DNA from: Halobacterium litoreum | GTDB taxonomy: Archaea > Halobacteriota > Halobacteria > Halobacteriales > Halobacteriaceae | Length of the DNA stretch: 64,000 nucleotides | Direction of reading: 5' to 3' | Assembly (NCBI RefSeq): GCF_021233415.1 | Contig: NZ_CP089466.1 | Location: forward strand, 1,550,001-1,614,000 | Shown: in pieces, positions 1-64,000 of the stretch | How positions within the stretch are numbered: the stretch's first letter is position 1 | Layout: every line of letters begins with the position of its first letter | Position numbers and translations under genes: made by a program | Notes under the pieces: generated by a model | The model's input: only the letters and a program-made list of their open reading frames with translations | The model's database searches: none | Told to the model about the DNA's origin: nothing

Positions 1-2
1 AC

Positions 3-1175
3 GCCCGCCACCCGAAAGGCGACATCGTACCCTCGGAAATCGCGGCGAAAGACGCCTACATGCGCCGAAAGCCCCGCGGCGTCGTCGGCTGTATCACGCC
101 GTGGAACTTCCCGGTCGCCATCCCGTTCTGGCACATGGCCGTCGCGCTGGTCGAGGGCAACACCGTCGTCTGGAAGCCCGCCGAGCAGACGCCGTGGTGC
201 GGTCAGATTATCGCCGAGATGTTCGAGGACGCCGGCATCCCGGACGGCGTGTTCAACATGGTCCAGGGCTTCGGCGACGCCGGCGCCCGCATCGTCGACG
301 ACGAGCGCGTCGACACCGTGCTGTTCACCGGCTCCGCGGAGGTCGGCCACGAGGTCGCCCAGAAGGTCGCGGAGGACCCCGGCAAGCTCGCGGCGTGTGA
401 GATGGGCGGGAAGAACGGCATCGTCGTCACCGAGGAAGCGGACCTCGACATCGCCGTCCACTCCGCCGTGATGTCTTCGTTCAAGACGACGGGTCAGCGC
501 TGTGTCTCCAGCGAGCGCCTCATCGTCCACGAGGACGTTTACGACGAGTTCAAGGAGCGCTACGTCGAGATTGCGAAGGACGTCGCCGTCGGCGACCCGC
601 TCGACGAGGGGACGTTCATGGGCCCGGCCATCGAGCCCGAGCACGTCGAGAAGATTCGGAAGTACAACGAACTCGCTCGCGAGGAGTCGAAGAACGTGCT
701 CGTCGACCGCACGGACCTCGACGACAGCGAGATTCCCGACGGCCACGACGCCGGTAACTGGGTCGGCCCGTTCGTCTACGAGGTCGACTACAGCCCGGAC
801 CTGCGCTGCATCAAGGAGGAGGTCTTCGGGCCGCACGTCGCGCTCATCGAGTACTCCGGCGACATCGAGCGCGCCGTCGAGATTCACAACGACACGCCCT
901 ACGGCCTCGCCGGCGCGGTCATCAGCGAGGACTACCGCCAGGTCAACTACTACCGCGACAACGCCGAAGTCGGCCTCGCGTACGGCAACCTCCCGTGTAT
1001 CGGCGCGGAGGTCCAGCTGCCGTTCGGCGGCGTGAAGAAGTCCGGCAACGGCTACCCGAGCGCCCGCGAGGTCATCGAAGCCGTCACCGAGCGCACCGCG
1101 TGGACGCTCAACAACTCGAAGGAAATCGAGATGGCCCAAGGGCTGTCTGCGGACATCAAGACCCAGGACGACTGA
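3..1175 (+). CDS. NAD(P)-dependent aldehyde dehydrogenase, 5' end outside the window
   Basis: Oxidises an aldehyde to the carboxylic acid with NAD(P)+ in the cytoplasm; the substrate cannot be told from the sequence. The frame is already open at base 3 (visible residues begin [10 protein letters not shown]), so the ATG at 60 is internal and the N-terminus lies before the window. Seen: the TPWNFP cofactor-site motif (near 110), the LFTGS loop (near 325), the general-base Glu in CEMGGK (codon near 399) and the nucleophile Cys in GQRC (codon near 501). The C-terminus is complete, ending in KTQDD. The last 62 bases are repeated downstream. Class assignment is secure, substrate unknown. Confidence 0.95.
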
Positions 1176-1312
1176 ACCAGTCCGCCATCTCGGCGTCCTG
1201 GTGGAATCTCCAAGGGCGACGAGCGAACGTAGTGAGCGAGGAGGGCTTGGACTCGAAGGAAATCGAGATGGCCCAGGGCCTCTCTGCGGACATCAAGACC
1301 CAGGACGACTGA
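1114..1312 (+). repeat. Two 62-bp direct repeats of the ALDH 3' end
   Basis: Bases 1114-1175, the last codons and TGA of the aldehyde dehydrogenase gene, recur at 1251-1312. There are three mismatches, all at third codon positions (CAA/CAG, GGG/GGC, CTG/CTC). The copies are separated by 75 bases that contain an imperfect palindrome of GAGCGA and GTGAGCGA type. Confidence 0.95.
1251..1312 (+). pseudogene. Remnant C-terminal tail of a second aldehyde dehydrogenase copy
   Basis: In frame it encodes [19 protein letters not shown] and a TGA, identical in protein to the end of the preceding gene but with three silent changes. There is no start codon and no body. Silent-only divergence suggests the copy was once under selection as part of a full gene, and that a tandem paralog lost its body by deletion. 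Recent slippage would be expected to give an exact copy. This is inference. Confidence 0.6.
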
Positions 1313-1363
1313 CTGTCCGGTAGCAGTTTCACATTTTTCGGCGACGGGGACGGTCAGCGACGG

Positions 1364-1792
1364 CTACGATTCGTCGAGCGGGCAGGCGGCCTCGCTCGGT
1401 GTCGTGCCGAGCAGACTCCCGCCCTCCAGTACGTCGAGTTCGAAGGTGGTGCAGTCCTCGTCGGTGATGTCGGTGAACGCCTCCCAGTTCCGGTGGTCGT
1501 CGGTGCGAGCGCGAATCGTGTAGTGCCCGGGGTCGTCGGGCCAGTCGTAGTCGACGGTCACCTCGCTCGGGCGCTCGCCGTCCGGAGGGCCGAGGTCGAG
1601 GGTCCGCCAGACCATCGGGTCGTGGTCGTCGTACTCGACGTACAGGTGGACGGTGTGTGCGCGGATGTCACGGTTGGCGACGTGGAGGCGCTCCAGCGTG
1701 GCTGTCGTTCGACTGCCGCCGGGGAGCGCGCTACACCCCGAGACGGCGATGGCGGCGCTGGCGAGGAACGCGCGGCGGGAGGGCTCGTTCAC
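1364..1792 (-). CDS. Haloarchaeal Tat-type lipoprotein, function unknown
   Basis: A 142-residue protein starting with GTG at 1792. The N-terminus has a twin-arginine signal (SRRAFL), a short hydrophobic stretch and a lipobox ending SGC, so it is probably exported folded and lipid-anchored on the outer face of the membrane. The mature part is acidic and looks beta-rich, with Tyr and Trp spread through it. It resembles no enzyme I recognise. A 54-codon frame on the same strand (1789-1953) ends in a GTGA overlap with its start, so it may be second in a short transcript. Confidence 0.8.
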   Translation of the reverse strand: MNEPSRRAFLASAAIAVSGCSALPGGSRTTATLERLHVANRDIRAHTVHLYVEYDDHDPMVWRTLDLGPPDGERPSEVTVDYDWPDDPGHYTIRARTDDHRNWEAFTDITDEDCTTFELDVLEGGSLLGTTPSEAACPLDES

Positions 1793-2038
1793 GGTCGAAC
1801 GTCAACACAATCGCGTGAAAGTCTTCTGGACGGTTCGAGAACGGAAGGGGCAGAAGGGGGAAGGTGGACGCGGACGAGCGTGTGGCCGCGGTCCCGGAAC
1901 GCGGCCACGGTGGTGGCGGATGGCGCGGGTGCGGAGCGTTGGTTTGCCGTCACGACGAGAAAAGCGTCGCTTCCGGCGATTACGGCTACGTCTCGCCGCC
2001 ACTTAAATTCACGTATCGGGGACGGTGCGTGCCGGGAG

Positions 2039-2836
2039 TCAGTACCGACGGTCGCGGAGCGCCGGGAACTCCGCGCGGACCTCGGCGGGACGGTCCGGGT
2101 CGAGGTCGGCGAACACGATGTCGGGGCCCTCGTCGGTGCTCGCGAGCGTGGTGCCCCACGGGTCGTACACCGTCGAGCGTCCGACGAGGTCGGCGTCCGG
2201 GAACGACCCGCTGCCGTTGACCGCGGCGACGTACGCGAGGTTCTCGACGGCGCGCGCCTGCGGCAGGAGTTTCCAGTGTTCGACGCGCGGGTACGGCCAC
2301 GCCGACGGGACGAGCACGAGGTCGACGCCGTCGTCCGCGAGGCCGCGGTAGAGTTCCGGGAACCGGAGGTCGTAACACGTCGTCGCGCCGACCGTGAATC
2401 CGAGCAGGTCGGTGGTGGGGACGGCTTCGCCCGCGGTGAGCAGTTCGGCTTCCGCGGACTCGTAGCCGAACAGGTGGTGTTTCCGGTAGACGAGGCGGCG
2501 GTCGCCGTCGCTGTCGAAGAGGACGCTCGTGTTCGCGAGGCCCTCCTCGGCGGGGCCGCCGTCGGTCTCGGCCAAGTCCTCCACGATACTCCCGGCGAGT
2601 ACCGCGACGCCCGCGTCAGCGGCGGCATCGCGGACCGCCGTGAGCGTCTCGCCGTCCAGCGGTTCGGCGGCGCGCTGGTAGGTGTCGAACGCGAAGAAAC
2701 CGACGTTGAACAGTTCCGGCAGGCAGACGAGGTCGGCGCCCCGGTCGGCGGCCTCCCGGACGGCGGCGACGGCGCGCTCGACGTTCGCGTCGACGGCGGC
2801 CTGCTCGATTTCGAGTTGCGCGAGCGCGAGTCGCAT
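2039..2836 (-). CDS. Carbon-nitrogen hydrolase (nitrilase / omega-amidase family)
   Basis: A 265-residue nitrilase-superfamily amidohydrolase that probably hydrolyses a small amide in the cytoplasm. The catalytic triad is visible: Glu in LPELFN, Lys in YRKHHLF, and Cys in TTCYDLRFPE. The Cys motif and length match the omega-amidase/Nit2-like branch better than true nitrilases, so repair of alpha-keto acid monoamides is a reasonable guess. The ATG at 2836 shares one base with the TGA of the SRPBCC gene upstream (TGATG), so the two are probably co-translated. A longer in-frame start at 3112 would run through that gene and is rejected. Confidence 0.9.
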   Translation of the reverse strand: MRLALAQLEIEQAAVDANVERAVAAVREAADRGADLVCLPELFNVGFFAFDTYQRAAEPLDGETLTAVRDAAADAGVAVLAGSIVEDLAETDGGPAEEGLANTSVLFDSDGDRRLVYRKHHLFGYESAEAELLTAGEAVPTTDLLGFTVGATTCYDLRFPELYRGLADDGVDLVLVPSAWPYPRVEHWKLLPQARAVENLAYVAAVNGSGSFPDADLVGRSTVYDPWGTTLASTDEGPDIVFADLDPDRPAEVRAEFPALRDRRY

Positions 2837-3249
2837 CACGTCTCCTCGTTCAGTTGGCGTTCGAGTTCGTCGAGTTCGTCGTCCAGATTCCGCTTGAAGA
2901 ACTGCTCGACGCCCGGCACCTTCCCGTCGACGACGAACCGATTCGTGAGCGTGGAGCCGGTTTCGGTCTCCGCGATTTCGTGTTCGCCGGTGACGTTGAA
3001 CATCCCGGACTTCCCGACGAACTTCACGTACCGCGGCGGGTCCTGTTCCACGTCCCGCGTCTCCACGGAGATGGTGCTGGTCACGACGGGAATCGGGAGG
3101 CGAACGTGCCACGTCGTCGTGTCGCCCTCGCGTTCGTAACTGTCAACGACGCTGATGGCGCCCGCGCGCTTCTCCGGGTCCGAGATGAACTCCCAGACGT
3201 CCTCGGGGGGCACCGACAACTCGAACGTCCGCTCGACCCGAACTGTCAT
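2836..3249 (-). CDS. SRPBCC (START/CoxG-like) family protein
   Basis: A 137-residue single-domain protein with the SRPBCC ligand-binding fold. It opens with MTVRVERTFELSVPPEDVW, the usual first strand and helix of the family, and ends in an acidic amphipathic helix. Relatives bind or carry small hydrophobic ligands or act as Hsp90-type co-factors; no ligand can be inferred here. The start at 3249 was chosen because the homology begins there. It overlaps the nitrilase-family gene by one base. Confidence 0.85.
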   Translation of the reverse strand: MTVRVERTFELSVPPEDVWEFISDPEKRAGAISVVDSYEREGDTTTWHVRLPIPVVTSTISVETRDVEQDPPRYVKFVGKSGMFNVTGEHEIAETETGSTLTNRFVVDGKVPGVEQFFKRNLDDELDELERQLNEET

Positions 3250-3298
3250 TACCGGACGTTCCGTCGCCGAGCGCAAAAAGCCGCCGATTGCGGGGGTT

Positions 3299-3526
3299 CT
3301 AGGCGGGTTCGACGCGCCACGTCGTGGACTTCGAGCGACTCCACTTCTCGATGTCCACGTCCTCGGTCTTCTCCGCGAGTTCCGGGAGTCGCACACCGAC
3401 CTGCTTGGAGGAGAGCCCGAGGGAGTCCGCGATGTTCTTCGCGCGGAAGTACCGCTCGCCTCGCTCGACGCTGTCGCGGAGGTAGTCGAGGATGCGGCGT
3501 TCCTCGTCGGTGTAGTCGTCGCTCAT
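3299..3526 (-). CDS. Small winged-helix protein (probably DUF7123)
   Basis: A 75-residue acidic protein with the layout of a winged helix. A helical N-terminus (DEERRILDYLRDSVERG) is followed by a helix-turn-helix stretch (AKNIADSLGLSSKQVGVRL) and a C-terminal wing (SRSKSTTWRVEPA). It matches, from memory, the haloarchaeal family DUF7123. A DNA-binding regulatory role is likely but its targets are unknown. Monocistronic, between two genes on the same strand. Confidence 0.8.
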   Translation of the reverse strand: MSDDYTDEERRILDYLRDSVERGERYFRAKNIADSLGLSSKQVGVRLPELAEKTEDVDIEKWSRSKSTTWRVEPA

Positions 3527-3566
3527 CTGTCTGGGCTAGGGGCGGGTCGGATTTAACGGTTTCCGC

Positions 3567-3752
3567 CTACCCCCAGATGTGGATGGCGGCGACGGACAGC
3601 GCCGCGAAAGTGACTGCGGCGCCGAAGCCGAGCGCGGATTGGAACTGGCCGGGCGTCACGAACGTGTAGACAGCAGCGGCGGCGGCGAGCGTCCCCAGAG
3701 CGAGGCCGACGCCGACACCCATGTCGGTCTCCTGAACGGACCCAGTCGTCAT
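3567..3752 (-). CDS. Small two-helix membrane protein
   Basis: A 61-residue protein with two transmembrane helices (about residues 12-32 and 40-60) joined by a short PGQF loop. It has no signal peptide or catalytic motif. Short proteins of this kind (DUF7525-like) are common in haloarchaea. The role is unknown. It is divergent from the LEA2-domain gene. Confidence 0.7.
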   Translation of the reverse strand: MTTGSVQETDMGVGVGLALGTLAAAAAVYTFVTPGQFQSALGFGAAVTFAALSVAAIHIWG

Positions 3753-3845
3753 GTGCGGTGATTGCGACGCCCGTGCCTTAATTGGTTCTACTCGCGGCGA
3801 CGCCGGGCCAACAGACTTTCACCCCCCGAGTGCGGGAGGTGGCGT

Positions 3846-5006
3846 ATGGACGTTCGCGCGCTGTTGTTCGGGAGTAAACTACGCACCGCCGCCACGGTCG
3901 TGTTCGGCCTGGGGCTCGCGGTCGGCGGCGCGTTCCTCGCCGGAATTCTGGGAGTGCCGAGCGTGGAACGCGTCGACAACCGGTTCGGTGCGGTGAACGA
4001 GACGGACACGGAGATTCGAACGGACCTCGTAGTACACAACCCCAACCCCGTCGGGGCGCGCCTCGGGAGTCTGGGCGTGAACTACTCCGTGTCGATGAAC
4101 GACGTCCGGGTGGCGACCGGGGAGAAGCAGGGACTCGGCCTCGGAACCGGGAACTCCACGATAGCGCTCACGACGCACCTCAAAAACGAGCGGATTCCGG
4201 ACTGGTGGGTGACCCACATCCGGAACGGCGAGCAGACCGACATGACCATCGACGCGACGGTGAAATCCGGGCTGCTCGGGCAGTCGGCGACGTTCCAGCC
4301 GGCGAGTCGGTCCATCGACACGAACCTCATCGGACAGTTCAACTCCAGCGAGCGCCGGCCCGTGAACGCCGACATGGCGCTCGTCGAGGACCCCGTGCTG
4401 GTGGTCCGACAGACGAACGCGTCGTGGGGCGAGGTCACGTCCGCAGAGACCCCTATCAATCTGGAGTTCGGCGTCTACAACCCGAAGTCGACGCCCGTCG
4501 TCATCTCGAACATCGGCTACAACATCACGATGAACGACGTGCAGGTCGGCTCCGGGGAGACCGAGGAGACGGAGTCGATTCCGGGGAAGACCTACCGCGT
4601 CGTGGAGACGCCGACCGCCATCCAGAACGAGCGCCTCGACGACTGGTGGGTGAGCCACGTGCGAAACGACCAGGTGACGGAACTCCGAATCGACTTCTAC
4701 GCGGAGGTTCAGCCGCCGGGCTCCGAGGAGACGATTCGCGTCCCGCTCGACGACATGACGTACACGAAGACCATCGAGACGGACCTCTTCGGCACGAAAG
4801 ACGCCGCTGCGAGCGACGAGAGCGACACGGGCGGCGAGTCCGACAGTAGCAGTAGCGACACCACGACCGCCGCTGACGGCGACACCACGACGACCAGCGA
4901 CGATACCACCACGACCACGACTGAGGACTCGACGACCAGCGACGACGGGTCGACGACGACGGAGGATGACGGCCTCCTCGACCGCGGGCGAGTATCGACC
5001 CCGTAG
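3846..5006 (+). CDS. Membrane-anchored tandem LEA2 (WHy) domain protein with Thr/Ser/Asp-rich tail
   Basis: 386 residues from ATG 3846. One N-terminal transmembrane helix (about 15-38) is followed by two LEA type-2 domains (about 45-175 and 180-310). The domains are an internal duplication: each has a VxNPxxxPV/VGA-type strand, a MNDV motif and a near-identical end (PDWWVTHIRNG in the first, DDWWVSHVRND in the second). The last 60 residues are low-complexity Thr, Ser, Asp and Gly, as in extracellular stalks that may be O-glycosylated. It is probably outside the membrane, with a desiccation/surface-protection role inferred only from the domain. An in-frame upstream ATG at 3762 adds Arg-rich, non-conserved residues and is rejected. 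Confidence 0.85.
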   Translation: MDVRALLFGSKLRTAATVVFGLGLAVGGAFLAGILGVPSVERVDNRFGAVNETDTEIRTDLVVHNPNPVGARLGSLGVNYSVSMNDVRVATGEKQGLGLGTGNSTIALTTHLKNERIPDWWVTHIRNGEQTDMTIDATVKSGLLGQSATFQPASRSIDTNLIGQFNSSERRPVNADMALVEDPVLVVRQTNASWGEVTSAETPINLEFGVYNPKSTPVVISNIGYNITMNDVQVGSGETEETESIPGKTYRVVETPTAIQNERLDDWWVSHVRNDQVTELRIDFYAEVQPPGSEETIRVPLDDMTYTKTIETDLFGTKDAAASDESDTGGESDSSSSDTTTAADGDTTTTSDDTTTTTTEDSTTSDDGSTTTEDDGLLDRGRVSTP

Positions 5007-5041
5007 TCATCTTTTTACGGTCGGAGCCACTCCGGGCGAGT

Positions 5042-5492
5042 ATGAACCGGAGTACCCACGCTCCTGGTCGAGTTCTCGGACAGTGAACAGTCCATCGCCG
5101 CCGAGCCAGACGGCGGCGACATTCGTCTCTCCGTAGACGGCGAGGAAATCGCGCTCTCGCGCGAGGACGCCGCCGAACTGCGGGACGCCGTCGGGGACGC
5201 CCTGACGCGCCGCGAGGAGTTCTTCCGCACCGCCTGCGAGCACCGCGAGGACGGCACGTACGTCGTCGAGCGGCGCGGCGCGGACTCCACGGGCAATTCG
5301 ACGGTGTTCGACAGTTTCGCGGAGGCCAGACGGCTCTTCGACCGCCTCCCGCCGTCGTTCGACGCGGAGGCGCTGTCGTCCGCGGGCGTCACGGGGTCGC
5401 GGCGCCACATGCTCGTGCGGCACTTCGCCGAGCACCCGGCGTTCCCGTGTACGCTGGCGTCCCGGAACCCGCTGGAAGCCGAGAAGACCTGA
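5042..5492 (+). CDS. Conserved haloarchaeal protein (DUF7528-like) with an apparent frameshift at its start
   Basis: From base 5046 to the TGA at 5492 the frame encodes about 148 residues of normal haloarchaeal composition. They include VEFSDSEQSI, LSVDGEEIALSREDAAELRDA and a C-terminal GSRRHMLVRHFAEHPAF block. I recall these features from the family DUF7528. No ATG, GTG or TTG exists in that frame before 5304. The well-placed ATG at 5042 (following GGCGAGT) is one frame off and stops after 14 codons. A single indel between about 5045 and 5065 would join them. Either the gene carries a real frameshift or the base call is wrong. Confidence 0.65.
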
Positions 5493-5570
5493 CTCGCTGC
5501 GGCGGGGACACTGGCGCGTCGTCGTGCATCCCCGCGAACACTTTTCCGGCTGCCCGTCGCGTGTCAGCGT

Positions 5571-6266
5571 GTGCCCTCCATCACGACCGGCAGACCCCTC
5601 GACGAGCACGGCGACTCGACCGACGGCCCCGCGCTGGAATTGGACTCGGACGGCCGCGCGGCGACGCTCTTTTCCGAGTCGCCCCACGCGCTCGCGTCGG
5701 GTCCCGGGTCGGGAACGTGGTCGGTGATGCTGGACGACTTCGGCGCCGACCGCCCCGAGATGGTGGTGTGGCTGGCGCCCGACGCCGCCGAACTCCCCGC
5801 CCACGTCCACCGAACGAGGGAGGAGACCTTCGAGGCGCTGACCGGCGAACTGACCGTCGTCGCGGACGGCGAAACCCACCGGCTCGCGCCCGGCGAGTCA
5901 CACACCGTCGACCCCGGCACCGAACACTACTTCCGGAACCACACGGACGGGTTCGTCGCGTTCCGCGTGAAACTGCCGTGGGCGAAGACGGCCACGACCC
6001 AGTACACCGTTTTCGGCTGTGACCACGAGGGGAAGTTCGGCGGCGACGACGAGTACGGCGAACCCGGGCCGATGCACGCGCTCGTGTTGAGCGAAGCCGT
6101 CAGCGAGGAGACCCACCTCGCCATCGCACCGGCGTTCGTGCAGCGCGCGGCGTGGGCGACGCTCGGGCGACTCGCGAAGGCGATGGGCCACTCGGCCGTA
6201 GAAGAGCAGTTCCTCGACGACGACTACTGGCGGGAGACGGTCGAACAGCCGAAACTGGGCGAGTAA
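5571..6266 (+). CDS. Cupin-domain protein
   Basis: 231 residues, GTG start. A single conserved cupin beta-barrel sits in residues 45-130, with motif 1 (PAHVHRTREETFEALTGEL) and motif 2 (PGTEHYFRNHTDG). Motif 1 has two His and a Glu and motif 2 a further His, so a metal site is likely. The C-terminal 90 residues are helical (AIAPAFVQRAAWATLGRLAKAMG). Cytoplasmic. The reaction is unknown: cupins may be dioxygenases, isomerases or sensors. Confidence 0.85.
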   Translation: MPSITTGRPLDEHGDSTDGPALELDSDGRAATLFSESPHALASGPGSGTWSVMLDDFGADRPEMVVWLAPDAAELPAHVHRTREETFEALTGELTVVADGETHRLAPGESHTVDPGTEHYFRNHTDGFVAFRVKLPWAKTATTQYTVFGCDHEGKFGGDDEYGEPGPMHALVLSEAVSEETHLAIAPAFVQRAAWATLGRLAKAMGHSAVEEQFLDDDYWRETVEQPKLGE

Positions 6267-6289
6267 CCGCGGGCCGGGACGACCGGCGG

Positions 6290-7318
6290 TCAGTCGATAG
6301 TGGTGTGGTCGGACTGCTCGTTGAGCGCGAGGTTCGCCGCGATTTCGGCGTTCCGCATCGAGTACTGCGCGGACTGCTGGAGACTCACGAGCACTTCCCG
6401 CACTTCCAGCAGGTCGTCGTTGCCCATCTCGGGGAGGTCGGCGAGGATGTCGCCCTCGCGGTCCCCGATTTCCGCGAACAACTCGCGGACGTCGACGGTG
6501 GCGTCGTAGTCGCGGGTGACGACGGCGTCGACGGCGCTCGCCGTGATTTCGTCCACCTGGTCGGTGAACTCGCGGATGCGGCGCATCGTCTGCTGGTCGA
6601 CCTCCAGCGTGTGGCCGTCCGTGTCGAGGACCGTCTCGGCGATGTCCTCGGCGTTGTCAGCGACGAGTTCGAGGTTCTTCGCGACGCTCCGGTAGCCGAT
6701 GAGCGGGAAGCCGTCGTCGAGGCCGACGGCGCGCGCGAGACTCGGGTTCTGGTACGCGGTGAAGATGAGGCGGAGCAGGAGGACGAAAATCTTGTTCGCC
6801 TGCCGCTCGCGGTTGAGCGCGCGCTGGGCGAGGTCCGGGCTGCCGTGTGCGAGCGCCTTCACCGCCTCGCCGCGCATCGTCGAACCCGTGTTCTCCAGTC
6901 GTTCGAGGAGGTTGTCCAGGTCGAAGTCCTCGGGGTCGACCGAACACCGGATGGTGATGCGTTCGGGCGTCTCCTCCACGACGCCGAGGCCCATCAACTG
7001 GGTCTCGGCCTTGTAGACGGCGTTGATGTGTTCGGATTCGAGGGTCTCGTCGCTCTCGACGTGGATGATGCGGCGGCCGAGCACGTACTGCCCGACGATA
7101 GCGCGCTCGACGGCGTCCGCGTCGAAGTTCGCGGCGTGGATGGTGGCTTCGGTATCCTCGCCGTGTGCGGACTCCGGCGTGACGGCGAGCGACCCCTTCC
7201 CGCTCTCGCGGACGGTGACCTCGTCGCCCTTCTCGACGTTCTGTTTGCGCGCCCACTCCGCGGGCAGCGTCATCGCCAGCGTCGACGGTCCGAGGCGCTG
7301 TACCTTCCGTGTCTCCAT
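6290..7318 (-). CDS. PhoU-type phosphate uptake regulator with N-terminal AbrB domain
   Basis: 342 residues. An AbrB/SpoVT DNA-binding swapped hairpin occupies residues 1-50 (METRKVQRLGPSTLAMTLP, then EWARKQNVEKGDEV). Two PhoU three-helix bundles follow, about 110-210 and 215-325. AbrB-PhoU fusions are typical of archaea and are thought to link phosphate status directly to transcription. No pst genes are adjacent, but a PiT phosphate transporter lies 7 kb away. A TATA-like element lies near 7341-7350 and a perfect 12-base palindrome at 7371-7382. The gene is divergent from the DUF5786-like gene. Confidence 0.9.
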   Translation of the reverse strand: METRKVQRLGPSTLAMTLPAEWARKQNVEKGDEVTVRESGKGSLAVTPESAHGEDTEATIHAANFDADAVERAIVGQYVLGRRIIHVESDETLESEHINAVYKAETQLMGLGVVEETPERITIRCSVDPEDFDLDNLLERLENTGSTMRGEAVKALAHGSPDLAQRALNRERQANKIFVLLLRLIFTAYQNPSLARAVGLDDGFPLIGYRSVAKNLELVADNAEDIAETVLDTDGHTLEVDQQTMRRIREFTDQVDEITASAVDAVVTRDYDATVDVRELFAEIGDREGDILADLPEMGNDDLLEVREVLVSLQQSAQYSMRNAEIAANLALNEQSDHTTID

Positions 7319-7370
7319 ACCACACGGGACGAGACGAATTACCTTAATCTTGGCCCTCGAACCTAATATT

Positions 7371-7382
7371 CACCTTAAGGTG
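7371..7382. promoter_or_regulatory. Perfect palindrome CACCTTAAGGTG in the phoU-like / DUF5786 intergenic region
   Basis: A 12-base perfect palindrome, 53 bases upstream of the phoU-like start and 58 bases before the opposite gene. It could be an operator for either gene, or the TATA region of the plus-strand gene with symmetric flanks. No function is proven. Confidence 0.45.
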
Positions 7383-7440
7383 TGGATGTGGCCGTCGGAT
7401 TCCGAGGGGCTTTTCCGCACGGCGAACGGGGAACGAACGC

Positions 7441-7614
7441 ATGGGTTTTGGTAGTTACGACGAGTCCGAACAAGGGGACCAGGACACGGACATCGACGAG
7501 GATGCGGCCGTGAACGTTCACGAGAACGACCACGACGGGGCCGTCACCTTCGACTCCGACGCCGACAGCGACGAACTCATCGACCAACTGCAGTCGATGA
7601 AAGACGACGACTGA
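7441..7614 (+). CDS. Small acidic haloarchaeal protein (DUF5786 family)
   Basis: 57 residues starting MGFGSYDESEQ, the signature opening of the haloarchaeal DUF5786 family. It is extremely acidic throughout, with a short C-terminal helix (SDELIDQLQSMKDDD). It has no catalytic motif and is expected to be soluble. It stands alone between the AbrB-PhoU gene and the ATP-NAD kinase-like gene. Function unknown. Confidence 0.85.
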   Translation: MGFGSYDESEQGDQDTDIDEDAAVNVHENDHDGAVTFDSDADSDELIDQLQSMKDDD

Positions 7615-7674
7615 CGCGAGCAGTTCTGCGACGCGGCCACTCTCTCTACTTCCCTCGACCGCAGCGACGCGGCC

Positions 7675-8742
7675 TCAGACGACCTTCACCATTCGCTCCT
7701 CGAAGCGTCCCACCCTGACCTTCGTCCAGCCGCGCAGCGACTCGTCGACCGACTCGTCGCCGGTGTCGACGCGCAGGACGCCGGTCTCGTCGAGTTTCCG
7801 CGGGGACGCGACGACCCGCACCTCGCTGCGCTCGATGACGGCGGGCGAAATCTGGTGGTTCCCCCGGCCGAACACGAACCCCTGACCGCCGATGGGGGAG
7901 ACGAAAATCACGTTCTCGTCGCCGAGCGCGTCCAGAATCTCGCGCTCGCTCCCGTCCCGGACGACGAGTTCGCCGTCCCGGTAGACGTCCACGCCGAGCG
8001 GGGAGCCGTCGACGCCGAGTTCGTCGGCGATGCGCCCGATGGTACCGCCCGGGCCGAGCACGTAGGTCACGCCGCCCTCGACGCTCGACGCGACGCCCTC
8101 GGCGAGACTCCCCGTGCTCCCGGCGTGGACTTGCTTCGCGGACTGGAGGTCCTCGGCGACCGGCACGTCGACGACGCCACGGAGGCGAGTGCGCACGTCG
8201 CCGTCGCGATAGGCGTCCTCGTCGATGTCACTGACCTCGCGGGCCTCCGTCTCCTCGAACGTCGCAGCGACCCGGCCCGCCGCCTCGGGCCGGACGCCGA
8301 ACACCGACGAGTAGACTTTCACGCCCGCCGGCACGCCGAGCACGGGCACGTCCGCGTCGAGTTCGTCCAGCGTCTCCGCCACGTCGGTCGCGGTGCCGTC
8401 GCCGCCGACGAACAGAATCAGGTCCGCGTCTCGCTCCGCGAACGCCCGCACCGCGTCTCGGGTGTCGGCGGCGGTCGTCTCCTCGCCCGCGGGCTCGCCG
8501 ACGACCACCGGGTCGAACCCCGCGTCCCGCGCCTCGAACTCGCCCATCTCGCCGCCGTACGCGAGCACGTCGGCGTCGGGCGCGTGCTCGTGGAGCGCCG
8601 CGAGCGCGTCGCGAGCGCGGTCCGGCGCCCGCGGTTCCGCCCCGCGCTCGCGGGCTTCGGCGACGTTCCCGTCGGTCCCCTTCAAGCCGACGCGACCCCC
8701 CATGCCAGCAATCGGATTCACGACGACCCCGACAGTTCGCAT
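7675..8742 (-). CDS. ATP-NAD kinase-like protein (COG3199 group)
   Basis: 355 residues. The N-terminus VGVVVNPIAGMGGRVGLKG and the GGDGT motif (residues 113-117) place it in the NAD kinase/diacylglycerol kinase fold, in the ATP-NAD/AcoX branch rather than the standard NadK branch. A further Gly-rich strand (GPGGTIGRIADELG) and GGQGFVFGRGNHQ are also typical of that branch. It presumably phosphorylates NAD or a related nucleotide; the substrate is not proven. ATG 8742 is the conserved start, and the longer in-frame extension crosses the divergent gene. Confidence 0.85.
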   Translation of the reverse strand: MRTVGVVVNPIAGMGGRVGLKGTDGNVAEARERGAEPRAPDRARDALAALHEHAPDADVLAYGGEMGEFEARDAGFDPVVVGEPAGEETTAADTRDAVRAFAERDADLILFVGGDGTATDVAETLDELDADVPVLGVPAGVKVYSSVFGVRPEAAGRVAATFEETEAREVSDIDEDAYRDGDVRTRLRGVVDVPVAEDLQSAKQVHAGSTGSLAEGVASSVEGGVTYVLGPGGTIGRIADELGVDGSPLGVDVYRDGELVVRDGSEREILDALGDENVIFVSPIGGQGFVFGRGNHQISPAVIERSEVRVVASPRKLDETGVLRVDTGDESVDESLRGWTKVRVGRFEERMVKVV

Positions 8743-8826
8743 GTCGAGCGGTTGGTACCGCGAGCCGAAAAGCCGCCCGGTCGCCGTCTCCGTAACTGTG
8801 AAGGGACGGGGCTGTCCTCTCGGCGT

Positions 8827-9195
8827 ATGGACGAGACTGCGACCGAGCTCGCCGACGAACTCCGCGGTCGCGTCGGCGAGTCGCTCCGCGTCGTCGGCCA
8901 CCACGAGGGCGACGCGTGGGCCGTCGACTACATGCGCGACGACCTCCGAGACACCTACGAGACCGACGACATCGACGCCATCGCCGACGACCTCGCGCTC
9001 TCCGCGGTCGGGAACGACCGGCAGGAAGACCTCTACGCGCTCGGCGACCTCCGAGCGACCGTCCGCCTGTTCGACGACGGCATCGTCGTCCACGTCCCGA
9101 CGGACGCGCAAAGCGGCTACCTCGTCTCCGTCGCGGACGACGCCGACGTGCTCGGGCGGGACGTCGTCTCGGTCGTCCGGGACACCGTCGCGTGA
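8827..9195 (+). CDS. Haloarchaeal DUF7522-like protein, copy 1
   Basis: 122 residues, acidic, soluble. It has a helical N-terminal part, then a mixed alpha/beta core ending in a hydrophobic strand pair (LRATVRLFDDGIVVHVP) and a C-terminal helix. It is clearly homologous to the protein at 18307-18738: both have a VVxxxxDxxxxxY block, then HLDATVRWF or DLRATVRLF, then a similar last helix. A sensory or protein-binding role is possible, but nothing catalytic is visible. Divergent from the ATP-NAD kinase-like gene. Confidence 0.75.
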   Translation: MDETATELADELRGRVGESLRVVGHHEGDAWAVDYMRDDLRDTYETDDIDAIADDLALSAVGNDRQEDLYALGDLRATVRLFDDGIVVHVPTDAQSGYLVSVADDADVLGRDVVSVVRDTVA

Positions 9196-9232
9196 ACCAA
9201 GAGTTAAGACCGGGCCGGCGGAACACGCGGGT

Positions 9233-9352
9233 ATGTTCGAACTGTTGAGTGCCGCGGAGAGTGCGTCGCTACCGATCAACGCCACCGGCTGGGCCGTCAC
9301 GATTCTCGGAGTCGGCCTCGCCGTCGCGTGGACGGCGTACCTCTACCGCTGA
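9233..9352 (+). CDS. 39-residue single-helix membrane protein
   Basis: ATG 9233, 39 residues. A short polar N-terminus (MFELLSAAESASLPINATG) is followed by one transmembrane helix (about 20-37, VTILGVGLAVAWTAYLY). It starts 37 bases after the DUF7522-like gene, and its last 10 bases overlap the end of the convergent CinA-like gene. An AAGAGTTAAGA stretch 24-34 bases before the ATG could be a TATA element. Codon use fits the genome. Function unknown. Confidence 0.6.
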   Translation: MFELLSAAESASLPINATGWAVTILGVGLAVAWTAYLYR

Positions 9353-10038
9353 ACCGCGGTGCCGACGCGCTCCCGGAACCAGTCGGCCGCCTCGCGGACT
9401 CTCTTCTCGTCCCGGTGGCGAATCTTCACGCGCACCTCCTCGCCGGGGTAACTGCCGACCGTCACGTCGAATCGCTCCCGTAACTCCGCGAGCGCGTCCA
9501 ACAGCGAACTCTCGGGCGCGTCGACGTAGACGAACTCCACGTGGGCAGACTCGCCACCGAACTCGTCGGCGACCGTCTCGAACATCGCCTCCATCTCCGC
9601 GGGCACGCCCGGCATCACGTAGACGTTCTCGACGACCGCACCCGGCGCCACCCCTTCGACGTTCTCCAGTAAGCGCGCGCCCGCCGGGAGGTGGGTGGTG
9701 CCGTCGGTCAACTCCTGTCGCTCGTAGGTAGCGTGGTCGTCGAAGTACGTCACCGCGTCCGCGTGCTCGACGACCTCGCGGTCGAACGCCGCGGCGACGC
9801 CGTCCATCGTCACGTCGTCGTGGGTCGGCCCGATGCCGCCCGTGACGACCACCGCGTCGAACGCCGACGCCAGCCGCGCGACCTCCTCGCGGATGGCGTC
9901 CACGTCGTCCGGCACGACGGCGACCCGCGCGACATCCGCGCCGCGCTCGGTCAACTGCTCGCCGAGCCACGTCGCGTTCCCGTTCGCCGTGTCGCCGACC
10001 AGAAGTTCGTCGCCGACGGTGACCAGCGCGACCTGCAT
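9343..10038 (-). CDS. CinA-like / molybdopterin-binding domain protein
   Basis: 231 residues. The first 165 form a MoaB/MogA-type molybdopterin-binding domain, in the CinA N-terminal branch: TVGDELLVGD at the start and the VTGGIGPTHDDVT loop. The C-terminal 60 residues have the extra small domain seen in archaeal CinA-like proteins. Family members process pyridine nucleotides (ADP-ribose or NMN) or bind molybdopterin; which applies here is unclear. It is last in the minus-strand run trm56 - tfe - DUF2110 - lipoprotein - this gene. Confidence 0.85.
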   Translation of the reverse strand: MQVALVTVGDELLVGDTANGNATWLGEQLTERGADVARVAVVPDDVDAIREEVARLASAFDAVVVTGGIGPTHDDVTMDGVAAAFDREVVEHADAVTYFDDHATYERQELTDGTTHLPAGARLLENVEGVAPGAVVENVYVMPGVPAEMEAMFETVADEFGGESAHVEFVYVDAPESSLLDALAELRERFDVTVGSYPGEEVRVKIRHRDEKRVREAADWFRERVGTAVQR

Positions 10039-10075
10039 GGGGACGGCTACGGCCCCGCCCCGGAAAAAGCCGCCT

Positions 10076-10789
10076 CTACTCCTCGACGTCCAGTCCCGCC
10101 TGCTCGCGCTCGTCCTCCAGTCGCCGAATCTGGAGGCGGTAGTAGACGACGCCGAGCAGCGCGACCACCGTCAGCGCGCCCGTGATGCCGCCGAACAGGA
10201 GGAGGTCCCGCTGGAGGTAGTACTTCGCGTCGATGGTGCCGCCGTCGAGAGACTCCCAGCGGACGTGGACGCGGTTGTCCTCGACTGTCTTCTGCCAGCC
10301 GGACGGTTCGACGACGCCGAAGACCGGCACCGAGACGCGCATCCCCGAGGGCAACACGAGTTCGTGCGAGCCCTCGAAGCCGACCGGCACCGTCACCGAC
10401 CGGCCGCCCGCGTTCGCGGAGTACGCGAACGTCCCGTTCGACGCCGGGAACGTCACTATCGTCCGCGAGTTCCGCGTGGACACGTCGATGGCGTCGGCGC
10501 CGACCTGCGTGCCGTTCTCGTAGCGGAACTGCACCGCGGAGATAGAGAGCGCGTTCCGACCGCCGAACCCGGTGTTGCGCGCGAGCCTGACCTCGCTCTG
10601 GTTGTCGACGGTCGCCACGACGCGGTACTCGCCGCCGCCCACGTCGATGGCGACGTCGGTGTCTTTCTGCCAGTCGTAGGTCGCGTTCTGTTCGAGTTGC
10701 TGTTGGCTCGGCCCGCCGCCGCCCGCCCCGAGACAGCCGGCGCTGACGGCGAGGGCGGCGACCGCGACAGCGACCAGCAGTTTCCTCAT
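10076..10789 (-). CDS. Membrane lipoprotein, probably DUF5803
   Basis: 237 residues. The N-terminus is a signal peptide with lipobox SAGC (near residues 15-19), followed by a Gly-rich linker. The extracellular domain (about 30-190) looks beta-sandwich-like, with several NGT/NAT sites. A transmembrane helix at about 199-220 is followed by a short charged cytoplasmic tail with RRLEDEREQ. Anchored at both ends, it is likely a periplasm-like surface factor. The ATG at 10789 overlaps the TGA of the DUF2110 gene in an ATGA, so translation is coupled. I recall DUF5803 in this gene position in haloarchaea. Confidence 0.75.
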   Translation of the reverse strand: MRKLLVAVAVAALAVSAGCLGAGGGGPSQQQLEQNATYDWQKDTDVAIDVGGGEYRVVATVDNQSEVRLARNTGFGGRNALSISAVQFRYENGTQVGADAIDVSTRNSRTIVTFPASNGTFAYSANAGGRSVTVPVGFEGSHELVLPSGMRVSVPVFGVVEPSGWQKTVEDNRVHVRWESLDGGTIDAKYYLQRDLLLFGGITGALTVVALLGVVYYRLQIRRLEDEREQAGLDVEE

Positions 10790-11451
10790 GGAACGACGCA
10801 GAGCAGTTCCGCGGGCAGGTGTTCGCCGACCGCGGCGAGCAGGCCGGGCGGGTCGGTGCCCTCCTTGCAGACGACGCTCTGTTCGAGCAGGCCGAGGCGC
10901 TCGACGGTGACGATGTCGCGGGCGTGGCCCGCGCGGTTCACCGTCGCGCGCACTTCGCCGCGGGTCGCGCTGTTCACGTTCAGGCGGCCGGTGCCCCGCG
11001 TCCAGTCGTAGAGCCGGTCGCGCTCCTCGTCGGCGAGCCGGCACGGGTCGCCGTACACGAACGTCATGGGGACGTGCTGGACGAGCCCGAAGCGCTCCCG
11101 AATCTGGGCGGGCGACCCCGGCCCGAGGTCGAGTTCGCTGGCGGGAATCCGAATCTCCTCGCCGGCGTCCAGCACGAAGCCGTCGTCGTCCCACGATTCG
11201 AGCGTGCCGACGTACGTCTCGCCGGCCTCGAACTCGTCGGTGATTTCGCCCCACGTCTCCGCGAGGACGTTCCGCGCGGCGACCTCGTCGGGGCCGTCGA
11301 GCGTGACCGTCGGGAAGTCGTCGTGGCGCACGCCCACGTCGAACTCCACGTCGAGGTCGCCGACGTCGTTGGCGACGAGCGACCGCAGGCCGTCCATCGC
11401 TCGCTCGCGGGCGTCCCCCTCCACGTACAGTTTGGTTGCGAGGACGACCAT
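10786..11451 (-). CDS. DUF2110 family protein
   Basis: 221 residues, acidic, soluble. It contains a small beta-barrel-like section (VGTLESWDDDGFVLDAGEEIRI) and a C-terminal block that includes GRLNVNSATRGEVRATVNRAG. DUF2110 proteins are archaeal and often sit beside tfe, as here, which hints at a role in transcription or RNA handling without proving it. The ATG at 11451 shares a base with the TGA of tfe (TGATG). The start was set by this overlap and by loss of homology upstream. Confidence 0.8.
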   Translation of the reverse strand: MVVLATKLYVEGDARERAMDGLRSLVANDVGDLDVEFDVGVRHDDFPTVTLDGPDEVAARNVLAETWGEITDEFEAGETYVGTLESWDDDGFVLDAGEEIRIPASELDLGPGSPAQIRERFGLVQHVPMTFVYGDPCRLADEERDRLYDWTRGTGRLNVNSATRGEVRATVNRAGHARDIVTVERLGLLEQSVVCKEGTDPPGLLAAVGEHLPAELLCVVP

Positions 11452-11969
11452 CAGGCCTTCACGCCTAGTTCCGAGCGGAGGTTCTCGATGCGTTCGTCCA
11501 TCGCGTCCACGAGGTGGGTGTTCTCCATCGCCTCGACCGACGACCCGCACTCGGGGCACTCGAAGCCGAGGTCCATCGCTTCCGCGAACTCGAAGCGAAT
11601 CGAACACACCTCACAGAGGTAGAACTCGTTTTCCAGTTCGTACTCGCGGCGCTCCACGAGCGCGTCGAGTAAGCGCTCCATCTCCTCGCGGAGGTTCTCG
11701 GGGACGTTGTCGTACTCGAACGTCCAGAGGTACGTCAGCCACCCCGAGTCCTCGTCGCGCACCCGTCGGTAGGTCGCGAGGTCGTTCTCGTAGAGGATGA
11801 ACAGCGCGCGACGCACGTCGTTCAACTCCAGACCGAGGCGCTCGGCCAACTCTTCGTCGGTGACCTCCCCGTCCGGGGGCGCCGCGGCCACGGGCATCCC
11901 CTTCGGCCCGACCAACTCGTGGAGGTACTTCTGCACCACGGGTTCGTCCAGCAAGTCCTCAAAAGCCAT
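11451..11969 (-). CDS. tfe: Transcription factor E, alpha subunit
   Basis: 172 residues. A winged helix (about 1-95; DEELAERLGLELNDVRRALFILYENDLATYRR) is followed by a linker helix and a zinc ribbon with two CxxC pairs (CEVC near 125, CPEC near 145). This is TFE-alpha, which helps open the promoter DNA and stabilises the RNA polymerase open complex together with TBP and TFB. The ATG at 11969 (MAFEDLLDEP) is the conserved start; an upstream ATG at 11996 adds nine odd residues. Confidence 0.95.
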   Translation of the reverse strand: MAFEDLLDEPVVQKYLHELVGPKGMPVAAAPPDGEVTDEELAERLGLELNDVRRALFILYENDLATYRRVRDEDSGWLTYLWTFEYDNVPENLREEMERLLDALVERREYELENEFYLCEVCSIRFEFAEAMDLGFECPECGSSVEAMENTHLVDAMDERIENLRSELGVKA

Positions 11970-12051
11970 TGCGTGAAACGCCGGCCGGAGCGCCATTAAG
12001 TCTTGTCACTCCCGAGCGTGGAGACGCGGTCGATTTCCGGTTTTCGCGCCG

Positions 12052-12594
12052 CTACTCGTCGTCTACGTCCTCGACGTGTTTCCCGCAGGCCTCGGGAATC
12101 ACGCGCCGGTCGGCGTCCTCGTAGGTCTGGTCGAGTTCCGACCCGTCGAACAGGCGGTCGAGGAACACGGCGAGGCCGGCGACCTCGGAGTGCGGTTGGT
12201 TCGTGACGCCGACGTTCCAGTCGGCGTGCCGGTAGACGTCGAAGGGCACCTTCTCGCCGCCGACGACGACCAGGAGCGCGTCGTCAGCGTGGGCGTTCCG
12301 GATGTCGTCCTCGACGTCCTGGACGGGTTCGCCGTACATCGTGAGGTGGACGACGACGCCGTCCCAGTCCCGGATGGTGGCGTCCAGTTCCTCAGTTCGC
12401 TCCACGCCGAACGGCCCGCCGAAGCGGCCCGTGATGTCCGCGACGGTCTCCTCGGACTGGCTGGCGTTGTCCGGGAGAATCACGCGGTCAGCGCCGAGCG
12501 CTCGCGCCGTCAGGCCGACGTGGGTGGTCATGCGGTCGTCGCGGCCCGGACGGTGGCCGTACCGGAGCACCGCGACTTCTCTGTCACCCTGCAT
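12052..12594 (-). CDS. trm56: tRNA (cytidine(56)-2'-O)-methyltransferase
   Basis: 180 residues, the usual length for archaeal Trm56. It is a SPOUT-class enzyme that methylates the ribose of C56 in the T-loop of tRNA using S-adenosylmethionine. Seen: the starting VLRYGHRPGRDDR block, the VVVGGEKVPFDVY strand-knot segment that forms the SAM site, and NVGVTNQPHSEVAGLAVFLDR near the C-terminus. It lies just upstream of tfe on the same strand, a common archaeal arrangement. Confidence 0.93.
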   Translation of the reverse strand: MQGDREVAVLRYGHRPGRDDRMTTHVGLTARALGADRVILPDNASQSEETVADITGRFGGPFGVERTEELDATIRDWDGVVVHLTMYGEPVQDVEDDIRNAHADDALLVVVGGEKVPFDVYRHADWNVGVTNQPHSEVAGLAVFLDRLFDGSELDQTYEDADRRVIPEACGKHVEDVDDE

Positions 12595-12755
12595 ACGTCG
12601 GGTGAGTCGCCGCGTCGGGGTACGCGTTTCGACTGCCGATTTCGGGCGCCGCCTGCGGCCACCGGAACCGCTTTGGGTTCGGCGCGTCGTATTTCCAGTA
12701 TCTTGCTATCGAGCGTGTCCACCGGTCGCGCGCCCGCAGCGGCGCGGGCCATCGC

Positions 12756-13964
12756 GTGGAGGTGTCGTCTGTGAATCCGAGTCGCGTAGACAGCCTGACC
12801 GACCTCGCGTACGGCGTCCTCATCTTCGTGTCCGTCGCGTTGATTCTCGTCGTCGGGACGGAGACCGGGTTGGCGTTCGGGCTGGGCGCGTTGCTGTCGT
12901 ACGTGCTCCACATCGGGTGGAAGATGGCGCGCTTCGACCCGCAGTGGATGACCCAAGCCGTCGACGAGACGGTGGAGAAGAAGGTGGACGAGACGGTCGG
13001 CGAGACGGTCGAACAGAAGGTCGACCAGACCGTCGAGGAGCAGGTGTCCCGGACCGTCGAGGAGACCGTCGACCAGACCGTCGGCGAGACCGTGGAGGCG
13101 AAAGTGGACGAGACGGTGGACAAGACAGTCGAGGAGAAGGTCGGTGAGACGGTCGGCGAAACCGTCGACAAGACGGTCGGCGACACCGTGGACGAGACCG
13201 TCGAGAAAACCGTCGAGGAGAAAGTCGGCGAAACCGTCGAGGAGAAAGTCGGCGAAACCGTCGAGAAGACAGTCGAAGAGAAGGTCGAGGAGAAGGTCGA
13301 CGAGACGGTCGGCGAAACCGTCGACGAATCCGTGGACGTCACCGTCGAGGAGAAAGTCGAACAGAAAGTCGAGGAGAAGGTCGACGAGACGGTCGGCGAA
13401 ACCGTCGACGAGTCGGTAAACGTCACCGTCGAGGAGAAAGTCGAAGAGACGGTGGACGAGACGGTCGGCGAAACCGTCGACGAGACGGTCGAGGAGAAGG
13501 TGGACGAAACTGTCGAGAAGACCGTCGAGCAGACCGTCGAAGAGAAGGTCGACGAAACCGTCGACGAAACCGTCGACGAGAAGGTCGACCAGACTGTCGA
13601 GGAGAAGGTCGAACAGACCGTCGAAGAGAAGGTCGACGAAACAGTCGACGAGACAGTCGAGAAGACCGTCGACGAGAAAGTGGACCAGACCGTGGACGAG
13701 ACAGTCGACGAGACAGTCGAGAAGACCGTCGAACAGACGGTCGACGAGAAGGTCGACCAGACCGTGGACGAGACAGTCGACGAGAAAGTCGACGAAACCG
13801 TCGAGAAAACCGTCGAGGAGAAAGTCGAAGAGAAGGTCGACGAAACCGTCGACGAAACCGTCGAGAAAACTGTCGACGAGAAGGTCGAACAGACTGTCGA
13901 GGAGAAAGTCGAAGAGAAGGTCAACGGCGACGAGAGCGACGAAGACGACGAGTCCTCGTCGTAA
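12756..13964 (+). CDS. Membrane-anchored protein with 80 consecutive Val-ending tetrapeptide repeats
   Basis: 402 residues from GTG 12756 (a GTG at 12771, giving MNPSRVDSL, is equally possible). Residues 15-58 form two transmembrane helices. Residues 70-389 are exactly 80 tetrads without a gap; position 4 is always Val, position 3 mostly Thr or Lys, position 1 Asp, Glu or Gly, position 2 Glu, Lys or Gln. The tail NGDESDEDDESSS is acidic. In a helix, Val every four residues makes a slowly drifting hydrophobic stripe, so a long right-handed oligomeric rod on the membrane is plausible; a repetitive beta structure is the alternative. I recognise no named family. Function unknown. Confidence 0.85.
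   Translation: MEVSSVNPSRVDSLTDLAYGVLIFVSVALILVVGTETGLAFGLGALLSYVLHIGWKMARFDPQWMTQAVDETVEKKVDETVGETVEQKVDQTVEEQVSRTVEETVDQTVGETVEAKVDETVDKTVEEKVGETVGETVDKTVGDTVDETVEKTVEEKVGETVEEKVGETVEKTVEEKVEEKVDETVGETVDESVDVTVEEKVEQKVEEKVDETVGETVDESVNVTVEEKVEETVDETVGETVDETVEEKVDETVEKTVEQTVEEKVDETVDETVDEKVDQTVEEKVEQTVEEKVDETVDETVEKTVDEKVDQTVDETVDETVEKTVEQTVDEKVDQTVDETVDEKVDETVEKTVEEKVEEKVDETVDETVEKTVDEKVEQTVEEKVEEKVNGDESDEDDESSS
12963..13922 (+). repeat. 960-bp array of 80 degenerate 12-bp units inside the Val-tetrad gene
   Basis: Each unit encodes one tetrad and ends in GTC or GTG, with most third positions variable but GTC favoured. Runs such as GACGAGACGGTC and GAGGAGAAAGTC recur. The array stays in frame across all units. 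Because the period is a multiple of three, the opposite strand also stays open here, which creates a long false antisense frame. Confidence 0.9.
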
Positions 13965-13999
13965 CGACGCCGACTACCGGTTTTCTGGGGTTCCAGCGC

Positions 14000-14419
14000 T
14001 CACCTGACGACGGTCACCGGCACGGGCGACCGCTGGAAGACGGTCTTCGCGATGTTCCCGACGAACAGTCGCTCGGCCAGGCCGCCGCCGTGACTCCCGA
14101 CGACGACCACGTCGAAGTCGTCGGCCATGCCGACGATGACTTTCGCGGGGCTCCCCCAGCGGACTTCGGTGGCCACGTCGACGCCGGCGTCGCTCGCAAT
14201 CTCGCGGGCGCGGTCGAGGACGTCCTCGGCGAGGGTCTCGGCGGCACGCTCGACGTCGTCCTCCAGCGCCAGGCCGACCGCCTCCCCCATCGTCGCGGAC
14301 GGTTCGCCGACGACGTGGAGGACGGAAATCTCGGCGTCGGGGTGGGCGTCGATGGCGTACTCGAGCGCTCGTTCGGCCATCTCAGAGTCGTCCATCGGGA
14401 CGAGAACGCGAGCGACCAT
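14000..14419 (-). CDS. Universal stress protein (UspA family)
   Basis: 139 residues. The Usp fold starts VARVLVPMDDSEMAERALEYA and ends in the nucleotide-binding loop GSHGGGLAERLFVGN followed by SPVPVTVVR. The GxxG-x9-G(N) pattern of ATP-binding members is present. Divergent from the PiT phosphate transporter across 104 bases. A TATA-like ATAAAGT in reverse orientation at 14441-14450 is 27 bases from the start. It may respond to phosphate or energy status, judging only from its neighbour. Confidence 0.9.
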   Translation of the reverse strand: MVARVLVPMDDSEMAERALEYAIDAHPDAEISVLHVVGEPSATMGEAVGLALEDDVERAAETLAEDVLDRAREIASDAGVDVATEVRWGSPAKVIVGMADDFDVVVVGSHGGGLAERLFVGNIAKTVFQRSPVPVTVVR

Positions 14420-14440
14420 ACGGCGACTACGACGGACCCC

Positions 14441-14497
14441 GGCATAAAGTTCGGGTGGCGTCCGAGAACCGCGGCCTCGCCGGCATCAGAACCTATA
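14441..14497. promoter_or_regulatory. Divergent promoters of the Usp and PiT genes
   Basis: Reverse-strand ACTTTATG (14441-14450) lies about 27 bases before the Usp ATG at 14419. Forward CTATACG (14491-14497) lies about 27-33 bases before the PiT ATG at 14524. The spacing of both fits leaderless archaeal transcripts. Confidence 0.55.
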
Positions 14498-14523
14498 CGT
14501 CGGTGACGCGAACAACGTAGCCC

Positions 14524-15699
14524 ATGGTCTCTGTCCTCTTCCTTCTGGCAGCCCTCGCCGCGGGGTTCGTCGGGTTCAACATCGGCGGCTCGTCGACCGG
14601 CGTCGCGTGGGGGCCCGCCGTCGGCGCGAACATCATCAACAAGACGGCGGTCGCAGTGGTGATGACGTTCTTCGTGTTCCTCGGCGGGTGGACCGTCGGG
14701 CGGAACGTCATCGACACGCTCGGCGGCGAAATCGTCCGGCAGTCCGTGTTCACCACGGAGGCGAGCATCGTCGTGTTGGCGTTCATCGGCCTCGGGATGC
14801 TGCTGGCGAACCTCTACGGCGTCCCGGTGTCGACGTCGATGACGGCGGTCGGCGCGATTTCGGGGCTCGGGCTCGCGACGAACACGCTCGACTGGGCGGT
14901 GCTCGGCGAAATCGTCGTCTGGTGGATTATCGCGCCCATCGTCGGGTTCTGGTGTGGCGCGGTCGTCGGGCGGTACTTCTACCCCCACATCGAGGAGCGG
15001 TTCGCGATACAGCAATCCGAGGGGCCGTTACTGGCGCTGGACCGGTCCGGAGTCGTGCCGAAACCGACGCTCGGGCCGGGGACGTCGCGTCGCGAGGCCG
15101 TGAGCACGGTCGTGGTGTTCCTCATCGCGTGTTACATGTCGTTCAGCGCGGGCGCGAGCAACGTCGCGAACGCGGTCGCGCCGCTCGTCGGCGGCGGCCT
15201 CGTCAGCACGAACGACGCGGTGTTCCTCGCGACCGCCACCATCGGCCTCGGCGCGTTCACCATCGCGCGCCGGACGCTGGAGTCGGTCGGGAACGGGCTC
15301 ACCGACCTGCCGCTGTTGGCGGCGACCATCGTGATGGTTGTCGCGGCGACAATCACGACGGTGGCGTCGGCGCTCGGCATCCCCATCAGCCTCGCGCTCG
15401 CGACGGTGATGACCATCGTCGGCCTCGGGTGGGGGCGGGCGACGCGGTCGGTGGCGGCGGCCGAGATTGCGCGCGGCGAGGTCGACGAGGAGGACGTGGA
15501 ACTCGACGCGCTGACCGAGGAGCCCGAAGACGCCGCGCGAATCGGGCGGGAGCCCGGGGAGGACGTCCAGCACGCCGGGGACCTGTTCGACCCCTCCGTC
15601 GTCGTGCGGTTCGTCTCCTTCTGGATTATCGGCCCGTCTGTCGCGACGGCGCTCTCGTACGCGTCGTTCGTGTTGCTCCCGATTGCCGGGAGCGCCTGA
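14524..15699 (+). CDS. Inorganic phosphate transporter, PiT family
   Basis: 391 residues. Low-affinity phosphate symporter in the cytoplasmic membrane. The duplicated Pho4 half-motifs are visible: GFNIGGSSTGVAWGP near the N-terminus and SFSAGASNVANAVAPLVG near residue 210. There are about 10 transmembrane helices and an acidic cytoplasmic loop (about 325-360; EVDEEDVELDALTEEPED). Neighbouring Usp and the distant AbrB-PhoU regulator suggest phosphate-dependent control. The paired repeats argue against a pseudogene. Confidence 0.93.
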   Translation: MVSVLFLLAALAAGFVGFNIGGSSTGVAWGPAVGANIINKTAVAVVMTFFVFLGGWTVGRNVIDTLGGEIVRQSVFTTEASIVVLAFIGLGMLLANLYGVPVSTSMTAVGAISGLGLATNTLDWAVLGEIVVWWIIAPIVGFWCGAVVGRYFYPHIEERFAIQQSEGPLLALDRSGVVPKPTLGPGTSRREAVSTVVVFLIACYMSFSAGASNVANAVAPLVGGGLVSTNDAVFLATATIGLGAFTIARRTLESVGNGLTDLPLLAATIVMVVAATITTVASALGIPISLALATVMTIVGLGWGRATRSVAAAEIARGEVDEEDVELDALTEEPEDAARIGREPGEDVQHAGDLFDPSVVVRFVSFWIIGPSVATALSYASFVLLPIAGSA

Positions 15700-15745
15700 C
15701 CGCGCGACGGGGCGCTTTTTGTCGGTGCCGGTCGAACGCCCGGGC

Positions 15746-16630
15746 ATGGTGCGACCGGAAGTCGGCGCGAGCGTGGGACACCGCGACTGCTCGGGGGAGA
15801 CAGTGCTCGTCACCGGCGCGACGAGCGGCGTCGGACGCGAGGTAGCGCTGGCGCTCGCGCGCCTCGGCGCTGACGTTCTCGTTCACGGCAGAGACGCCGC
15901 CCGCGGCGAATCGGTAGCGAGCGAACTGCGAGCGCTCGGGTCGGACGCGGCGTTCTTCCGCGCCGACTTCGCGGACATCGAGGCCGTCGACGAACTCGCG
16001 GACGCCGTCGCCGAGCGAGCGGACGGATTGGACGTGCTCGTGAACAACGCCGGCGCGCACTTCGACGAGGGCGGGCTCACGGAACTCGGCGTGGAGCGGA
16101 CGTTCCACGTCAATCACCTCGCACCGTTCCGCCTCACGAACTGCCTGCGGGAGCGCGGGACGCTCGACGGCGCCCGGGTCGTCACGGTGGCCTCCGAGGT
16201 CCACCGGCGCGCCACCCTCGACTTAGACGCGGTGACGAGCGTCGCCGACTACGACGGCTTCGAGGCGTACTCGCGGTCGAAGTTGGCGAACGTGCTGTTC
16301 GCGCGAGAACTCGCGCGCCGCGACGACGCGCTGTCGTCGGTGTCCTGTCACCCGGGGTTCGTGCCGTCGAGTGGGCTGTGGCGGAACGCCTCGCTCCCCG
16401 TTCGGGCCGTGATGCGCGTGTTCTCGCTCGTCCCGCGGCAGTTCACGTTCGGGCGCGTGGACTCCGCGGGGTCGGCGGCCATCACGCCGACGTTCCTCGC
16501 GGCGACCGGCGACCACGAGGACGGCGCGTACTACAAGGACTGCAAGGCCGTGGACCCCGCGCCAGCGGCGACCGACGACGAACTCGCGGCGGACCTGTGG
16601 GCGTGGAGCGCCGACCGGGCCTCGCGGTAG
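15746..16630 (+). CDS. Short-chain dehydrogenase/reductase
   Basis: 294 residues, classical SDR. The dinucleotide-binding TGATSGVG (residues 24-31), the NNAG motif (near 98) and the catalytic YSRSK (near 174) are present, with a Ser three strands earlier. It most resembles the retinol dehydrogenase/WW-domain oxidoreductase-like branch (the FHVNHLAPFRLT and SCHPGFV blocks). The substrate is unknown. ATG 15746 was chosen; the in-frame start at 15683 overlaps the end of the phosphate transporter. Confidence 0.88.
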   Translation: MVRPEVGASVGHRDCSGETVLVTGATSGVGREVALALARLGADVLVHGRDAARGESVASELRALGSDAAFFRADFADIEAVDELADAVAERADGLDVLVNNAGAHFDEGGLTELGVERTFHVNHLAPFRLTNCLRERGTLDGARVVTVASEVHRRATLDLDAVTSVADYDGFEAYSRSKLANVLFARELARRDDALSSVSCHPGFVPSSGLWRNASLPVRAVMRVFSLVPRQFTFGRVDSAGSAAITPTFLAATGDHEDGAYYKDCKAVDPAPAATDDELAADLWAWSADRASR

Positions 16631-16673
16631 AAACATCGGAAAGCACTTCTCCGCCGCCCCAAACGCGTTCGGT

Positions 16674-17615
16674 ATGGACCTCACGGACAAGCGCGTCGTC
16701 GTGACGGGCGCGGCGGGCCTCGTCGGCTCGCACCTCGCCGCCGCGCTCGCCGACGACAACGACGTGCTGGCGGTCGACGACCTCTCGAAGGGAACGCGAG
16801 AGCGCGTGCCCGACGGCGTCGAGTTCCGGCAGCGGGACATGTGCGACCCCGAGGACGTGGCCGACGCCATCACCGAGGACGTGGACATCGTCTTCCACTT
16901 CGCGGCGTACACGGACACGAACTACGGGAACCCACGCCAGTTGTTCGAGGAGAACGGCGAGATGACGTACAACGTCCTCGAACGCATGGACGAGGTGGGC
17001 GTCGACAACCTCGCGTTCACGTCCTCCTCGACGGTGTACGGCGAGGCGCCGATGCCGACGCCCGAAGACTACGCGCCCCTCGAACCCATCTCCATCTACG
17101 GCGCGAGCAAACTCGCCGACGAGGGCATCGTCTCGACGTACGCCCACTCCCACGGCATCCAGACGTGGATGTACCGGTTCGCGAACATCGTCGGGCCGAA
17201 GCAACGCGGGAACGTGATTCCGGACTTCATCGAGAAGTTGCTCGAGGACCCGGAGACGCTGACGATTCTCGGCGACGGGCGACAGGAGAAGTCCTACCTC
17301 CACGTCGAGGAGTGCGTCGACGCGATGCTCCACGTCGTCGAACACGCCGAGGACGACCTGAACACGTACAACCTCGGGACGCGCACCACGACGTCGGTGA
17401 ACGCTATCGCCGACATCGTCGCCGACGAGATGGGACTCGACCCGGACTACGAGTACACGGGCGGCGACCGCGGGTGGACCGGTGACGTGCCGAAGATGCG
17501 CCTCTCCATCGAGAAGCTGTCGGCGCTCGGCTGGGAACCGTCGCTTTCCAGCGACGAGTCCGTGCGGACGGCGGCCCGCGGCCTCGTCGAGGAACTGCGC
17601 GCGGAACGCGAATAG
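16674..17615 (+). CDS. NAD-dependent epimerase/dehydratase (UDP-sugar epimerase-like)
   Basis: 313 residues, extended SDR. Seen: NAD-binding TGAAGLVGSH (residues 11-20), HFAAYTD, catalytic SSSTVYG and YGASK, and the PDF-type loop GNVIPDFIEKLL. Likely acts on a nucleotide sugar (UDP-glucose/galactose 4-epimerase or dehydratase), possibly for glycosylation of surface proteins. No glycosyltransferase is adjacent, so the substrate stays open. 43 bases after the SDR gene. Confidence 0.9.
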   Translation: MDLTDKRVVVTGAAGLVGSHLAAALADDNDVLAVDDLSKGTRERVPDGVEFRQRDMCDPEDVADAITEDVDIVFHFAAYTDTNYGNPRQLFEENGEMTYNVLERMDEVGVDNLAFTSSSTVYGEAPMPTPEDYAPLEPISIYGASKLADEGIVSTYAHSHGIQTWMYRFANIVGPKQRGNVIPDFIEKLLEDPETLTILGDGRQEKSYLHVEECVDAMLHVVEHAEDDLNTYNLGTRTTTSVNAIADIVADEMGLDPDYEYTGGDRGWTGDVPKMRLSIEKLSALGWEPSLSSDESVRTAARGLVEELRAERE

Positions 17616-17671
17616 TCGCCCGTCAGCAACAACGCCTTTACTGTCGCCGCGCTCAGACCCCAATACAATCG

Positions 17672-18313
17672 ATGCAGGGGTACGCCGTCGCCGACCGACT
17701 GCCCGTCGACGAGATTCCCGCGGGCTCGAACGTCCTCGTCGCGGGGCCGCCGCTCACTGGGAAGCGAGAACTCGCGCTCGGCCTCGTCGACGACGGCTGC
17801 GAGCGCGGCGACGGCGGCATCGTCGTCGGAACGCGGGACAGCACCGAGCGAATCAAAGCGCGCGCACCGAACGTCTGGCGCGCGGTCGAGGACGGCCGGG
17901 GCGGCATCGTCGACTGCGTGTCCCGGCAGCGAGGCGACGACGTGCGCGACCGAGACCTCGTGAAGTACGTCGGGTCGCCCGGCGACGTCACGGACATCGG
18001 CATCCGGCTCGGCGGCCTCTTCCAGTCACTCGAGGACGCCTGCGACCGAGCGCGCGTGAACGTCTCGACCATCTCGACGATGCTGATGTACGCGGACACG
18101 CGGCGCGTCTACCGGTTCCTGCACGTCTTCTCGGGGCACGTCGAGCGCCTCGACTGGCTCGGATTCGGCGTCCTCGACACCAGCAACAAGGAGGCCTTCG
18201 ACGTGCTCGCGCCGCTGTACGACGGCATGGTGCAGACGAGAGCGACGGACGACGGCACCGAGGTCAGGGTCGTCGGCCTGGGGCAGGGGCGGACCGACTG
18301 GGTGGCTTACTGA
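17672..18313 (+). CDS. RAD55/KaiC-like RecA-fold ATPase
   Basis: 213 residues. A P-loop AGPPLTGKRE (about residues 24-33) follows a strand typical of RecA-fold proteins. A Walker B-like hydrophobic strand and the FLHVFSGHVERLDWLGFGVLD block follow. It is shorter than KaiC and belongs to haloarchaeal RAD55-like proteins (DUF7504 group, from memory) that often work with signal transduction proteins. No partner is adjacent. The protein at 61311 looks like a P-loop-less relative. Its end overlaps the convergent DUF7522-like gene by 7 bases. Confidence 0.75.
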   Translation: MQGYAVADRLPVDEIPAGSNVLVAGPPLTGKRELALGLVDDGCERGDGGIVVGTRDSTERIKARAPNVWRAVEDGRGGIVDCVSRQRGDDVRDRDLVKYVGSPGDVTDIGIRLGGLFQSLEDACDRARVNVSTISTMLMYADTRRVYRFLHVFSGHVERLDWLGFGVLDTSNKEAFDVLAPLYDGMVQTRATDDGTEVRVVGLGQGRTDWVAY

Positions 18314-18738
18314 GCGAACTCGTCGGCGAACTCGTCGGCGACCTCGTCCGGCTCAGTGTCGTGATGGAATTCGTCTTCGACGAACTCGAGAATCTCGTCG
18401 AGCAAGCGTCCCGTGTCCGAGATGCTGTCGCGGTCGAAGGAGACGATGATTCCCGACCAGTCGTCGAGGGGAATCTGCAAGACGACGACCTCGTGGAACC
18501 ACCGGACCGTGGCGTCGAGGTGGCCGAACCGCGCGAACTCGGGCTGTTCGAGGCCGTCGTCGAAGCCTTTGAGAACGAGGTGTTTGGCGACTTCTTCGAG
18601 TTCCTCGTCGGTGAGCTCCTCGTCGAGGTCGTCGGCCTGATGGACGGTGTCGTAGTCGTCGCCGTCGTACCGGACGACGGTTCGGGGCTCGCCGACGTCC
18701 AGCGAACGGATGTGGCGGGCGAGTGAGTCGGCGGGCAT
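18307..18738 (-). CDS. Haloarchaeal DUF7522-like protein, copy 2
   Basis: 143 residues starting MPADSLARHIRSLDVG. It is a paralog of the 8827-9195 protein, with the same core order but a 20-residue Glu/Asp/Phe-rich C-terminal extension (EFHHDTEPDEVADEFADEF). The extension makes it more acidic than copy 1. No catalytic or DNA-binding motif. ATG 18738 fits the family start; the longer in-frame extension has shadow composition. Confidence 0.75.
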   Translation of the reverse strand: MPADSLARHIRSLDVGEPRTVVRYDGDDYDTVHQADDLDEELTDEELEEVAKHLVLKGFDDGLEQPEFARFGHLDATVRWFHEVVVLQIPLDDWSGIIVSFDRDSISDTGRLLDEILEFVEDEFHHDTEPDEVADEFADEFAQ

Positions 18739-18799
18739 ACGCCCCGGTTCGCGGAGGAGTGTGGTTAACCTTGCGTCGTGTCGCGTCGAATCAGGCGCG

Positions 18800-19108
18800 T
18801 CAGTCAGCGACGACCGTGGGTTCCTCGGAGAGCGCGTCGGCGACGTAGTCGTCCTCCCAGTCGCGGCGCGCGCGAATCTCGCGTTCACCGCGGTCCGTGA
18901 CGACGTACTGGTTGGTGCGCTCGTCCTGTTGTCCCTTCTCGACGAGGCCCTTGTCGACGAGCGTGTCGAGATTCGGGTAGAGGCGGCCGTGGTTGATCTC
19001 CGAGGTGTAGTAGGATTCGAGTTCGCTCTTGATGTCCAGGCCGTTCGGTTCGTCGAGTCCCGCGGCGACGACGAGGAGGTCGCGCTGGAAGCCTGTGAGG
19101 TCGTCCAT
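18800..19108 (-). CDS. PadR-family transcriptional regulator
   Basis: 102 residues. A winged helix with the PadR signature sits in residues 3-85 (FQRDLLVVAAGLDEPNGLDI, INHGRLYPNLDTLVDKGLVEKG, YVVTDRGEREI). PadR proteins bind palindromic operators as dimers and often sense small molecules. It is short, lacking the extended C-terminal dimer helix. A TATA-like GTATTAAA (19136-19143) lies near 30 bases upstream, flanked by a palindrome at 19152-19164, which suggests autoregulation. Confidence 0.9.
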   Translation of the reverse strand: MDDLTGFQRDLLVVAAGLDEPNGLDIKSELESYYTSEINHGRLYPNLDTLVDKGLVEKGQQDERTNQYVVTDRGEREIRARRDWEDDYVADALSEEPTVVAD

Positions 19109-19151
19109 GCTTGTTTTTCACGTATGTATTCTATTGTATTAAATTTCGGGG

Positions 19152-19164
19152 TGGATTCAATCCA
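19152..19164. promoter_or_regulatory. Palindrome TGGATTCAATCCA upstream of the padR-like gene
   Basis: A perfect 6-base inverted repeat around a central C, 9 bases beyond the TATA-like element of the PadR gene. The position fits an operator that blocks promoter access. No second copy was noticed in the window. Confidence 0.45.
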
Positions 19165-19242
19165 ATAGTCTACTGACAGTATCTAACGGGGCGTCGGCGG
19201 CGCTGTCCGGACGTGGCTTCGAGCGGAGAATTCGCGTCCTGT

Positions 19243-19959
19243 TCAGGCTTCGACGCGCGGCGGCGTGAGCAGGTCGGAGTCCGCGAGGCCGGCACAGGCA
19301 CCCGCGATAGTCAGCACTCGCTCCTCGGTGAAGAAGCCGGGTTCGTGGGCTTCCGCGTCCACGATGCCGATGACGTCGTCGCCCGCGAGGATGGGACAGC
19401 AGAATTCGCTTTCGACGCGGCCGTCGCACTCGTAGTACGGGCCGTCGTGGTCCTCGACGTCGTTCACGAGCACGGCGTCCCCAGTCAAGCCGACGGTGGA
19501 GTTGTTCGAGCGCTCCGCGAACGCCTCGGTGAGCGGGAACTCCGCGCGGGAGTGGTCGCCGACGTAGGCCTCCTTCACGAGAACTTCCTCGCCGTCCGGG
19601 TTGGTGGCGCGGCGGTAGACGCCGACCCAGTCGACGTTCGTCTCCTCGGCGACGCGCTGGACGGTCTCGTGGAGCGCGACGAGACGGGCGGTGTTCGGGT
19701 GGTCGCGGAGGCGCTCGCGGTCGTACTCCAGCCCGCAGATGGGCGCGAGGTTGTACTTCTCGTCGGCGAGACCGACGCCGCAGGCGCCGTCCTCGCCCTC
19801 CTCGGGGACGGGGTAGACGTAGCGCTCTTCGACGGTTTCGGCGCTCGCGGTGGCGTGGGGCGGTCGCGCGACGAGCGAAGCGCCGCGCTGGGCGGCGTCG
19901 GTCGGCACGTCGGCGAGGTCCGGGAGGCCCACGGCCCGGAGGTAGGACTCGTGGTTCAT
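19243..19959 (-). CDS. GAF-domain protein resembling free-methionine-(R)-sulfoxide reductase
   Basis: 238 residues. An N-terminal extension of about 90 residues holds Cys60 and Cys75. A GAF domain (about 95-225) follows. The block from VNDVEDHDG to CCPILAGDDVIGIVDAEAH aligns well with fRMsr enzymes, including a Cys at 178 in ECDG where fRMsr has its catalytic Cys before Asp. The other two reductase Cys positions are not obvious, although Cys187 and Cys188 lie close by. It could be an atypical methionine-sulfoxide reductase or a redox/ligand sensor. Confidence 0.75.
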   Translation of the reverse strand: MNHESYLRAVGLPDLADVPTDAAQRGASLVARPPHATASAETVEERYVYPVPEEGEDGACGVGLADEKYNLAPICGLEYDRERLRDHPNTARLVALHETVQRVAEETNVDWVGVYRRATNPDGEEVLVKEAYVGDHSRAEFPLTEAFAERSNNSTVGLTGDAVLVNDVEDHDGPYYECDGRVESEFCCPILAGDDVIGIVDAEAHEPGFFTEERVLTIAGACAGLADSDLLTPPRVEA

Positions 19960-19994
19960 GGTCGTGAGTTAGTGGTGGGGACGTAAAGAGGCGT

Positions 19995-20249
19995 TCACTC
20001 CGGCAGAATCCCGGTGTCGGCGGCGCGTTCGCCGGTGTCAGTGAGTCGGTAGACGACTTCGCCGGAGACGGCTTCGAGGAGGCCGCGTTCGGCGAGCACC
20101 TCGCAGCGTCGCTCGACGTAGGGCGCGTGCATGCCGATGCGGTTCGCGACGATGGCCGGGTACTCGGCGTTCCGGTCGGCGAGGAACTCGACGATGGCGC
20201 GGTCCGCCGGGCGACTCCACGCGGGCTGACGGGACGGTACCTCCTCCAT
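19995..20249 (-). CDS. Winged-helix regulator, phage PhiH1 repressor-like
   Basis: 84 residues with a winged helix-turn-helix: PADRAIVEFLADRN, then YPAIVANRIGMHAPYVERRCEVLAERGLLEAV, then the wing VVYRLTDTGERAA. This matches haloarchaeal PhiH1-repressor-type proteins, which are also abundant outside viruses. No viral genes are near. It is transcribed alone, upstream of the GAF gene on the same strand (35-base gap), so a shared role is possible. Confidence 0.8.
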   Translation of the reverse strand: MEEVPSRQPAWSRPADRAIVEFLADRNAEYPAIVANRIGMHAPYVERRCEVLAERGLLEAVSGEVVYRLTDTGERAADTGILPE

Positions 20250-20303
20250 GCCCGTTATCTGGTACGTGCTACCACATAACAGTACTGCCCGGGGAGCCTC
20301 GAT

Positions 20304-20858
20304 TCACGCGCGAGCAACGACGAACAGCGTCTCGGGGCGCTCCTCGGCGCGCTCGACGTCGAACCCCGCGTCGGCGAGCAGTTCGGCCGCCTCGTCGGCG
20401 TCGAAGCGCTCGTCGACCGGCGGCCCGTCCTCGCCGCGGCCGGCCGCGGACCAGTCGGCGGCGACGAAACGCGCGCCGTCGGCGAGGACGCGGCGGACCT
20501 CCGCGAGCGCGTCCGGCGACGCGAACTCGTGGAACGTCATCGTGGAGAACGCGCCGTCGAGGGCGCCGTCCGCGAACGGCAGGTCGCTCACGTCCGCGGT
20601 CACCAGCGAGACGTTCTCGGGGACGCCCTGCTCGCGGAACGCGTCGTGCATCTCGGGTTGGACGTCGACGGCGTCGACGCGACCGGCGAACGGCGCGATT
20701 TCGCGGGTGTAGAAGCCCGTCCCGCTACCGAGGTCGGCGACTCGGCTGTCGGCGTCGGGCGCGAGCGCGGCCGCGAGTTCCTCGCGCGAGCAGTACCGGA
20801 ACCGCGACGGGTCTTCGAGTCGGTCGGCGCCCTCGGGGTCGAACGTGTGGAATCCCAT
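20304..20858 (-). CDS. Class I SAM-dependent methyltransferase
   Basis: 184 residues of the methyltransferase-11 type. Motif I VADLGSGTGFYTREI (near residues 40-54), an acidic motif II (VDAVDVQPEMHDA), motif IV VSLVTADVSDLPFADGALDG and HEFASPDALAEVRRVL are all present. It is similar to ubiquinone/menaquinone or small-molecule methyltransferases, but the short length fits no specific pathway. ATG 20858; 59 bases from thioredoxin on the same strand. Confidence 0.85.
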   Translation of the reverse strand: MGFHTFDPEGADRLEDPSRFRYCSREELAAALAPDADSRVADLGSGTGFYTREIAPFAGRVDAVDVQPEMHDAFREQGVPENVSLVTADVSDLPFADGALDGAFSTMTFHEFASPDALAEVRRVLADGARFVAADWSAAGRGEDGPPVDERFDADEAAELLADAGFDVERAEERPETLFVVARA

Positions 20859-20917
20859 CGGCGCGACGTACGACCGCCGCGTGAAAAGTGTTGGCGGTAT
20901 CGTACAAGACCGCCGGG

Positions 20918-21304
20918 TCAGGCGACGAGGCCGCGGAGGCCGTCGTAGGAGCGCGCGCCGACCGCCCGTTCGACCTCCTCGCCGTCCTCGGCGACGACGA
21001 GCGTCGGCATCCCCTGGACGCCCCAGGCCTGCGCGAGTTGCTTGCGCTCGTCGACGTCGACTTTCGCGACGACCACGTCGTCGTCGGCCGCGAGTTTGTT
21101 CACGGCGGGCGCCATCATCTGGCAGGGACCACACCAGACCGCGTGGAAGTCCACGAGCACGGTGTCGTGGTTCGCGAGGACGTCGTCGAGGTGGTCGGCG
21201 CTCTCGATTTCGACCGGCTCGCTGGGGACGTCGCCGCCGGCCTCGTTCTGCTGGAGTTCTCGTTTCTTGCGCGCTTTGATTTCGTCGATGGTCTCGTCGG
21301 TCAT
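20918..21304 (-). CDS. trxA: Thioredoxin with N-terminal extension
   Basis: 128 residues. A thioredoxin fold (about 40-128) carries the active site WCGPC (57-61) and cis-Pro GMPTLVV. The first 30 residues are a charged helix (IDEIKARKKRELQQNE) absent from bacterial Trx but common in haloarchaeal ones. Reduces protein disulfides. ATG 21304 was chosen: a TATA-like element (ATACAGTTAT on the minus strand) lies about 30 bases upstream. An inverted repeat straddles the promoter. Confidence 0.9.
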   Translation of the reverse strand: MTDETIDEIKARKKRELQQNEAGGDVPSEPVEIESADHLDDVLANHDTVLVDFHAVWCGPCQMMAPAVNKLAADDDVVVAKVDVDERKQLAQAWGVQGMPTLVVAEDGEEVERAVGARSYDGLRGLVA

Positions 21305-21335
21305 GTCTCTGCGTAGGACGCGGAGCGACATAACT

Positions 21336-21358
21336 GTATTGCACTAAGAGAACAATAC
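21336..21358. promoter_or_regulatory. Inverted repeat GTATTG / CAATAC in the thioredoxin promoter
   Basis: Six-base perfect arms at 21336-21341 and 21353-21358, separated by 11 bases. It lies just upstream of the thioredoxin TATA-like element and 46 bases before the opposite small gene. An operator for either is possible. Confidence 0.4.
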
Positions 21359-21403
21359 CGGTGCCGCGGATGGGCTTTTGGGCCTCGGTACCGAAGCACG
21401 CGT

Positions 21404-21679
21404 ATGAGCGAGGAGACCGTCCGCGTGTGGCTGGTCGAGCGCACGTACTCCGACGACGAGCAGAATCTCATCATCCTCGTGTACGCGACGCCCGACGGCG
21501 AGCGCTACCTGCGCAAGGAGCGCGCGCTCACGAGTTTCAGCGACGACCGCCCGACGACGGCGGCCATCGACGCCGACCCGCAGAACCTCGGGCAGGTGTC
21601 GGACCCGGCAGAGCGCGAGCGGTACGCCGAGGCGGCCAGCGAGATGGCGAGCGACCACGCGCCGACCGACACCATCTGA
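21404..21679 (+). CDS. Haloarchaeal conserved hypothetical protein
   Basis: 91 residues, acidic and soluble. A hydrophobic beta strand pair (EQNLIILVYATPDGERYLRKE) is followed by a helical C-terminus. The order is typical of small haloarchaeal proteins of unknown function. No domain recognised. Divergent from thioredoxin. Followed by a 284-base gap before the prkA operon. Confidence 0.7.
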   Translation: MSEETVRVWLVERTYSDDEQNLIILVYATPDGERYLRKERALTSFSDDRPTTAAIDADPQNLGQVSDPAERERYAEAASEMASDHAPTDTI

Positions 21680-21829
21680 GTTTACTTCGGGTCCACGCCG
21701 GAACTGCGACGACGGCGTGTCGGCGCGGTTGCCCGTCGGTGGGCGCCGGCTTGTCGCCGTTCAGTCGCCGCATTGGTGTCCGACGCGTCGTCGCGCCGCC
21801 GACGCGATGCGTGCCAACCTCGGCGGAAT

Positions 21830-21963
21830 GCTTATACGTTAACACACCACAAGATAATAGTAGTGCCGGTGTGATACCCGGCGGCCGCCCGTCCCCTGTC
21901 GCACAGTAGAGACGACCCGGTTGCGCCCCCGGGTGTGGCATCTGGTCACACTGAACAACCAAC
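21830..21963 (+). promoter_or_regulatory. Promoter and long structured leader of the prkA operon
   Basis: A TATA-like CTTATACG sits at 21831-21838, so the leader would be about 100 bases. Close to the ATG are two overlapping stem-loops: ACCCGG (21915-21920) with CCGGGT (21929-21934), and GTGTG (21933-21937) with CACAC (21947-21951). They share bases and so compete. The rest of the 21680-21963 gap holds no gene I can support. A TAACACACCACAA motif at 21840-21852 is shared with tfb. Confidence 0.45.
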
Positions 21964-24015
21964 ATGACGGAAACCCTCGACCGCCTCAGCGAGCAGTACA
22001 AGGAATCAGTTCCGTCGGACCTCCGTCGAGCCCACGGGTTCGACTGGTATCTGGACACCCTGTACGACGACCCCAAGGTAGCGCGGAACGCCCACCAGCG
22101 TCTCGCGGACATGTTCGACTACTACGGCTCGAACACCGAGGACGGCGTCGTCGAGTACGAACTGGCATCCGAGGACCCACTCGGCGAGGGTGCGAACACC
22201 TTCTTCGGGCGCGAAGTCCACGAGGCCATCCACGAGTTCGTGAACAAGGTCAAGAGCGGCGCGCGCGGCCTCGGCCCCGAGAAGCGTATCATCCTCCTGC
22301 TCGGCCCCGTCGGCTCGGGCAAGTCCGACGTCGACCGGCAGGTGCGTCGCTACTACGAGGACTACACCGCACAGGACGCGGGCCGCCTCTACACGTTCCG
22401 GTGGACGAACCTCTGTTCAGTCGTGGACGACCAGGACCCGAACGACGACACGGTCACGTCCCCGATGCACCAGGACCCGCTCGTGTTGCTCCCGCGCGAG
22501 CAGCGCCAGCAGGTCATCGACGACCTGAACGAGGTGCTGGACGCGCCGTACTCCCTGCGCAACGAGCAGGCCCTCGACCCCGAGAGCGAGTTCTACATGG
22601 ACGAACTGCTCGCACACTACGACGACGACCTGCAGGCCGTCCTCTCGAACCACGTCGAGGTCGTCCGGCTGGTGGCCAGCGAGAACCGCCGGAACTGCAT
22701 CGAGACGTTCGAACCGAAGGACAAGAAGAATCAGGACGAGACCGAGCTGACCGGCGACGTGAACTACTCGAAACTCGCGGTGTACGGCGAGAGCGACCCG
22801 CGAGCGTTCGACTACGCGGGCGCGTTCTGCAACGCGAACCGCGGCATCTTCTCCGGCGAGGAACTGCTGAAACTCCAGCGCGAGTTCCTCTACGACTTCC
22901 TGCACGCCACCCAGGAACAGACCATCAAGCCGAAGAACAACCCCCGAATCGACATCGACCAGGTCATCGTCGGCCGCACGAACATGCCCGAGTACCGGGA
23001 CAAGCGCGCCGACGAGAAGATGGAGGCGTTCAACGACCGCACGAAGCGCGTGGACTTCCCGTACGTCCTCGAATACGAGCAGGAGGCTCAGATATACGAG
23101 AAACTGCTCGGGAACGCGGACGTGCCGGACATCCACGTCGAACCGCACACGCTCGACATGGCGGGGCTGTTCGGCGTGCTGACGCGCATCCGCGAGCCGG
23201 ACAACGACATGGTCGGGCTACTGGAGAAGGCCAAGGCGTACAACGGCGAGTTCGACGAGGTGGAGGACGTGGACCCGGAGAAACTCCGCGAGGAGGCCGC
23301 CGAGTCCGGCGAGCGCGAGGGCATGTCGGGCGTGAGTCCGCGGTTCGTCGGCGACGAGATAGCCGGCGCCATCATGGAGTCGATGGACCGCGATCGAGGG
23401 TTCCTCTCGCCGCTCACCGTCTTCAACCGCCTCGAAGAGCACGTCGGCCAGCACGGCTCCATCTTAGAGGAGAACGTCGAGGGGTACCGCCGCCACCTCG
23501 AGCTCGTCCGCGAGGAGTACAAGGAACGCGCCATCGAGGACGTGCGCCACGCGCTCGCCTACGATTTGGACGAGATTCAGCGGCAGGGCGAGAAGTACAT
23601 GGACCACGTGATGGCGTACATCGACGACGACACCGTCGCGGACGAGCTCACGGGCCGCGAGCAGGAACCCGACGAGACGTTCCTGCGCGCCGTCGAAGAG
23701 CAACTGGGCGTCCCGCAGGACCGCAAGGACGACTTCCGACAGGAGGTGTCGAACTGGGTGAGCCGGCGCGCCCGCGAGGGCGAGCCGTTCGACCCGCAGG
23801 ACAACGACCGCCTGCGGCGCGCGCTCGAGCGCAAACTCTGGGAGGACAAGAAACACAACATCAACTTCTCGGCGCTCGTGTCGAACGCCGAGATAGACGA
23901 CGACGGGAACGACTGGGTGGCCGCGCTCGTCGACCGCGGCTACTCCGAGGACGGCGCCCGCGAGGTCTTGGAGTTCGCCGGCGCCGAGGTGGCGAAGGCG
24001 GAACTGGAGTCGTGA
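21964..24015 (+). CDS. prkA: PrkA-type serine protein kinase, copy 1
   Basis: 683 residues. An AAA+-type PrkA N-terminal domain has the P-loop GPVGSGKS (residues 114-121) and the family block FCNANRGIFSGEELLKLQREFLYDFL (seen in two parts) with TIKPKNNPRIDIDQVIVGRTN. A C-terminal helical PrkA domain follows. Bacterial PrkA/YeaG kinases act in stationary phase and starvation, and bind YeaH and SpoVR/YcgB partners. First gene of a four-gene operon. Its TGA lies inside the GTGA start of the next gene. Confidence 0.93.
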   Translation: MTETLDRLSEQYKESVPSDLRRAHGFDWYLDTLYDDPKVARNAHQRLADMFDYYGSNTEDGVVEYELASEDPLGEGANTFFGREVHEAIHEFVNKVKSGARGLGPEKRIILLLGPVGSGKSDVDRQVRRYYEDYTAQDAGRLYTFRWTNLCSVVDDQDPNDDTVTSPMHQDPLVLLPREQRQQVIDDLNEVLDAPYSLRNEQALDPESEFYMDELLAHYDDDLQAVLSNHVEVVRLVASENRRNCIETFEPKDKKNQDETELTGDVNYSKLAVYGESDPRAFDYAGAFCNANRGIFSGEELLKLQREFLYDFLHATQEQTIKPKNNPRIDIDQVIVGRTNMPEYRDKRADEKMEAFNDRTKRVDFPYVLEYEQEAQIYEKLLGNADVPDIHVEPHTLDMAGLFGVLTRIREPDNDMVGLLEKAKAYNGEFDEVEDVDPEKLREEAAESGEREGMSGVSPRFVGDEIAGAIMESMDRDRGFLSPLTVFNRLEEHVGQHGSILEENVEGYRRHLELVREEYKERAIEDVRHALAYDLDEIQRQGEKYMDHVMAYIDDDTVADELTGREQEPDETFLRAVEEQLGVPQDRKDDFRQEVSNWVSRRAREGEPFDPQDNDRLRRALERKLWEDKKHNINFSALVSNAEIDDDGNDWVAALVDRGYSEDGAREVLEFAGAEVAKAELES

Positions 24016-26279
24016 CCGACTACGTCTCCCGGGCGAACCGGGCGCTCCGGTCCGCCTACGACGAGCCGACGAGCCTCGCGGAGTACGTCAACCGCGTGTT
24101 CGAACAGCCGCTGGCGGCCGCCCACGCCAGCCGCTACCTGCTCGCCGCAATCGAGAGCGAGGGCACTCGCGAGGTCGTGGAGCACGGCGAGGAACTGGAG
24201 CGCTACCGGTTCTTCGACGACCCGCACAACGACGGCGAGCACGCCGTCCTCGGGAACACGGCGACGCTGAACGCGTTCGTCGACGACCTACGCGCCATCG
24301 CCGCCGGACGGGGGAAAGCCGAGACCATCCTGTGGTTCGCGGGGCCGACCGCCACCGGGAAGTCGGAACTGAAGCGGTGTCTCGTGAACGGACTGCGGGA
24401 GTTCTCGAAGACGCCCGAGGGCCGACGATACACGGTCGAGTGGAACGTCGCGGGCGCCCAGGACGACCCCGGTCTGACGTACGGCGACGACCGCGTGGAC
24501 CGGGAGACCGACTGGTACGAGAGTCCGGTGCAGGCGAATCCGTTGTCGGTGTTCCCGCCCGACGTGCGCCGGGACCTGCTCGCGGAACTGAACGAGGGCC
24601 GCGACGACGCCGACCGGATTCGCGTGGACGCCGACCTCGACCCGTTCTCGCGGGAGGCCTACGACTACCTCGAAGAGGCTTACCGCCGCGAGGGCCGCAG
24701 CGACCTGTTCGCGGCGGTCACGGACCGCAAGCACCTGCGCGTGAAAAACTACGTCGTCGACCGCGGGAAGGGCGTCGGCGTGCTCCACTCGGAGGACGCC
24801 GGCAGCCCGAAGGAGCGCCTCGTCGGGTCGTGGGTCGCACCCCTCTTATCGAAGCTCGACTCGAAGGGCCGGAAGAACCCCCAGGCGTTCAGTTACGACG
24901 GCGTGCTCTCCCAGGGCAACGGCTGTCTGACCGTCGTGGAGGACGCCAGCCAGCACGCCGACCTGCTCCAGAAACTCCTGAACGTCCCCGACGAGCGCCG
25001 CGTGAAACTGGACAAGGGCATCGGGATGGACCTCGACACCCAGTTGGTCGTCATCTCGAATCTGGACTTGGAGGCGCAACTGAACCAGCACGACGACCGG
25101 CAGGGATTCGACCCCCTGAAGGCGCTCAAGCGGCGGCTGTCGAAACACGAGTTCGGCTACCTCACGAGCCTTCGCCTCGAAACCCAGCTCCTGCGCCGCG
25201 AACTCACGGGTGAGACCGAGGTGTGGACCGAGACGGACCCCGACGTGCTGGCGTCCCGCGTCCGTGAACCGGCGACAGTGCAGGTGCGGGACCGCGGCGG
25301 CGTCGTGGAGCGCGAACTCGCGCCCCACGCGCTCGAAGCCGCGGCGCTGTACAGCGTCGTCACGCGCCTCGACGCGAGCGACCTGCCCGAGGACTTCGAC
25401 CTCGTGGACAAGGCGCTGTTGTTCGACCGCGGCTACGTCGGCCGGGGCGAGGACCGGCGGGACGCCGACGAGTTCGCGTTCGACGGCGACGCGGACGGCG
25501 CGAACGGCATCCCGGTGACGTACACGCGGGACGTGCTCGCGGACCTCCTGCACACCGACGCCGACCGCTCCCACCCCGGCCTCCCGGTGGAGCGCGTCGT
25601 CACGCCCGGCGACGTGCTGGACGCGATGGTGTCCGGGCTCGCCGACGCGCCCGTGTTCTCGGACGCCGAGCGCGCGGAGTTCGAGGACCGCCTGCTCCCC
25701 GCGAAAGACCGCGTCCACGAGCAACAGGAACGCGACGTGCTGGACGCGTTGCTCGCCGACGAGGGCGCGACCGAGAGCGAGGTCGAGGAGTACGTCGAGC
25801 ACGTCCACGCGTGGGCGACCGACGACACCGTGACGAACGACCGCGGGGAGCGCGTGCCGCCGGACGCGCTCGCGATGAAGGTGTTCGAGACGGAGACGCT
25901 CGGGCGGTTCGGCGACGCGAACTACCACGGCGACGACCCGCGGGAGCCGGTCCGCGAGTTCCGCGAGGACGCAGTGATGACGGCGGTGACGCGGCACGCG
26001 TGGGAGAACCGCGACGACGAGTTCCGCGCCCGCGACGTCGACCTCACGTCCGTCCCCGTGCTCGGTGACGTGCTCGCGGGCAACGACTGGGACGACGTGG
26101 AGCGCGTCCACCCGGACTTCGACCCGGCGCAGTGGCCGGACCCGCCCGAGGACACCGCCACGGCCGAACTGAAAGCGCGGGCAATCGACTACCTGACCGC
26201 GGAACGGGGATACTCGCCGGCGAGCGCCGAACTGGCGACCCGGACCGTGGTCGCCGAGGTGACACACAGATGGGACTGA
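24012..26279 (+). CDS. PrkA-type serine protein kinase, divergent copy 2
   Basis: 755 residues from GTG 24012. The P-loop GPTATGKS is at 111-118. It keeps the PrkA-specific central region ([50 protein letters not shown]) but diverges strongly from copy 1 and is longer. The GTGA overlap with copy 1 suggests obligatory coupled translation. The pair may form a heteromeric kinase, which is inference. ATG alternatives lie too far inside the homology. Confidence 0.85.
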
Positions 26280-27562
26280 GAGAGGACCGCGAACGGTTCC
26301 GCGAGGTCGGCGAGCAGCGACGCCAGGACCTCGCCGAGTTCATCCAGTACGGCGACCTCGGCGGGAGCGACCGCACCTCGGTGCGCGTCCCGGTGAAACT
26401 CGTCGACCTGCCGGAGTTCCAGTACGACAGGCTCGACCGCGGCGGCGTCGGACAGGGAGACGCCGAATCCGGCGACCCGGTCGGCGAGCCACAGGAGGGC
26501 GACGGAGACGGCGACGAAGCGGGCGAGGAGGGCGCAGAACACGAGTACTACGAGATGGACCCCGAGGAGTTCGCGCAAGCGCTCGACGAGCGCCTCGGGC
26601 TCGACCTCGACCCGAAGGGGAAGAAGGTAATCGAGGAAGTCGAGGGAGCGTTCAACGACACGGCGCGCCGCGGCCCGCGCGGGACGCTGGACTTCGACCA
26701 CCTCTACAAGCAGGGACTGAAGCGCACGGTCGCGATGGACTTCGACGAGGAGTACGTCGCGGAAGCCCTGCGCGTCGCCGACTGGGGGCCGAGCGAGGCC
26801 TTCGAGTGGGCGCGCGAGCAGCACGTCCCGGTGTCGAAGGCGTGGCTGGTCGACCGCGCCCGCGACCTCGACGACCCCGAGCGCTGGGCGTCCATCGAGG
26901 AGATGGAGGCGGAGCGCGACCCTGAACCGACGCACGCGCGACTCCGGCGGGACGGCGTCGGGAAAGTGCCGCTCCGCCGGGACGACGAGCGCTTCCGCCA
27001 CCCGGAAATCGAGGAGGAGCGCGAGCGCAACGTCGTCGTCGTGAACATCCGGGACGTCTCCGGGTCGATGCGGGACGCCAAGCGCGAACTCGTCGAGCGC
27101 ACGTTCACGCCGCTGGACTGGTACCTCACCGGGAAGTACGACCGCGCGGAGTTCGTCTACATCGCCCACGACGCGGACGCCTGGGAGGTCGACCGGTCGG
27201 ACTTCTTCGGCATCCGGTCGGGCGGCGGCACCCGCATCTCGACGGCCTACGAACTCGCCGACGAACTGCTCGCGGACTACCCGTTCAGCGAGTGGAACCG
27301 CTACGTGTTCGCCGCCGGCGACGGGGAGAACAGCCACAACGACACGGAGGAGAACGTCGTCCCCCTGATGCGGGCGATAGACGCGAACCTCCACGCGTAC
27401 GTCGAGACACAGCCCAACGACACGATGCAGACCGGGACGCACGCCGGCAAACTCCGGGAGGCGTTCGGCGACGACGAGGACGTCGCCGTCGCGACGGTCA
27501 CGGGCAACGACGACGTGCTCGACGCCATCGAGACGATTCTCGGCACCGAAGATGACGACTGA
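26270..27562 (+). CDS. YeaH/YhbH family protein (VWA-like)
   Basis: 430 residues, matching the DUF444 family. Its von Willebrand factor A-like core has a metal-site start [10 protein letters not shown] (near residue 265; family form DVSGSM) and a second acidic block [19 protein letters not shown]. The N-terminal third is charged and Gly/Asp/Glu-rich. In bacteria this protein pairs with PrkA/YeaG and SpoVR. It overlaps copy 2 by 10 bases and SpoVR by 11. Confidence 0.9.
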
Positions 27563-29531
27563 ACCAGACAAACAGCGGACGGCCGCGGCACTCGTCGAAC
27601 CGGCGCGGGAAGCGAACGCGCTCGCGCGCCGCCTCGGCCTCGACCCCTACGACGTGAACTACTGGGTCGTGGACCACGACGAGATGAACGAACTCATCGC
27701 GTACGACGGGTTCCAGACGCGGTACCCGCACTGGCGGTGGGGGATGAAGTACGAACAGCAACGCAAACAGCGCCAGTTCCTCGGCGGGAAGGCCTTCGAG
27801 ATAGTGAACAACGACGACCCGTCGAACGCGTTCCTGCAGGTCTCGAACGACCTCGCGGACCAGAAGGCGGTCATCACGCACGTCGAGGCCCACGCCGACT
27901 TCTTCGCGAACAACGAGTGGTTCGCGCTGTTCGGCGGCGACGACGGCCCGAACGCCGCGGAGATGCTGGAGCGCCACGCCCGCCGCATCGAGGACGTGCT
28001 CGCCGACCCCGAGGTCGACCGCGAAGCCGTCGAGCGGTTCGTGGACACCGTCTCGACGCTGGAGGACAACATCGAGTACCGGCGTGCGTTCGACCGGGAC
28101 GCCGGCGCGAGCGACCCGGACGCGCTCGCGGACACGCTCGACGGCCTCGGCGTCAGCGACGAGGTGCGCGCGGAGGTGTTCGACGACGACTGGCTGGCCG
28201 CGCTCGACGACGACGAACTGGACGTTCGGTTCCCCGAGGAACCCGAGTACGACCTGCTGGCGTTCCTCCGCGAGCACGGGCGGGCGTACGACGAGGCCGC
28301 CGGGAAGGCCGTGGAGTTCGAGGACTGGCAGCGCGAATTAATCGAGATGCTGCGCCGGGAAGCTTACTACTTCGCGCCACAGCGCACGACGAAGGTGATG
28401 AACGAGGGGTGGGCGGCGTACTGGGAGTCCGTGATGATGGGCGAGGAGGCGTTCGCCGACGAGACGGAGTTCCTCGACTACGCCGACCACCAGGCCCGCG
28501 TCCTGAACAGCCCCGGTTTCAATCCGTACAAACTCGGGAAGGAACTCTGGGAGTACGTGGAGAACCGCGCGAACCGCCGCGAAGTTCTGGAGCGGTTGCT
28601 TCGCGTGCGTGGCGTGACGTGGCGGAACTTCCACGATGCCGTGGACTTCGCCGCGGTCGCGGACGCGCTCGCGCCGCCGGACGCGCTCGCCGCCGTGGAC
28701 GCCGACGACCTCGACGCGGTTGCGGCGTTGCCGGACGCGTACGTGGACAGCGAGTCGCTCGCGGCGGCCCGCGACGGCGACGTCGACGCGACGCGGTTCC
28801 CGTGGAAACTGTTCACCTACGAGGGGTTGGCGCGCCGCCACTACTCGCTCGCGAAACCCCAGTTCCGGGGATTCCTCGAACGCGTGTCCCGCTCCGAGTT
28901 GGAGGCGACGAGCCGGTACCTCTTCGAGGACGAACGCTACGCGTCCGTCGAGCAGGCCCTCGCCGACGTGGACTTCGCGGCCGGCTGGGACCGCATGTAC
29001 GCGGTCCGGGAGAGTCACAACGACGTGACGTTCGTGGACGAGTTCCTGACCCAGGAGTTCGTGGACGCGAACGACTACTTCGCGTACGAGTACAGTCAGA
29101 CCCGCGGCGACTTCCGCGCGACCAGCACGGACGCCGCGGACGTGAAGAAGAAACTCCTCCTGCGGTTCACGAACCTCGGGAAGCCGACCGTCGCGGTGTA
29201 CGACGCGAACCACGAGAACCGCGGCGAGTTGCTGTTGTGCCACGAGTACAACGGCGTGATGTTGGACCGCGGCGCGGCGGAGGCGACGCTAAAGCGCGTC
29301 TTCGAGTTGTGGGGCCGACCGGTCGTGTTGCACACCATCACGAAGCGCGTGAGCGAGACCGAACGCAAGCGCGCGCGGCGCAACGACCGCGAGCCCGAGC
29401 CCGAGGAGGTCGGCGTGGCGCTCCGGTACGACGGCGACGAGGTGGAACGCGAGGAGTTGGCGTGGAGCGAGGTCGAACACCTCGCGGCCGAGGAACTGGA
29501 CTACGACACGAAACCCGAGGACTGGCTGTAG
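27552..29531 (+). CDS. SpoVR family protein
   Basis: 659 residues, longer than the roughly 470-500 of bacterial SpoVR. The family blocks [27 protein letters not shown] (split here), [26 protein letters not shown] and [21 protein letters not shown] are all present. Extra sequence lies in about residues 370-430 (Ala/Asp-rich) and near the C-terminus. Cytoplasmic. Function unclear; associated with stationary-phase PrkA-YeaH systems. The last gene of the operon, followed by 133 bases without a gene. Confidence 0.92.
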
Positions 29532-29664
29532 GGGCGTGCTGGCGACACTCGCGGTCGCTGGCGCGCTCGGGAGTGAGTGCCGCCGTGGCGGGGCGTTGCT
29601 CCCGAGTCCGCTGTCAGGGCACGTCGGAGGGTGGTCCCGGCTTCCCGTTTGAACGTTCGCAGAA

Positions 29665-30111
29665 TCAGGTGGTGACGACGGTGACGGCGCCGTCGAACTC
29701 GAGGATGATTCGCTGCGTCACGTCGCCGAAGATGGCTTTCCCGGTGGGGGAGCGCTTGCGGCCCGCGACGAAGATGTGGTCGGCGTCGCGCTCGGCGGCG
29801 AGTTCGAGGACTTCGTCGCCCTTGTCCCCGATGCGGCCGACGGGTTCCGTCTCCACGTCGACGTCTTCGAGCACGTCGCGGCCGATGTCCGTCGCGAACT
29901 TGCGGGCGCCGTCGACGGCCTCGTCGATGGTGTAGTTCACGTCGAGGTCCGGGATGCTCGCCATGGACTCCCGGCGCTCGGAGTACTCGTCTTCGGTGGT
30001 GACGTGGAGCAGGATGAGTTCGGCGTCGACGCCGGCGGCGAGTTCGCCGGCTTCCTGTACGAGGGATTTCGCTGAGTCACTGGCTTCGACAACTGCGATA
30101 GCGCGGTCCAT
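29665..30111 (-). CDS. Universal stress protein, second copy
   Basis: 148 residues. Starts DRAIAVVEASDSAKSLVQEAGELAA and ends VAGRKRSPTGKAIFGDVTQRIILEFDGAVTVV, with a nucleotide-binding-like GxxxSPTGKAIFG. It is convergent with spoVR, so it is not part of that operon. The first beta strand motif is less typical than in the 14000 copy. ATG 30111 was chosen, because the longer start at 30165 adds residues that lack homology. Confidence 0.88.
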   Translation of the reverse strand: MDRAIAVVEASDSAKSLVQEAGELAAGVDAELILLHVTTEDEYSERRESMASIPDLDVNYTIDEAVDGARKFATDIGRDVLEDVDVETEPVGRIGDKGDEVLELAAERDADHIFVAGRKRSPTGKAIFGDVTQRIILEFDGAVTVVTT

Positions 30112-30199
30112 GTGGGACGGCGCTCGGTCTGCCACCTTAAATGTCCGGGCCGCCGTCGGGAACAACGCATTTGTACCAGAGGCCTAGAGTTCGGACGTG

Positions 30200-30907
30200 A
30201 TGGGCCTCCGGCGGGTAATCGAGGACGTTCGCGGCCGCGAGAAGACGCTGACGGTGTACGCGCCGCCCGGTACGGACGTCGTCGCGTCGGTCAGAGAGTA
30301 CTTCGCGTCCCAGAACGTCGCCATCGAGCACGAACCGACGACGGACGCGCCGGCCCACGCGGTGCTCTCGGACGACGGCGAGTACCTCACGTCGGTCGGC
30401 ACCGACGCGTTGCGCGCGCTGACCGGGAGCGAACCACACCCCATCGGGGAGGACGCGGCGTACAGTCCGCTGTTGGAGCACCTCGACCGGACGACGTTCA
30501 CGTCGTACAGCCGGTGCCAGATGATGCAGGCGTCTCGGGAGATAGAGGACCGCGCGTGGCGCGCGAAGTCGGGGTGTCTGCACGCGGGGTTCCAGCGGCT
30601 GTCGAACCTCGAACCGGAAGTCGAGACGTACGCCCAGTTGGCGGACAGCGACCTCGACGTACACGTGTACGGGGAGCGCGACGCGGAAATCGGGGCCGGC
30701 GAGTCGTTCACGGTCCACGCGACCGACGACCCGGAGATAACGACGACGTGGTTCGTGGTGTTCGACGGCGGCGGGAACGAACAGCAGTCCTCGGCGCTGT
30801 TGGCTGAGGAGCAAGACGACGGCGGCTACTACGGCTTCTGGACGTACGACGCGTCGCTGGTGGCGGACGCGCTCGACGCGCTCGACGCCGTCAGGCGGCC
30901 CGCGTGA
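30200..30907 (+). CDS. DICT sensory domain protein
   Basis: 235 residues from ATG 30200 (a GTG at 30197 adds one residue). Residues 95-230 match the DICT sensory domain: FTSYSRCQMMQASREIEDRA and LHAGFQRLSNLEPEVETYA, then a Trp-rich strand near the end. No output domain is attached, so it must act through protein contacts or another partner. No kinase or DNA-binding gene is adjacent. Signal unknown. Confidence 0.85.
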   Translation: MGLRRVIEDVRGREKTLTVYAPPGTDVVASVREYFASQNVAIEHEPTTDAPAHAVLSDDGEYLTSVGTDALRALTGSEPHPIGEDAAYSPLLEHLDRTTFTSYSRCQMMQASREIEDRAWRAKSGCLHAGFQRLSNLEPEVETYAQLADSDLDVHVYGERDAEIGAGESFTVHATDDPEITTTWFVVFDGGGNEQQSSALLAEEQDDGGYYGFWTYDASLVADALDALDAVRRPA

Positions 30908-30944
30908 GGGCAACGTTTTCGGTGGGGGCCGCCGACGCTCCGGT

Positions 30945-32162
30945 ATGCGAGTGTTCGACGTGGCCCGGTTGGTCGACGGCCGCCGGGACGACGCGATAGA
31001 CGACGCGCGCCTCGTCGTAGCGGACGGCGAGGTGGCGGCGGTCGGCCCCCGGGAGAGCGTGGACGCGCCGCCGGACGCCGAGCGCGTGGAGTATCCGGAC
31101 CGAACCGTCGTGCCGGGGTTCGTGGACGCACACGTTCACGTGCAGGGCGCGCGGTCGATGAACATCGAGGACTGGATGGCGACGCCGGATTCGCTGGCGG
31201 CGGCGCGCGCCACCGGGGACTTGCGGTCGCTGGTGGACGCGGGGTTCACGAGCGTGCGCGACCTCGGGAGTTCCATCGGCCTCGGGCTTCGAGAGGCCGT
31301 GGCGTCCGGCGAGGTGCCGGGGCCGCGCGTGTTCACGAGCGGGCGCGCAATCTCCCAGACGGCGGGCCACGGCGACATCCACGGCGCGCCCTACGGGTGG
31401 GTGGCCGACGGCACGCCGCTGTCGACGCTGGCCGACGGGCCGACGGAGTGCCGGCGGGAGGCCCGCAAGCGAATCCGGGAGGGCGTGGACTGCCTGAAGA
31501 TAATGACGACCGGCGGCGTGTTGAGTCAGCGGGACACGCCGGACGTGCGCCAGTTCACGGACGAGGAGATTCGCGCGATGACCGAGGAGGCCGACCGCGT
31601 CGGCGTCGACGTGGCGGCTCACGCGCAGGGCGCGGCGGGCATCGAGGCGGCGCTCCGGAACGGCGCGACGACCGTCGAGCACGGCTTCTACCTCGACGAC
31701 GAGTGCATCGAGTTGTTGAAGGAGTGCGGCGGGACGTTCGTGCCGACGCTCGCCATCATGTGGCGCATCACGGAACACGGCGACGAGCACGGCGTGCCGG
31801 AGTGGGGCATGGAGAAGGCTCGCGAGGCCCGCGAGGCCCACGTCGACGCCGTGCGAAACGCCTACGAGGAGAACACGCCCATCGCGGCGGGCACCGACTT
31901 CATGGGGCCCGAGCTGGTGCCCCACGGCGAGAACGCACTGGAGATGCGGTTGCTCGTCGAGGAAGTGGGAATGTCCGAGATGGAGGCACTCCAGTCCGGG
32001 ACGCGCATCGCGGCTCGCACGCTCCCCCGCGACGACGTGGGGACGCTGGAGGTCGGCAACCGGGCGGACTTCGCGGTGTTAGAACACGACCCGCTGGCGG
32101 ACATCTCGGCGGTGGAGCGCGTCCACGAGACGTACCTCGACGGCGAGCGCGCGGACGGCTGA
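30945..32162 (+). CDS. Amidohydrolase, imidazolonepropionase/prolidase-like branch
   Basis: 405 residues. Zinc ligands are visible: HVH at 63-65, a Lys that may be carboxylated (CLKIMTTGG), His in VAAHAQG and VEHGF, and Asp in AGTDF. This is the metal-dependent hydrolase family whose archaeal members often act as Xaa-Pro dipeptidases or carboxylic ester hydrolases. The substrate is unknown. Cytoplasmic. 37 bases after the DICT gene, same strand. Confidence 0.88.
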   Translation: MRVFDVARLVDGRRDDAIDDARLVVADGEVAAVGPRESVDAPPDAERVEYPDRTVVPGFVDAHVHVQGARSMNIEDWMATPDSLAAARATGDLRSLVDAGFTSVRDLGSSIGLGLREAVASGEVPGPRVFTSGRAISQTAGHGDIHGAPYGWVADGTPLSTLADGPTECRREARKRIREGVDCLKIMTTGGVLSQRDTPDVRQFTDEEIRAMTEEADRVGVDVAAHAQGAAGIEAALRNGATTVEHGFYLDDECIELLKECGGTFVPTLAIMWRITEHGDEHGVPEWGMEKAREAREAHVDAVRNAYEENTPIAAGTDFMGPELVPHGENALEMRLLVEEVGMSEMEALQSGTRIAARTLPRDDVGTLEVGNRADFAVLEHDPLADISAVERVHETYLDGERADG

Positions 32163-32465
32163 TTACTCGTATTTCCGCGTCCGGGCCGCCGTGAGGAGCG
32201 CGATGGTGAGGACGAGCGTGGTGTAGCCGGCGACCACGATGGTCGTCGTCCCGTCGCTGGCTTCGAAGGCGGCGAACGCGAACGTCGCGACGGCGAACGC
32301 GACGAGCGAGACGCCGAGGACGCGGGCGAGCGCGTCCGGGTCTTCGGCCTCCGCGGGGTCGTAGAGCGGCACGCCGTCCATCGACTCCGCGACGAACAGC
32401 GCGCGCCCCGCGGCGAGCAGGCCGACCGCGATGGCCGCGTACGCGACGGCGACGAGGAGTCCCAT
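32163..32465 (-). CDS. Three-helix membrane protein
   Basis: 100 residues, three hydrophobic helices (about 5-22, 48-67 and 75-93) with an acidic loop between the first two (DPAEAEDPDALARVLG). It directly abuts the convergent amidohydrolase end (stop to stop). No domain recognised. Small haloarchaeal membrane proteins with this layout occur next to many metabolic genes. Confidence 0.7.
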   Translation of the reverse strand: MGLLVAVAYAAIAVGLLAAGRALFVAESMDGVPLYDPAEAEDPDALARVLGVSLVAFAVATFAFAAFEASDGTTTIVVAGYTTLVLTIALLTAARTRKYE

Positions 32466-32565
32466 ACGCCGTACTGCGCCACGGTGGGCTTAATCCTTAC
32501 TGCCTGTCGCCGCCGGACGGGGCGCCGACCCGAGGTTTCACGGGCGCGTCCCGCGAAGCGAGGCC

Positions 32566-33201
32566 GTGACCGTCGTCGACCTCTCCCACGAACTCGGTTC
32601 CGGGCTACCGTACCCCGGCGACCCGCCGGCGTCCGTGACGCCGCACGCGACGATGCAGGCGGACGGCTACCGCGTCGCCGCCATCGCGTGTAGCACGCAC
32701 TCGGGGACGCATCTGGACGCGCCCGCACACCTCCTCGCGGACGGTGCGACGCTCGGCGACTACGCGCCCGGCGACTTCCAGTTCGACGCGCGGGTCGTGG
32801 ACTGCACCGACCTCGGCGACAGAGAGCCGATTCCCGCCGACCGCGTGCCGGAGACGGACGCGGACCTCGTGGTGTTCCACACGGGGTTCGACGCGCGCTG
32901 GGGCGACGAGTCGTACTTCGACCACCCCTATCTCGCGAGCGCGGCGGCCGAGCGCTGTGCGGCGCAGGGCTGTGCCGTGGGGCTGGACGCGCCGAGCGTC
33001 GACCCGACGCCGACCGACCGGGCGCGCGACGGCGAACCCGACGGCTATCCCGCCCACCGCGCGCTCCTCGGCGAGGGGCTGCTGTTGCTGGAGAATCTGA
33101 CGAACCTCGGCGCGCTCGGGGAGGCGACGAGCGTGCGCGCGCACCCGCTGCCGGTCGACGCGGACGGCGCGCCCGCTCGCGTCGTCGCCGTCACCGACTG
33201 A
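32566..33201 (+). CDS. Cyclase family / kynurenine formamidase-like hydrolase
   Basis: 211 residues, GTG start. The conserved metal-site motif HSGTHLDAPAHLL (near residues 46-58) gives HxGTHxDxPxH. The N-terminal VDLSHELGSGLPYPGDP and a further TGFDARW strand are typical of the cyclase family, which hydrolyses small amides or lactones with Zn or Mn. The kynurenine pathway was not seen nearby, so the substrate is not assigned. Divergent from the membrane protein. Confidence 0.88.
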   Translation: MTVVDLSHELGSGLPYPGDPPASVTPHATMQADGYRVAAIACSTHSGTHLDAPAHLLADGATLGDYAPGDFQFDARVVDCTDLGDREPIPADRVPETDADLVVFHTGFDARWGDESYFDHPYLASAAAERCAAQGCAVGLDAPSVDPTPTDRARDGEPDGYPAHRALLGEGLLLLENLTNLGALGEATSVRAHPLPVDADGAPARVVAVTD

Positions 33202-33207
33202 CGGCCG

Positions 33208-33447
33208 TCACTCCGCGTCGGCGTCGGTCGTTCCCTGGTCGCGGATGAATCCGGACTTGAACCCGATCCAGCCGAGGACGCTGATGAACAGAATCGGCGG
33301 GAGGATGACGAACCCCCACAGGGGGTTCAGCCCCCACTGGAGCAGGAGTACCACGTCGGCGAGACCGAGCAGGAGAAACGGGAGAATCGCGAGTGCGGCC
33401 TGCCGACGGCTCCCGCGGTCCCCCGTGTCCGGTATCGGCGCGTCCAT
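33208..33447 (-). CDS. Small two-helix membrane protein
   Basis: 79 residues with an N-terminal charged segment and two helices (about 18-37 and 42-63). The loop is WGLNPLW, and GFKSGFIRDQG lies outside the membrane part. Convergent with the cyclase gene (6-base gap). No domain recognised. The ATG at 33447 gives the only compact reading; longer in-frame extension looks like a shadow. Confidence 0.7.
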   Translation of the reverse strand: MDAPIPDTGDRGSRRQAALAILPFLLLGLADVVLLLQWGLNPLWGFVILPPILFISVLGWIGFKSGFIRDQGTTDADAE

Positions 33448-33794
33448 GCGCGTCGCTTCGGGGGCCACCGCAAAAAGCCATCCGCTCTCGCGTGTCGCGC
33501 GCGCTCGGTGACCCCGCCGAACCGCGGGTTCGGACCCCGCGAACGGTTCTCGTTCCCCCGCGAACCGGGATTTGGGAACCGTTGGCGTGCGATTTCGCGT
33601 ATCACTTTTCGTATGCCGACGGCGTTCGCGGACCGTTCTGAGCGCCGACAATTCGTCGCGTTGAGACGAGTGAGCGCGGCGGTCTGTCAGCGCCCCCTGA
33701 CTGCCGGCCGTTCGTTTCCAGTTTGAAAGAACGGCGACGCGCGGAAGTCAACCCAACCCACTTACGGGAATCTCTCCTGACGGCCGACCAGACA
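33448..33794. other. 347-base intergenic region with clustered GAAC/GTTC inverted repeats
   Basis: No gene is supported here. It contains CCGAACC-GCG-GGTTCGG (33517-33533), a GCGGG/CCCGC stem with a 7-base loop beginning TTCGGAC, and AACGGTT (33542-33548) with AACCGTT (33577-33583). GTTCCC (33552-33557) and GGGAAC (33574-33579) lie in between and overlap the last arm. Several alternative hairpins are possible. It divides two genes that diverge. Confidence 0.6.
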
Positions 33795-34097
33795 ATGAGC
33801 CGGTACGACTCCGAATCCGCGGCGGTGACGGAGGGCGACTCGGGACTCAAGAGCGCACTGGAGACGGCGGAACGCGCGATAGGCAGACACGACCTCGAAG
33901 CGAAACTCGCGGTGACGGCGGCGGCGCTGTTGGCCGTCGGCTTCGCCACCCGGATGGCGTTCACGAGCCAGGTGGGCGACAACCTGGGCGCGATGGTCGT
34001 CTGGTTCACCGTCATCTTCACCGCCGGCACCGCGCTGCTCGGCGGCGGCATCAAGGCGTGGGGCGCGATTCAGCGCTACCGGCACGACCTCCAGTGA
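33795..34097 (+). CDS. Small membrane protein, function unknown
   Basis: 100 residues. A polar acidic N-terminus (first 35 residues) is followed by two helices (about 43-60 and 70-91) and a basic C-terminal cap (KAWGAIQRYRHD). No domain recognised. The ATG at 33795 begins MSRYDSES; an upstream GTTTGAAAG-type in-frame start at 33723 adds basic, unlikely residues. It precedes a DUF7112-like gene on the same strand by 49 bases. Confidence 0.7.
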   Translation: MSRYDSESAAVTEGDSGLKSALETAERAIGRHDLEAKLAVTAAALLAVGFATRMAFTSQVGDNLGAMVVWFTVIFTAGTALLGGGIKAWGAIQRYRHDLQ

Positions 34098-34146
34098 CGC
34101 GCCAGCGACCGCGCGCCTTTTTGCGAGCCGGCCCGCAGGAACCACC

Positions 34147-34581
34147 ATGACCGACCGCGTCACCGACGACGCCCTCGACACCGTCGTCGGCACACTCGCC
34201 AGGGCCGGCGGCACCCGTCGCCTCGAACTCCGCCTCCCCGCGGACGCCGCCGAATCCTTCCCCGTCGACGAAGTCGTCCGCGTCGTCCTCGACGGCACCG
34301 AACGCCGCGCGCGTCTCTCTTCCACCGGCGACGACCGGCCGGTCGTCCGCGGCGTCTACGACACGCCGCGACTCGCGCGGAATCCCGGCGACGGCGAGAA
34401 CCGACTGCTCGCGTGGGTCGACGACCGCGACCTCGAAGCCGGACGCTCCGTCCACGTCGACGTCGTCGAACCCGAGTTCAAGTACGGGATTCGCGCGCCG
34501 GGCGAGTCGGCGACCTACGACGCGACCGGGACGCCGGACAGCGGTCTCGCAGATATCGCGCGCTCCGTCGAGGAGAACTAG
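34147..34581 (+). CDS. Haloarchaeal DUF7112-like protein
   Basis: 144 residues, acidic, beta-rich. I recall this layout from DUF7112 (TVVGTLARAGGTRRLELRLP, RGVYDTPRLARNPGDGENRL, VEPEFKYGIRAPGE). No active-site motif. Soluble. It ends 4 bases inside the convergent HalX-type gene. The family's role is unknown. Confidence 0.7.
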   Translation: MTDRVTDDALDTVVGTLARAGGTRRLELRLPADAAESFPVDEVVRVVLDGTERRARLSSTGDDRPVVRGVYDTPRLARNPGDGENRLLAWVDDRDLEAGRSVHVDVVEPEFKYGIRAPGESATYDATGTPDSGLADIARSVEEN

Positions 34582-35111
34582 TCGAGTCTCCGGAACACCG
34601 CCCGGAAGTCCGCCGCGTCGAGGTCCGCGGCCGCGTCGTCCGCACGCGCCAGCAGTCGGTCGACGGTCGCCTCGGCGTCCGCGCCGTCCCCGCCGGCCGC
34701 GAGTCGTTCGCGTCGCTGCTCGCAGGCGGCGTGGAGCGCTCCCACCGCGTCCTCGTACGCCCGCCGCGCGACGAGGCAGTCGACGGTCTCCCGCAGTTCC
34801 GCCGCCGACACCGGTTTCGACAGCGAGGCGTCGGCGGGCCGGTCGGCCCCGCCGCCGTCCGGAGCCATCACGACCACGTCGCAGTCGGCGTCGGCCCCGA
34901 CGTCGGCCACGAACTCCGCGACAGGTGTCGCCGGCAGGTCCGCGTCGAGAACGAGGACCGCGACCTGGCCGGAGAGCGCGTCGCGGACGCCGTCCGGCGT
35001 CGCGACGCCCGCCACGTCGTACGCGTCGCTCAGTTGGCGTACGTAGCGCTCGCGGAGTTCTCGGAGGTCGGCGGCGACGAGCACCGTCGAGTCGGCGGGT
35101 TCCTCGGCCAT
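34578..35111 (-). CDS. HalX-domain response regulator with degenerate receiver
   Basis: 177 residues. The receiver domain (about 8-112) keeps the phosphoacceptor Asp56 (VLVLDADLP) and the conserved Lys99 (LSKPV). It has lost one acidic pocket residue (AAD instead of DDD, 13-15) and the Thr switch (MAP where others have VTG). A C-terminal HalX helical domain ends ADFRAVFRRLD. It may be phosphorylated poorly or act as a decoy or sink. Follows the histidine kinase gene by 39 bases on the same strand. Confidence 0.85.
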   Translation of the reverse strand: MAEEPADSTVLVAADLRELRERYVRQLSDAYDVAGVATPDGVRDALSGQVAVLVLDADLPATPVAEFVADVGADADCDVVVMAPDGGGADRPADASLSKPVSAAELRETVDCLVARRAYEDAVGALHAACEQRRERLAAGGDGADAEATVDRLLARADDAAADLDAADFRAVFRRLD

Positions 35112-35150
35112 CGCTTCCCAGCGGAAGGCGGCGGCGTGCCGCCGTAAGTG

Positions 35151-37040
35151 TTACTCTACTCGCGTCACGCCGGTGACCTCGAAGCGCGCGCCGCGGGCGT
35201 CGTCGTCCCCGGAGTCGGGCGGCACCGCGTCGACGCTCCAGTCGTGGGCCTCCGCGATGTTCTCGACGATGGCGAGCCCGAACCCGGTGCCGTCGTCGGC
35301 GGACGTGTACCCGCGCTCGAACACCTCGTCGTGCATCCCCGCGGGGACGCCGGCGCCGTCGTCGGTGACGGCGAACCCGCCGTCGACGCACTCGACGGTC
35401 ACGGCGACGCCGTCGCCGCCGTGTTCCACGGCGTTCCGGAACAAGTTCTCGAACAGTTCCCGGAGGCGACCGGGGTCGGCGGCGACGCGACAGTCGCCGG
35501 TCGTCACGTCCAGTGTCGCGTCGCGGGCGTCGACGGACTCCCAGGAGTCCGACGCGACCTGGGACAGTTCCACGGGTTCGGTTTCGTCGACGTGCTGGCC
35601 CTGCCGCGCGAGTTCGAGGACGTCCTCGACGATGTTCTCCATGCGGTCGAGGGCCTCCTCGGCGCGGTCGAGGTGTTCCCCGTCGTCGGTCTGCCGGACG
35701 AGGTCGATGCTCCCGCGAGCGACGTTGATGGGGCTGCGGAGGTCGTGGCTGACGACGCTCGCGAACTCGTCTAAGCGCTCGTTCTGTCGTTCGAGTTCTC
35801 GCTCGCGCTCCTTCCGCTGCGTGATGTCGCGGATGGACGCGAGCGCCGCGGTTTCGCCCTCGTAGTCGATGCTCGTGACGCTGAACTCGCAGTACCGGAC
35901 GTCGCCGCTCGGCCGCCAGATGCGGCCGTCGAACGTGCGCTGGCGGCCGACCTCCTCGACGACCTCGTCGTGGATTCGCTTGAGTTTCTCTCGGTCGTCG
36001 TTGTGGATGAGGTCCCACGCGTTCGCCGCGAGCAGTTCGTCCTCGTCGCGGCCGAACAGTTCGGCCGCGCGGTTGTTCACGAACTCGTAGCGTCCGTCCC
36101 GGAAGATGGCGACGGCGTCGTGGCTCTGCTCGATGAGCGTGCGGTACTTCGCCTCGCTCTCCCGGAGCGCCTCGTCGGAGCGGAGGCGGTGGAGCGTTTC
36201 CGCGACGTGCGCCATCAGGAGTTCGGCGAGTTCGGCGTCTCGGTCGGAGAACGCGTCCACGCGCTCGGACGCCGCCTGGAACACGCCGAGGTCGCCGATG
36301 GGGACGCTCAACACCGACCGGTAGTCGGGGTTCGTCGGGTCCGCGTCGGCGTACTCGGCGACGTCGTCGACGACGATGCGCTTGTTCTCTTGGAACGTCT
36401 CGCCAGCGACGCCCTCGTCGGTGCGGTAGCGCTCGAAGTCCCCGGACTCCATCCCGGTGGAGAGGGCTTTCGGTACGAGGTAGCCGTCCTCGGCGATGTC
36501 GATGCCGCAGATGTCGAAGTCGAGGATGTTCTCCGCGGCGTCGATGGCGAGGTGGTAGATGCTCTGTTCGTGGTCGCGGCCGACCATCTGGGCGGCGACG
36601 CTGTGGAGTTTCTCGAACTGGCGGCGTTCGGTCTTCAGCGCGGATTCGACGCGGGCGTGTTCGGCCGCGGCGTCCGCCGTCGCGATGCCGTGACCGACGG
36701 TTTCGCCGACGCCGAGGAGGAACGCCCGGTCCTCGGCGTCCGGGGGTTCGGCCGCGCCGAAGGCGAGCGTGCCGAGGCGGTCGTCGCCGTCGGCGACCGG
36801 GACGAGGACGCGGTAGCCGCCGTCGTCCTCGACGGTCTCGACAGTCTCGGGGCGCGTGTCGGCCGGTTCGTCGGTGGGCGGGCGGCCGGCGAACGCGAGT
36901 CGGTCGTCGTCGTAGAGGTAGGCGTAGTCGTAGCAGGCGTCCACCGCGGCGTCACAGACGCGCTCGCGGAGGTCGTCGCCGTCGTCGGCTCGGTCGACGG
37001 CCCCGGTGATTGCGCGGAGGAGAGTGCCGTGTGCGGTCAT
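35151..37040 (-). CDS. Sensor histidine kinase (GAF-GAF-PAS-HisKA-HATPase)
   Basis: 629 residues from ATG 37040. Order: N-terminal GAF-like domain (about 5-125), second GAF (about 140-285), PAS (about 295-410), HisKA with His432 in VSHDLRSP, HATPase with N536 (LFRNAVEH), DDGAG (560-564) and GTGFGLAIV (584-592). No transmembrane segment, so it is a cytoplasmic sensor. It lies 4 bases after the HalX regulator, and a degenerate HalX regulator follows. Signal unknown. Confidence 0.93.
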   Translation of the reverse strand: MTAHGTLLRAITGAVDRADDGDDLRERVCDAAVDACYDYAYLYDDDRLAFAGRPPTDEPADTRPETVETVEDDGGYRVLVPVADGDDRLGTLAFGAAEPPDAEDRAFLLGVGETVGHGIATADAAAEHARVESALKTERRQFEKLHSVAAQMVGRDHEQSIYHLAIDAAENILDFDICGIDIAEDGYLVPKALSTGMESGDFERYRTDEGVAGETFQENKRIVVDDVAEYADADPTNPDYRSVLSVPIGDLGVFQAASERVDAFSDRDAELAELLMAHVAETLHRLRSDEALRESEAKYRTLIEQSHDAVAIFRDGRYEFVNNRAAELFGRDEDELLAANAWDLIHNDDREKLKRIHDEVVEEVGRQRTFDGRIWRPSGDVRYCEFSVTSIDYEGETAALASIRDITQRKERERELERQNERLDEFASVVSHDLRSPINVARGSIDLVRQTDDGEHLDRAEEALDRMENIVEDVLELARQGQHVDETEPVELSQVASDSWESVDARDATLDVTTGDCRVAADPGRLRELFENLFRNAVEHGGDGVAVTVECVDGGFAVTDDGAGVPAGMHDEVFERGYTSADDGTGFGLAIVENIAEAHDWSVDAVPPDSGDDDARGARFEVTGVTRVE

Positions 37041-37044
37041 TCGG

Positions 37045-37629
37045 TCAGTCGCTGCCGGTGTTTTCACCGGGTAGGTCGCGGAACGCGACGCGGAAGTCGT
37101 CGTGGCCGAACTCGGTCACGGTGTCGTTGATGCGGCTCCGCAGTTCGTGGATTCGTTCGACCAGTTCCTCGTAGGCGTCGCCGAGTTCCACGTCGCCGTC
37201 TTCGGCTTCGGCTTCGAGGAGCGCGCGCTTGGACATCAGCGAGTAGAGTTCCTGGAGGCGCTGGTCGTACGCGGAGCGGTCGACGAGCGTGTCGACGACG
37301 TCGTGGAGGTCGTCCTGGTCGACCGGCTTGATGAGGTACTCGTCGAAGCCCAGTTCGACGACGTCCGTGTTCGGTCGGACGCCGGTGACCATCGCGACCC
37401 GGCAGTCGTACTCCGCGCGCCGGATGCGGTCGAGGACTTCTTCGCCGGAGAGGCCGGGCATGCGCCGGTCGAGCAGGACGACGTCGACGGTTTCGTCGAG
37501 CGTGTTCAGTGCGACTTCGCCGGTCGTCGCGGTGTCGACTTCGTGTTCCGTGGCGAGCCACGCCGCGTACACGTCTGTGAGTGCTTCGTCGTCGTCGACC
37601 ACGAGTACGTGAGCCGCTTCGTCGGTCAT
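37045..37629 (-). CDS. HalX-domain response regulator
   Basis: 194 residues. A complete receiver (about 6-120) has acidic pocket DDD (12-14), phosphoacceptor Asp54 (VVLLDRRMPG), Thr82 and Lys101 (LIKPV). A helical HalX C-terminal domain ends DDFRVAFRDL. It is the first gene of a three-gene two-component operon and is probably the main target of the adjacent kinase. No DNA-binding domain, so it acts through protein contacts. A TATA-like GTTAAAG lies at about 37667. Confidence 0.92.
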   Translation of the reverse strand: MTDEAAHVLVVDDDEALTDVYAAWLATEHEVDTATTGEVALNTLDETVDVVLLDRRMPGLSGEEVLDRIRRAEYDCRVAMVTGVRPNTDVVELGFDEYLIKPVDQDDLHDVVDTLVDRSAYDQRLQELYSLMSKRALLEAEAEDGDVELGDAYEELVERIHELRSRINDTVTEFGHDDFRVAFRDLPGENTGSD

Positions 37630-37972
37630 AGAGTGGGGGAATCTGGCATATCTGGTCTGTAGGCGAAGTTAAAGCTTTCTCCCCGTTCGCCCGCCGAGCC
37701 GATTGCGTCGGGCGCGAAACGACGCGACGGCGGACAGATGCCACCAAAACCATTATATTCTTTTCGGTGGCCCGAGGTTACCTGCCGGTAATCGTTAGGA
37801 GAGCCAAAAAGACCATTATTCGCCACTATTTCGCGTTCTCTCGGCGTTTCAAGGTGTGCTAATACACCACAAAACCGCGAAAGGTTTAAGTATTTGTCGC
37901 CGTTACTCTACATCACGACGAGTCGGGTGGCCCAGCGCGTGCTGACCCTCTCCACCCGACACAAATCCCATA
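37630..37972. promoter_or_regulatory. Intergenic region: two-component promoter, tfb promoter and upstream elements
   Basis: 343 bases with no gene. Minus side: AAGTTAAAGC near 37667 for the regulator. Plus side: BRE/TATA GAAAGGTTTAAGTA (37879-37892), so +1 would be near 37915. Upstream lie an imperfect CCACC...GGTGG inverted repeat (37741-37770), two ACCATTAT copies (37749 and 37812), and TAATACACCACAA (37860-37872) 12 bases before the TATA box. Confidence 0.6.
37922..37960 (+). promoter_or_regulatory. Leader hairpin upstream of tfb
   Basis: A perfect 9-base inverted repeat: GTCGGGTGG (37922-37930) and CCACCCGAC (37952-37960), with a 21-base loop. It ends 12 bases before the ATG at 37973, so it lies in the predicted leader. 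It could control translation or RNA stability. Confidence 0.6.
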
Positions 37973-38947
37973 ATGAGCGACACAAAACTTCGCACCTACA
38001 GCGGCGAGCAGCAGCAGACGGAGACGAATCGAGAGACGGAGTCGAACGCCGAGACCCACACCTGTCCCGAGTGTGGCGGGCGCGTCGTCAACGACGAGGA
38101 GCACGGCGAGTCCGTCTGTACCGAGTGTGGCCTCGTGGTCGAGGAGGACGGCATCGACCGCGGGCCCGAGTGGCGCGCCTTCGACTCCAAGGAGAAAGAC
38201 CAGAAGTCCCGCGTCGGCGCCCCGACCACGAACATGATGCACGACAAGGGGCTCTCGACGAACATCGGCTGGCAGAACAAGGACGCCTACGGCAACAGCC
38301 TCTCGTCCAATCAGCGCCAGAAGATGCAGCGCCTGCGCAAGTGGAACGAGCGCTTCCGCACGCGCAACAGCAAGGAGCGCAACCTCAAGCAGGCCCTCGG
38401 CGAAATCGAACGCATGGCCTCCGCGCTCGGCCTCCCGAAGGAGGTACGCGAGACGGCCTCGGTCATCTACCGCCGCGCGCTCGACGAGGACCTGCTGCCC
38501 GGCCGCTCCATCGAGGGCGTCGCGACCAGCGCCCTCTACGCGTCGGCCCGCCAGATGCAGACGCCGCGCTCCATCGACGAGGTGGCGAACGTCAGCCGCA
38601 TCGACGAGATGGAGTTCAAGCGCACGTACCGCTACATCGTGCGCGAACTCGGTCTGGAAGTCGCGCCCGCCGACCCCGCGAGTTACGTGCCCCGGTTCGC
38701 GTCCGAACTCGACCTCCCGGACGAGGTCGAGCGACGCGCCCGCGAACTCCTCAGTAACGCACAGGAGGCCGGCGTCACCAGCGGGAAGTCCCCGGTCGGC
38801 CTCGCCGCCGCGGCCATCTACGCGTCCAGCCTCCTCACCAACCACAAGGTGACCCAGAGCGAGGTCAGCGACGTGACCGACGTGAGCGAGGTCACCATCC
38901 GGAACCGCTACCAGGAACTCCTCGAAGCGACCGAGGTCGCCGCGTAA
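37973..38947 (+). CDS. tfb: Transcription initiation factor TFB
   Basis: 324 residues. A zinc ribbon (C31, C34, C49, C52) is followed by a B-finger/linker (KEKDQKSRVGAPTT) and two cyclin repeats (about 125-215 and 225-315), ending in an HTH (QSEVSDVTDVSEVTIRNRYQ) that reads the BRE. TFB recruits RNA polymerase to TBP-bound promoters. Haloarchaea have several TFBs; which paralog this is cannot be told. The gene has a long leader with a hairpin and a well-formed promoter. Confidence 0.96.
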   Translation: MSDTKLRTYSGEQQQTETNRETESNAETHTCPECGGRVVNDEEHGESVCTECGLVVEEDGIDRGPEWRAFDSKEKDQKSRVGAPTTNMMHDKGLSTNIGWQNKDAYGNSLSSNQRQKMQRLRKWNERFRTRNSKERNLKQALGEIERMASALGLPKEVRETASVIYRRALDEDLLPGRSIEGVATSALYASARQMQTPRSIDEVANVSRIDEMEFKRTYRYIVRELGLEVAPADPASYVPRFASELDLPDEVERRARELLSNAQEAGVTSGKSPVGLAAAAIYASSLLTNHKVTQSEVSDVTDVSEVTIRNRYQELLEATEVAA

Positions 38948-38948
38948 C

Positions 38949-38971
38949 CCCGACATTTTCGGCGTGTTTTG
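38949..38971 (+). terminator. Possible tfb terminator
   Basis: After the stop codon, CCGACATTTTCGG gives a short stem followed by GTGTTTTG. The T-tracts fit archaeal termination signals, but the stem is only four pairs. Confidence 0.3.
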
Positions 38972-39025
38972 CGGGCGCGCGAGAACGAACAGTAGCGACG
39001 CTGGTGTCGCGCCCTGAGACGCCCG

Positions 39026-39574
39026 TCAGTAGTCGCGCTCGCCGGCGCGCACCGCGACCGGGAGGTCGTTGGCGTCGGTGGGGAGCGCACACGAGAAGTT
39101 GTCGCTGTACGCGCAGAACGGATTGTACGCGAGGTTGAAATCGAGGGCTATCTCGTCGCCGGTGTCGGCGTCCGGCGCGGCGACGTCGAGGTAGCGCCCG
39201 CGGCCGTACGTCTCGGCGCCGTTCGTCGTGTCCGTGAACGGGACGAACAGCGAGTCCTCGCCCTCGACGCGGTAGGCGTCGAGCGTGTGGTGGTCGCCGT
39301 CCATGTCGAACCCGAGGACGGCGACGCGCTCGTACTTCGCTGGCGGCCCCTGCGTGGTTTCGAGGTCGACCTCCTGCGGGGAGTCGACTTCGCTGAAGCG
39401 CGCGACCACGCGGAACTCGGGGTCCAACTCGAAGTAGTCGAGGCCGTCGAAGTCCTCGCGTTCGCCCTCGGGAATCGGGGACTGCGGGTGGTCGGCGAGG
39501 AACGCGTCTTTCTCGGTTCGGTGTTCGAGGACGCGCTCGCGCCACGCGGCCTCGTCGAAGTCGTCGCCGGGCAT
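39026..39574 (-). CDS. DUF1684 family protein
   Basis: 182 residues. The diagnostic opening is near residue 15-30 ([16 protein letters not shown]), followed by [14 protein letters not shown]. The C-terminal block [38 protein letters not shown] is the conserved DUF1684 end, with two Cys. Cytoplasmic, no signal. The function is unknown in the family. Convergent with tfb across 78 bases. Divergent from rtcA. Confidence 0.92.
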
Positions 39575-39661
39575 GGTCGCGTCTGTGGCCGGGAGCGACC
39601 TAACTGTGACGCTACGGCGGGGGGACGAATGCCTTTTCCCCTCGCCGGTTCTGGTACGAGT

Positions 39662-40663
39662 ATGAACCTTCTGGACGGAAGTGCTGGCGGGGGCCAACTC
39701 GTCCGCACGGCGCTCACGCTGTCGGCCGTCACGGGCGAACCGTTCCGCATGCGCCACGTTCGGCGCGCTCGCGCGAACCCGGGCTTGCAGGCACAACACT
39801 GCGCGGCCATCGAGGCCGTCGCTGCGGCCTGCAACGCGGAGACGGACGGCGTCGAGGTCGGCTCGGAGTCGTTCACCTTCGAACCCGGCGAGACCGGCGA
39901 GGAACCCGACGAGTTCGGCGGACAGGTCTCCGTCGAAGTGGGCACCGCGGGGAGCGTCCCGCTGGTGTTCGACGCGCTCCTCCCGCTCGCGGTCGTGCTC
40001 GACGAACCGTTCACGGCGCACCTGGAGGGCGGCACCGACGCGAAGTGGGCGCCGCCGTTCGACTACTTCCGGCACGTCAAACTCCCGATGCTGACCGAGA
40101 ACGGGCTGGACGCCGACGCGACGCTGAAGCGCCGCGGGTTCTACCCGCGCGGCGGCGGGAAGGCGACGCTGACGGTGCGACCGTCCTCGCTGGACCCGGT
40201 GGAGTTCACCGAACGGGGCGCCCGCGAGTCGCTGACGGCGTACTCGGTCGCCGAGGAGTCGATGGCCGGCGACGACGTGGCCGAGCGGCAGGTGGAGGCC
40301 GCGCCCGCGGACGCCGACGTGAACACGGAGTACGCCGAGGCCGACTGTTCGGGGTCGGCGCTCGTGCTCGCGGCCGAGTACGAACACGCGAACGCCGGGT
40401 TCGCGGTGCTCGGCGAGATGGGGAAGGAGGCCGAGACGGTCGGTGAGGAGGCCACCGAGGCCTTCGAGGCGTTCGAGGACGGCGACGCCGCGGTCGACAG
40501 CCACCTCGCGGACCAACTGGTGCCGTTCCTCGCGCTCGCGGGCGGCGAGGTGCGCGTGCCCGAGGTCACGACCCACGTGGAGACGTGCATCGACCTGGTG
40601 ACGGAGTTCGGCTACGACGTGACCGTCGAGGACGAGGGCGACACCGTCCTGCTGTCGGCCTGA
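39662..40663 (+). CDS. rtcA: RNA 3'-terminal phosphate cyclase
   Basis: 333 residues. Converts RNA 3'-phosphate to a 2',3'-cyclic phosphate with ATP via an enzyme-AMP intermediate. Seen: [18 protein letters not shown] at the N-terminus, the [11 protein letters not shown] loop, and the active-site His in [16 protein letters not shown] (near 280). Length is normal. ATG 39662 was chosen, as the in-frame extension to 39287 overlaps the divergent gene. Confidence 0.94.
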
Positions 40664-40702
40664 CCGCGGTTCCACGCTCCAGTCGTTCGTTCTGGAAGTT
40701 CG

Positions 40703-41152
40703 CTATCGCTCTAGTCCGGGGTGTAGGCCGTCTGCGTCGTCGGCGTCGAGGAACAGTTCCGTCGTCGGGTGGAGCGGCGCCGGCGGGTCGTCGATAGGGA
40801 ACCAGTCGAGTCGGTCGCGTTTTTCGGGTTCCCTGTCGATGGCTGGGTCGCCGTCCGCGGGCCCGGCGAGGCCGACGACGGTCCACGCCGTGCCCGAGCC
40901 GTAGTGGCTGTCGTGGTCGAACAGCGCGACGACGCGCTCCGGGTGGAAGTCGAGGCCGGTCTCCTCGCGGACCTCGCGTTTCGCGGCCTCGACGGTGGAC
41001 TCGCCGGCGGTCTTCCCGCCAGCGAGCAGTCCCCAGAGGCGTCCGTCTTCCTCGTCGGCGGTGCGTCGCTCGAACAGCACTTCGCCGTCGCGTTCGACGG
41101 CGGCGACGACGCCGACGCGAACGTCGCGGCCTTCGCTGACTGGGGAGGGCAT
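40703..41152 (-). CDS. Nudix hydrolase
   Basis: 149 residues. The Nudix box is complete: GGKTAGESTVEAAKREVREETGL (near 44-66) gives Gx5Ex7REUxEExGU. Hydrolyses a nucleoside diphosphate linked to another moiety, using Mg. The substrate is not assigned. It has a short N-terminal extension and a helical C-terminus with PPAPLHPTTELFLDADD. Convergent with rtcA (39-base gap). Confidence 0.92.
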   Translation of the reverse strand: MPSPVSEGRDVRVGVVAAVERDGEVLFERRTADEEDGRLWGLLAGGKTAGESTVEAAKREVREETGLDFHPERVVALFDHDSHYGSGTAWTVVGLAGPADGDPAIDREPEKRDRLDWFPIDDPPAPLHPTTELFLDADDADGLHPGLER

Positions 41153-41191
41153 CGTTCGGGGATTTCCGAGCGCCCCCGTATCGGTTTCGGT

Positions 41192-41662
41192 CTACAGGAA
41201 CAGCGAGCCGAACCCGGCGGTCGTCGCGCTGATGGCGACCCAGCCGGCGTAGTTCCACCACGGCACCTCTGCGAACCGCGGGCCGGGCAGGTCGTCGGTG
41301 TACGTCCACCGGCCGTCGGCGACGCCCTGCGGGTCGGTGAGCACGTCGAAGCCGGTGGCGAGCGCGGCGGCGAGCGCGACGGCCGGCCACCCCGACGCGA
41401 CGAGGAGCGCGAGCCGGAACGCGACGTAGATGGTGCCGGTCCAGCCGAGCAGGACGTAGAGGGGCACACCCAGTACTTTCCGGCCGGCGTGGTGTTCGAG
41501 CCACCCTAGGTTGATGACGACGGCTTCGGCGACGAACGCGACGAGCGCGCCGCCGCCGAAGAACGCGACGGTGGCCTCGACGGGCCACGTGAGCGCGGCG
41601 TGCGCGAGCGCGAGGACGCCGACGGCGGCCGTCGTCGCGACGAACTGCGTGTTCTCGTCCAT
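41192..41662 (-). CDS. Carotenoid-biosynthesis-type membrane protein (CruF/DUF422-like)
   Basis: 156 residues, about five transmembrane helices. The conserved end GFDVLTDPQGVADGRWTYTD followed by PWWNYAGWV matches the CruF/DUF422 family, which hydrates carotenoids such as bacterioruberin precursors. It is shorter than typical CruF (over 250 residues) and may be a half-size homolog with a different role. ATG 41662. No other carotenoid genes are near. Confidence 0.7.
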   Translation of the reverse strand: MDENTQFVATTAAVGVLALAHAALTWPVEATVAFFGGGALVAFVAEAVVINLGWLEHHAGRKVLGVPLYVLLGWTGTIYVAFRLALLVASGWPAVALAAALATGFDVLTDPQGVADGRWTYTDDLPGPRFAEVPWWNYAGWVAISATTAGFGSLFL

Positions 41663-41740
41663 GGCGGGGCGTGCTCCCGGCGGCGGCAAAAGTCGGTCGG
41701 TGGGGTGTAAGCGGTGGCGGGGAGACGGTCGGCGAGCGAA

Positions 41741-42511
41741 TCAGTCGGTGAGGCCGTAGCCGCGCCGGAACAGCCACACGTCGAGGGCGAGCACGGCGAC
41801 GGTCAGGCCCGAGAGGACGGCGAGCGCCACGTCCGGGCGGATGTCGGAGACGCCGATGACGCCGTACCGGACGCCGTTGACCATGTACACCATGGGGTTC
41901 AGGAGGCTGAGGTCGCGGGGAATCCCGGAGAGCGCGTCGAGGCTGTAGAACACGCCGCCGAAGAAGACGAGCGGCCGGAGGATGAACTGATTGAGGACCG
42001 TGAGGTGGTCGAAGTCCTCGGCGACGAGGCCGCCGACGACGCCGAACGCGGCGAACAGCGTGGTGATGACGCCGAGGAACGCGACGGCGTAGAAGGGGTT
42101 GGCGAGCGAGCGGACGGGCGTGAAGACGGCGCCGACGGCGGCGATGAGGATGCCGATGAGGACGCCGCGGAGCGCCGACGACGCGACGTACGCGACCACC
42201 ATCTCCCAGTACGCGAGCGGGCTCGTGAGCGCCTCGTGGATGTACTCGTTCCACCGGCCGTGGAAGATGGAGAAGGAGGCGTTCTCGAAGGCGTTGGCGA
42301 TGGCTCCCAGCACGACGAGGCCGGGGAGGATGAACTGGATGTAGGGGACGCCGCCGACGGTGTCGATGCGCTCGCCGAGGATGACGCCGAACACGCTGAA
42401 GTAGAGGACGTTCGTGACGAGCGGCGGGAGGAACGTGTTGTACGGTCGGCGCACGAACCGCAGAATCTCGCGCTCGGTGAGCGACTTCAGCCCGCGGGAG
42501 ACGACGCTCAC
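41741..42511 (-). CDS. ABC-2 type transporter permease
   Basis: 256 residues with six transmembrane helices and the ABC-2 signature: TSPLAYWEMVVAYVASSALRG and RPLVFFGGVFYSLDALSGIP. It starts with GTG at 42511, overlapping the ATPase TGA by four bases (GTGA). With the ATPase it forms an exporter. The substrate is unknown; drug, lipid or polymer export are all possible. Confidence 0.92.
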   Translation of the reverse strand: MSVVSRGLKSLTEREILRFVRRPYNTFLPPLVTNVLYFSVFGVILGERIDTVGGVPYIQFILPGLVVLGAIANAFENASFSIFHGRWNEYIHEALTSPLAYWEMVVAYVASSALRGVLIGILIAAVGAVFTPVRSLANPFYAVAFLGVITTLFAAFGVVGGLVAEDFDHLTVLNQFILRPLVFFGGVFYSLDALSGIPRDLSLLNPMVYMVNGVRYGVIGVSDIRPDVALAVLSGLTVAVLALDVWLFRRGYGLTD

Positions 42512-43455
42512 GCCACCACCTCCTGTTCGTCGTCGCTGTCCTCGGTGCGCGTCATGTTCACGAACACCTCTTCGAGGCTGGTCCGCGAGATGTCCACGTC
42601 GACGACGCGGTGGCCGGCGTCCTCCAGTCGCCGGACGGCGACCGGGACGGCTTCGCTCCCGCTGGCGGCGCGCAGGGTGACGGTGTCGCCGTCCAGCGTC
42701 ACGTCGTCGATTTCGCCCCCGGCGATGTCGGGGATGGCGGTGGCGGGCGCGGCGAGCGTGAGGGTGACGGTGTCGGTGCCGCGCTCGGTGAGTTCGTCGG
42801 GCGTGGCGACCGTGACCTTCCGCCCGGAGTCGACGATGGCGACCTCGTCACAGAGGCGCTCGGCCTCCTCGATGTAGTGGGTCGTGAGGAGGACGGTGGT
42901 GCCGTCGTCGTTGAGGCCGCGGATGACCTCCCAGAGGTCGTGGCGGAGTTCCACGTCGACGCCCGCCGTGGGTTCGTCCAGAATCAGGAGGTCGGGGTCG
43001 GTGACCATCGCGCGAGCGAGCATGAATCGTCGTTTCATCCCGCCGGAGAGCCAGTCGAAGCGCGTCTCGGCCTTCCCGTCGAGGCCGACGGTTTCGAGGG
43101 CGTCGCGGGCGCGTCGCTCGGCCTGGGCCTCGGGGACGCCGTGGTAGCCGGCCTTGTGCAGGAGGACCTCCCGAATCGGGAAGAAGCGGTCGACGTTGAA
43201 CTCCTGTGGCGCGAGGCCGATGGCGTCTCGCGCCTGCTGGTAGTCGTCTTCCACGTCGTGTCCGAACACCTCGGCGGTCCCGCCGGTCTTGCGCGCGAGG
43301 CCGACGAGCGTGTTGATGAACGTCGTCTTCCCCGCGCCGTTCGGCCCGAGCAACCCGAAAAACGAGCCCTCGGGCACGGTGAGCGAGAGGCCGTCGAGCG
43401 CCCGGACGTCCCCGTACTCCTTCACGAGGTCGTCGGTGCGTATCGCTGGCGGCAT
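42508..43455 (-). CDS. ABC transporter ATP-binding protein (ABC-2 partner)
   Basis: 315 residues. Walker A GPNGAGKT (37-44), LSGGM signature (DWLSGGMKRR) near 140, Walker B DLLILDEPTAGVD near 160, H-loop TTHYIEEAE. The C-terminal 90 residues are the DUF4162-like extension found in drug-export ATPases. First gene of the pair. Confidence 0.94.
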   Translation of the reverse strand: MPPAIRTDDLVKEYGDVRALDGLSLTVPEGSFFGLLGPNGAGKTTFINTLVGLARKTGGTAEVFGHDVEDDYQQARDAIGLAPQEFNVDRFFPIREVLLHKAGYHGVPEAQAERRARDALETVGLDGKAETRFDWLSGGMKRRFMLARAMVTDPDLLILDEPTAGVDVELRHDLWEVIRGLNDDGTTVLLTTHYIEEAERLCDEVAIVDSGRKVTVATPDELTERGTDTVTLTLAAPATAIPDIAGGEIDDVTLDGDTVTLRAASGSEAVPVAVRRLEDAGHRVVDVDISRTSLEEVFVNMTRTEDSDDEQEVVA

Positions 43456-43540
43456 TTGACGCGAGGAAGGCGACTGCCGGGGTTAAGACTGCTGGAACCG
43501 GAGGCGGCCGCGGTGACTCGAACGCTCGTTTCGCCGTCGT

Positions 43541-46216
43541 TCAGCCCGTGTCCTGCATCCCCGCCGCGACCCCCATCACGGAGAGCCGGAGCGCGCGCTC
43601 GTCCTCGGGCGACCGGTCGTCGCGCCCGAGCAGTGCGACCTGCAGGGCGTTCAGGGGGTCGACGTAGGGGTTGCGGCGGTCGAGGCTCTCGCGGAGCCAC
43701 GGGCGGTCCACGAGGTCCTCTCTGCCGGTCACGTCGAGGACGTGCTCGACGGCGCGGTCGTACTCGCCCTCGATTCGGGGGAAGAACCGCTCGCGGAGGT
43801 CGTCGGGCGCGAGGCCGGCGTACTCGGCGGCAACGTCCATCTCGCTGCGGGCGAGCGAGAGCGCGGCGGCGTCGACGGTCGTCCGGAAGAATGGCCACTC
43901 CTCGTACATCTCCCGGAGGAGGTCGGGGTCGCCGTCGAACGCGTCGAGGCCGGCGCCGAGACCGTACCAGCCGGGGAGGATACACCGGGTCTGCGTCCAC
44001 GAGAACACCCACGGAATCGCGCGCAGGTCCTCGACGGCGCGCTCGTCCGACCGGGACGCCGGGCGAGAGCCGAGGTTCAGGTTCTCCACCACCTCGATGG
44101 GCGTCGCGGCCTCGAAGTAGGAGACGAAGCCGTCGGTGTCGAGCAGGTCGCGGTAGGCGTCGCGGGCGGCGCCGGCCATCGTCTCCATCGCCGCCACCCA
44201 CGCCTCCGGGACGGCGGGGTCGGCCTCGGTTGCGGCGGTCCAGCGCGCCCGGAGTTGGGCGTTCAGCATCTGTTCGAGTTCGCGCTCGGCGACCCGGCGG
44301 TTGCCGTACGTCTCCGCGATGGATTCGCCCTGCTGGGTGAACTTCACCTCGCCCGTCACCGTCTCCTTCGGGAGCGCAAGCAGCGCCTCGTTCATCGGGC
44401 CGCCGCCCCGTGAGATGGAGCCACCCCGACCGTGGAAGAAGCGCACGTCCACGCCGAAGTCCTCGCAGATGGCGGCGAGGCGGCGCTGCGCGCGGTCGAG
44501 TTCCCAGTTCGCCGCGAGGAAGCCGTTCTCCTTGTTCGAGTCCGAGTAGCCGAGCATCACCTCCTGGCTCCCGTCGCGGGCGTCCAGCAGGGCGCCGTAG
44601 GCGTCGTTCTCGAACAGCGTGCCGAGAATGTCGCGGGCGTTCGAGAGCGCCGACTTCGTCTCCAGCAGGGGCACCACGTCGAGGCCCGAGTGGTCGGGGA
44701 GCGAGACGACGCCGGCTTGCGACGCGAGGAAGACGACTTCGAGAACGTGGCTCGGGCGCTCGGTCATGCTGATGCAGTACGCGTCGATGGCGTCGGCGCC
44801 GTACTCGGCCTGCCAGTCCGCGAGCGCGTCGAACCGTTCGAGGACGCGCACCGTCTCGTCGTCCAGGCCCTCGGCGTCCGTCAAATCCACCACCGGCTCG
44901 TCCTGCAGCGTCGCCTCGGTGAGGAACTCCACGCGCTCGTCCTCGCTCATCCCGGCGTAGTCGATACCCTCGCGTTCGAGCGCCGCCGAGACGGCCGCCG
45001 TGTGCTTCTCGCGGTGGTCCCGCAGGTCGAGGGCGGCGAGGTGGAGACCGAACGTCTCCACGCGGCGCACGAAGGGGTCGGCGTGGACGCTCGCGAGGTC
45101 GTCGAGGCCGGCCTCGCGGAGCGCGTCGGCGAGCGCTCGGGCGTCCGCGAACAGGTCGACCGCGTCATCGTAGCCGCCGGGGCGCACGTCGTCGATGCGG
45201 CGAACGCGCTCGCGCATCGTCGCGACTTTCCGGCGGAACGGCTCGTCCGGGTAGCGCTCCGCGGCGTCCGCGGCGACCGTCGGCACCGCGTCGCGGTCGG
45301 CGGCGAGCGAGGCGTCGAGCGTCCCGCTTTCGACGCGGTCCCCGTCCATCGAGAGCGCCGCGAGCAGGTCCCCGAGGTCGTCCGCGTAGCGCTCGCAGAC
45401 GAGGCGGCGCTGGCGTTCGAGCACGCGCTCGGTGGTCTCGGTGGTGACGTAGGGGTTGCCGTCGCGGTCCGACCCCGCCCACGACCGGAACGCGAGCAGT
45501 TGTGGCACCGCGGGCGGGTCGTCGTAGGCGTCCGCGAGCGCGGTTTCGAGCGCGTCGTACACCTCGGGCACCACGTCGAAGACGGCGTTCGCGAGGTACC
45601 ACTGCACGTCCCGCGCCTCGTCGAACGGCGTGGGCTGGCGCTCGCGGACGTGCCGCGTGGTCCAGAGGCTCTCGACGTTCGCGTCGAGGCGACGCCACAG
45701 ACGTCGACGCTCGGCGTCCGTGAGCCGTCGCTCGTCGAGGTCGGCGAGCAGGTCGCTCACGCGATTGAGCGTCGCCTTCACGGTCTTCCGCCGGGCCTCG
45801 GTCGGGTGCGCGGTGAACGTCGGGACGACGCGCACGTCGGCCAGCACCTCGGCCACATCGTCGGCGGTCGCCCCGTCCTCGGCGAGCGATTCGACGGCGG
45901 CGACGAGGCTGTCCTCGACGGTGCCCTCGGAGCGCCGGAGCGCCCGGACGCGTTCGCGTTCCTCCGCGAGGTTCACGAGTTCGAAGTAGTCGGTGAACGC
46001 TCGCGCGAAGTCCGCGCGGGCGGCGGGCGACGCCGATTCGACGGTCTCGCGGAGCGCCTGGCGCCCCGCGTTACCGCCCTCGCGGCGCTCGATGGCGGTG
46101 GTCCGCGCAGCCTCCACGGACTCGTAGGCGTCGGGCGCGTGCGCCCGAACGACGTCGCCGAGCGCCGCGCCGACTTCGCGCACGTCCTCGCGGACGTCCC
46201 TGGCGTGCAATTCCAT
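43541..46216 (-). CDS. ppc: Phosphoenolpyruvate carboxylase
   Basis: 891 residues from ATG 46216, bacterial-type PEPC that fixes bicarbonate onto PEP to make oxaloacetate. Seen: catalytic His137 in FTAHPTEARRKT, GYSDSNKENG, FHGRGGSISRGGGP (active-site His and mobile loop) and a C-terminus GMQDTG. Full length. It feeds the TCA cycle. An upstream ATG at 46249 adds 11 residues not seen in relatives. No neighbours in an obvious pathway. Confidence 0.96.
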   Translation of the reverse strand: MELHARDVREDVREVGAALGDVVRAHAPDAYESVEAARTTAIERREGGNAGRQALRETVESASPAARADFARAFTDYFELVNLAEERERVRALRRSEGTVEDSLVAAVESLAEDGATADDVAEVLADVRVVPTFTAHPTEARRKTVKATLNRVSDLLADLDERRLTDAERRRLWRRLDANVESLWTTRHVRERQPTPFDEARDVQWYLANAVFDVVPEVYDALETALADAYDDPPAVPQLLAFRSWAGSDRDGNPYVTTETTERVLERQRRLVCERYADDLGDLLAALSMDGDRVESGTLDASLAADRDAVPTVAADAAERYPDEPFRRKVATMRERVRRIDDVRPGGYDDAVDLFADARALADALREAGLDDLASVHADPFVRRVETFGLHLAALDLRDHREKHTAAVSAALEREGIDYAGMSEDERVEFLTEATLQDEPVVDLTDAEGLDDETVRVLERFDALADWQAEYGADAIDAYCISMTERPSHVLEVVFLASQAGVVSLPDHSGLDVVPLLETKSALSNARDILGTLFENDAYGALLDARDGSQEVMLGYSDSNKENGFLAANWELDRAQRRLAAICEDFGVDVRFFHGRGGSISRGGGPMNEALLALPKETVTGEVKFTQQGESIAETYGNRRVAERELEQMLNAQLRARWTAATEADPAVPEAWVAAMETMAGAARDAYRDLLDTDGFVSYFEAATPIEVVENLNLGSRPASRSDERAVEDLRAIPWVFSWTQTRCILPGWYGLGAGLDAFDGDPDLLREMYEEWPFFRTTVDAAALSLARSEMDVAAEYAGLAPDDLRERFFPRIEGEYDRAVEHVLDVTGREDLVDRPWLRESLDRRNPYVDPLNALQVALLGRDDRSPEDERALRLSVMGVAAGMQDTG

Positions 46217-46286
46217 ACCACGGTATTCGGGGCGGAGGTGTTTCAACATCCGGAACGCCGCGAAAATTTACCAATCCACGAGTAAA

Positions 46287-47234
46287 CTACTCTGCCGGGC
46301 CGCCGGCGCCGACGCCGTCCTCGGGTTCGACGGCGAGCGTCGTCCCGTACGTGAGCGTCGACTGGCGCACCGTCACGTCCACGACGGCCCGGTAGACGGC
46401 GGGCGTCGTGGTCGGATAGTCGCCCGTTCCGGGGTCGTCGTAGGAGTCCGGCATGTCCGCGAGCAGGTCGCCGCGCGGGCGGTCCACGACGAGGACGTAC
46501 TCGCCCTCCGCATTATCGCCGTCGTCCACGGACATGTCGTAGGGGCCGTCGACCCCTTCGGCGAACGTCCAGTTCGCGATTTCGGCGCCGTCGAGCGTTC
46601 CCTCGGTCACGTCGAGTGTGACGGTGTCGGACGGAGCGGTCGCGGCCGCCACCTGCGTGCCGTTCTTGAACGCCGACACCGCGGTGCCGCCGCTCCCGTC
46701 CTCGATTACCTCGAAGCGCCACGACGCGGTACCGGACACCGACTCGACGTGGAACACCATCGGCGACGACGTGCTCCGGGGCGTGACGACCATCTCGAAG
46801 CGCCGCGTCTCGGTGATGTCCTCCGCCACGGTCCAGTCCGGCGTGCCCAGGTGGTTGGTCACGGCGCGCGTCGGGTCGTCCTGGAGGATTCGCGTGCCGT
46901 TGTCGAGGCGGACGATTTCGGTGTCGGTCACGCGCCCGTCCGCCGCGGCCAGTCGGGTGGCGTTCTCGTCCCAGACGGCGACGCCGTCGCGGACGGCGCC
47001 GCGGACGGTGGCATAGTCCGAGGCGTCGTACCGGTTGGCTTGCACGACGATACCGCCGACGCCGGCGTCGACGGCGTTCTCGAAGCCGATGGCGTCGTCG
47101 GTGCGGTCGTGGTTCCGAGTGGCGAGGTTCTCGGTGAACACGACGGCGTTCAGGACGAGCGCGAGCGCGACGAACGCGACGGCGAGCACGAGCGCCGCGA
47201 CGAGCAGGAGTTGGCCGCGCCGGTCCCGAGGCAT
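46287..47234 (-). CDS. Pilin-like surface protein (DUF7261-like)
   Basis: 315 residues. A short positively charged start (MPRDRRGQ) followed by one strongly hydrophobic helix (about 8-30) resembles TadE/type IV pilin-like proteins. The outer part (about 40-310) is acidic and Thr/Asn-rich with several N-glycosylation sites (NAT, NGT, NWT). It is usually accompanied by more pilin-like genes, but here it stands alone between ppc and panE. Function inferred only from layout. Confidence 0.7.
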   Translation of the reverse strand: MPRDRRGQLLLVAALVLAVAFVALALVLNAVVFTENLATRNHDRTDDAIGFENAVDAGVGGIVVQANRYDASDYATVRGAVRDGVAVWDENATRLAAADGRVTDTEIVRLDNGTRILQDDPTRAVTNHLGTPDWTVAEDITETRRFEMVVTPRSTSSPMVFHVESVSGTASWRFEVIEDGSGGTAVSAFKNGTQVAAATAPSDTVTLDVTEGTLDGAEIANWTFAEGVDGPYDMSVDDGDNAEGEYVLVVDRPRGDLLADMPDSYDDPGTGDYPTTTPAVYRAVVDVTVRQSTLTYGTTLAVEPEDGVGAGGPAE

Positions 47235-47334
47235 GTGTTCGGGCGAGGCGGCCGCGGCACAAAAGGGTTACCGCGCGAGTGCCGGGACCGCCGCCTCCCG
47301 GTCACTTTTTCCCGCTTGCCGCGAATCCCGGGGT

Positions 47335-48243
47335 ATGCGCGTGGTGGTACTGGGCGCGGGGTCGCTCGGGTCGCTGGTCGGCGGCCTGCTCGCGACGACC
47401 GGCGCCGGCGTGACGCTGCTCGGTCGCGAGAACGAACATCTCGACGGGGTGGCCAGCGACGGCCTCCAGGTAGTGAATCCTGACGGCACGACCGAGACGG
47501 TGAGCGTCGGCACCGCGACCGACTCCGAAGTAGCGGCGGAGGCGGACGCCGTCGTGGTCTGCGTGAAGAGTTACGACACCGAAGACGCGCTCGCCGGGGT
47601 CGCCGACCACCTCGGAGACGCGGACGTGGTGACGCTCCAGAACGGCCTGGGGAACGCCGCGACGATAGCCGAGCACGTGCCCGCTGAGCGCGTCGTCGTC
47701 GGCACGACGACCCACGGCGCCGTGTTGGAGGGGCCGGGGCGCGTCAGGCACGCGGGCACCGGCGACACCACAATCGGCCGGTACGCGGGCGGGAACGACG
47801 AGCGCGTCCGCGAGTTCGCGGCGCTGCTATCGCGGGCGGGAGTCGAGACGACAGTCACCGACGACCCGGCGAGGGCGGTGTGGACGAAGGTGCTCGTGAA
47901 CGCCGGCATCAACGCGGCGACGGCGCTGGCTCGCGTGCCGAACGGCGCGCTCGTGGAGTCCGAGGCGGGCGAGCGCGTCCTCCGGCGGGCCGTCGAGGAG
48001 GGCGTCGCGGTGGCGCGCGCCGAAGGCGTGACGGTGCCCGAGGACGTTGTCGAACAGACCCGCGAGGTGGCGCGGGAGACGGCGTCGAATCGCTCCTCGA
48101 TGCGGCAGGACGTCGAGCGCGGGAGTCGGACGGAAATCGAGGCGCTGAACGGCGAACTGGCGCGGCGCGCGAGCGAACACGGCGTCGACGCGCGGGTGAA
48201 CGAGACGCTCGCCGATTTGGTGCGTCTCGCAGAATCCGAGTAG
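47335..48243 (+). CDS. panE: 2-dehydropantoate 2-reductase (ketopantoate reductase)
   Basis: 302 residues. The Rossmann start VVVLGAGSLGSLVGG and CVKSYDTEDAL match the family, with the C-terminal domain including the Lys/Glu substrate block NAGINAATALARVPNG and SSMRQDVERGSRTEIEALNG. Makes pantoate for coenzyme A in archaea. ATG 47335 is the conserved start; the upstream in-frame extension is a shadow. Confidence 0.93.
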   Translation: MRVVVLGAGSLGSLVGGLLATTGAGVTLLGRENEHLDGVASDGLQVVNPDGTTETVSVGTATDSEVAAEADAVVVCVKSYDTEDALAGVADHLGDADVVTLQNGLGNAATIAEHVPAERVVVGTTTHGAVLEGPGRVRHAGTGDTTIGRYAGGNDERVREFAALLSRAGVETTVTDDPARAVWTKVLVNAGINAATALARVPNGALVESEAGERVLRRAVEEGVAVARAEGVTVPEDVVEQTREVARETASNRSSMRQDVERGSRTEIEALNGELARRASEHGVDARVNETLADLVRLAESE

Positions 48244-48266
48244 CCCGCCTGGCAGGTGGTGAGCAG

Positions 48267-48878
48267 TCAGTCCTCGGCGGGTCGCGGGCAGTCGTACGTG
48301 TCCCGAACCGTGTCCGCGAGCACCGAATTCTTGTGGAGGACGAGGTAGACGATTACGAAGTCGTGTTCGAGGGGGCGGAGGACGAACGCCTCGTGAGCGC
48401 AGTCGTCCTCCTGGTCGAGGCGGTCGAGCAGCGGTTCGAGGGGGAGCGCGCCGGTGCGAATCTCCTCGAAGACGTCGCGCTCGCCGGTCTGTTCGGCGAA
48501 CGCGTAGACGGCGCCGTTGGGTTCGCCGTCGGTGCTGAACGTCGGGCGGCCGTGGACGCCGAGTCCCTGCTGGTGGGCCTCCTCCATCGTCTCCAGTGCC
48601 GCCTCGAAGAGGCCGGTGGCGCCGTTCTTGAACGTCAACAGCGTGCGCTTTTCGACCTCGCAGTCGGCGAACCGGGCGTCGCCGTCCGCCCACGAAAGCG
48701 TGGCGTCCACGAGGTAGCCGGGGCGAAGCGAGTCCACGGCGTCCGCGAGGTCGCCGTCGTAGCCGTCGGCGGCCACGCGGACGGGTTCGTGGTCGGCGCG
48801 GTCCAACAGCAGGAGGTCGTCGGCGCGCTCGGGCGCGGCGCCGAGGACGCGGAACCGCCCCTCTGTGGTCGTCTCCAT
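48267..48878 (-). CDS. Haloarchaeal DUF6663-like protein
   Basis: 203 residues, acidic, soluble. It starts METTTEGRFRVLGAAPERA and carries conserved blocks LRPGYLVDATLSWADGDARF, ALETMEEAHQQGLGVHGRPT and EHDFVIVYLVLHKNSVLADT. I recall these from DUF6663. No active-site motif. Convergent with panE. Confidence 0.75.
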   Translation of the reverse strand: METTTEGRFRVLGAAPERADDLLLLDRADHEPVRVAADGYDGDLADAVDSLRPGYLVDATLSWADGDARFADCEVEKRTLLTFKNGATGLFEAALETMEEAHQQGLGVHGRPTFSTDGEPNGAVYAFAEQTGERDVFEEIRTGALPLEPLLDRLDQEDDCAHEAFVLRPLEHDFVIVYLVLHKNSVLADTVRDTYDCPRPAED

Positions 48879-49078
48879 GCGTCGAAGTTGGCGCGGGACG
48901 TGAAAAGGCCGTCCGTCCGCGCTCGCGTAGTGGCCGTGCCTCAGACAGCCAGCGTGGGAACGTCGGTGACAGCGCCGTTTAAAACTAGATTTCCCGGCAC
49001 CCATCACCAATATTACAACACGGCGGCACAACCGAGTGGTCCGAAACGACTTCGGGGACGCGGGGCGAGTCGAGGCGT

Positions 49079-50275
49079 ATGGAACACGACGTGGTCGTCG
49101 TCGGCGGAGGCTGCGTGGGCGTCTCCACGGCCTACCACGTGGCGTCGCGCACGGACCTCGACGTCGGCGTCGTCGAGAAGGAACACCACCTCGCGGCCCA
49201 CCAGAGCGGCCGGAACTCCGGCGTCCTCCACCCGGGATTCAACTACGAACCGGGCACGCAGAAGGCGGAGTTCGCCGTCGAGGGGACGCGCCGGATGAAG
49301 GCGTTCTGCGCCGACCACGGCGTCCCCTGCGAGGAGGTCGGCGTGGTGGTCGCGGCGCGCACCCGCGAGGAGGAGCGCCGCCTCGACGACCTCGCGGCGC
49401 AGGCCGACGCGAACGGCGTCGACGCGACGGTCGTGGACGGAAAACGCCTCCGCGAACTCGAACCCGAAGCGGCAGGCCGCGCGGCCCTGCACTGCCCGGA
49501 AGCCGCCTCGGTGGACGCCCAGCAGTACGTCTACGCGCTCGCCCGAGAGGCCCGCGACGCGGGCGTCACCGTCCACCTCGACACCGAAGTCGAGGACTTG
49601 GAGCGCGCGAGCGGCGGCTACCGAGTGGAGACGGACTCGGGAACGTTCGAGGCCGGCGTCGTCGTGAACGCAGCAGGCCTGCACGCCGACCGCATCGCGC
49701 ACTCCGTGGGGGTCGGCGAGGACTACCGCGTCGTGCCGTTCCGGGGCGAGTACTACGAGGTGCGCCCGGACCGCCGGGACCTCGTGAACTCGATGATTTA
49801 CCCGACGCCCGACCCCGAACTGCCCTTCCTCGGCGTCCACTACACGCGGCGCGCCGACGGCTCGGTCATCGTCGGGCCGAACGCCGTGCTGGCGTTCGGC
49901 CGCGAGGCCTACGAGAACACCGACGTCGACGTGACGGACCTCCGGGACGCCGTGGGCTACGAGGGGTTCTGGCGGCTGTTCGCGTCACCGAAGATGCTCA
50001 AAGTCGGTGCGAGCGAACTCCACAAGTCGTTCTCGAAGGAGCGGTTCGCGACGGCGGCCCGGAAACTCCTGCCGGCGCTCCGCACCGACGACCTCGTGCC
50101 GAGTTACGCCGGGGTGCGCGCACAGGTCGTCTCGCGGGACGGCGAGTTGGTGAAAGAGCCGCTGTTCGTGGAGGACGCGAACGCCGTCCACGTCCTGAAC
50201 GCGGTGTCGCCGGGGCTGACGTGCTCGCTCCCGTTCGGCGACCACCTCGCGGAGCGCGTCGAGGCACTGGCGTGA
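49079..50275 (+). CDS. lhgO: L-2-hydroxyglutarate oxidase-like FAD protein
   Basis: 398 residues, FAD-dependent oxidoreductase of the DadA/LhgO group. The FAD site VVVGGGCVGVSTAYH (residues 5-19), HQSGRNSGVLHPG and NAAGLHADRIA (near 195) match LhgO, which oxidises L-2-hydroxyglutarate to 2-oxoglutarate and passes electrons to the quinone pool. Full length. TATA-like TTTAAAAC at 48979 lies about 100 bases upstream. Confidence 0.88.
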   Translation: MEHDVVVVGGGCVGVSTAYHVASRTDLDVGVVEKEHHLAAHQSGRNSGVLHPGFNYEPGTQKAEFAVEGTRRMKAFCADHGVPCEEVGVVVAARTREEERRLDDLAAQADANGVDATVVDGKRLRELEPEAAGRAALHCPEAASVDAQQYVYALAREARDAGVTVHLDTEVEDLERASGGYRVETDSGTFEAGVVVNAAGLHADRIAHSVGVGEDYRVVPFRGEYYEVRPDRRDLVNSMIYPTPDPELPFLGVHYTRRADGSVIVGPNAVLAFGREAYENTDVDVTDLRDAVGYEGFWRLFASPKMLKVGASELHKSFSKERFATAARKLLPALRTDDLVPSYAGVRAQVVSRDGELVKEPLFVEDANAVHVLNAVSPGLTCSLPFGDHLAERVEALA

Positions 50276-50281
50276 GCGCCG

Positions 50282-51043
50282 CTACTCGTAGACTATCGCC
50301 TGCGCGACCTTCCGCCCGCGGTAGTGGCCGGGTGCGGTCGCGACCGACGCGGGCTTCACGGTGCCGTCGACGGCCCTGACGCGGAACTCGCGGCCGGAGG
50401 CAGCCCGGTCGTTCCCCATCAGGTCGGCGAACCGGTCGAGGGCGGCGTCGCGGTCCTCGGGGTGGAGGAGGTCGGGCATCTCGTAGTCGCGGAGTTGGTC
50501 CACGGAGTCGGCTTCGAGGAAGTCGATGGCAGCCTCGTTGGCGTAGACGAGACGCCGCGACTGGTCGAACAACACGATGGGAATCGGGGCGGTGTCGACG
50601 AGGTTGTGGTAGCGCACCTCGGTGCGCTCGACGGCCTGCTCGAAGCGCGCGATGCGGACGGTGTTCAGCACGCGGTTGGCGAGAATCGCGTACTGTTCGG
50701 TGCCGCCCTGCTTCTGGAGGTAGTCGGTGACGCCGGCGGAGATGGCCCTGCTCGCTATCTCCTCGCTCCCCTTCCCGGTGAAGAGGATGAACGGAAAGTC
50801 GGGGTGGTCCTCGCGGACCGCTTCGAGGAGTTCGAGCCCCGTCATCCCCGGCATGTCGTGGTCGCTCACGATGCAGTCCACGCACTCCGCGTCGAGTGCG
50901 TCGAGCGCGTCCTCGGCCGCGGTGGCGGTGCGGACGGACAGCGACTCGGCCTCGCGTTCGAGGAACTCGGCTACCAACTCGGTGAATCCGGGTTCGTCGT
51001 CGACGTGCAGGACCGTCACGTCCGTGGGCGCGTGGTGTTGCAT
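50282..51043 (-). CDS. Response regulator with PAS output
   Basis: 253 residues. The receiver (about 9-125) has acidic VDDE, phosphoacceptor Asp61 (CIVSDHDMPG), Thr89 and Lys111. A PAS domain (about 140-250) is the output, common in haloarchaeal signal relays. No DNA-binding domain. ATG 51043 is the first, but a TATA-like GTTTATAC lies only 8-15 bases before it, so GTG 51019 is an alternative start; another TATA-like box at 51088-51095 fits the ATG. Confidence 0.88.
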   Translation of the reverse strand: MQHHAPTDVTVLHVDDEPGFTELVAEFLEREAESLSVRTATAAEDALDALDAECVDCIVSDHDMPGMTGLELLEAVREDHPDFPFILFTGKGSEEIASRAISAGVTDYLQKQGGTEQYAILANRVLNTVRIARFEQAVERTEVRYHNLVDTAPIPIVLFDQSRRLVYANEAAIDFLEADSVDQLRDYEMPDLLHPEDRDAALDRFADLMGNDRAASGREFRVRAVDGTVKPASVATAPGHYRGRKVAQAIVYE

Positions 51044-51186
51044 GAAATGTATAAACGCGTCTACTCGTCTTCGAGTGTGACTACAGACGGATAAAATCCG
51101 GGAAAGAGAACCTGAGACACTCTTTTTCTCTCTGTGATATCTTCCCGGTCGCGCCGAGAAACCGGCGTGCCGAGAGTGACAGAGAG

Positions 51187-52131
51187 TCAGTCGGCGGTCG
51201 TCGCGGACTCGTCGCCGTGCGCGCCGGCGCAACCGCGCTCCGTGTCGAGGACGCGCAGGTCGCCGTCGAGCGTGACGGTGAGTTGCTCGCCGTCGAGCGG
51301 GACGGTGACGGTGATTCGCTCGGGGTCGGTCTCGTACTCGGTGGTCTCGTCGGTGACACACCAGCGCAGCGTCCAGTGCTCGCGCGTGTTCAGTTCGACG
51401 CCGTGCTCGGCGTGGAACGCGACGACGGTGGAGTCGTCGAGGAGGCTGAGGCCGACCGGCGAGGAGATGGTGTGCTGGCACTGCGCGCAGGAGTGGTCGA
51501 CGCGCACGTCGAGGCCGAGGCGGTCCTCGGTGTCGGGGACGACCGAGGTGTCCATGCGGCCGCCGCACTCGGGGCAGACGCCGTCGGCGGCGAGGCAGTG
51601 GAGGTGGCGGACGCGCTGGTCGAACGCCTGCGCGACCTCGGCGTCGGTGCGGTCCCGCAGGCCGCCCGGCGGGAACGCGTACCGGCCGTAGGTCGCGTCG
51701 CAGTCGGTGCAGTGGACGGCCAGCCGCTCGTCGGCGTACCGGCCTTCGAGGTCGCCGCCGCAGTCGAAACACTCGCCCGCGACGGGGAACGACAGCGAGA
51801 CGCGGTCGGTGAACGTCCCCGCGAGGATGGCGCGAACGACCTTCTCGCCGGCGTACTGGAACTCGTAGCCGTCGTCGGTACTGCGCACGAAGTGTTCGGT
51901 GAGTTTCGAGAGGTGGTAGTTGAACTGCGCTGAGTCGCGCATCCCGACGCGCTTGCGCAGGTCGGAGAACGCGACGGGGTACTCGGGCGCGAGCCAGAGT
52001 TCCTGGAGAATCGTGATTCGCGTCTCGTTGCCGAGCAGCGAGAACGCCTCGGCGGGCGGGAGGCTCTCGCCGGGCGCGCCGGCCGCCGCCTCGAGAAGGT
52101 CGCCGTCGGCTGGGGTGTCGGAGCCGCTCAT
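51187..52131 (-). CDS. HTH regulator with zinc-finger middle (DUF7351-like)
   Basis: 314 residues from ATG 52131 (a second ATG at 52158 adds nine residues). N-terminal ArsR-like HTH (about 25-95) begins AFSLLGNETRITILQELW. Then follow four CxxC pairs arranged as two ribbons (CFDCGG near 118, CTDC, CPECGG, CAQC). The C-terminal domain is unrecognised apart from similarity to haloarchaeal HTH proteins with a DUF7351 domain. It is likely a zinc- or stress-responsive transcription factor. Confidence 0.8.
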   Translation of the reverse strand: MSGSDTPADGDLLEAAAGAPGESLPPAEAFSLLGNETRITILQELWLAPEYPVAFSDLRKRVGMRDSAQFNYHLSKLTEHFVRSTDDGYEFQYAGEKVVRAILAGTFTDRVSLSFPVAGECFDCGGDLEGRYADERLAVHCTDCDATYGRYAFPPGGLRDRTDAEVAQAFDQRVRHLHCLAADGVCPECGGRMDTSVVPDTEDRLGLDVRVDHSCAQCQHTISSPVGLSLLDDSTVVAFHAEHGVELNTREHWTLRWCVTDETTEYETDPERITVTVPLDGEQLTVTLDGDLRVLDTERGCAGAHGDESATTAD

Positions 52132-52187
52132 GTGGCCACGTTCGAGAAGTAGCGCCATAAGCCCTCCCACAAGCGATTTTCTGTAAC

Positions 52188-52706
52188 TCAGTAGAGTGGT
52201 GTGGCGAGGAGCGCCGCCGCGGCGGTGGCAAACACGCCGAGGGCGAACAGGCCGCCGTTCCAGAGCCGGCTGTCCGCCGGCGTCAGGCCGAGCGAGTACC
52301 GCTTCCCCGACAGCGGCCAGAGGAATGCCACGCCCATCGGCGTGATGGCGTCCGCGGCGAGGTGCGCGAGGATGGCGAGCGCGGCGAGGCCGCCCGCGCC
52401 AGCCGCGAGCGTCGCGCTGGAGACGCCATCGACTGCCGAGACAGGAACGAGGGACGCCGCGCCGCCGACCACGGCCCCGACGAGGGCGGCGAACAGGAGG
52501 GTGTGCGTGACGCCGCGGTGGTCTATCACCGGGACGTTCTGGTCGGCGTCCGGGAGCGTCGTCAACACCCACACGAGCGCGCCGCCGCCGGCCGCCGCCG
52601 CGACGTGGCCGCGGGACGCCAGCACGTAGAGGACTGGCGCGTACGCCAGCAGCGCGACGCCGTAGTGTCCACTCCGGTACACAGGCGAGCGTGACCGCGA
52701 AGCCAC
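52188..52706 (-). CDS. Metal-dependent membrane hydrolase, YdjM family
   Basis: 172 residues from ATG 52706; GTG 52682 gives MYRSGHYGVALLAY, which matches the usual family start better. Four or five transmembrane helices. The conserved HRGVTHT motif with preceding LPDADQN and a later AHLAADAITPMG carry the family's His and Asp residues (LexA-regulated YdjM type). Inner-membrane hydrolase of unknown substrate. Same strand as the HTH gene, 56 bases apart. Confidence 0.82.
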   Translation of the reverse strand: MASRSRSPVYRSGHYGVALLAYAPVLYVLASRGHVAAAAGGGALVWVLTTLPDADQNVPVIDHRGVTHTLLFAALVGAVVGGAASLVPVSAVDGVSSATLAAGAGGLAALAILAHLAADAITPMGVAFLWPLSGKRYSLGLTPADSRLWNGGLFALGVFATAAAALLATPLY

Positions 52707-52787
52707 GAGAAGGTTCCGGCCGCGCCCGGAGCCGCCCGACTGCCGGTCGCGCCCGGCGGCGTCGGGCTACCGCCGACTGCGACCCGC

Positions 52788-53045
52788 CTACTGCCGGCGC
52801 ACCACGAGCGCCGCGCCGACGAGGAACGCGAGCAGGTACGCCGGGTGATTCTGAGCGTACACGGCGACCTCGGGCGCGGCGGCCGCAATCTCCCCGTTGC
52901 TCAGTGCGGTTCCGAACGCCTCGCCGCTCCCGTCACCGCCCGCCCACAGGGAGAAGTGCGCGACTGCGATGCATCCGAACGCGACGCCGATCAACTGGCG
53001 CGCGCGACCCGCGACGACGTCACCGACTGTCTCACCGAATCCCAT
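52788..53045 (-). CDS. Small two-helix membrane protein
   Basis: 85 residues with two helices (about 15-34 and 66-82) separated by a Gly/Ala-rich acidic segment. No domain recognised. Minus strand, immediately divergent from the large surface gene. ATG 53045 was chosen; longer frame looks like a shadow. Confidence 0.65.
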   Translation of the reverse strand: MGFGETVGDVVAGRARQLIGVAFGCIAVAHFSLWAGGDGSGEAFGTALSNGEIAAAAPEVAVYAQNHPAYLLAFLVGAALVVRRQ

Positions 53046-53194
53046 CGGGCAGACGTACGCACGCCAGTAGAAAAACCCGGGGACATCGCGGCGTCGCAGG
53101 CGACCGTCGTGTCGACAAGTCGCAATTTCTCGGCGAGTCTCAGGACGCGAAGCAGTCAGAACGCCAACGCCGCCGCCGCTCGTCACTACTCGAC

Positions 53195-56100
53195 ATGTCC
53201 GGGTCGACCGTAACCTGGGCGGCGTCGTCGACCTGCTGGGTCGTCTTCGTCGCGCTGTTCGTCGCTGTCGCACCGGCGAGCGCCGCCGTCGGTCACGGCG
53301 CCGGCCCGGCACTGGACGACGCGAGCGCCGAGGCCGCGACCGCCGACCCGACGCTCGCCGTGACCGTCGAGGCGAACGAGACCGACGTCGAGGGCGCCGT
53401 CGTCGTGTTCTACGACGCGGACTGGACGCGCAATCGGACGCGCCGAGTGAACGCCTCGAGGACGGTTCGGTTCGCCGGCGTTCCGGCCGGCGACGGCTAC
53501 GTCGAACTGTACGGGCCGGCCGGCGACTACTGGGGGACGCGAGCCGTCACCGTCGATGGCGACACGTCGGTCACGCTCCGCCGGAGCGCGCCCCGCGTCG
53601 CGAGCGTCGAGGTGGCGGACGGCGGCGACGGCACGGTGCCGGTCGGCGAGACGGCGACGGTGACGGCCCGCGTCGGGAACGACGGGCCGGAGCGCCCAGT
53701 TCGGGTGCGGATGGGTGTGGATACGGACGGCGACGGCGCTGCGGACGCGACGGTGACGCGGGGCGACAGGAACACGCGGGTTCCGCGAGGCGAGGTCGGC
53801 GATTACGGCTACGACGCGGCGGCGACGACGACCGGGCCCGTGAGCGTCCGCGTCGCCGTGCAGGCGCGCGTCGCGGGGTCGTGGGTGCGCACCGACCACA
53901 CCGACTGGACGCCGGCGTTCACCGCCGTCGAACCGGTCGACGGAGCGAACGCGTCCGTGACCGTGCTGTCCGTCGACGGGGCCGAGCGCGGGGCCGCAGG
54001 GTTCGCGTACGACGGCCACGTGAACAGCGTCCGGGTGGCCGTCGCGGACGCGGACGGCGACCCCGTGACGCGGCCCACGCTCCCGCTCACAGTCGAGGTG
54101 CCGTCTTTCCTCGGAGGGACCGCGGAGACGACGCTCACGCACGAGGGAGACGGCGTCTACGCCGCGAACTTCTCCGGGAACCGAACCGCCCTCTCGACGC
54201 AGTACTGGCGGCTGTCGGTCGGAATCGACGACCGGACGCGCGTCGTCGAGGTGCCACTCGTGGACCGCACGGGCTGGCTGGAACGGCCGGTCCGGGGATG
54301 GGTCGACGACGGCCACCGGGAGCGCGTGCGCGTGACGGGCGAGAACTACACGGCGTTCCGGTTGGTGCGCGACGCCGACACGCCGCCGGACGAGCAGGCG
54401 GACCACGCCTGGCTGGTCCTGCGGGCCGACGGGACGCTCGTGCGCGAGGAGTTCGTGCGCCAGCGGGCCGCGAAGGCCGCGCAGGTGAGCGCCAACGTCG
54501 GCATCGACAGCGACGACGACGTCGAGTTGTACGGCGAGACGCTGCCGGACGCCTACGACGCGACGGTGACGTACGGCCGGGTCGGCGAGGCGTTGCTCGT
54601 CGTGCGCGACTCGGCGGCGGAACTCGCGGGCGCGGTGATAGCGACGACGGTGACCGGCGGGTCGAGCCGGTTCGCCGGCGAGTCGTTGAAGCAGGCGACC
54701 GGGCACGTCGCGAGAGAGCTGTTCGAGGACGTCGTGGAGAACTACCTGAAGGAGTCGGTCGTCGGCTCGGAGGTGGCGGAGAACCCGCTGGCGGCGGTCG
54801 AGAAGGCGATTCGACTGAAGGCGGAGGCGGAACTCCGGCAGTCCGCCGACCAGTCGCGTCACGCGGCCGCCGTCCTCCGCGACAGGGACGCCGGGGCGCC
54901 GTGGGCGTACGAGAACGCGACGCGGTACTGGACGCTGGTCAACGAGTCGAGCGTGGACGGCTACCTCTACATGACCGTCCGGGAGGAGATGCTCCCCGAC
55001 GCCGGCGTGGAAGCGCAACTCAGGCAAGTGGGGAAGGCGGGGCTGGAGGGCGGCACGGGCGTCCCGATAGAGTTGCTGGTGACGCTGGTGAAAGGCGACC
55101 AGTTCGGCTACCTGTCGACGGCCGCGCGGGAGACCGCACTGCTCCGGGAGCGTCGCGCACAGATGGCGCGGGCGTTCGGCGACCGCGGGCGAGCCGCCCA
55201 GCAAACCGCACTCGAACAGTACGGGAACGCGACGGTCGTCTACGGGAGCGAGCCCGGTCGGCGCGCGTCGATTTCGATGGTGGAGGGGCCGACCGGCGAG
55301 TTCCGGGTCGGGGACCGCGTCTCGGCGTCGGTCGCGGTGACGAACACGGGGTCACGGGCGGGGACGTTCTTCGTCGGGTACAGCCCGTGGACGGTCGAGA
55401 ACGGGAGTCGAACGTACTTCTCGAACCACGGGCGAACGGGTCGCGAACTGCGCGTGCCGGCCGGGAAGACGGTGACGACGGACGTGGCGTGGACGGTCCA
55501 GTCGGACGCGCCGCCGGGGTCGTACGGCGTCACCGTCGCGGCGTGGTCGCGGAAGCCGCCGGGCGACGACGCGCGGCGGCTGGCGAACGCGACGCGGCGG
55601 AACGCGTTCAGCGTCGTTCGGGAGCCGGCGGTGGCCGGCGTCTCCATCGACGTGTTGCGGCCGGTTCGGGTCGGCGAGCCGACGCGCGTCGTCGTGACGA
55701 TGCGGAACGACGGGGACGAGCCAGTGACTCGAATCGTCCCTCTCGAAGTGACGGGGACGTACGTGACGTCGGGCATCGTCACGGTGCCCGCAAACGGCAC
55801 GGCGACGTTGACCTACCGGCACACGTTCGACGCGCCGGGCGCGTACGACGTGGCGGCCGCCGGTGCCTCGACGACGGTGACAGTGCGAGAGACAACACCC
55901 CGCGAGCGCCGTCCGGGCGCGCCGCAGGCGGTGGACTCGTGTCGGGTCGTGGACGAACCCGGCCAGTACGAACTCGTCGCGGACCTCGACGGTTCGGTCG
56001 ACGGCGCCTGCCTCCACGTCCGGGCGGACGGCGTGACCATCGACGGGAACGGGCACACGGTGTCGGGGAGCGGCGCGCCGGACAGCGTCGGCGTCCTCGT

Positions 56101-57103
56101 CTACAACGCCAGCCGCGGGGAGTCCGTGGACCGCGCGGACGCGCTGTCCGACGTGGTCGTGACCGACCTCACCGTCGAGGGGTGGGCCGACGGCGTCCAA
56201 ATCGGAGACATCGCGGGGACGGCGACGAGCGCGACGGTGCGGAACGTCGTCGTGCGAGACAACACCGGGTCGGGCGTCGACCTGACCGAGGTGGAGAACG
56301 CCACGCTCGCGAACGTCACCGCGGTCCGAAACCGGTTCGGCGTCAGCGCCACCGAACTGTCCGACAGCATGCTGGTCCGGGTGACCGCGAACGAGAACGA
56401 CGAGGTCGGCGTCGCGCTGTTCCAGGACGCGTACGGGAACGTTCTCACAGAACTGCGAGCGACCGAAAACGGCCCCGGGGGCTACGCGTCCAGCGGGCTC
56501 TACCTGTCGACCGACGTCGCCGAGAACGTCGTGACGGACGCGTACGTGGCGGCCAACCACGGCCCCGGCGTGTTCTTCTCGGACAGTTACCGGAACGTCC
56601 TCCGGGCGTCGCTCGTGGCGTCGAACGACGGTCCCGGCATCCGGGGGTACCCCGCGAACCGCGACGCGCTCCGGAACGTCACGGTCCGGGACAACGGCGG
56701 TCCGGCGCTCCTCACGACCGAGGGCGAGTTCGACGCCGACGGCCTGAAACTCGACGGCGTGGCGTCGCTGTCGTTCGCCGCGGAGTCGGTGACCGTGGAC
56801 CGCGTCTCGCTGGACGCGCTCCCGTCGGCTCCGCCGGGCGGACCGGTCGGCGGGGCCGCCGTCGAAGTGACGAACGTCGCGGAGCGCGTCGACGTGACGC
56901 TCCGGTACGGCGAGCGCGTGGACAACGATTCGGTCGCCGTCTGGCGCTTCGACGGCGCGAACTGGGCTCGCGTCCCCGGCGTGTCGGTCGACCCGGCAGC
57001 GGGCACGGTGTCTGCGCCGGTGACGGCCGACGGCGTGGTGGTAGCGACGGCGATGGGAAGCGAGCCGGCGCGACCGCCAGCGGGCGACGAGACGGGGAGT
57101 TAA
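53195..57103 (+). CDS. Large secreted surface protein with CARDB-like and beta-helix domains
   Basis: 1,302 residues. Signal peptide with cleavable Ala-rich end (residues 1-30, ASA). Acidic beta-rich repeats follow (about 45-390), then an alpha-helical middle (about 400-690) with no known match. A CARDB-like adhesion module with NTGSRAG and NDGDEPVT segments (about 700-900) follows. The right-handed parallel beta-helix (about 915-1190) has NosD-like turns (VTIDGNGHTVSGSGAP). No C-terminal anchor or PGF-CTERM was seen. Likely a cell-surface or S-layer-associated factor. Confidence 0.88.
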   Translation: MSGSTVTWAASSTCWVVFVALFVAVAPASAAVGHGAGPALDDASAEAATADPTLAVTVEANETDVEGAVVVFYDADWTRNRTRRVNASRTVRFAGVPAGDGYVELYGPAGDYWGTRAVTVDGDTSVTLRRSAPRVASVEVADGGDGTVPVGETATVTARVGNDGPERPVRVRMGVDTDGDGAADATVTRGDRNTRVPRGEVGDYGYDAAATTTGPVSVRVAVQARVAGSWVRTDHTDWTPAFTAVEPVDGANASVTVLSVDGAERGAAGFAYDGHVNSVRVAVADADGDPVTRPTLPLTVEVPSFLGGTAETTLTHEGDGVYAANFSGNRTALSTQYWRLSVGIDDRTRVVEVPLVDRTGWLERPVRGWVDDGHRERVRVTGENYTAFRLVRDADTPPDEQADHAWLVLRADGTLVREEFVRQRAAKAAQVSANVGIDSDDDVELYGETLPDAYDATVTYGRVGEALLVVRDSAAELAGAVIATTVTGGSSRFAGESLKQATGHVARELFEDVVENYLKESVVGSEVAENPLAAVEKAIRLKAEAELRQSADQSRHAAAVLRDRDAGAPWAYENATRYWTLVNESSVDGYLYMTVREEMLPDAGVEAQLRQVGKAGLEGGTGVPIELLVTLVKGDQFGYLSTAARETALLRERRAQMARAFGDRGRAAQQTALEQYGNATVVYGSEPGRRASISMVEGPTGEFRVGDRVSASVAVTNTGSRAGTFFVGYSPWTVENGSRTYFSNHGRTGRELRVPAGKTVTTDVAWTVQSDAPPGSYGVTVAAWSRKPPGDDARRLANATRRNAFSVVREPAVAGVSIDVLRPVRVGEPTRVVVTMRNDGDEPVTRIVPLEVTGTYVTSGIVTVPANGTATLTYRHTFDAPGAYDVAAAGASTTVTVRETTPRERRPGAPQAVDSCRVVDEPGQYELVADLDGSVDGACLHVRADGVTIDGNGHTVSGSGAPDSVGVLVYNASRGESVDRADALSDVVVTDLTVEGWADGVQIGDIAGTATSATVRNVVVRDNTGSGVDLTEVENATLANVTAVRNRFGVSATELSDSMLVRVTANENDEVGVALFQDAYGNVLTELRATENGPGGYASSGLYLSTDVAENVVTDAYVAANHGPGVFFSDSYRNVLRASLVASNDGPGIRGYPANRDALRNVTVRDNGGPALLTTEGEFDADGLKLDGVASLSFAAESVTVDRVSLDALPSAPPGGPVGGAAVEVTNVAERVDVTLRYGERVDNDSVAVWRFDGANWARVPGVSVDPAAGTVSAPVTADGVVVATAMGSEPARPPAGDETGS

Positions 57104-57127
57104 GACGGCGGCGACGAACCGTCGCAC

Positions 57128-58234
57128 ATGAGCGCGTTCGAGGACCGAACGAGGCGGTGCCAAAAGCGACTGCGGGAGCGGGACGCGGCGAGCGTGGTGT
57201 TGTTCCCGAGCCCGAACCTCTACTACCTCGGTGGCTTCCACGAGGAGCCCGCCGAGCGCCACCTGTTCCTGTTCGTGCCGGCGTCCGGCGACCCGGCGTT
57301 CGTCGCGCCGGAACTGTACGGCGAGCAACTGCGCGAGGCGACGTGGGTCGGGGACGTTCGCCTGTGGGCGGACGGCGACGACCCGACCGACCTCGTCGCC
57401 GAGACCGCCGCCGACCTCGACATGAACGAGGGCGAACTGCTCGTGGACCCGACGATGTGGGCGCGGTTCACGCAGGACCTCCGGGCAGCCATCCCGGACG
57501 CGGAGTGGGGGCTGGCCGACGAGGTCCTGGGGCCGCTGCGCGTCCGGAAGGACGACGCGGAACTGGACGCGCTCCGGCGCGCGGGCGAGGCGGCGGACGC
57601 CGCGATGGACGACGTTCGCGCGCTCGGCGAGGACGCGGTCGGGATGACGGAGGCCGAACTCGCGGAGTACGTCGCGGACCGCCTCGCGGCCCGCGGCGGC
57701 GACGGCACCTCCTTCGAGACAATCGTAGGGAGCGGGCCGAACGGCGCGAAACCCCACCACCACCGGTCGGACCGCGAAATCGAGCGCGGCGACCCCGTGG
57801 TGTGTGACTTCGGCACCGTCGTCGACCGCTACCCGAGCGACCAGACCCGGACCGTCGTGTTCGCTGGCGACCCGCCCGAGGGCTTCGGCGAGGTCCACGA
57901 AGTCGTCCGCGAAGCCCAGCAGGCCGCCGTCGAGGCGGTCGAACCGGGCGTCACCGCGGGCGAGGTCGACCGCGCCGCGCGCTCGGTCATCGAGAGCGCG
58001 GGCTACGGCGAGGAGTTCGTTCACCGGACGGGCCACGGCGTCGGTCTCGACGTCCACGAGGAGCCCTACATCGTCGAAGGGAGCGAGCGGGAACTCGAAC
58101 CGGGGATGGTGTTCTCCGTGGAACCCGGCGTCTACCTGTCGGGCGAGTTCGGCGTGCGAACCGAGGACCTCGTCGCCGTCACCGAGGACGGCTGCGAGCG
58201 CCTGAACGACACCGACCGCGGCTGGCGGGCGTAG
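57128..58234 (+). CDS. M24 family aminopeptidase P / Xaa-Pro dipeptidase
   Basis: 368 residues. Two-domain creatinase/aminopeptidase-P fold. Metal ligands: Asp227 (CDFGT), Asp238 (PSDQTR), His303 (GHGVGLDVHE), Glu332 (VEPG) and Glu346. Cleaves Xaa-Pro dipeptides or N-terminal Xaa-Pro bonds in the cytoplasm. Full length. It follows the surface protein by 24 bases, but co-function is not evident. Confidence 0.93.
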   Translation: MSAFEDRTRRCQKRLRERDAASVVLFPSPNLYYLGGFHEEPAERHLFLFVPASGDPAFVAPELYGEQLREATWVGDVRLWADGDDPTDLVAETAADLDMNEGELLVDPTMWARFTQDLRAAIPDAEWGLADEVLGPLRVRKDDAELDALRRAGEAADAAMDDVRALGEDAVGMTEAELAEYVADRLAARGGDGTSFETIVGSGPNGAKPHHHRSDREIERGDPVVCDFGTVVDRYPSDQTRTVVFAGDPPEGFGEVHEVVREAQQAAVEAVEPGVTAGEVDRAARSVIESAGYGEEFVHRTGHGVGLDVHEEPYIVEGSERELEPGMVFSVEPGVYLSGEFGVRTEDLVAVTEDGCERLNDTDRGWRA

Positions 58235-58311
58235 TACCGGCACTAACTTCCGGAACCCCCGTTCCGGGAAAGCACGCTTTTTGTCCGCGCACCACCGACC
58301 GTTCTAACCTC

Positions 58312-59748
58312 GTGGTCCCGAACCCGTTCAGTTGGCTGTTGCGCGCCATCGGCGTGGCCCTGGCCCGCGCCGGCCTGCTCTCCGAGCAGCGCGCGCGCCG
58401 CACCTCGGAGTTGGCGTGGCCGCGCATCGTCACCGGCGTCGCGCGCATGTCCAAGAGCGCCGCCGACGTGGCGATGGTCGGCGTCGTCCTCGGCAGTTCC
58501 GCCATCGCGGGCGTCGGGTACGCCGGCCCGTTCTGGGGGGCGGCGTTCAGCCTCGGCGGCGGTCTCGCGGCGGGCACCATCGCGCTCGTCTCCCAGCGCT
58601 TCGGCGCCGAGGCGTACGGCGAACTCGGGCAGGCGATTCGGTCGAGCGCCGCGCTCGTCGTCGCCGTCACCGTCCCCGTGGCGGTGCTGTTCTACCTGTT
58701 CCCCGTGGAACTCATCGGCCTGCTCACCGACGACCCGCAGGCCGTGACGTACGGCTCGGACTACCTGCGCGTCCTCTCGTTCGGCGTGCCGCTGGCGGGC
58801 CTGAACCTCATCGGGAGTCGCGCGCTCATCGGCGCGGACGACGCGTACACCGCGATGCTCCTGCGGGCGGGCGGCGCCGTCGTGAACGTCGGCCTGAACG
58901 CCGTGTTCATCTTCGCGCTCGGGATGGGCGTCGTCGGCGCGGCGCTCGGTACCGTCGTCAGCAACGTCGTCGTGGTGGCGGCGTTCGCCGTCGGGATGAC
59001 GCGCGGGCGGCTGCCGGTCGTCGGCGCCTTCCCCCTCACCGTCTCGCCGTTCGGGAGTTACTGGAACCGCGCGGAGTGCCGAGACATCGTGGAAATCGGC
59101 CTGCCGGTAGTCGGTCGGAACTCCGTGTGGACGGCGGCGCGATTCCCGCTGCTCGCGTTCGTCGCGATGTTCGGGTCGCCCGTCGCCGCGGCGTACGTCG
59201 TCACGCGCCGCGTGTTCGGCATCATGAACGCGCCCGGCTGGGGGTTCGGGCTGGCGGCGTCGAGCCTCGTCGGGCAGGAACTCGGGAAAGACGACGAGTC
59301 GACGGCGGAGTCCTACGGCCGCGAAATCGTGCGCTTCTCGGTGGCGACGTACGTGCTCGCGGCGGCGCTCGTGGCGGTGTTCGCGCGCGACATCGTCGTC
59401 CTGTTCGTCGAGTCGCCGACCGAACCGAGTGTCCCCATCGCCGTCGACATGGTGTACGCGGCCGCCGCCGCCGTGATACCCCAGGGCGTGAACGCCGCCG
59501 CGGCGGGCGCGCTCGACGCCACCGGCGACACGCGGTGGCCGTTCTACGGGCGCGTCGTCGGGATGTTCGCGGGCGCCATCCCGCTGGTCTACCTCGGCGC
59601 GACGACGGACCTCGGCCTGCTCGGCATCTACCTCTCCTTTTTCGCGGAGTCCATCGTGCCGGGCGCCGTCAGTTACTACCGGTTCACCACCGGGAAGTGG
59701 AAGGCCATCAGTCGGGGCTACCGGCCGGACGCGGCGGCCGACGACTGA
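58312..59748 (+). CDS. MATE family efflux transporter
   Basis: 478 residues, GTG start, twelve transmembrane helices. Typical MATE features: the helical N-terminal half with AGVGYAGPFW near 76 and the second half starting VEIGLPVVGRN. Exports a cationic drug or metabolite in exchange for Na+ or H+. Substrate unknown. Acidic polar ends (DDESTAESYGR and the C-terminal RPDAAADD). Confidence 0.92.
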   Translation: MVPNPFSWLLRAIGVALARAGLLSEQRARRTSELAWPRIVTGVARMSKSAADVAMVGVVLGSSAIAGVGYAGPFWGAAFSLGGGLAAGTIALVSQRFGAEAYGELGQAIRSSAALVVAVTVPVAVLFYLFPVELIGLLTDDPQAVTYGSDYLRVLSFGVPLAGLNLIGSRALIGADDAYTAMLLRAGGAVVNVGLNAVFIFALGMGVVGAALGTVVSNVVVVAAFAVGMTRGRLPVVGAFPLTVSPFGSYWNRAECRDIVEIGLPVVGRNSVWTAARFPLLAFVAMFGSPVAAAYVVTRRVFGIMNAPGWGFGLAASSLVGQELGKDDESTAESYGREIVRFSVATYVLAAALVAVFARDIVVLFVESPTEPSVPIAVDMVYAAAAAVIPQGVNAAAAGALDATGDTRWPFYGRVVGMFAGAIPLVYLGATTDLGLLGIYLSFFAESIVPGAVSYYRFTTGKWKAISRGYRPDAAADD

Positions 59749-59784
59749 CGCCGCGTTCTGTCCCTTGGCGTACCTGTCCCTAGA

Positions 59785-59790
59785 TTTATA
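59785..59790 (+). promoter_or_regulatory. TATA-like box of the zinc-ribbon membrane gene
   Basis: TTTATA with a TAGA upstream, 27 bases before the ATG at 59817, as expected for a leaderless archaeal transcript. Confidence 0.6.
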
Positions 59791-59816
59791 TCGGATTGGT
59801 TGAGTCTTGGGAGCGC

Positions 59817-60545
59817 ATGGCGTACTGTCCGAACTGCGGGGACGAAGTCGACGGGGGAGCCGCGTTCTGCGCGTCCTGTGGCGCGTCAGTCGACGGCGAA
59901 CCGGCTACGGGGGAACAGACCGCGAACGAACCGAGTCCGGGGGGCGACTCGGGGTCCGACCGACAACGGACGGCCGACCGCGAGCGACCCACCGGCGACG
60001 GATCGACGCCACTCGGCCTCGGACTCGTCGCCGGCGTCCTCGCGTTCGCGGCGGGGTACGCCGTCACGTGGGTCCAGAAGTCGGGGGAGGCCTCGGAGAC
60101 GCTCGGGCAACTGTCGAGTCTGGGGTCGTCGCCCGAGACGTGGCAGGCTGTCGGCTGGGTGTTCATGGCGATGCACAACGTCGCGCTGGAAGCCACGCGC
60201 TCCGGCGCCGGCCAGTCAGCGTCCCAGACGTTCGGTGCCGACGCAGTGCAGGAACAGTGGCTGTTGCTCGTGCCCGTGGTCGCGCTCGTGTTCGCGGGCT
60301 ACTACGTCGCGAAATCCACGGGCCCGCGCCAGAGCAGTGCGAAAGCCGGTGCGTCGGTGGTGCTCGGCTACTTCGTCTGCGCCATCGCCATCGCGTTCCT
60401 GTCGACGTGGACCTTCTCGACGAGCACGTTCGGGCAGACTGTCAGCCTCAGCATCGGCCCGAAACTGATCGAAGCGGCGGCCATCGCGGGCGTCGGCTAC
60501 CCCGTCGTGCTGGGGGCGGTCGGCGGCGTCCTCGCCGACTCCTGA
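59817..60545 (+). CDS. Zinc-ribbon membrane protein
   Basis: 242 residues. An N-terminal zinc ribbon (CPNCGDEV and CASCGAS, residues 4-22) is followed by an acidic Ser/Gly/Arg linker (25-65) and four helices (about 66-82, 150-165, 178-200, 222-240). The arrangement is common for haloarchaeal membrane zinc-ribbon proteins with unknown partners. ATG 59817 was chosen over 59796 because the TATA box sits 27 bases before it. Confidence 0.78.
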   Translation: MAYCPNCGDEVDGGAAFCASCGASVDGEPATGEQTANEPSPGGDSGSDRQRTADRERPTGDGSTPLGLGLVAGVLAFAAGYAVTWVQKSGEASETLGQLSSLGSSPETWQAVGWVFMAMHNVALEATRSGAGQSASQTFGADAVQEQWLLLVPVVALVFAGYYVAKSTGPRQSSAKAGASVVLGYFVCAIAIAFLSTWTFSTSTFGQTVSLSIGPKLIEAAAIAGVGYPVVLGAVGGVLADS

Positions 60546-60596
60546 CGGGCGGCGCGGACTGGCGACTTTTTACGCGGCGAGGTCCTCCGAGTAGCC

Positions 60597-61265
60597 ATGA
60601 CCGCGCCGCTCGCCGTCGACATCGACGGCACGCTGAGTCGCGCCGACCGCTCCATCGACAGCCGCGTCATGGACGTGCTCCGCGAGTGGGACGCGCCCGT
60701 CGTCATCGCGACCGGGAAGGCGCTCCCGTACCCCATCGCGCTCTGCCAGTTCGTGGGCGTCGAGGAGCGCGTCATCGCGGAGAACGGCGGCGTCGCGTAC
60801 GTCGACGACGAACTGTTCTACTTCGGCGACCGCGCGGCCGCCGACGAGGTCGCCCGCGAGTTCGAAGCGCGCGGCCACGACCTCGGATGGGGCGACTCTG
60901 ACCTCGTGAACCGCTGGCGGGAGACCGAACTCGCCGTGAGCCGCGAGCGCCCGCTGGACGTGCTCACCGAACTCGCGGAGGACGCCGGGCTCGGCGTCGT
61001 CGACACCGGGTTCGCGTACCACGTCAAGAGCGACGGGATGAGCAAGGGCGCGGCGCTCTCCACGGTCGCCGCCGAACTCGACTTCGAGCCCGAGGAGTTC
61101 GTGGCGGTCGGCGACTCCGCGAACGACGTGGAACTGTTCGAGGCCGCCGGGCAGTCGTTCGCCGTGGCGAACGCCGACGACGCCGCGAAGGCCGCCGCCG
61201 ACACCGTCGTCGAAGCGTCCCACGCGGACGGCTTCCTCGCGGCCGTCGAGCGCGCGACCGACTGA
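60597..61265 (+). CDS. Phosphoglycolate phosphatase, archaeal type (HAD)
   Basis: 222 residues. HAD fold with DIDGT (Asp8 and Asp10), a cap domain in the middle and a C-terminal block MSKGAALSTVAAELDF with GDSANDVE carrying Mg ligands. Matches the archaeal Cof-type phosphoglycolate phosphatase. Removes phosphate from 2-phosphoglycolate or similar small phosphates. ATG 60597. Confidence 0.9.
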   Translation: MTAPLAVDIDGTLSRADRSIDSRVMDVLREWDAPVVIATGKALPYPIALCQFVGVEERVIAENGGVAYVDDELFYFGDRAAADEVAREFEARGHDLGWGDSDLVNRWRETELAVSRERPLDVLTELAEDAGLGVVDTGFAYHVKSDGMSKGAALSTVAAELDFEPEEFVAVGDSANDVELFEAAGQSFAVANADDAAKAAADTVVEASHADGFLAAVERATD

Positions 61266-61310
61266 CGGCCGCCACAAGGGTTATTCTGAACCGCCGCGAG
61301 CGCCGACAGT

Positions 61311-61826
61311 ATGAGCGACGAGGGAACCACAGCGACGACCGGCCGAGTCGCAGATGCCGACGGCGGGTCGACGCTCGTCGTCGGCGCCGACGGCCACGAG
61401 GCGGCGTGCCGGACGCTCGCCGGCAGCGAAGACGCCGGCACCCAGCGCATCCGCGTGACCGGCCGCGGGCCGACGACGGGCGCGGTCGACGCCACCGACC
61501 TCTACGACGCCGGCGTCTACGACGACCTCGACCTCGCGGCGGCCGGGACGGCGGTCACGGACGTCCTCGATACGGTCGAAGCGGCTGCGGCCGAGGCCGT
61601 CGAACGGTTCGTCGTCTGCGTCGACGGCCTCCCAGAACCAACCGACAGCGAGGACCGCGAGCGCTTGCTCCGGTTCCTGCACGCGGTCACGCGGCGCGTC
61701 GCGAACGCGGGCGGCGAGTGTCACGTCCACGTGCCGGCCGAGCGCGACGACGCGTTCGCGACGACGGTCGCGCCGCTGTTCGACGACGTGGTGGACGCGC
61801 GGGACGCGGCGTCCCCGAGCACGTAG
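61311..61826 (+). CDS. RecA-fold RAD55-like protein without a P-loop
   Basis: 171 residues, acidic. No Walker A. The order and blocks (RFVVCVDGLPEPTDSEDRERLLRFLHAVTRRVANAG, HVHVPAERDDAFATTVAPLFDDVVDAR) run parallel to the ATPase at 17672 (FLHVFSGHVERLDWLGFGVLD, NKEAFDVLAPLYDGMVQTR), though the identity is low. This suggests a degenerate relative that cannot use ATP but might still bind a partner. The relation needs a profile search. Confidence 0.6.
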   Translation: MSDEGTTATTGRVADADGGSTLVVGADGHEAACRTLAGSEDAGTQRIRVTGRGPTTGAVDATDLYDAGVYDDLDLAAAGTAVTDVLDTVEAAAAEAVERFVVCVDGLPEPTDSEDRERLLRFLHAVTRRVANAGGECHVHVPAERDDAFATTVAPLFDDVVDARDAASPST

Positions 61827-62150
61827 TCACGCGCCGACTAGCGAACGAAGCCAGGCGACGATGCCGACGCCGTCGCGGCGCTCCTGCTCGAAGGCCTCGT
61901 GGAGTTCGTCCAGCAGGTCCTGCCGGGAGTCGAAACGCCGGCGACCCGTCCGTTCGAGGACGCTCGACAGCGCCACGCCGTGGCCGTTCGGGGCACAGAG
62001 GACTTCGGGGTCGCCCGTCGCGTCGACCACGTCCTCGGGCGTCGCCGGGAACGAGAGGTCGGCGTCCGCGAGGTGTTCGTCGACGGCCGCGATGCCGAAC
62101 ACGTCGGGGTCGCGTCGGTCGCCGCTGTCCGTCGGTGGACGCGCTGCCAT
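61827..62150 (-). CDS. DUF5789-like small protein
   Basis: 107 residues. The block VDATGDPEVLCAPNGHGVALSSVLERTG, followed by RRRFDSRQDLLDELHEA, matches the small domain DUF5789/DUF2795 type. Polar acidic N-terminus and a hydrophobic C-terminus (VGIVAWLRSLVGA). ATG 62150 was chosen, because the first 9 residues of the longer frame are not conserved. Its stop codon directly abuts the end of the convergent P-loop-less gene. Confidence 0.7.
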   Translation of the reverse strand: MAARPPTDSGDRRDPDVFGIAAVDEHLADADLSFPATPEDVVDATGDPEVLCAPNGHGVALSSVLERTGRRRFDSRQDLLDELHEAFEQERRDGVGIVAWLRSLVGA

Positions 62151-62202
62151 GCGCGGCCGTAGTGGGGTGTCGGGCAAAAAATTTCGGCCCGCCGCGGGCG
62201 CG

Positions 62203-63633
<1,431 letters not shown>

Positions 63634-63646
63634 TTACTCAGTTGTA

Positions 63647-63664
63647 CCACTAAATAATAAGTGG
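63647..63664. promoter_or_regulatory. thiC: Inverted repeat CCACT / AGTGG around the thiC TATA box
   Basis: CCACT (63647-63651) and AGTGG (63660-63664) flank AAATAATA, centred about 25 bases before the thiC ATG. The A/T core is the probable TATA box. A repressor such as ThiR could bind here, as known in haloarchaea; this is inference. I saw no TPP riboswitch fold in the short leader. Confidence 0.5.
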
Positions 63665-63717
63665 CGGTGGTGCCGCGACTGGACGACCGAGAGTACGGAG
63701 AATCGCTTCGCGGGCGC

Positions 63718-64000
63718 TCAGACGTGCGGCTCGAACAGTTCCTCGTGGAGGCGACCCGTCACCGTGTCCAGTAGCGTCTGGAGGTTCTGCGTGTCGTAGC
63801 GGTTGTACTCCACGAGGCGGTCGAGGGCGGCCTCGTCGCCGTCCTCGTAGCGGTGCCAGAGCCGGACGGCCTCCCGGCCGTCCACGTCCATCCCGTCGCG
63901 GTCGATGCCGAGGTCCGTCTCTATCTGCTTGAGGCCGCCCGAGAGGTCGAGGCGCTTGCAGAGGTACATCAAATCGAGGTGCGGGGCGTCGACCGAGCAG
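63718..64000 (-). CDS. RNase H-like exonuclease, C-terminal part (3' end complete, N-terminus beyond window)
   Basis: About 94 visible residues ending at a stop codon at 63718. The frame is open to base 64000 and reads CSVDAPHLDLMYLCKRLD at its start. It includes GLKQIETDLGIDR and LVEYNRYDTQNLQTLLD, matching the C-terminal part of YprB-type RNase H-like exonucleases (PHLDL and the YDxxN motif). An internal ATG at 63969 is not a likely start. Confidence 0.8.
   Translation of the reverse strand, partial: CSVDAPHLDLMYLCKRLDLSGGLKQIETDLGIDRDGMDVDGREAVRLWHRYEDGDEAALDRLVEYNRYDTQNLQTLLDTVTGRLHEELFEPHV

Follow-up and report, generated by a model that had tools for sequence, protein, structure and literature searches.

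Gene, hairpin and repeat array at the locus

The window, that is, the whole stretch of 64,000 nucleotides that was analysed, lies in a haloarchaeal genome of 2.7 Mb. The gene under study encodes a membrane protein in which a transmembrane hairpin is followed by a long array of Val-ending tetrads, and genes for a universal stress protein (Usp) and a permease lie behind it. The following features were distinguished, with positions given as those of the window.

12756..13964, forward strand: in-frame alternative start GTG at 12756, which would give 402 residues (sequence)
12758..12764, forward strand: Shine-Dalgarno-like GGAGGTG, as inferred from sequence
12771..13964, forward strand: coding sequence of the Val-tetrad membrane protein, 397 residues (homologs align from M/VNPxRVD; GGAGG upstream; listed open reading frame)
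12789..12932, forward strand: transmembrane hairpin of two helices (residues 7-28 and 30-54), the conserved core of the family (AlphaFold2, conserved columns)
12918..12947, forward strand: juxtamembrane WKMARFDPQW, almost without variation across the class (columns invariant in both A1 and A2)
12963..13922, forward strand: Val-ending tetrad array, 80 units, strict period of 4 (tetrad count, homolog spectrum, Val-codon selection)
13923..13961, forward strand: acidic C-terminal tail, NGDESDEDDESSS (translation; the tails are the least conserved region between relatives)
14000..14419, reverse strand: Usp gene, separating the tetrad gene from that of the permease (PF00582, 1.9e-26)
14524..15699, forward strand: PiT-superfamily (PHO4) anion permease of the Usp-linked clade, the proposed partner (PF01384, 8e-44; tree; NCBIfam CysP model)

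The start codon is most likely GTG 12771 and not GTG 12756, since homologs begin at MNP or VNP and the GGAGG ends 8 nt upstream. A 446-residue antisense open reading frame (STVSSTVF..., 12584-13924, reverse strand) was rejected as a gene; it is open because of the 12-bp period.

A first-pass annotation of this DNA had placed two transmembrane helices before the array. Indeed, DSSP on the AlphaFold2 model gave helices at residues 7-28 and 30-54 with a pLDDT of about 81, and conservation within the family is concentrated in this hairpin. The invariant positions of the A1 hairpin are P3, R5, D7, D11, Y14, G15 and W50-KMARFDP-W59-M60. The positive residues R5, K51 and R54 lie outside the helices, so that both helices are flanked on one side, and the short loop has none; both ends of the hairpin, and with them the array and the tail, are thus predicted to be cytoplasmic. 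This charge pattern leaves the role at the cell surface or in adhesion that had been considered without support. A search for a solved structural relative of the hairpin found none, and comparison of the hairpin alone with Pfam gave nothing real, only VirB3 at an E value of 0.048.

Translation of 12963-13922 gave 320 residues in which Val terminates every tetrad (80/80) without a gap, just as had been read from the letters, and the acidic tail reported along with the array follows it. Two surplus valines lie inside tetrads (DVTV and NVTV). The array holds 88 E, 35 D, 35 K and 52 T residues, for a net charge of about -87. Its Val codons are GTC (66), GTG (13) and GTA (1), third codon positions being the most variable, and its DNA was scored 631 by TRF.

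The earlier statement that the protein belongs to no named family held, since neither a Pfam nor an NCBIfam family fits. CdrL_M (PF24252) and DUF445 (PF04286) scored above the Pfam cut-offs, but their matches were confined to the array and were discarded as compositional, as were matches of the full protein to Cornifin, EcsC and YpjP, which lay within the array or arose from its composition. Acidic Val/Glu-rich stretches are common to CdrL, DUF445 and the tetrad protein. However, the N-terminal RHH and C-terminal double zinc ribbon of CdrL were not found in the tetrad protein, and the true CdrL of the window genome is another gene, encoding a 171-residue RHH and zinc-ribbon protein without tetrads. 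With DUF445, the array aligned to profile positions 80-340 only, the N-terminal part was unmatched and the hairpin alone gave no match.

Distribution and periodicity of the family

The window protein belongs to a family defined here as Val-tetrad family A, with a profile match of 1.6e-47 and with both the WKMARFDPxWM motif and the period-4 array. Of 40 relatives, 30 have an ortholog, and 191 stretches in the genome collection contain one. The hairpin profile matched 209 of 292 Halobacteria genomes, or 205 after the removal of four weak matches. No orthologs were found outside the Halobacteria in the genomes sampled, and in the phylum sample all among the matches listed were within the same order. 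In plasmid records the genes are labelled as hypothetical proteins, and literature searches found no papers on the family.

Every ortholog read has a period-4 Val array after the hairpin, in which spacings of 4 number from 6 to 78. The first-pass annotation had reasoned that a family would be supported if numerous homologs shared the period and the two helices, and that the rod would fail if the array were a slippage expansion of one strain; such homologs were found, and with orthologs in 205 of 292 haloarchaeal genomes the array is not a one-strain slippage product. Array length is very different between orthologs, spanning a handful to 80 tetrads, and sister species differ by 12-bp steps. 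Across orthologs we counted 3060 Val spacings of 4 versus 140 of 3, and in 85 homologous arrays the spectrum of hydrophobicity had its peak at exactly 4.0 residues, with no power at 3.5-3.67. No higher-order register was seen: tetrad autocorrelation gave no lag common to lineages, and there was no 3.6-residue charge modulation. In five Natrialbaceae members (L061, L064, L066, L086 and L089), a conserved C-terminal motif, VDERIDRRPREDEIEELI, replaces the plain acidic tail and is preceded by 3-residue Val spacings.

A paralogous family B, present in many family A genomes, has a related hairpin (GLVVGYxLRVWEKMSIYE) followed by an Ala/Val tetrad array whose tetrads are richer in Arg/Gln. It was found at L101-L106, L108, L109 and L129, and its gene lies behind a PiT gene in L102, L104, L108, L109 and L129. 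Families A and B both hold Val at exactly every fourth position, despite differing in other residues.

Selection on the valines and the nature of the array

When 20 pairs of relatives were pooled, the Val codons showed 150 synonymous versus 10 nonsynonymous differences, with a pN of 0.007 that may be biased, since aligners favour Val-on-Val pairing; pN was 0.069 at other array positions, 0.028 in the hairpin and 0.149 in the tail. These values are suggestive of strong purifying selection on the Val codons, which is further indicated by the retention of the same period in family B. Together with the TRF score of 631 and the spectrum peak at 4.0, such selection places the regularity of the array far above chance. 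Our reading of the array as an arm-like cytoplasmic device is a tentative one, to which we give somewhat less than even weight.

The array could instead be an entropic bristle or disordered acidic spacer, which would separate permeases or act as a polyanion near the pore while unfolded, with Val serving to tune solubility. AlphaFold2 modelled the array as helix with low confidence (single chain, pLDDT 43-71). This low pLDDT, the high Thr/Gly/Val content, which lowers helix propensity, the free drift in length, the strong acidity and the poorly conserved tail are all consistent with a bristle. We nevertheless regard it as unlikely, given the 150-to-10 excess of synonymous differences at the Val codons and the exact Val period kept by families A and B, of which a random spacer has no need.

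The periodicity bears on whether the array is instead a rod. Alpha-helical coiled coils have an accessible periodicity of about 3.3-3.9, outside of which 4.0 lies (PMC4786415). The arrays, with their peak at 4.0 and lack of power at 3.5-3.67, thus do not form a canonical coiled coil, and a conventional helical rod, toward which the first-pass annotation had leaned in naming a straight or right-handed one, finds no support. The arrays do resemble right-handed coiled coils (hendecad, 11/3; pentadecad, 15/4; YadA, 19/5), in that a hydrophobic spacing above 3.63 would lead to right-handed winding, with long rods. However, those coils mix spacings of 3 and 4 (3.67-3.8), whereas the tetrad arrays keep to 4.0, in most members without 3-residue steps. 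By simple arithmetic, the Val stripe on a straight alpha helix would turn 40 degrees per tetrad and make a full turn per nine tetrads. As far as the model can guide us, the array may form a fibre of a new kind, be a helix with loose packing, or lack order. A selected hydrophobic period of 4.0 residues over 80 units, which coiled-coil theory puts beyond the alpha-helical range, raises the question of the structure that it adopts.

A purely structural role, of the kind raised in the first-pass annotation, in which the array would oligomerise as a fibre of the cytoskeleton or the surface while the permease link described below would be incidental, draws on the strict period of 4 over up to 80 units, the conserved Val and the membrane anchor. 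We judge it distinctly unlikely: besides the period lying outside the coiled-coil range, arrays of a handful to 80 tetrads share no common higher-order register, and what the gene is tied to in genomes is a permease rather than genes of the cytoskeleton or the surface.

There is little likelihood that the array is a neutral 12-bp repeat expansion, its regularity stemming from in-frame duplication and the hairpin being the sole working part. The 12-bp-step length differences between sister species and the strongly conserved hairpin would fit such an origin. Yet third codon positions vary widely and Val is fixed (pN 0.007 versus 0.069 in the array and 0.149 in the tail, with the possible bias of V-to-V alignment), and family B has the same period. 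Moreover, the 18 kinds of tetrad in the array are written by 44 distinct 12-base units, so that the array did not arise by recent expansion.

Genomic linkage to a PiT-superfamily permease

The gene order in the window is tetrad (forward), Usp (reverse) and PiT (forward), so that the permease is one gene away, a separation that counts against the partnership. Among 80 named loci, about three quarters (61) had a PiT gene in the fetched flank: downstream on the same strand only in 35, divergently upstream only in 13 and on both sides in 10. Downstream gaps were zero or negative in 25 of the 39 measured, mostly -1 or -4, with stop and start codons often overlapping, which we take as a sign of translational coupling. 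All eight plasmid-borne copies of the tetrad gene adjoin a PiT gene. Also counting against it, about a quarter of the named loci have no PiT gene in the fetched flank; some of these contigs are incomplete, but in others (Natrinema, Salinarchaeum) the neighbours are unrelated.

Several arrangements were observed alongside. The Usp gene and one PiT clade form a module (14000-15699; also L117, L119, L113 and L112) that occurs without a tetrad gene as well. At ten Natrialbaceae loci (L052, L061, L064, L071, L078, L086, L088, L089, L092 and L100), the tetrad gene has a PiT gene on either side, the two belonging to different clades. A ferredoxin-like gene (MPTVEYxNYEVxDDxGWD; L122, 4245-4631; L110, 2219-2605) comes after PiT genes to which no tetrad gene is adjacent.

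The association extends to whole genomes. Across the 292 genomes, 193 had both family A and the permease clade, 12 the tetrad gene only, 12 the clade only and 75 neither, leaving 24 discordant genomes (Fisher p of about 1.7e-43). This p value overstates the evidence, since the permease profile (A4), whose scores over the 292 genomes were cleanly two-peaked, was built from linked permeases, and since relatives are not independent, the statistics ignoring phylogeny. Within genera, gain and loss were fully concordant in ten, and the pattern was broken in g14, g66 and g80. In genus g11, with about 35 genomes, both genes are kept yet unlinked (in G042, the tetrad gene is at 2800684 and the PiT gene at 275536), and simple hitch-hiking thus does not explain the tie. 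The window genome is without the usual permease; its place beside the tetrad gene is taken by a PiT of the Usp-linked clade, and the site is surrounded by the genes (trm56, tfe) that also surround it in other Halobacterium loci. This swap is an exception that supports the case for a partner.

Mere co-inheritance of the two genes in a mobile or syntenic block, with no functional contact, would account for the plasmid copies travelling in pairs, but it has a very slim chance of being correct in view of the several permease clades, the three orientations, the in-place swap and the joint retention of the unlinked genes in g11. On this genomic evidence, the tetrad protein is very probably a functional partner of the permease.

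As to the identity of the permease, the protein encoded at 14524-15699 has a PHO4 domain and is a relative of PDB 6l85. The GAND signatures of that solved PiT read GGSS and GASN in the alignment, so that the signature itself was not found. Its best NCBIfam model was that of the CysP sulfate permease (NF053884), at 165 bits, below the 400-bit cut-off; linked permeases scored 130-165 with this model, and the two other PiTs of the window genome scored 50-61. The linked permeases thus appear nearer to CysP than other haloarchaeal PiTs do, and their substrate may be phosphate or sulfate. DUF47/PhoU_div (PF01865), the usual PiT partner, was rejected as a hidden partner: 28 of 40 relatives, the window genome among them, gave no match, and in the 40 it never lay near a listed PiT.

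Proposed function and comparison with known accessory proteins

We propose a mechanism in which the hairpin and the invariant WKMARFDPxWM would dock on the permease within the membrane, both ends being cytoplasmic, and the array would reach into the cytoplasm, forming an extended arm that is largely helical and highly acidic. The arm might self-associate weakly, or act as a spacer that keeps permeases and cytoplasmic partners apart, and would thereby gate, cluster or sense transport, or signal, as PitR does for bacterial PitA. Its length would be free to drift by 12-bp units, with Val fixed at every fourth position. On balance, we favour an accessory role, specific to haloarchaea, for the tetrad protein at a PiT/CysP-like anion permease; its function would resemble that of PitR, to which it is not related. 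A bolder version, in which a regular fibre of 4.0-residue step joined to a hairpin would constitute a new class of transporter accessory, unrelated to PhoU/PitR and controlling the PiT/CysP-like permease, seems to us rather doubtful.

An unnamed, class-wide haloarchaeal family thus gains a candidate partner and a testable job. The PiT-type permeases of the 40 relatives are without a neighbouring PhoU-like accessory, for which the tetrad protein looks like a replacement, and it may help to decide between phosphate and sulfate transport by these permeases.

PitR is a member of the PhoU family and is not known to have a Val-tetrad array. It is matched by the tetrad protein in the adjacency of the gene to that of a PiT permease, in a presence tied to the permease family and in the provision of one accessory per transporter. 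However, the tetrad protein differs in being membrane-anchored, in carrying a repeat array and in having neither a PF01865 nor a PhoU match, for which reason assignment to PitR/PhoU_div was rejected. A 2026 survey tied PitR to PitA and pointed to SCO1846, an uncharacterised small membrane protein of one third the size of PhoU, whose gene adjoins pitA in some bacteria that lack PitR (PMC13170248). Compared by description only, SCO1846 is like the tetrad protein in being a small, unrelated membrane protein with a PiT-type permease as neighbour and PitR absent.
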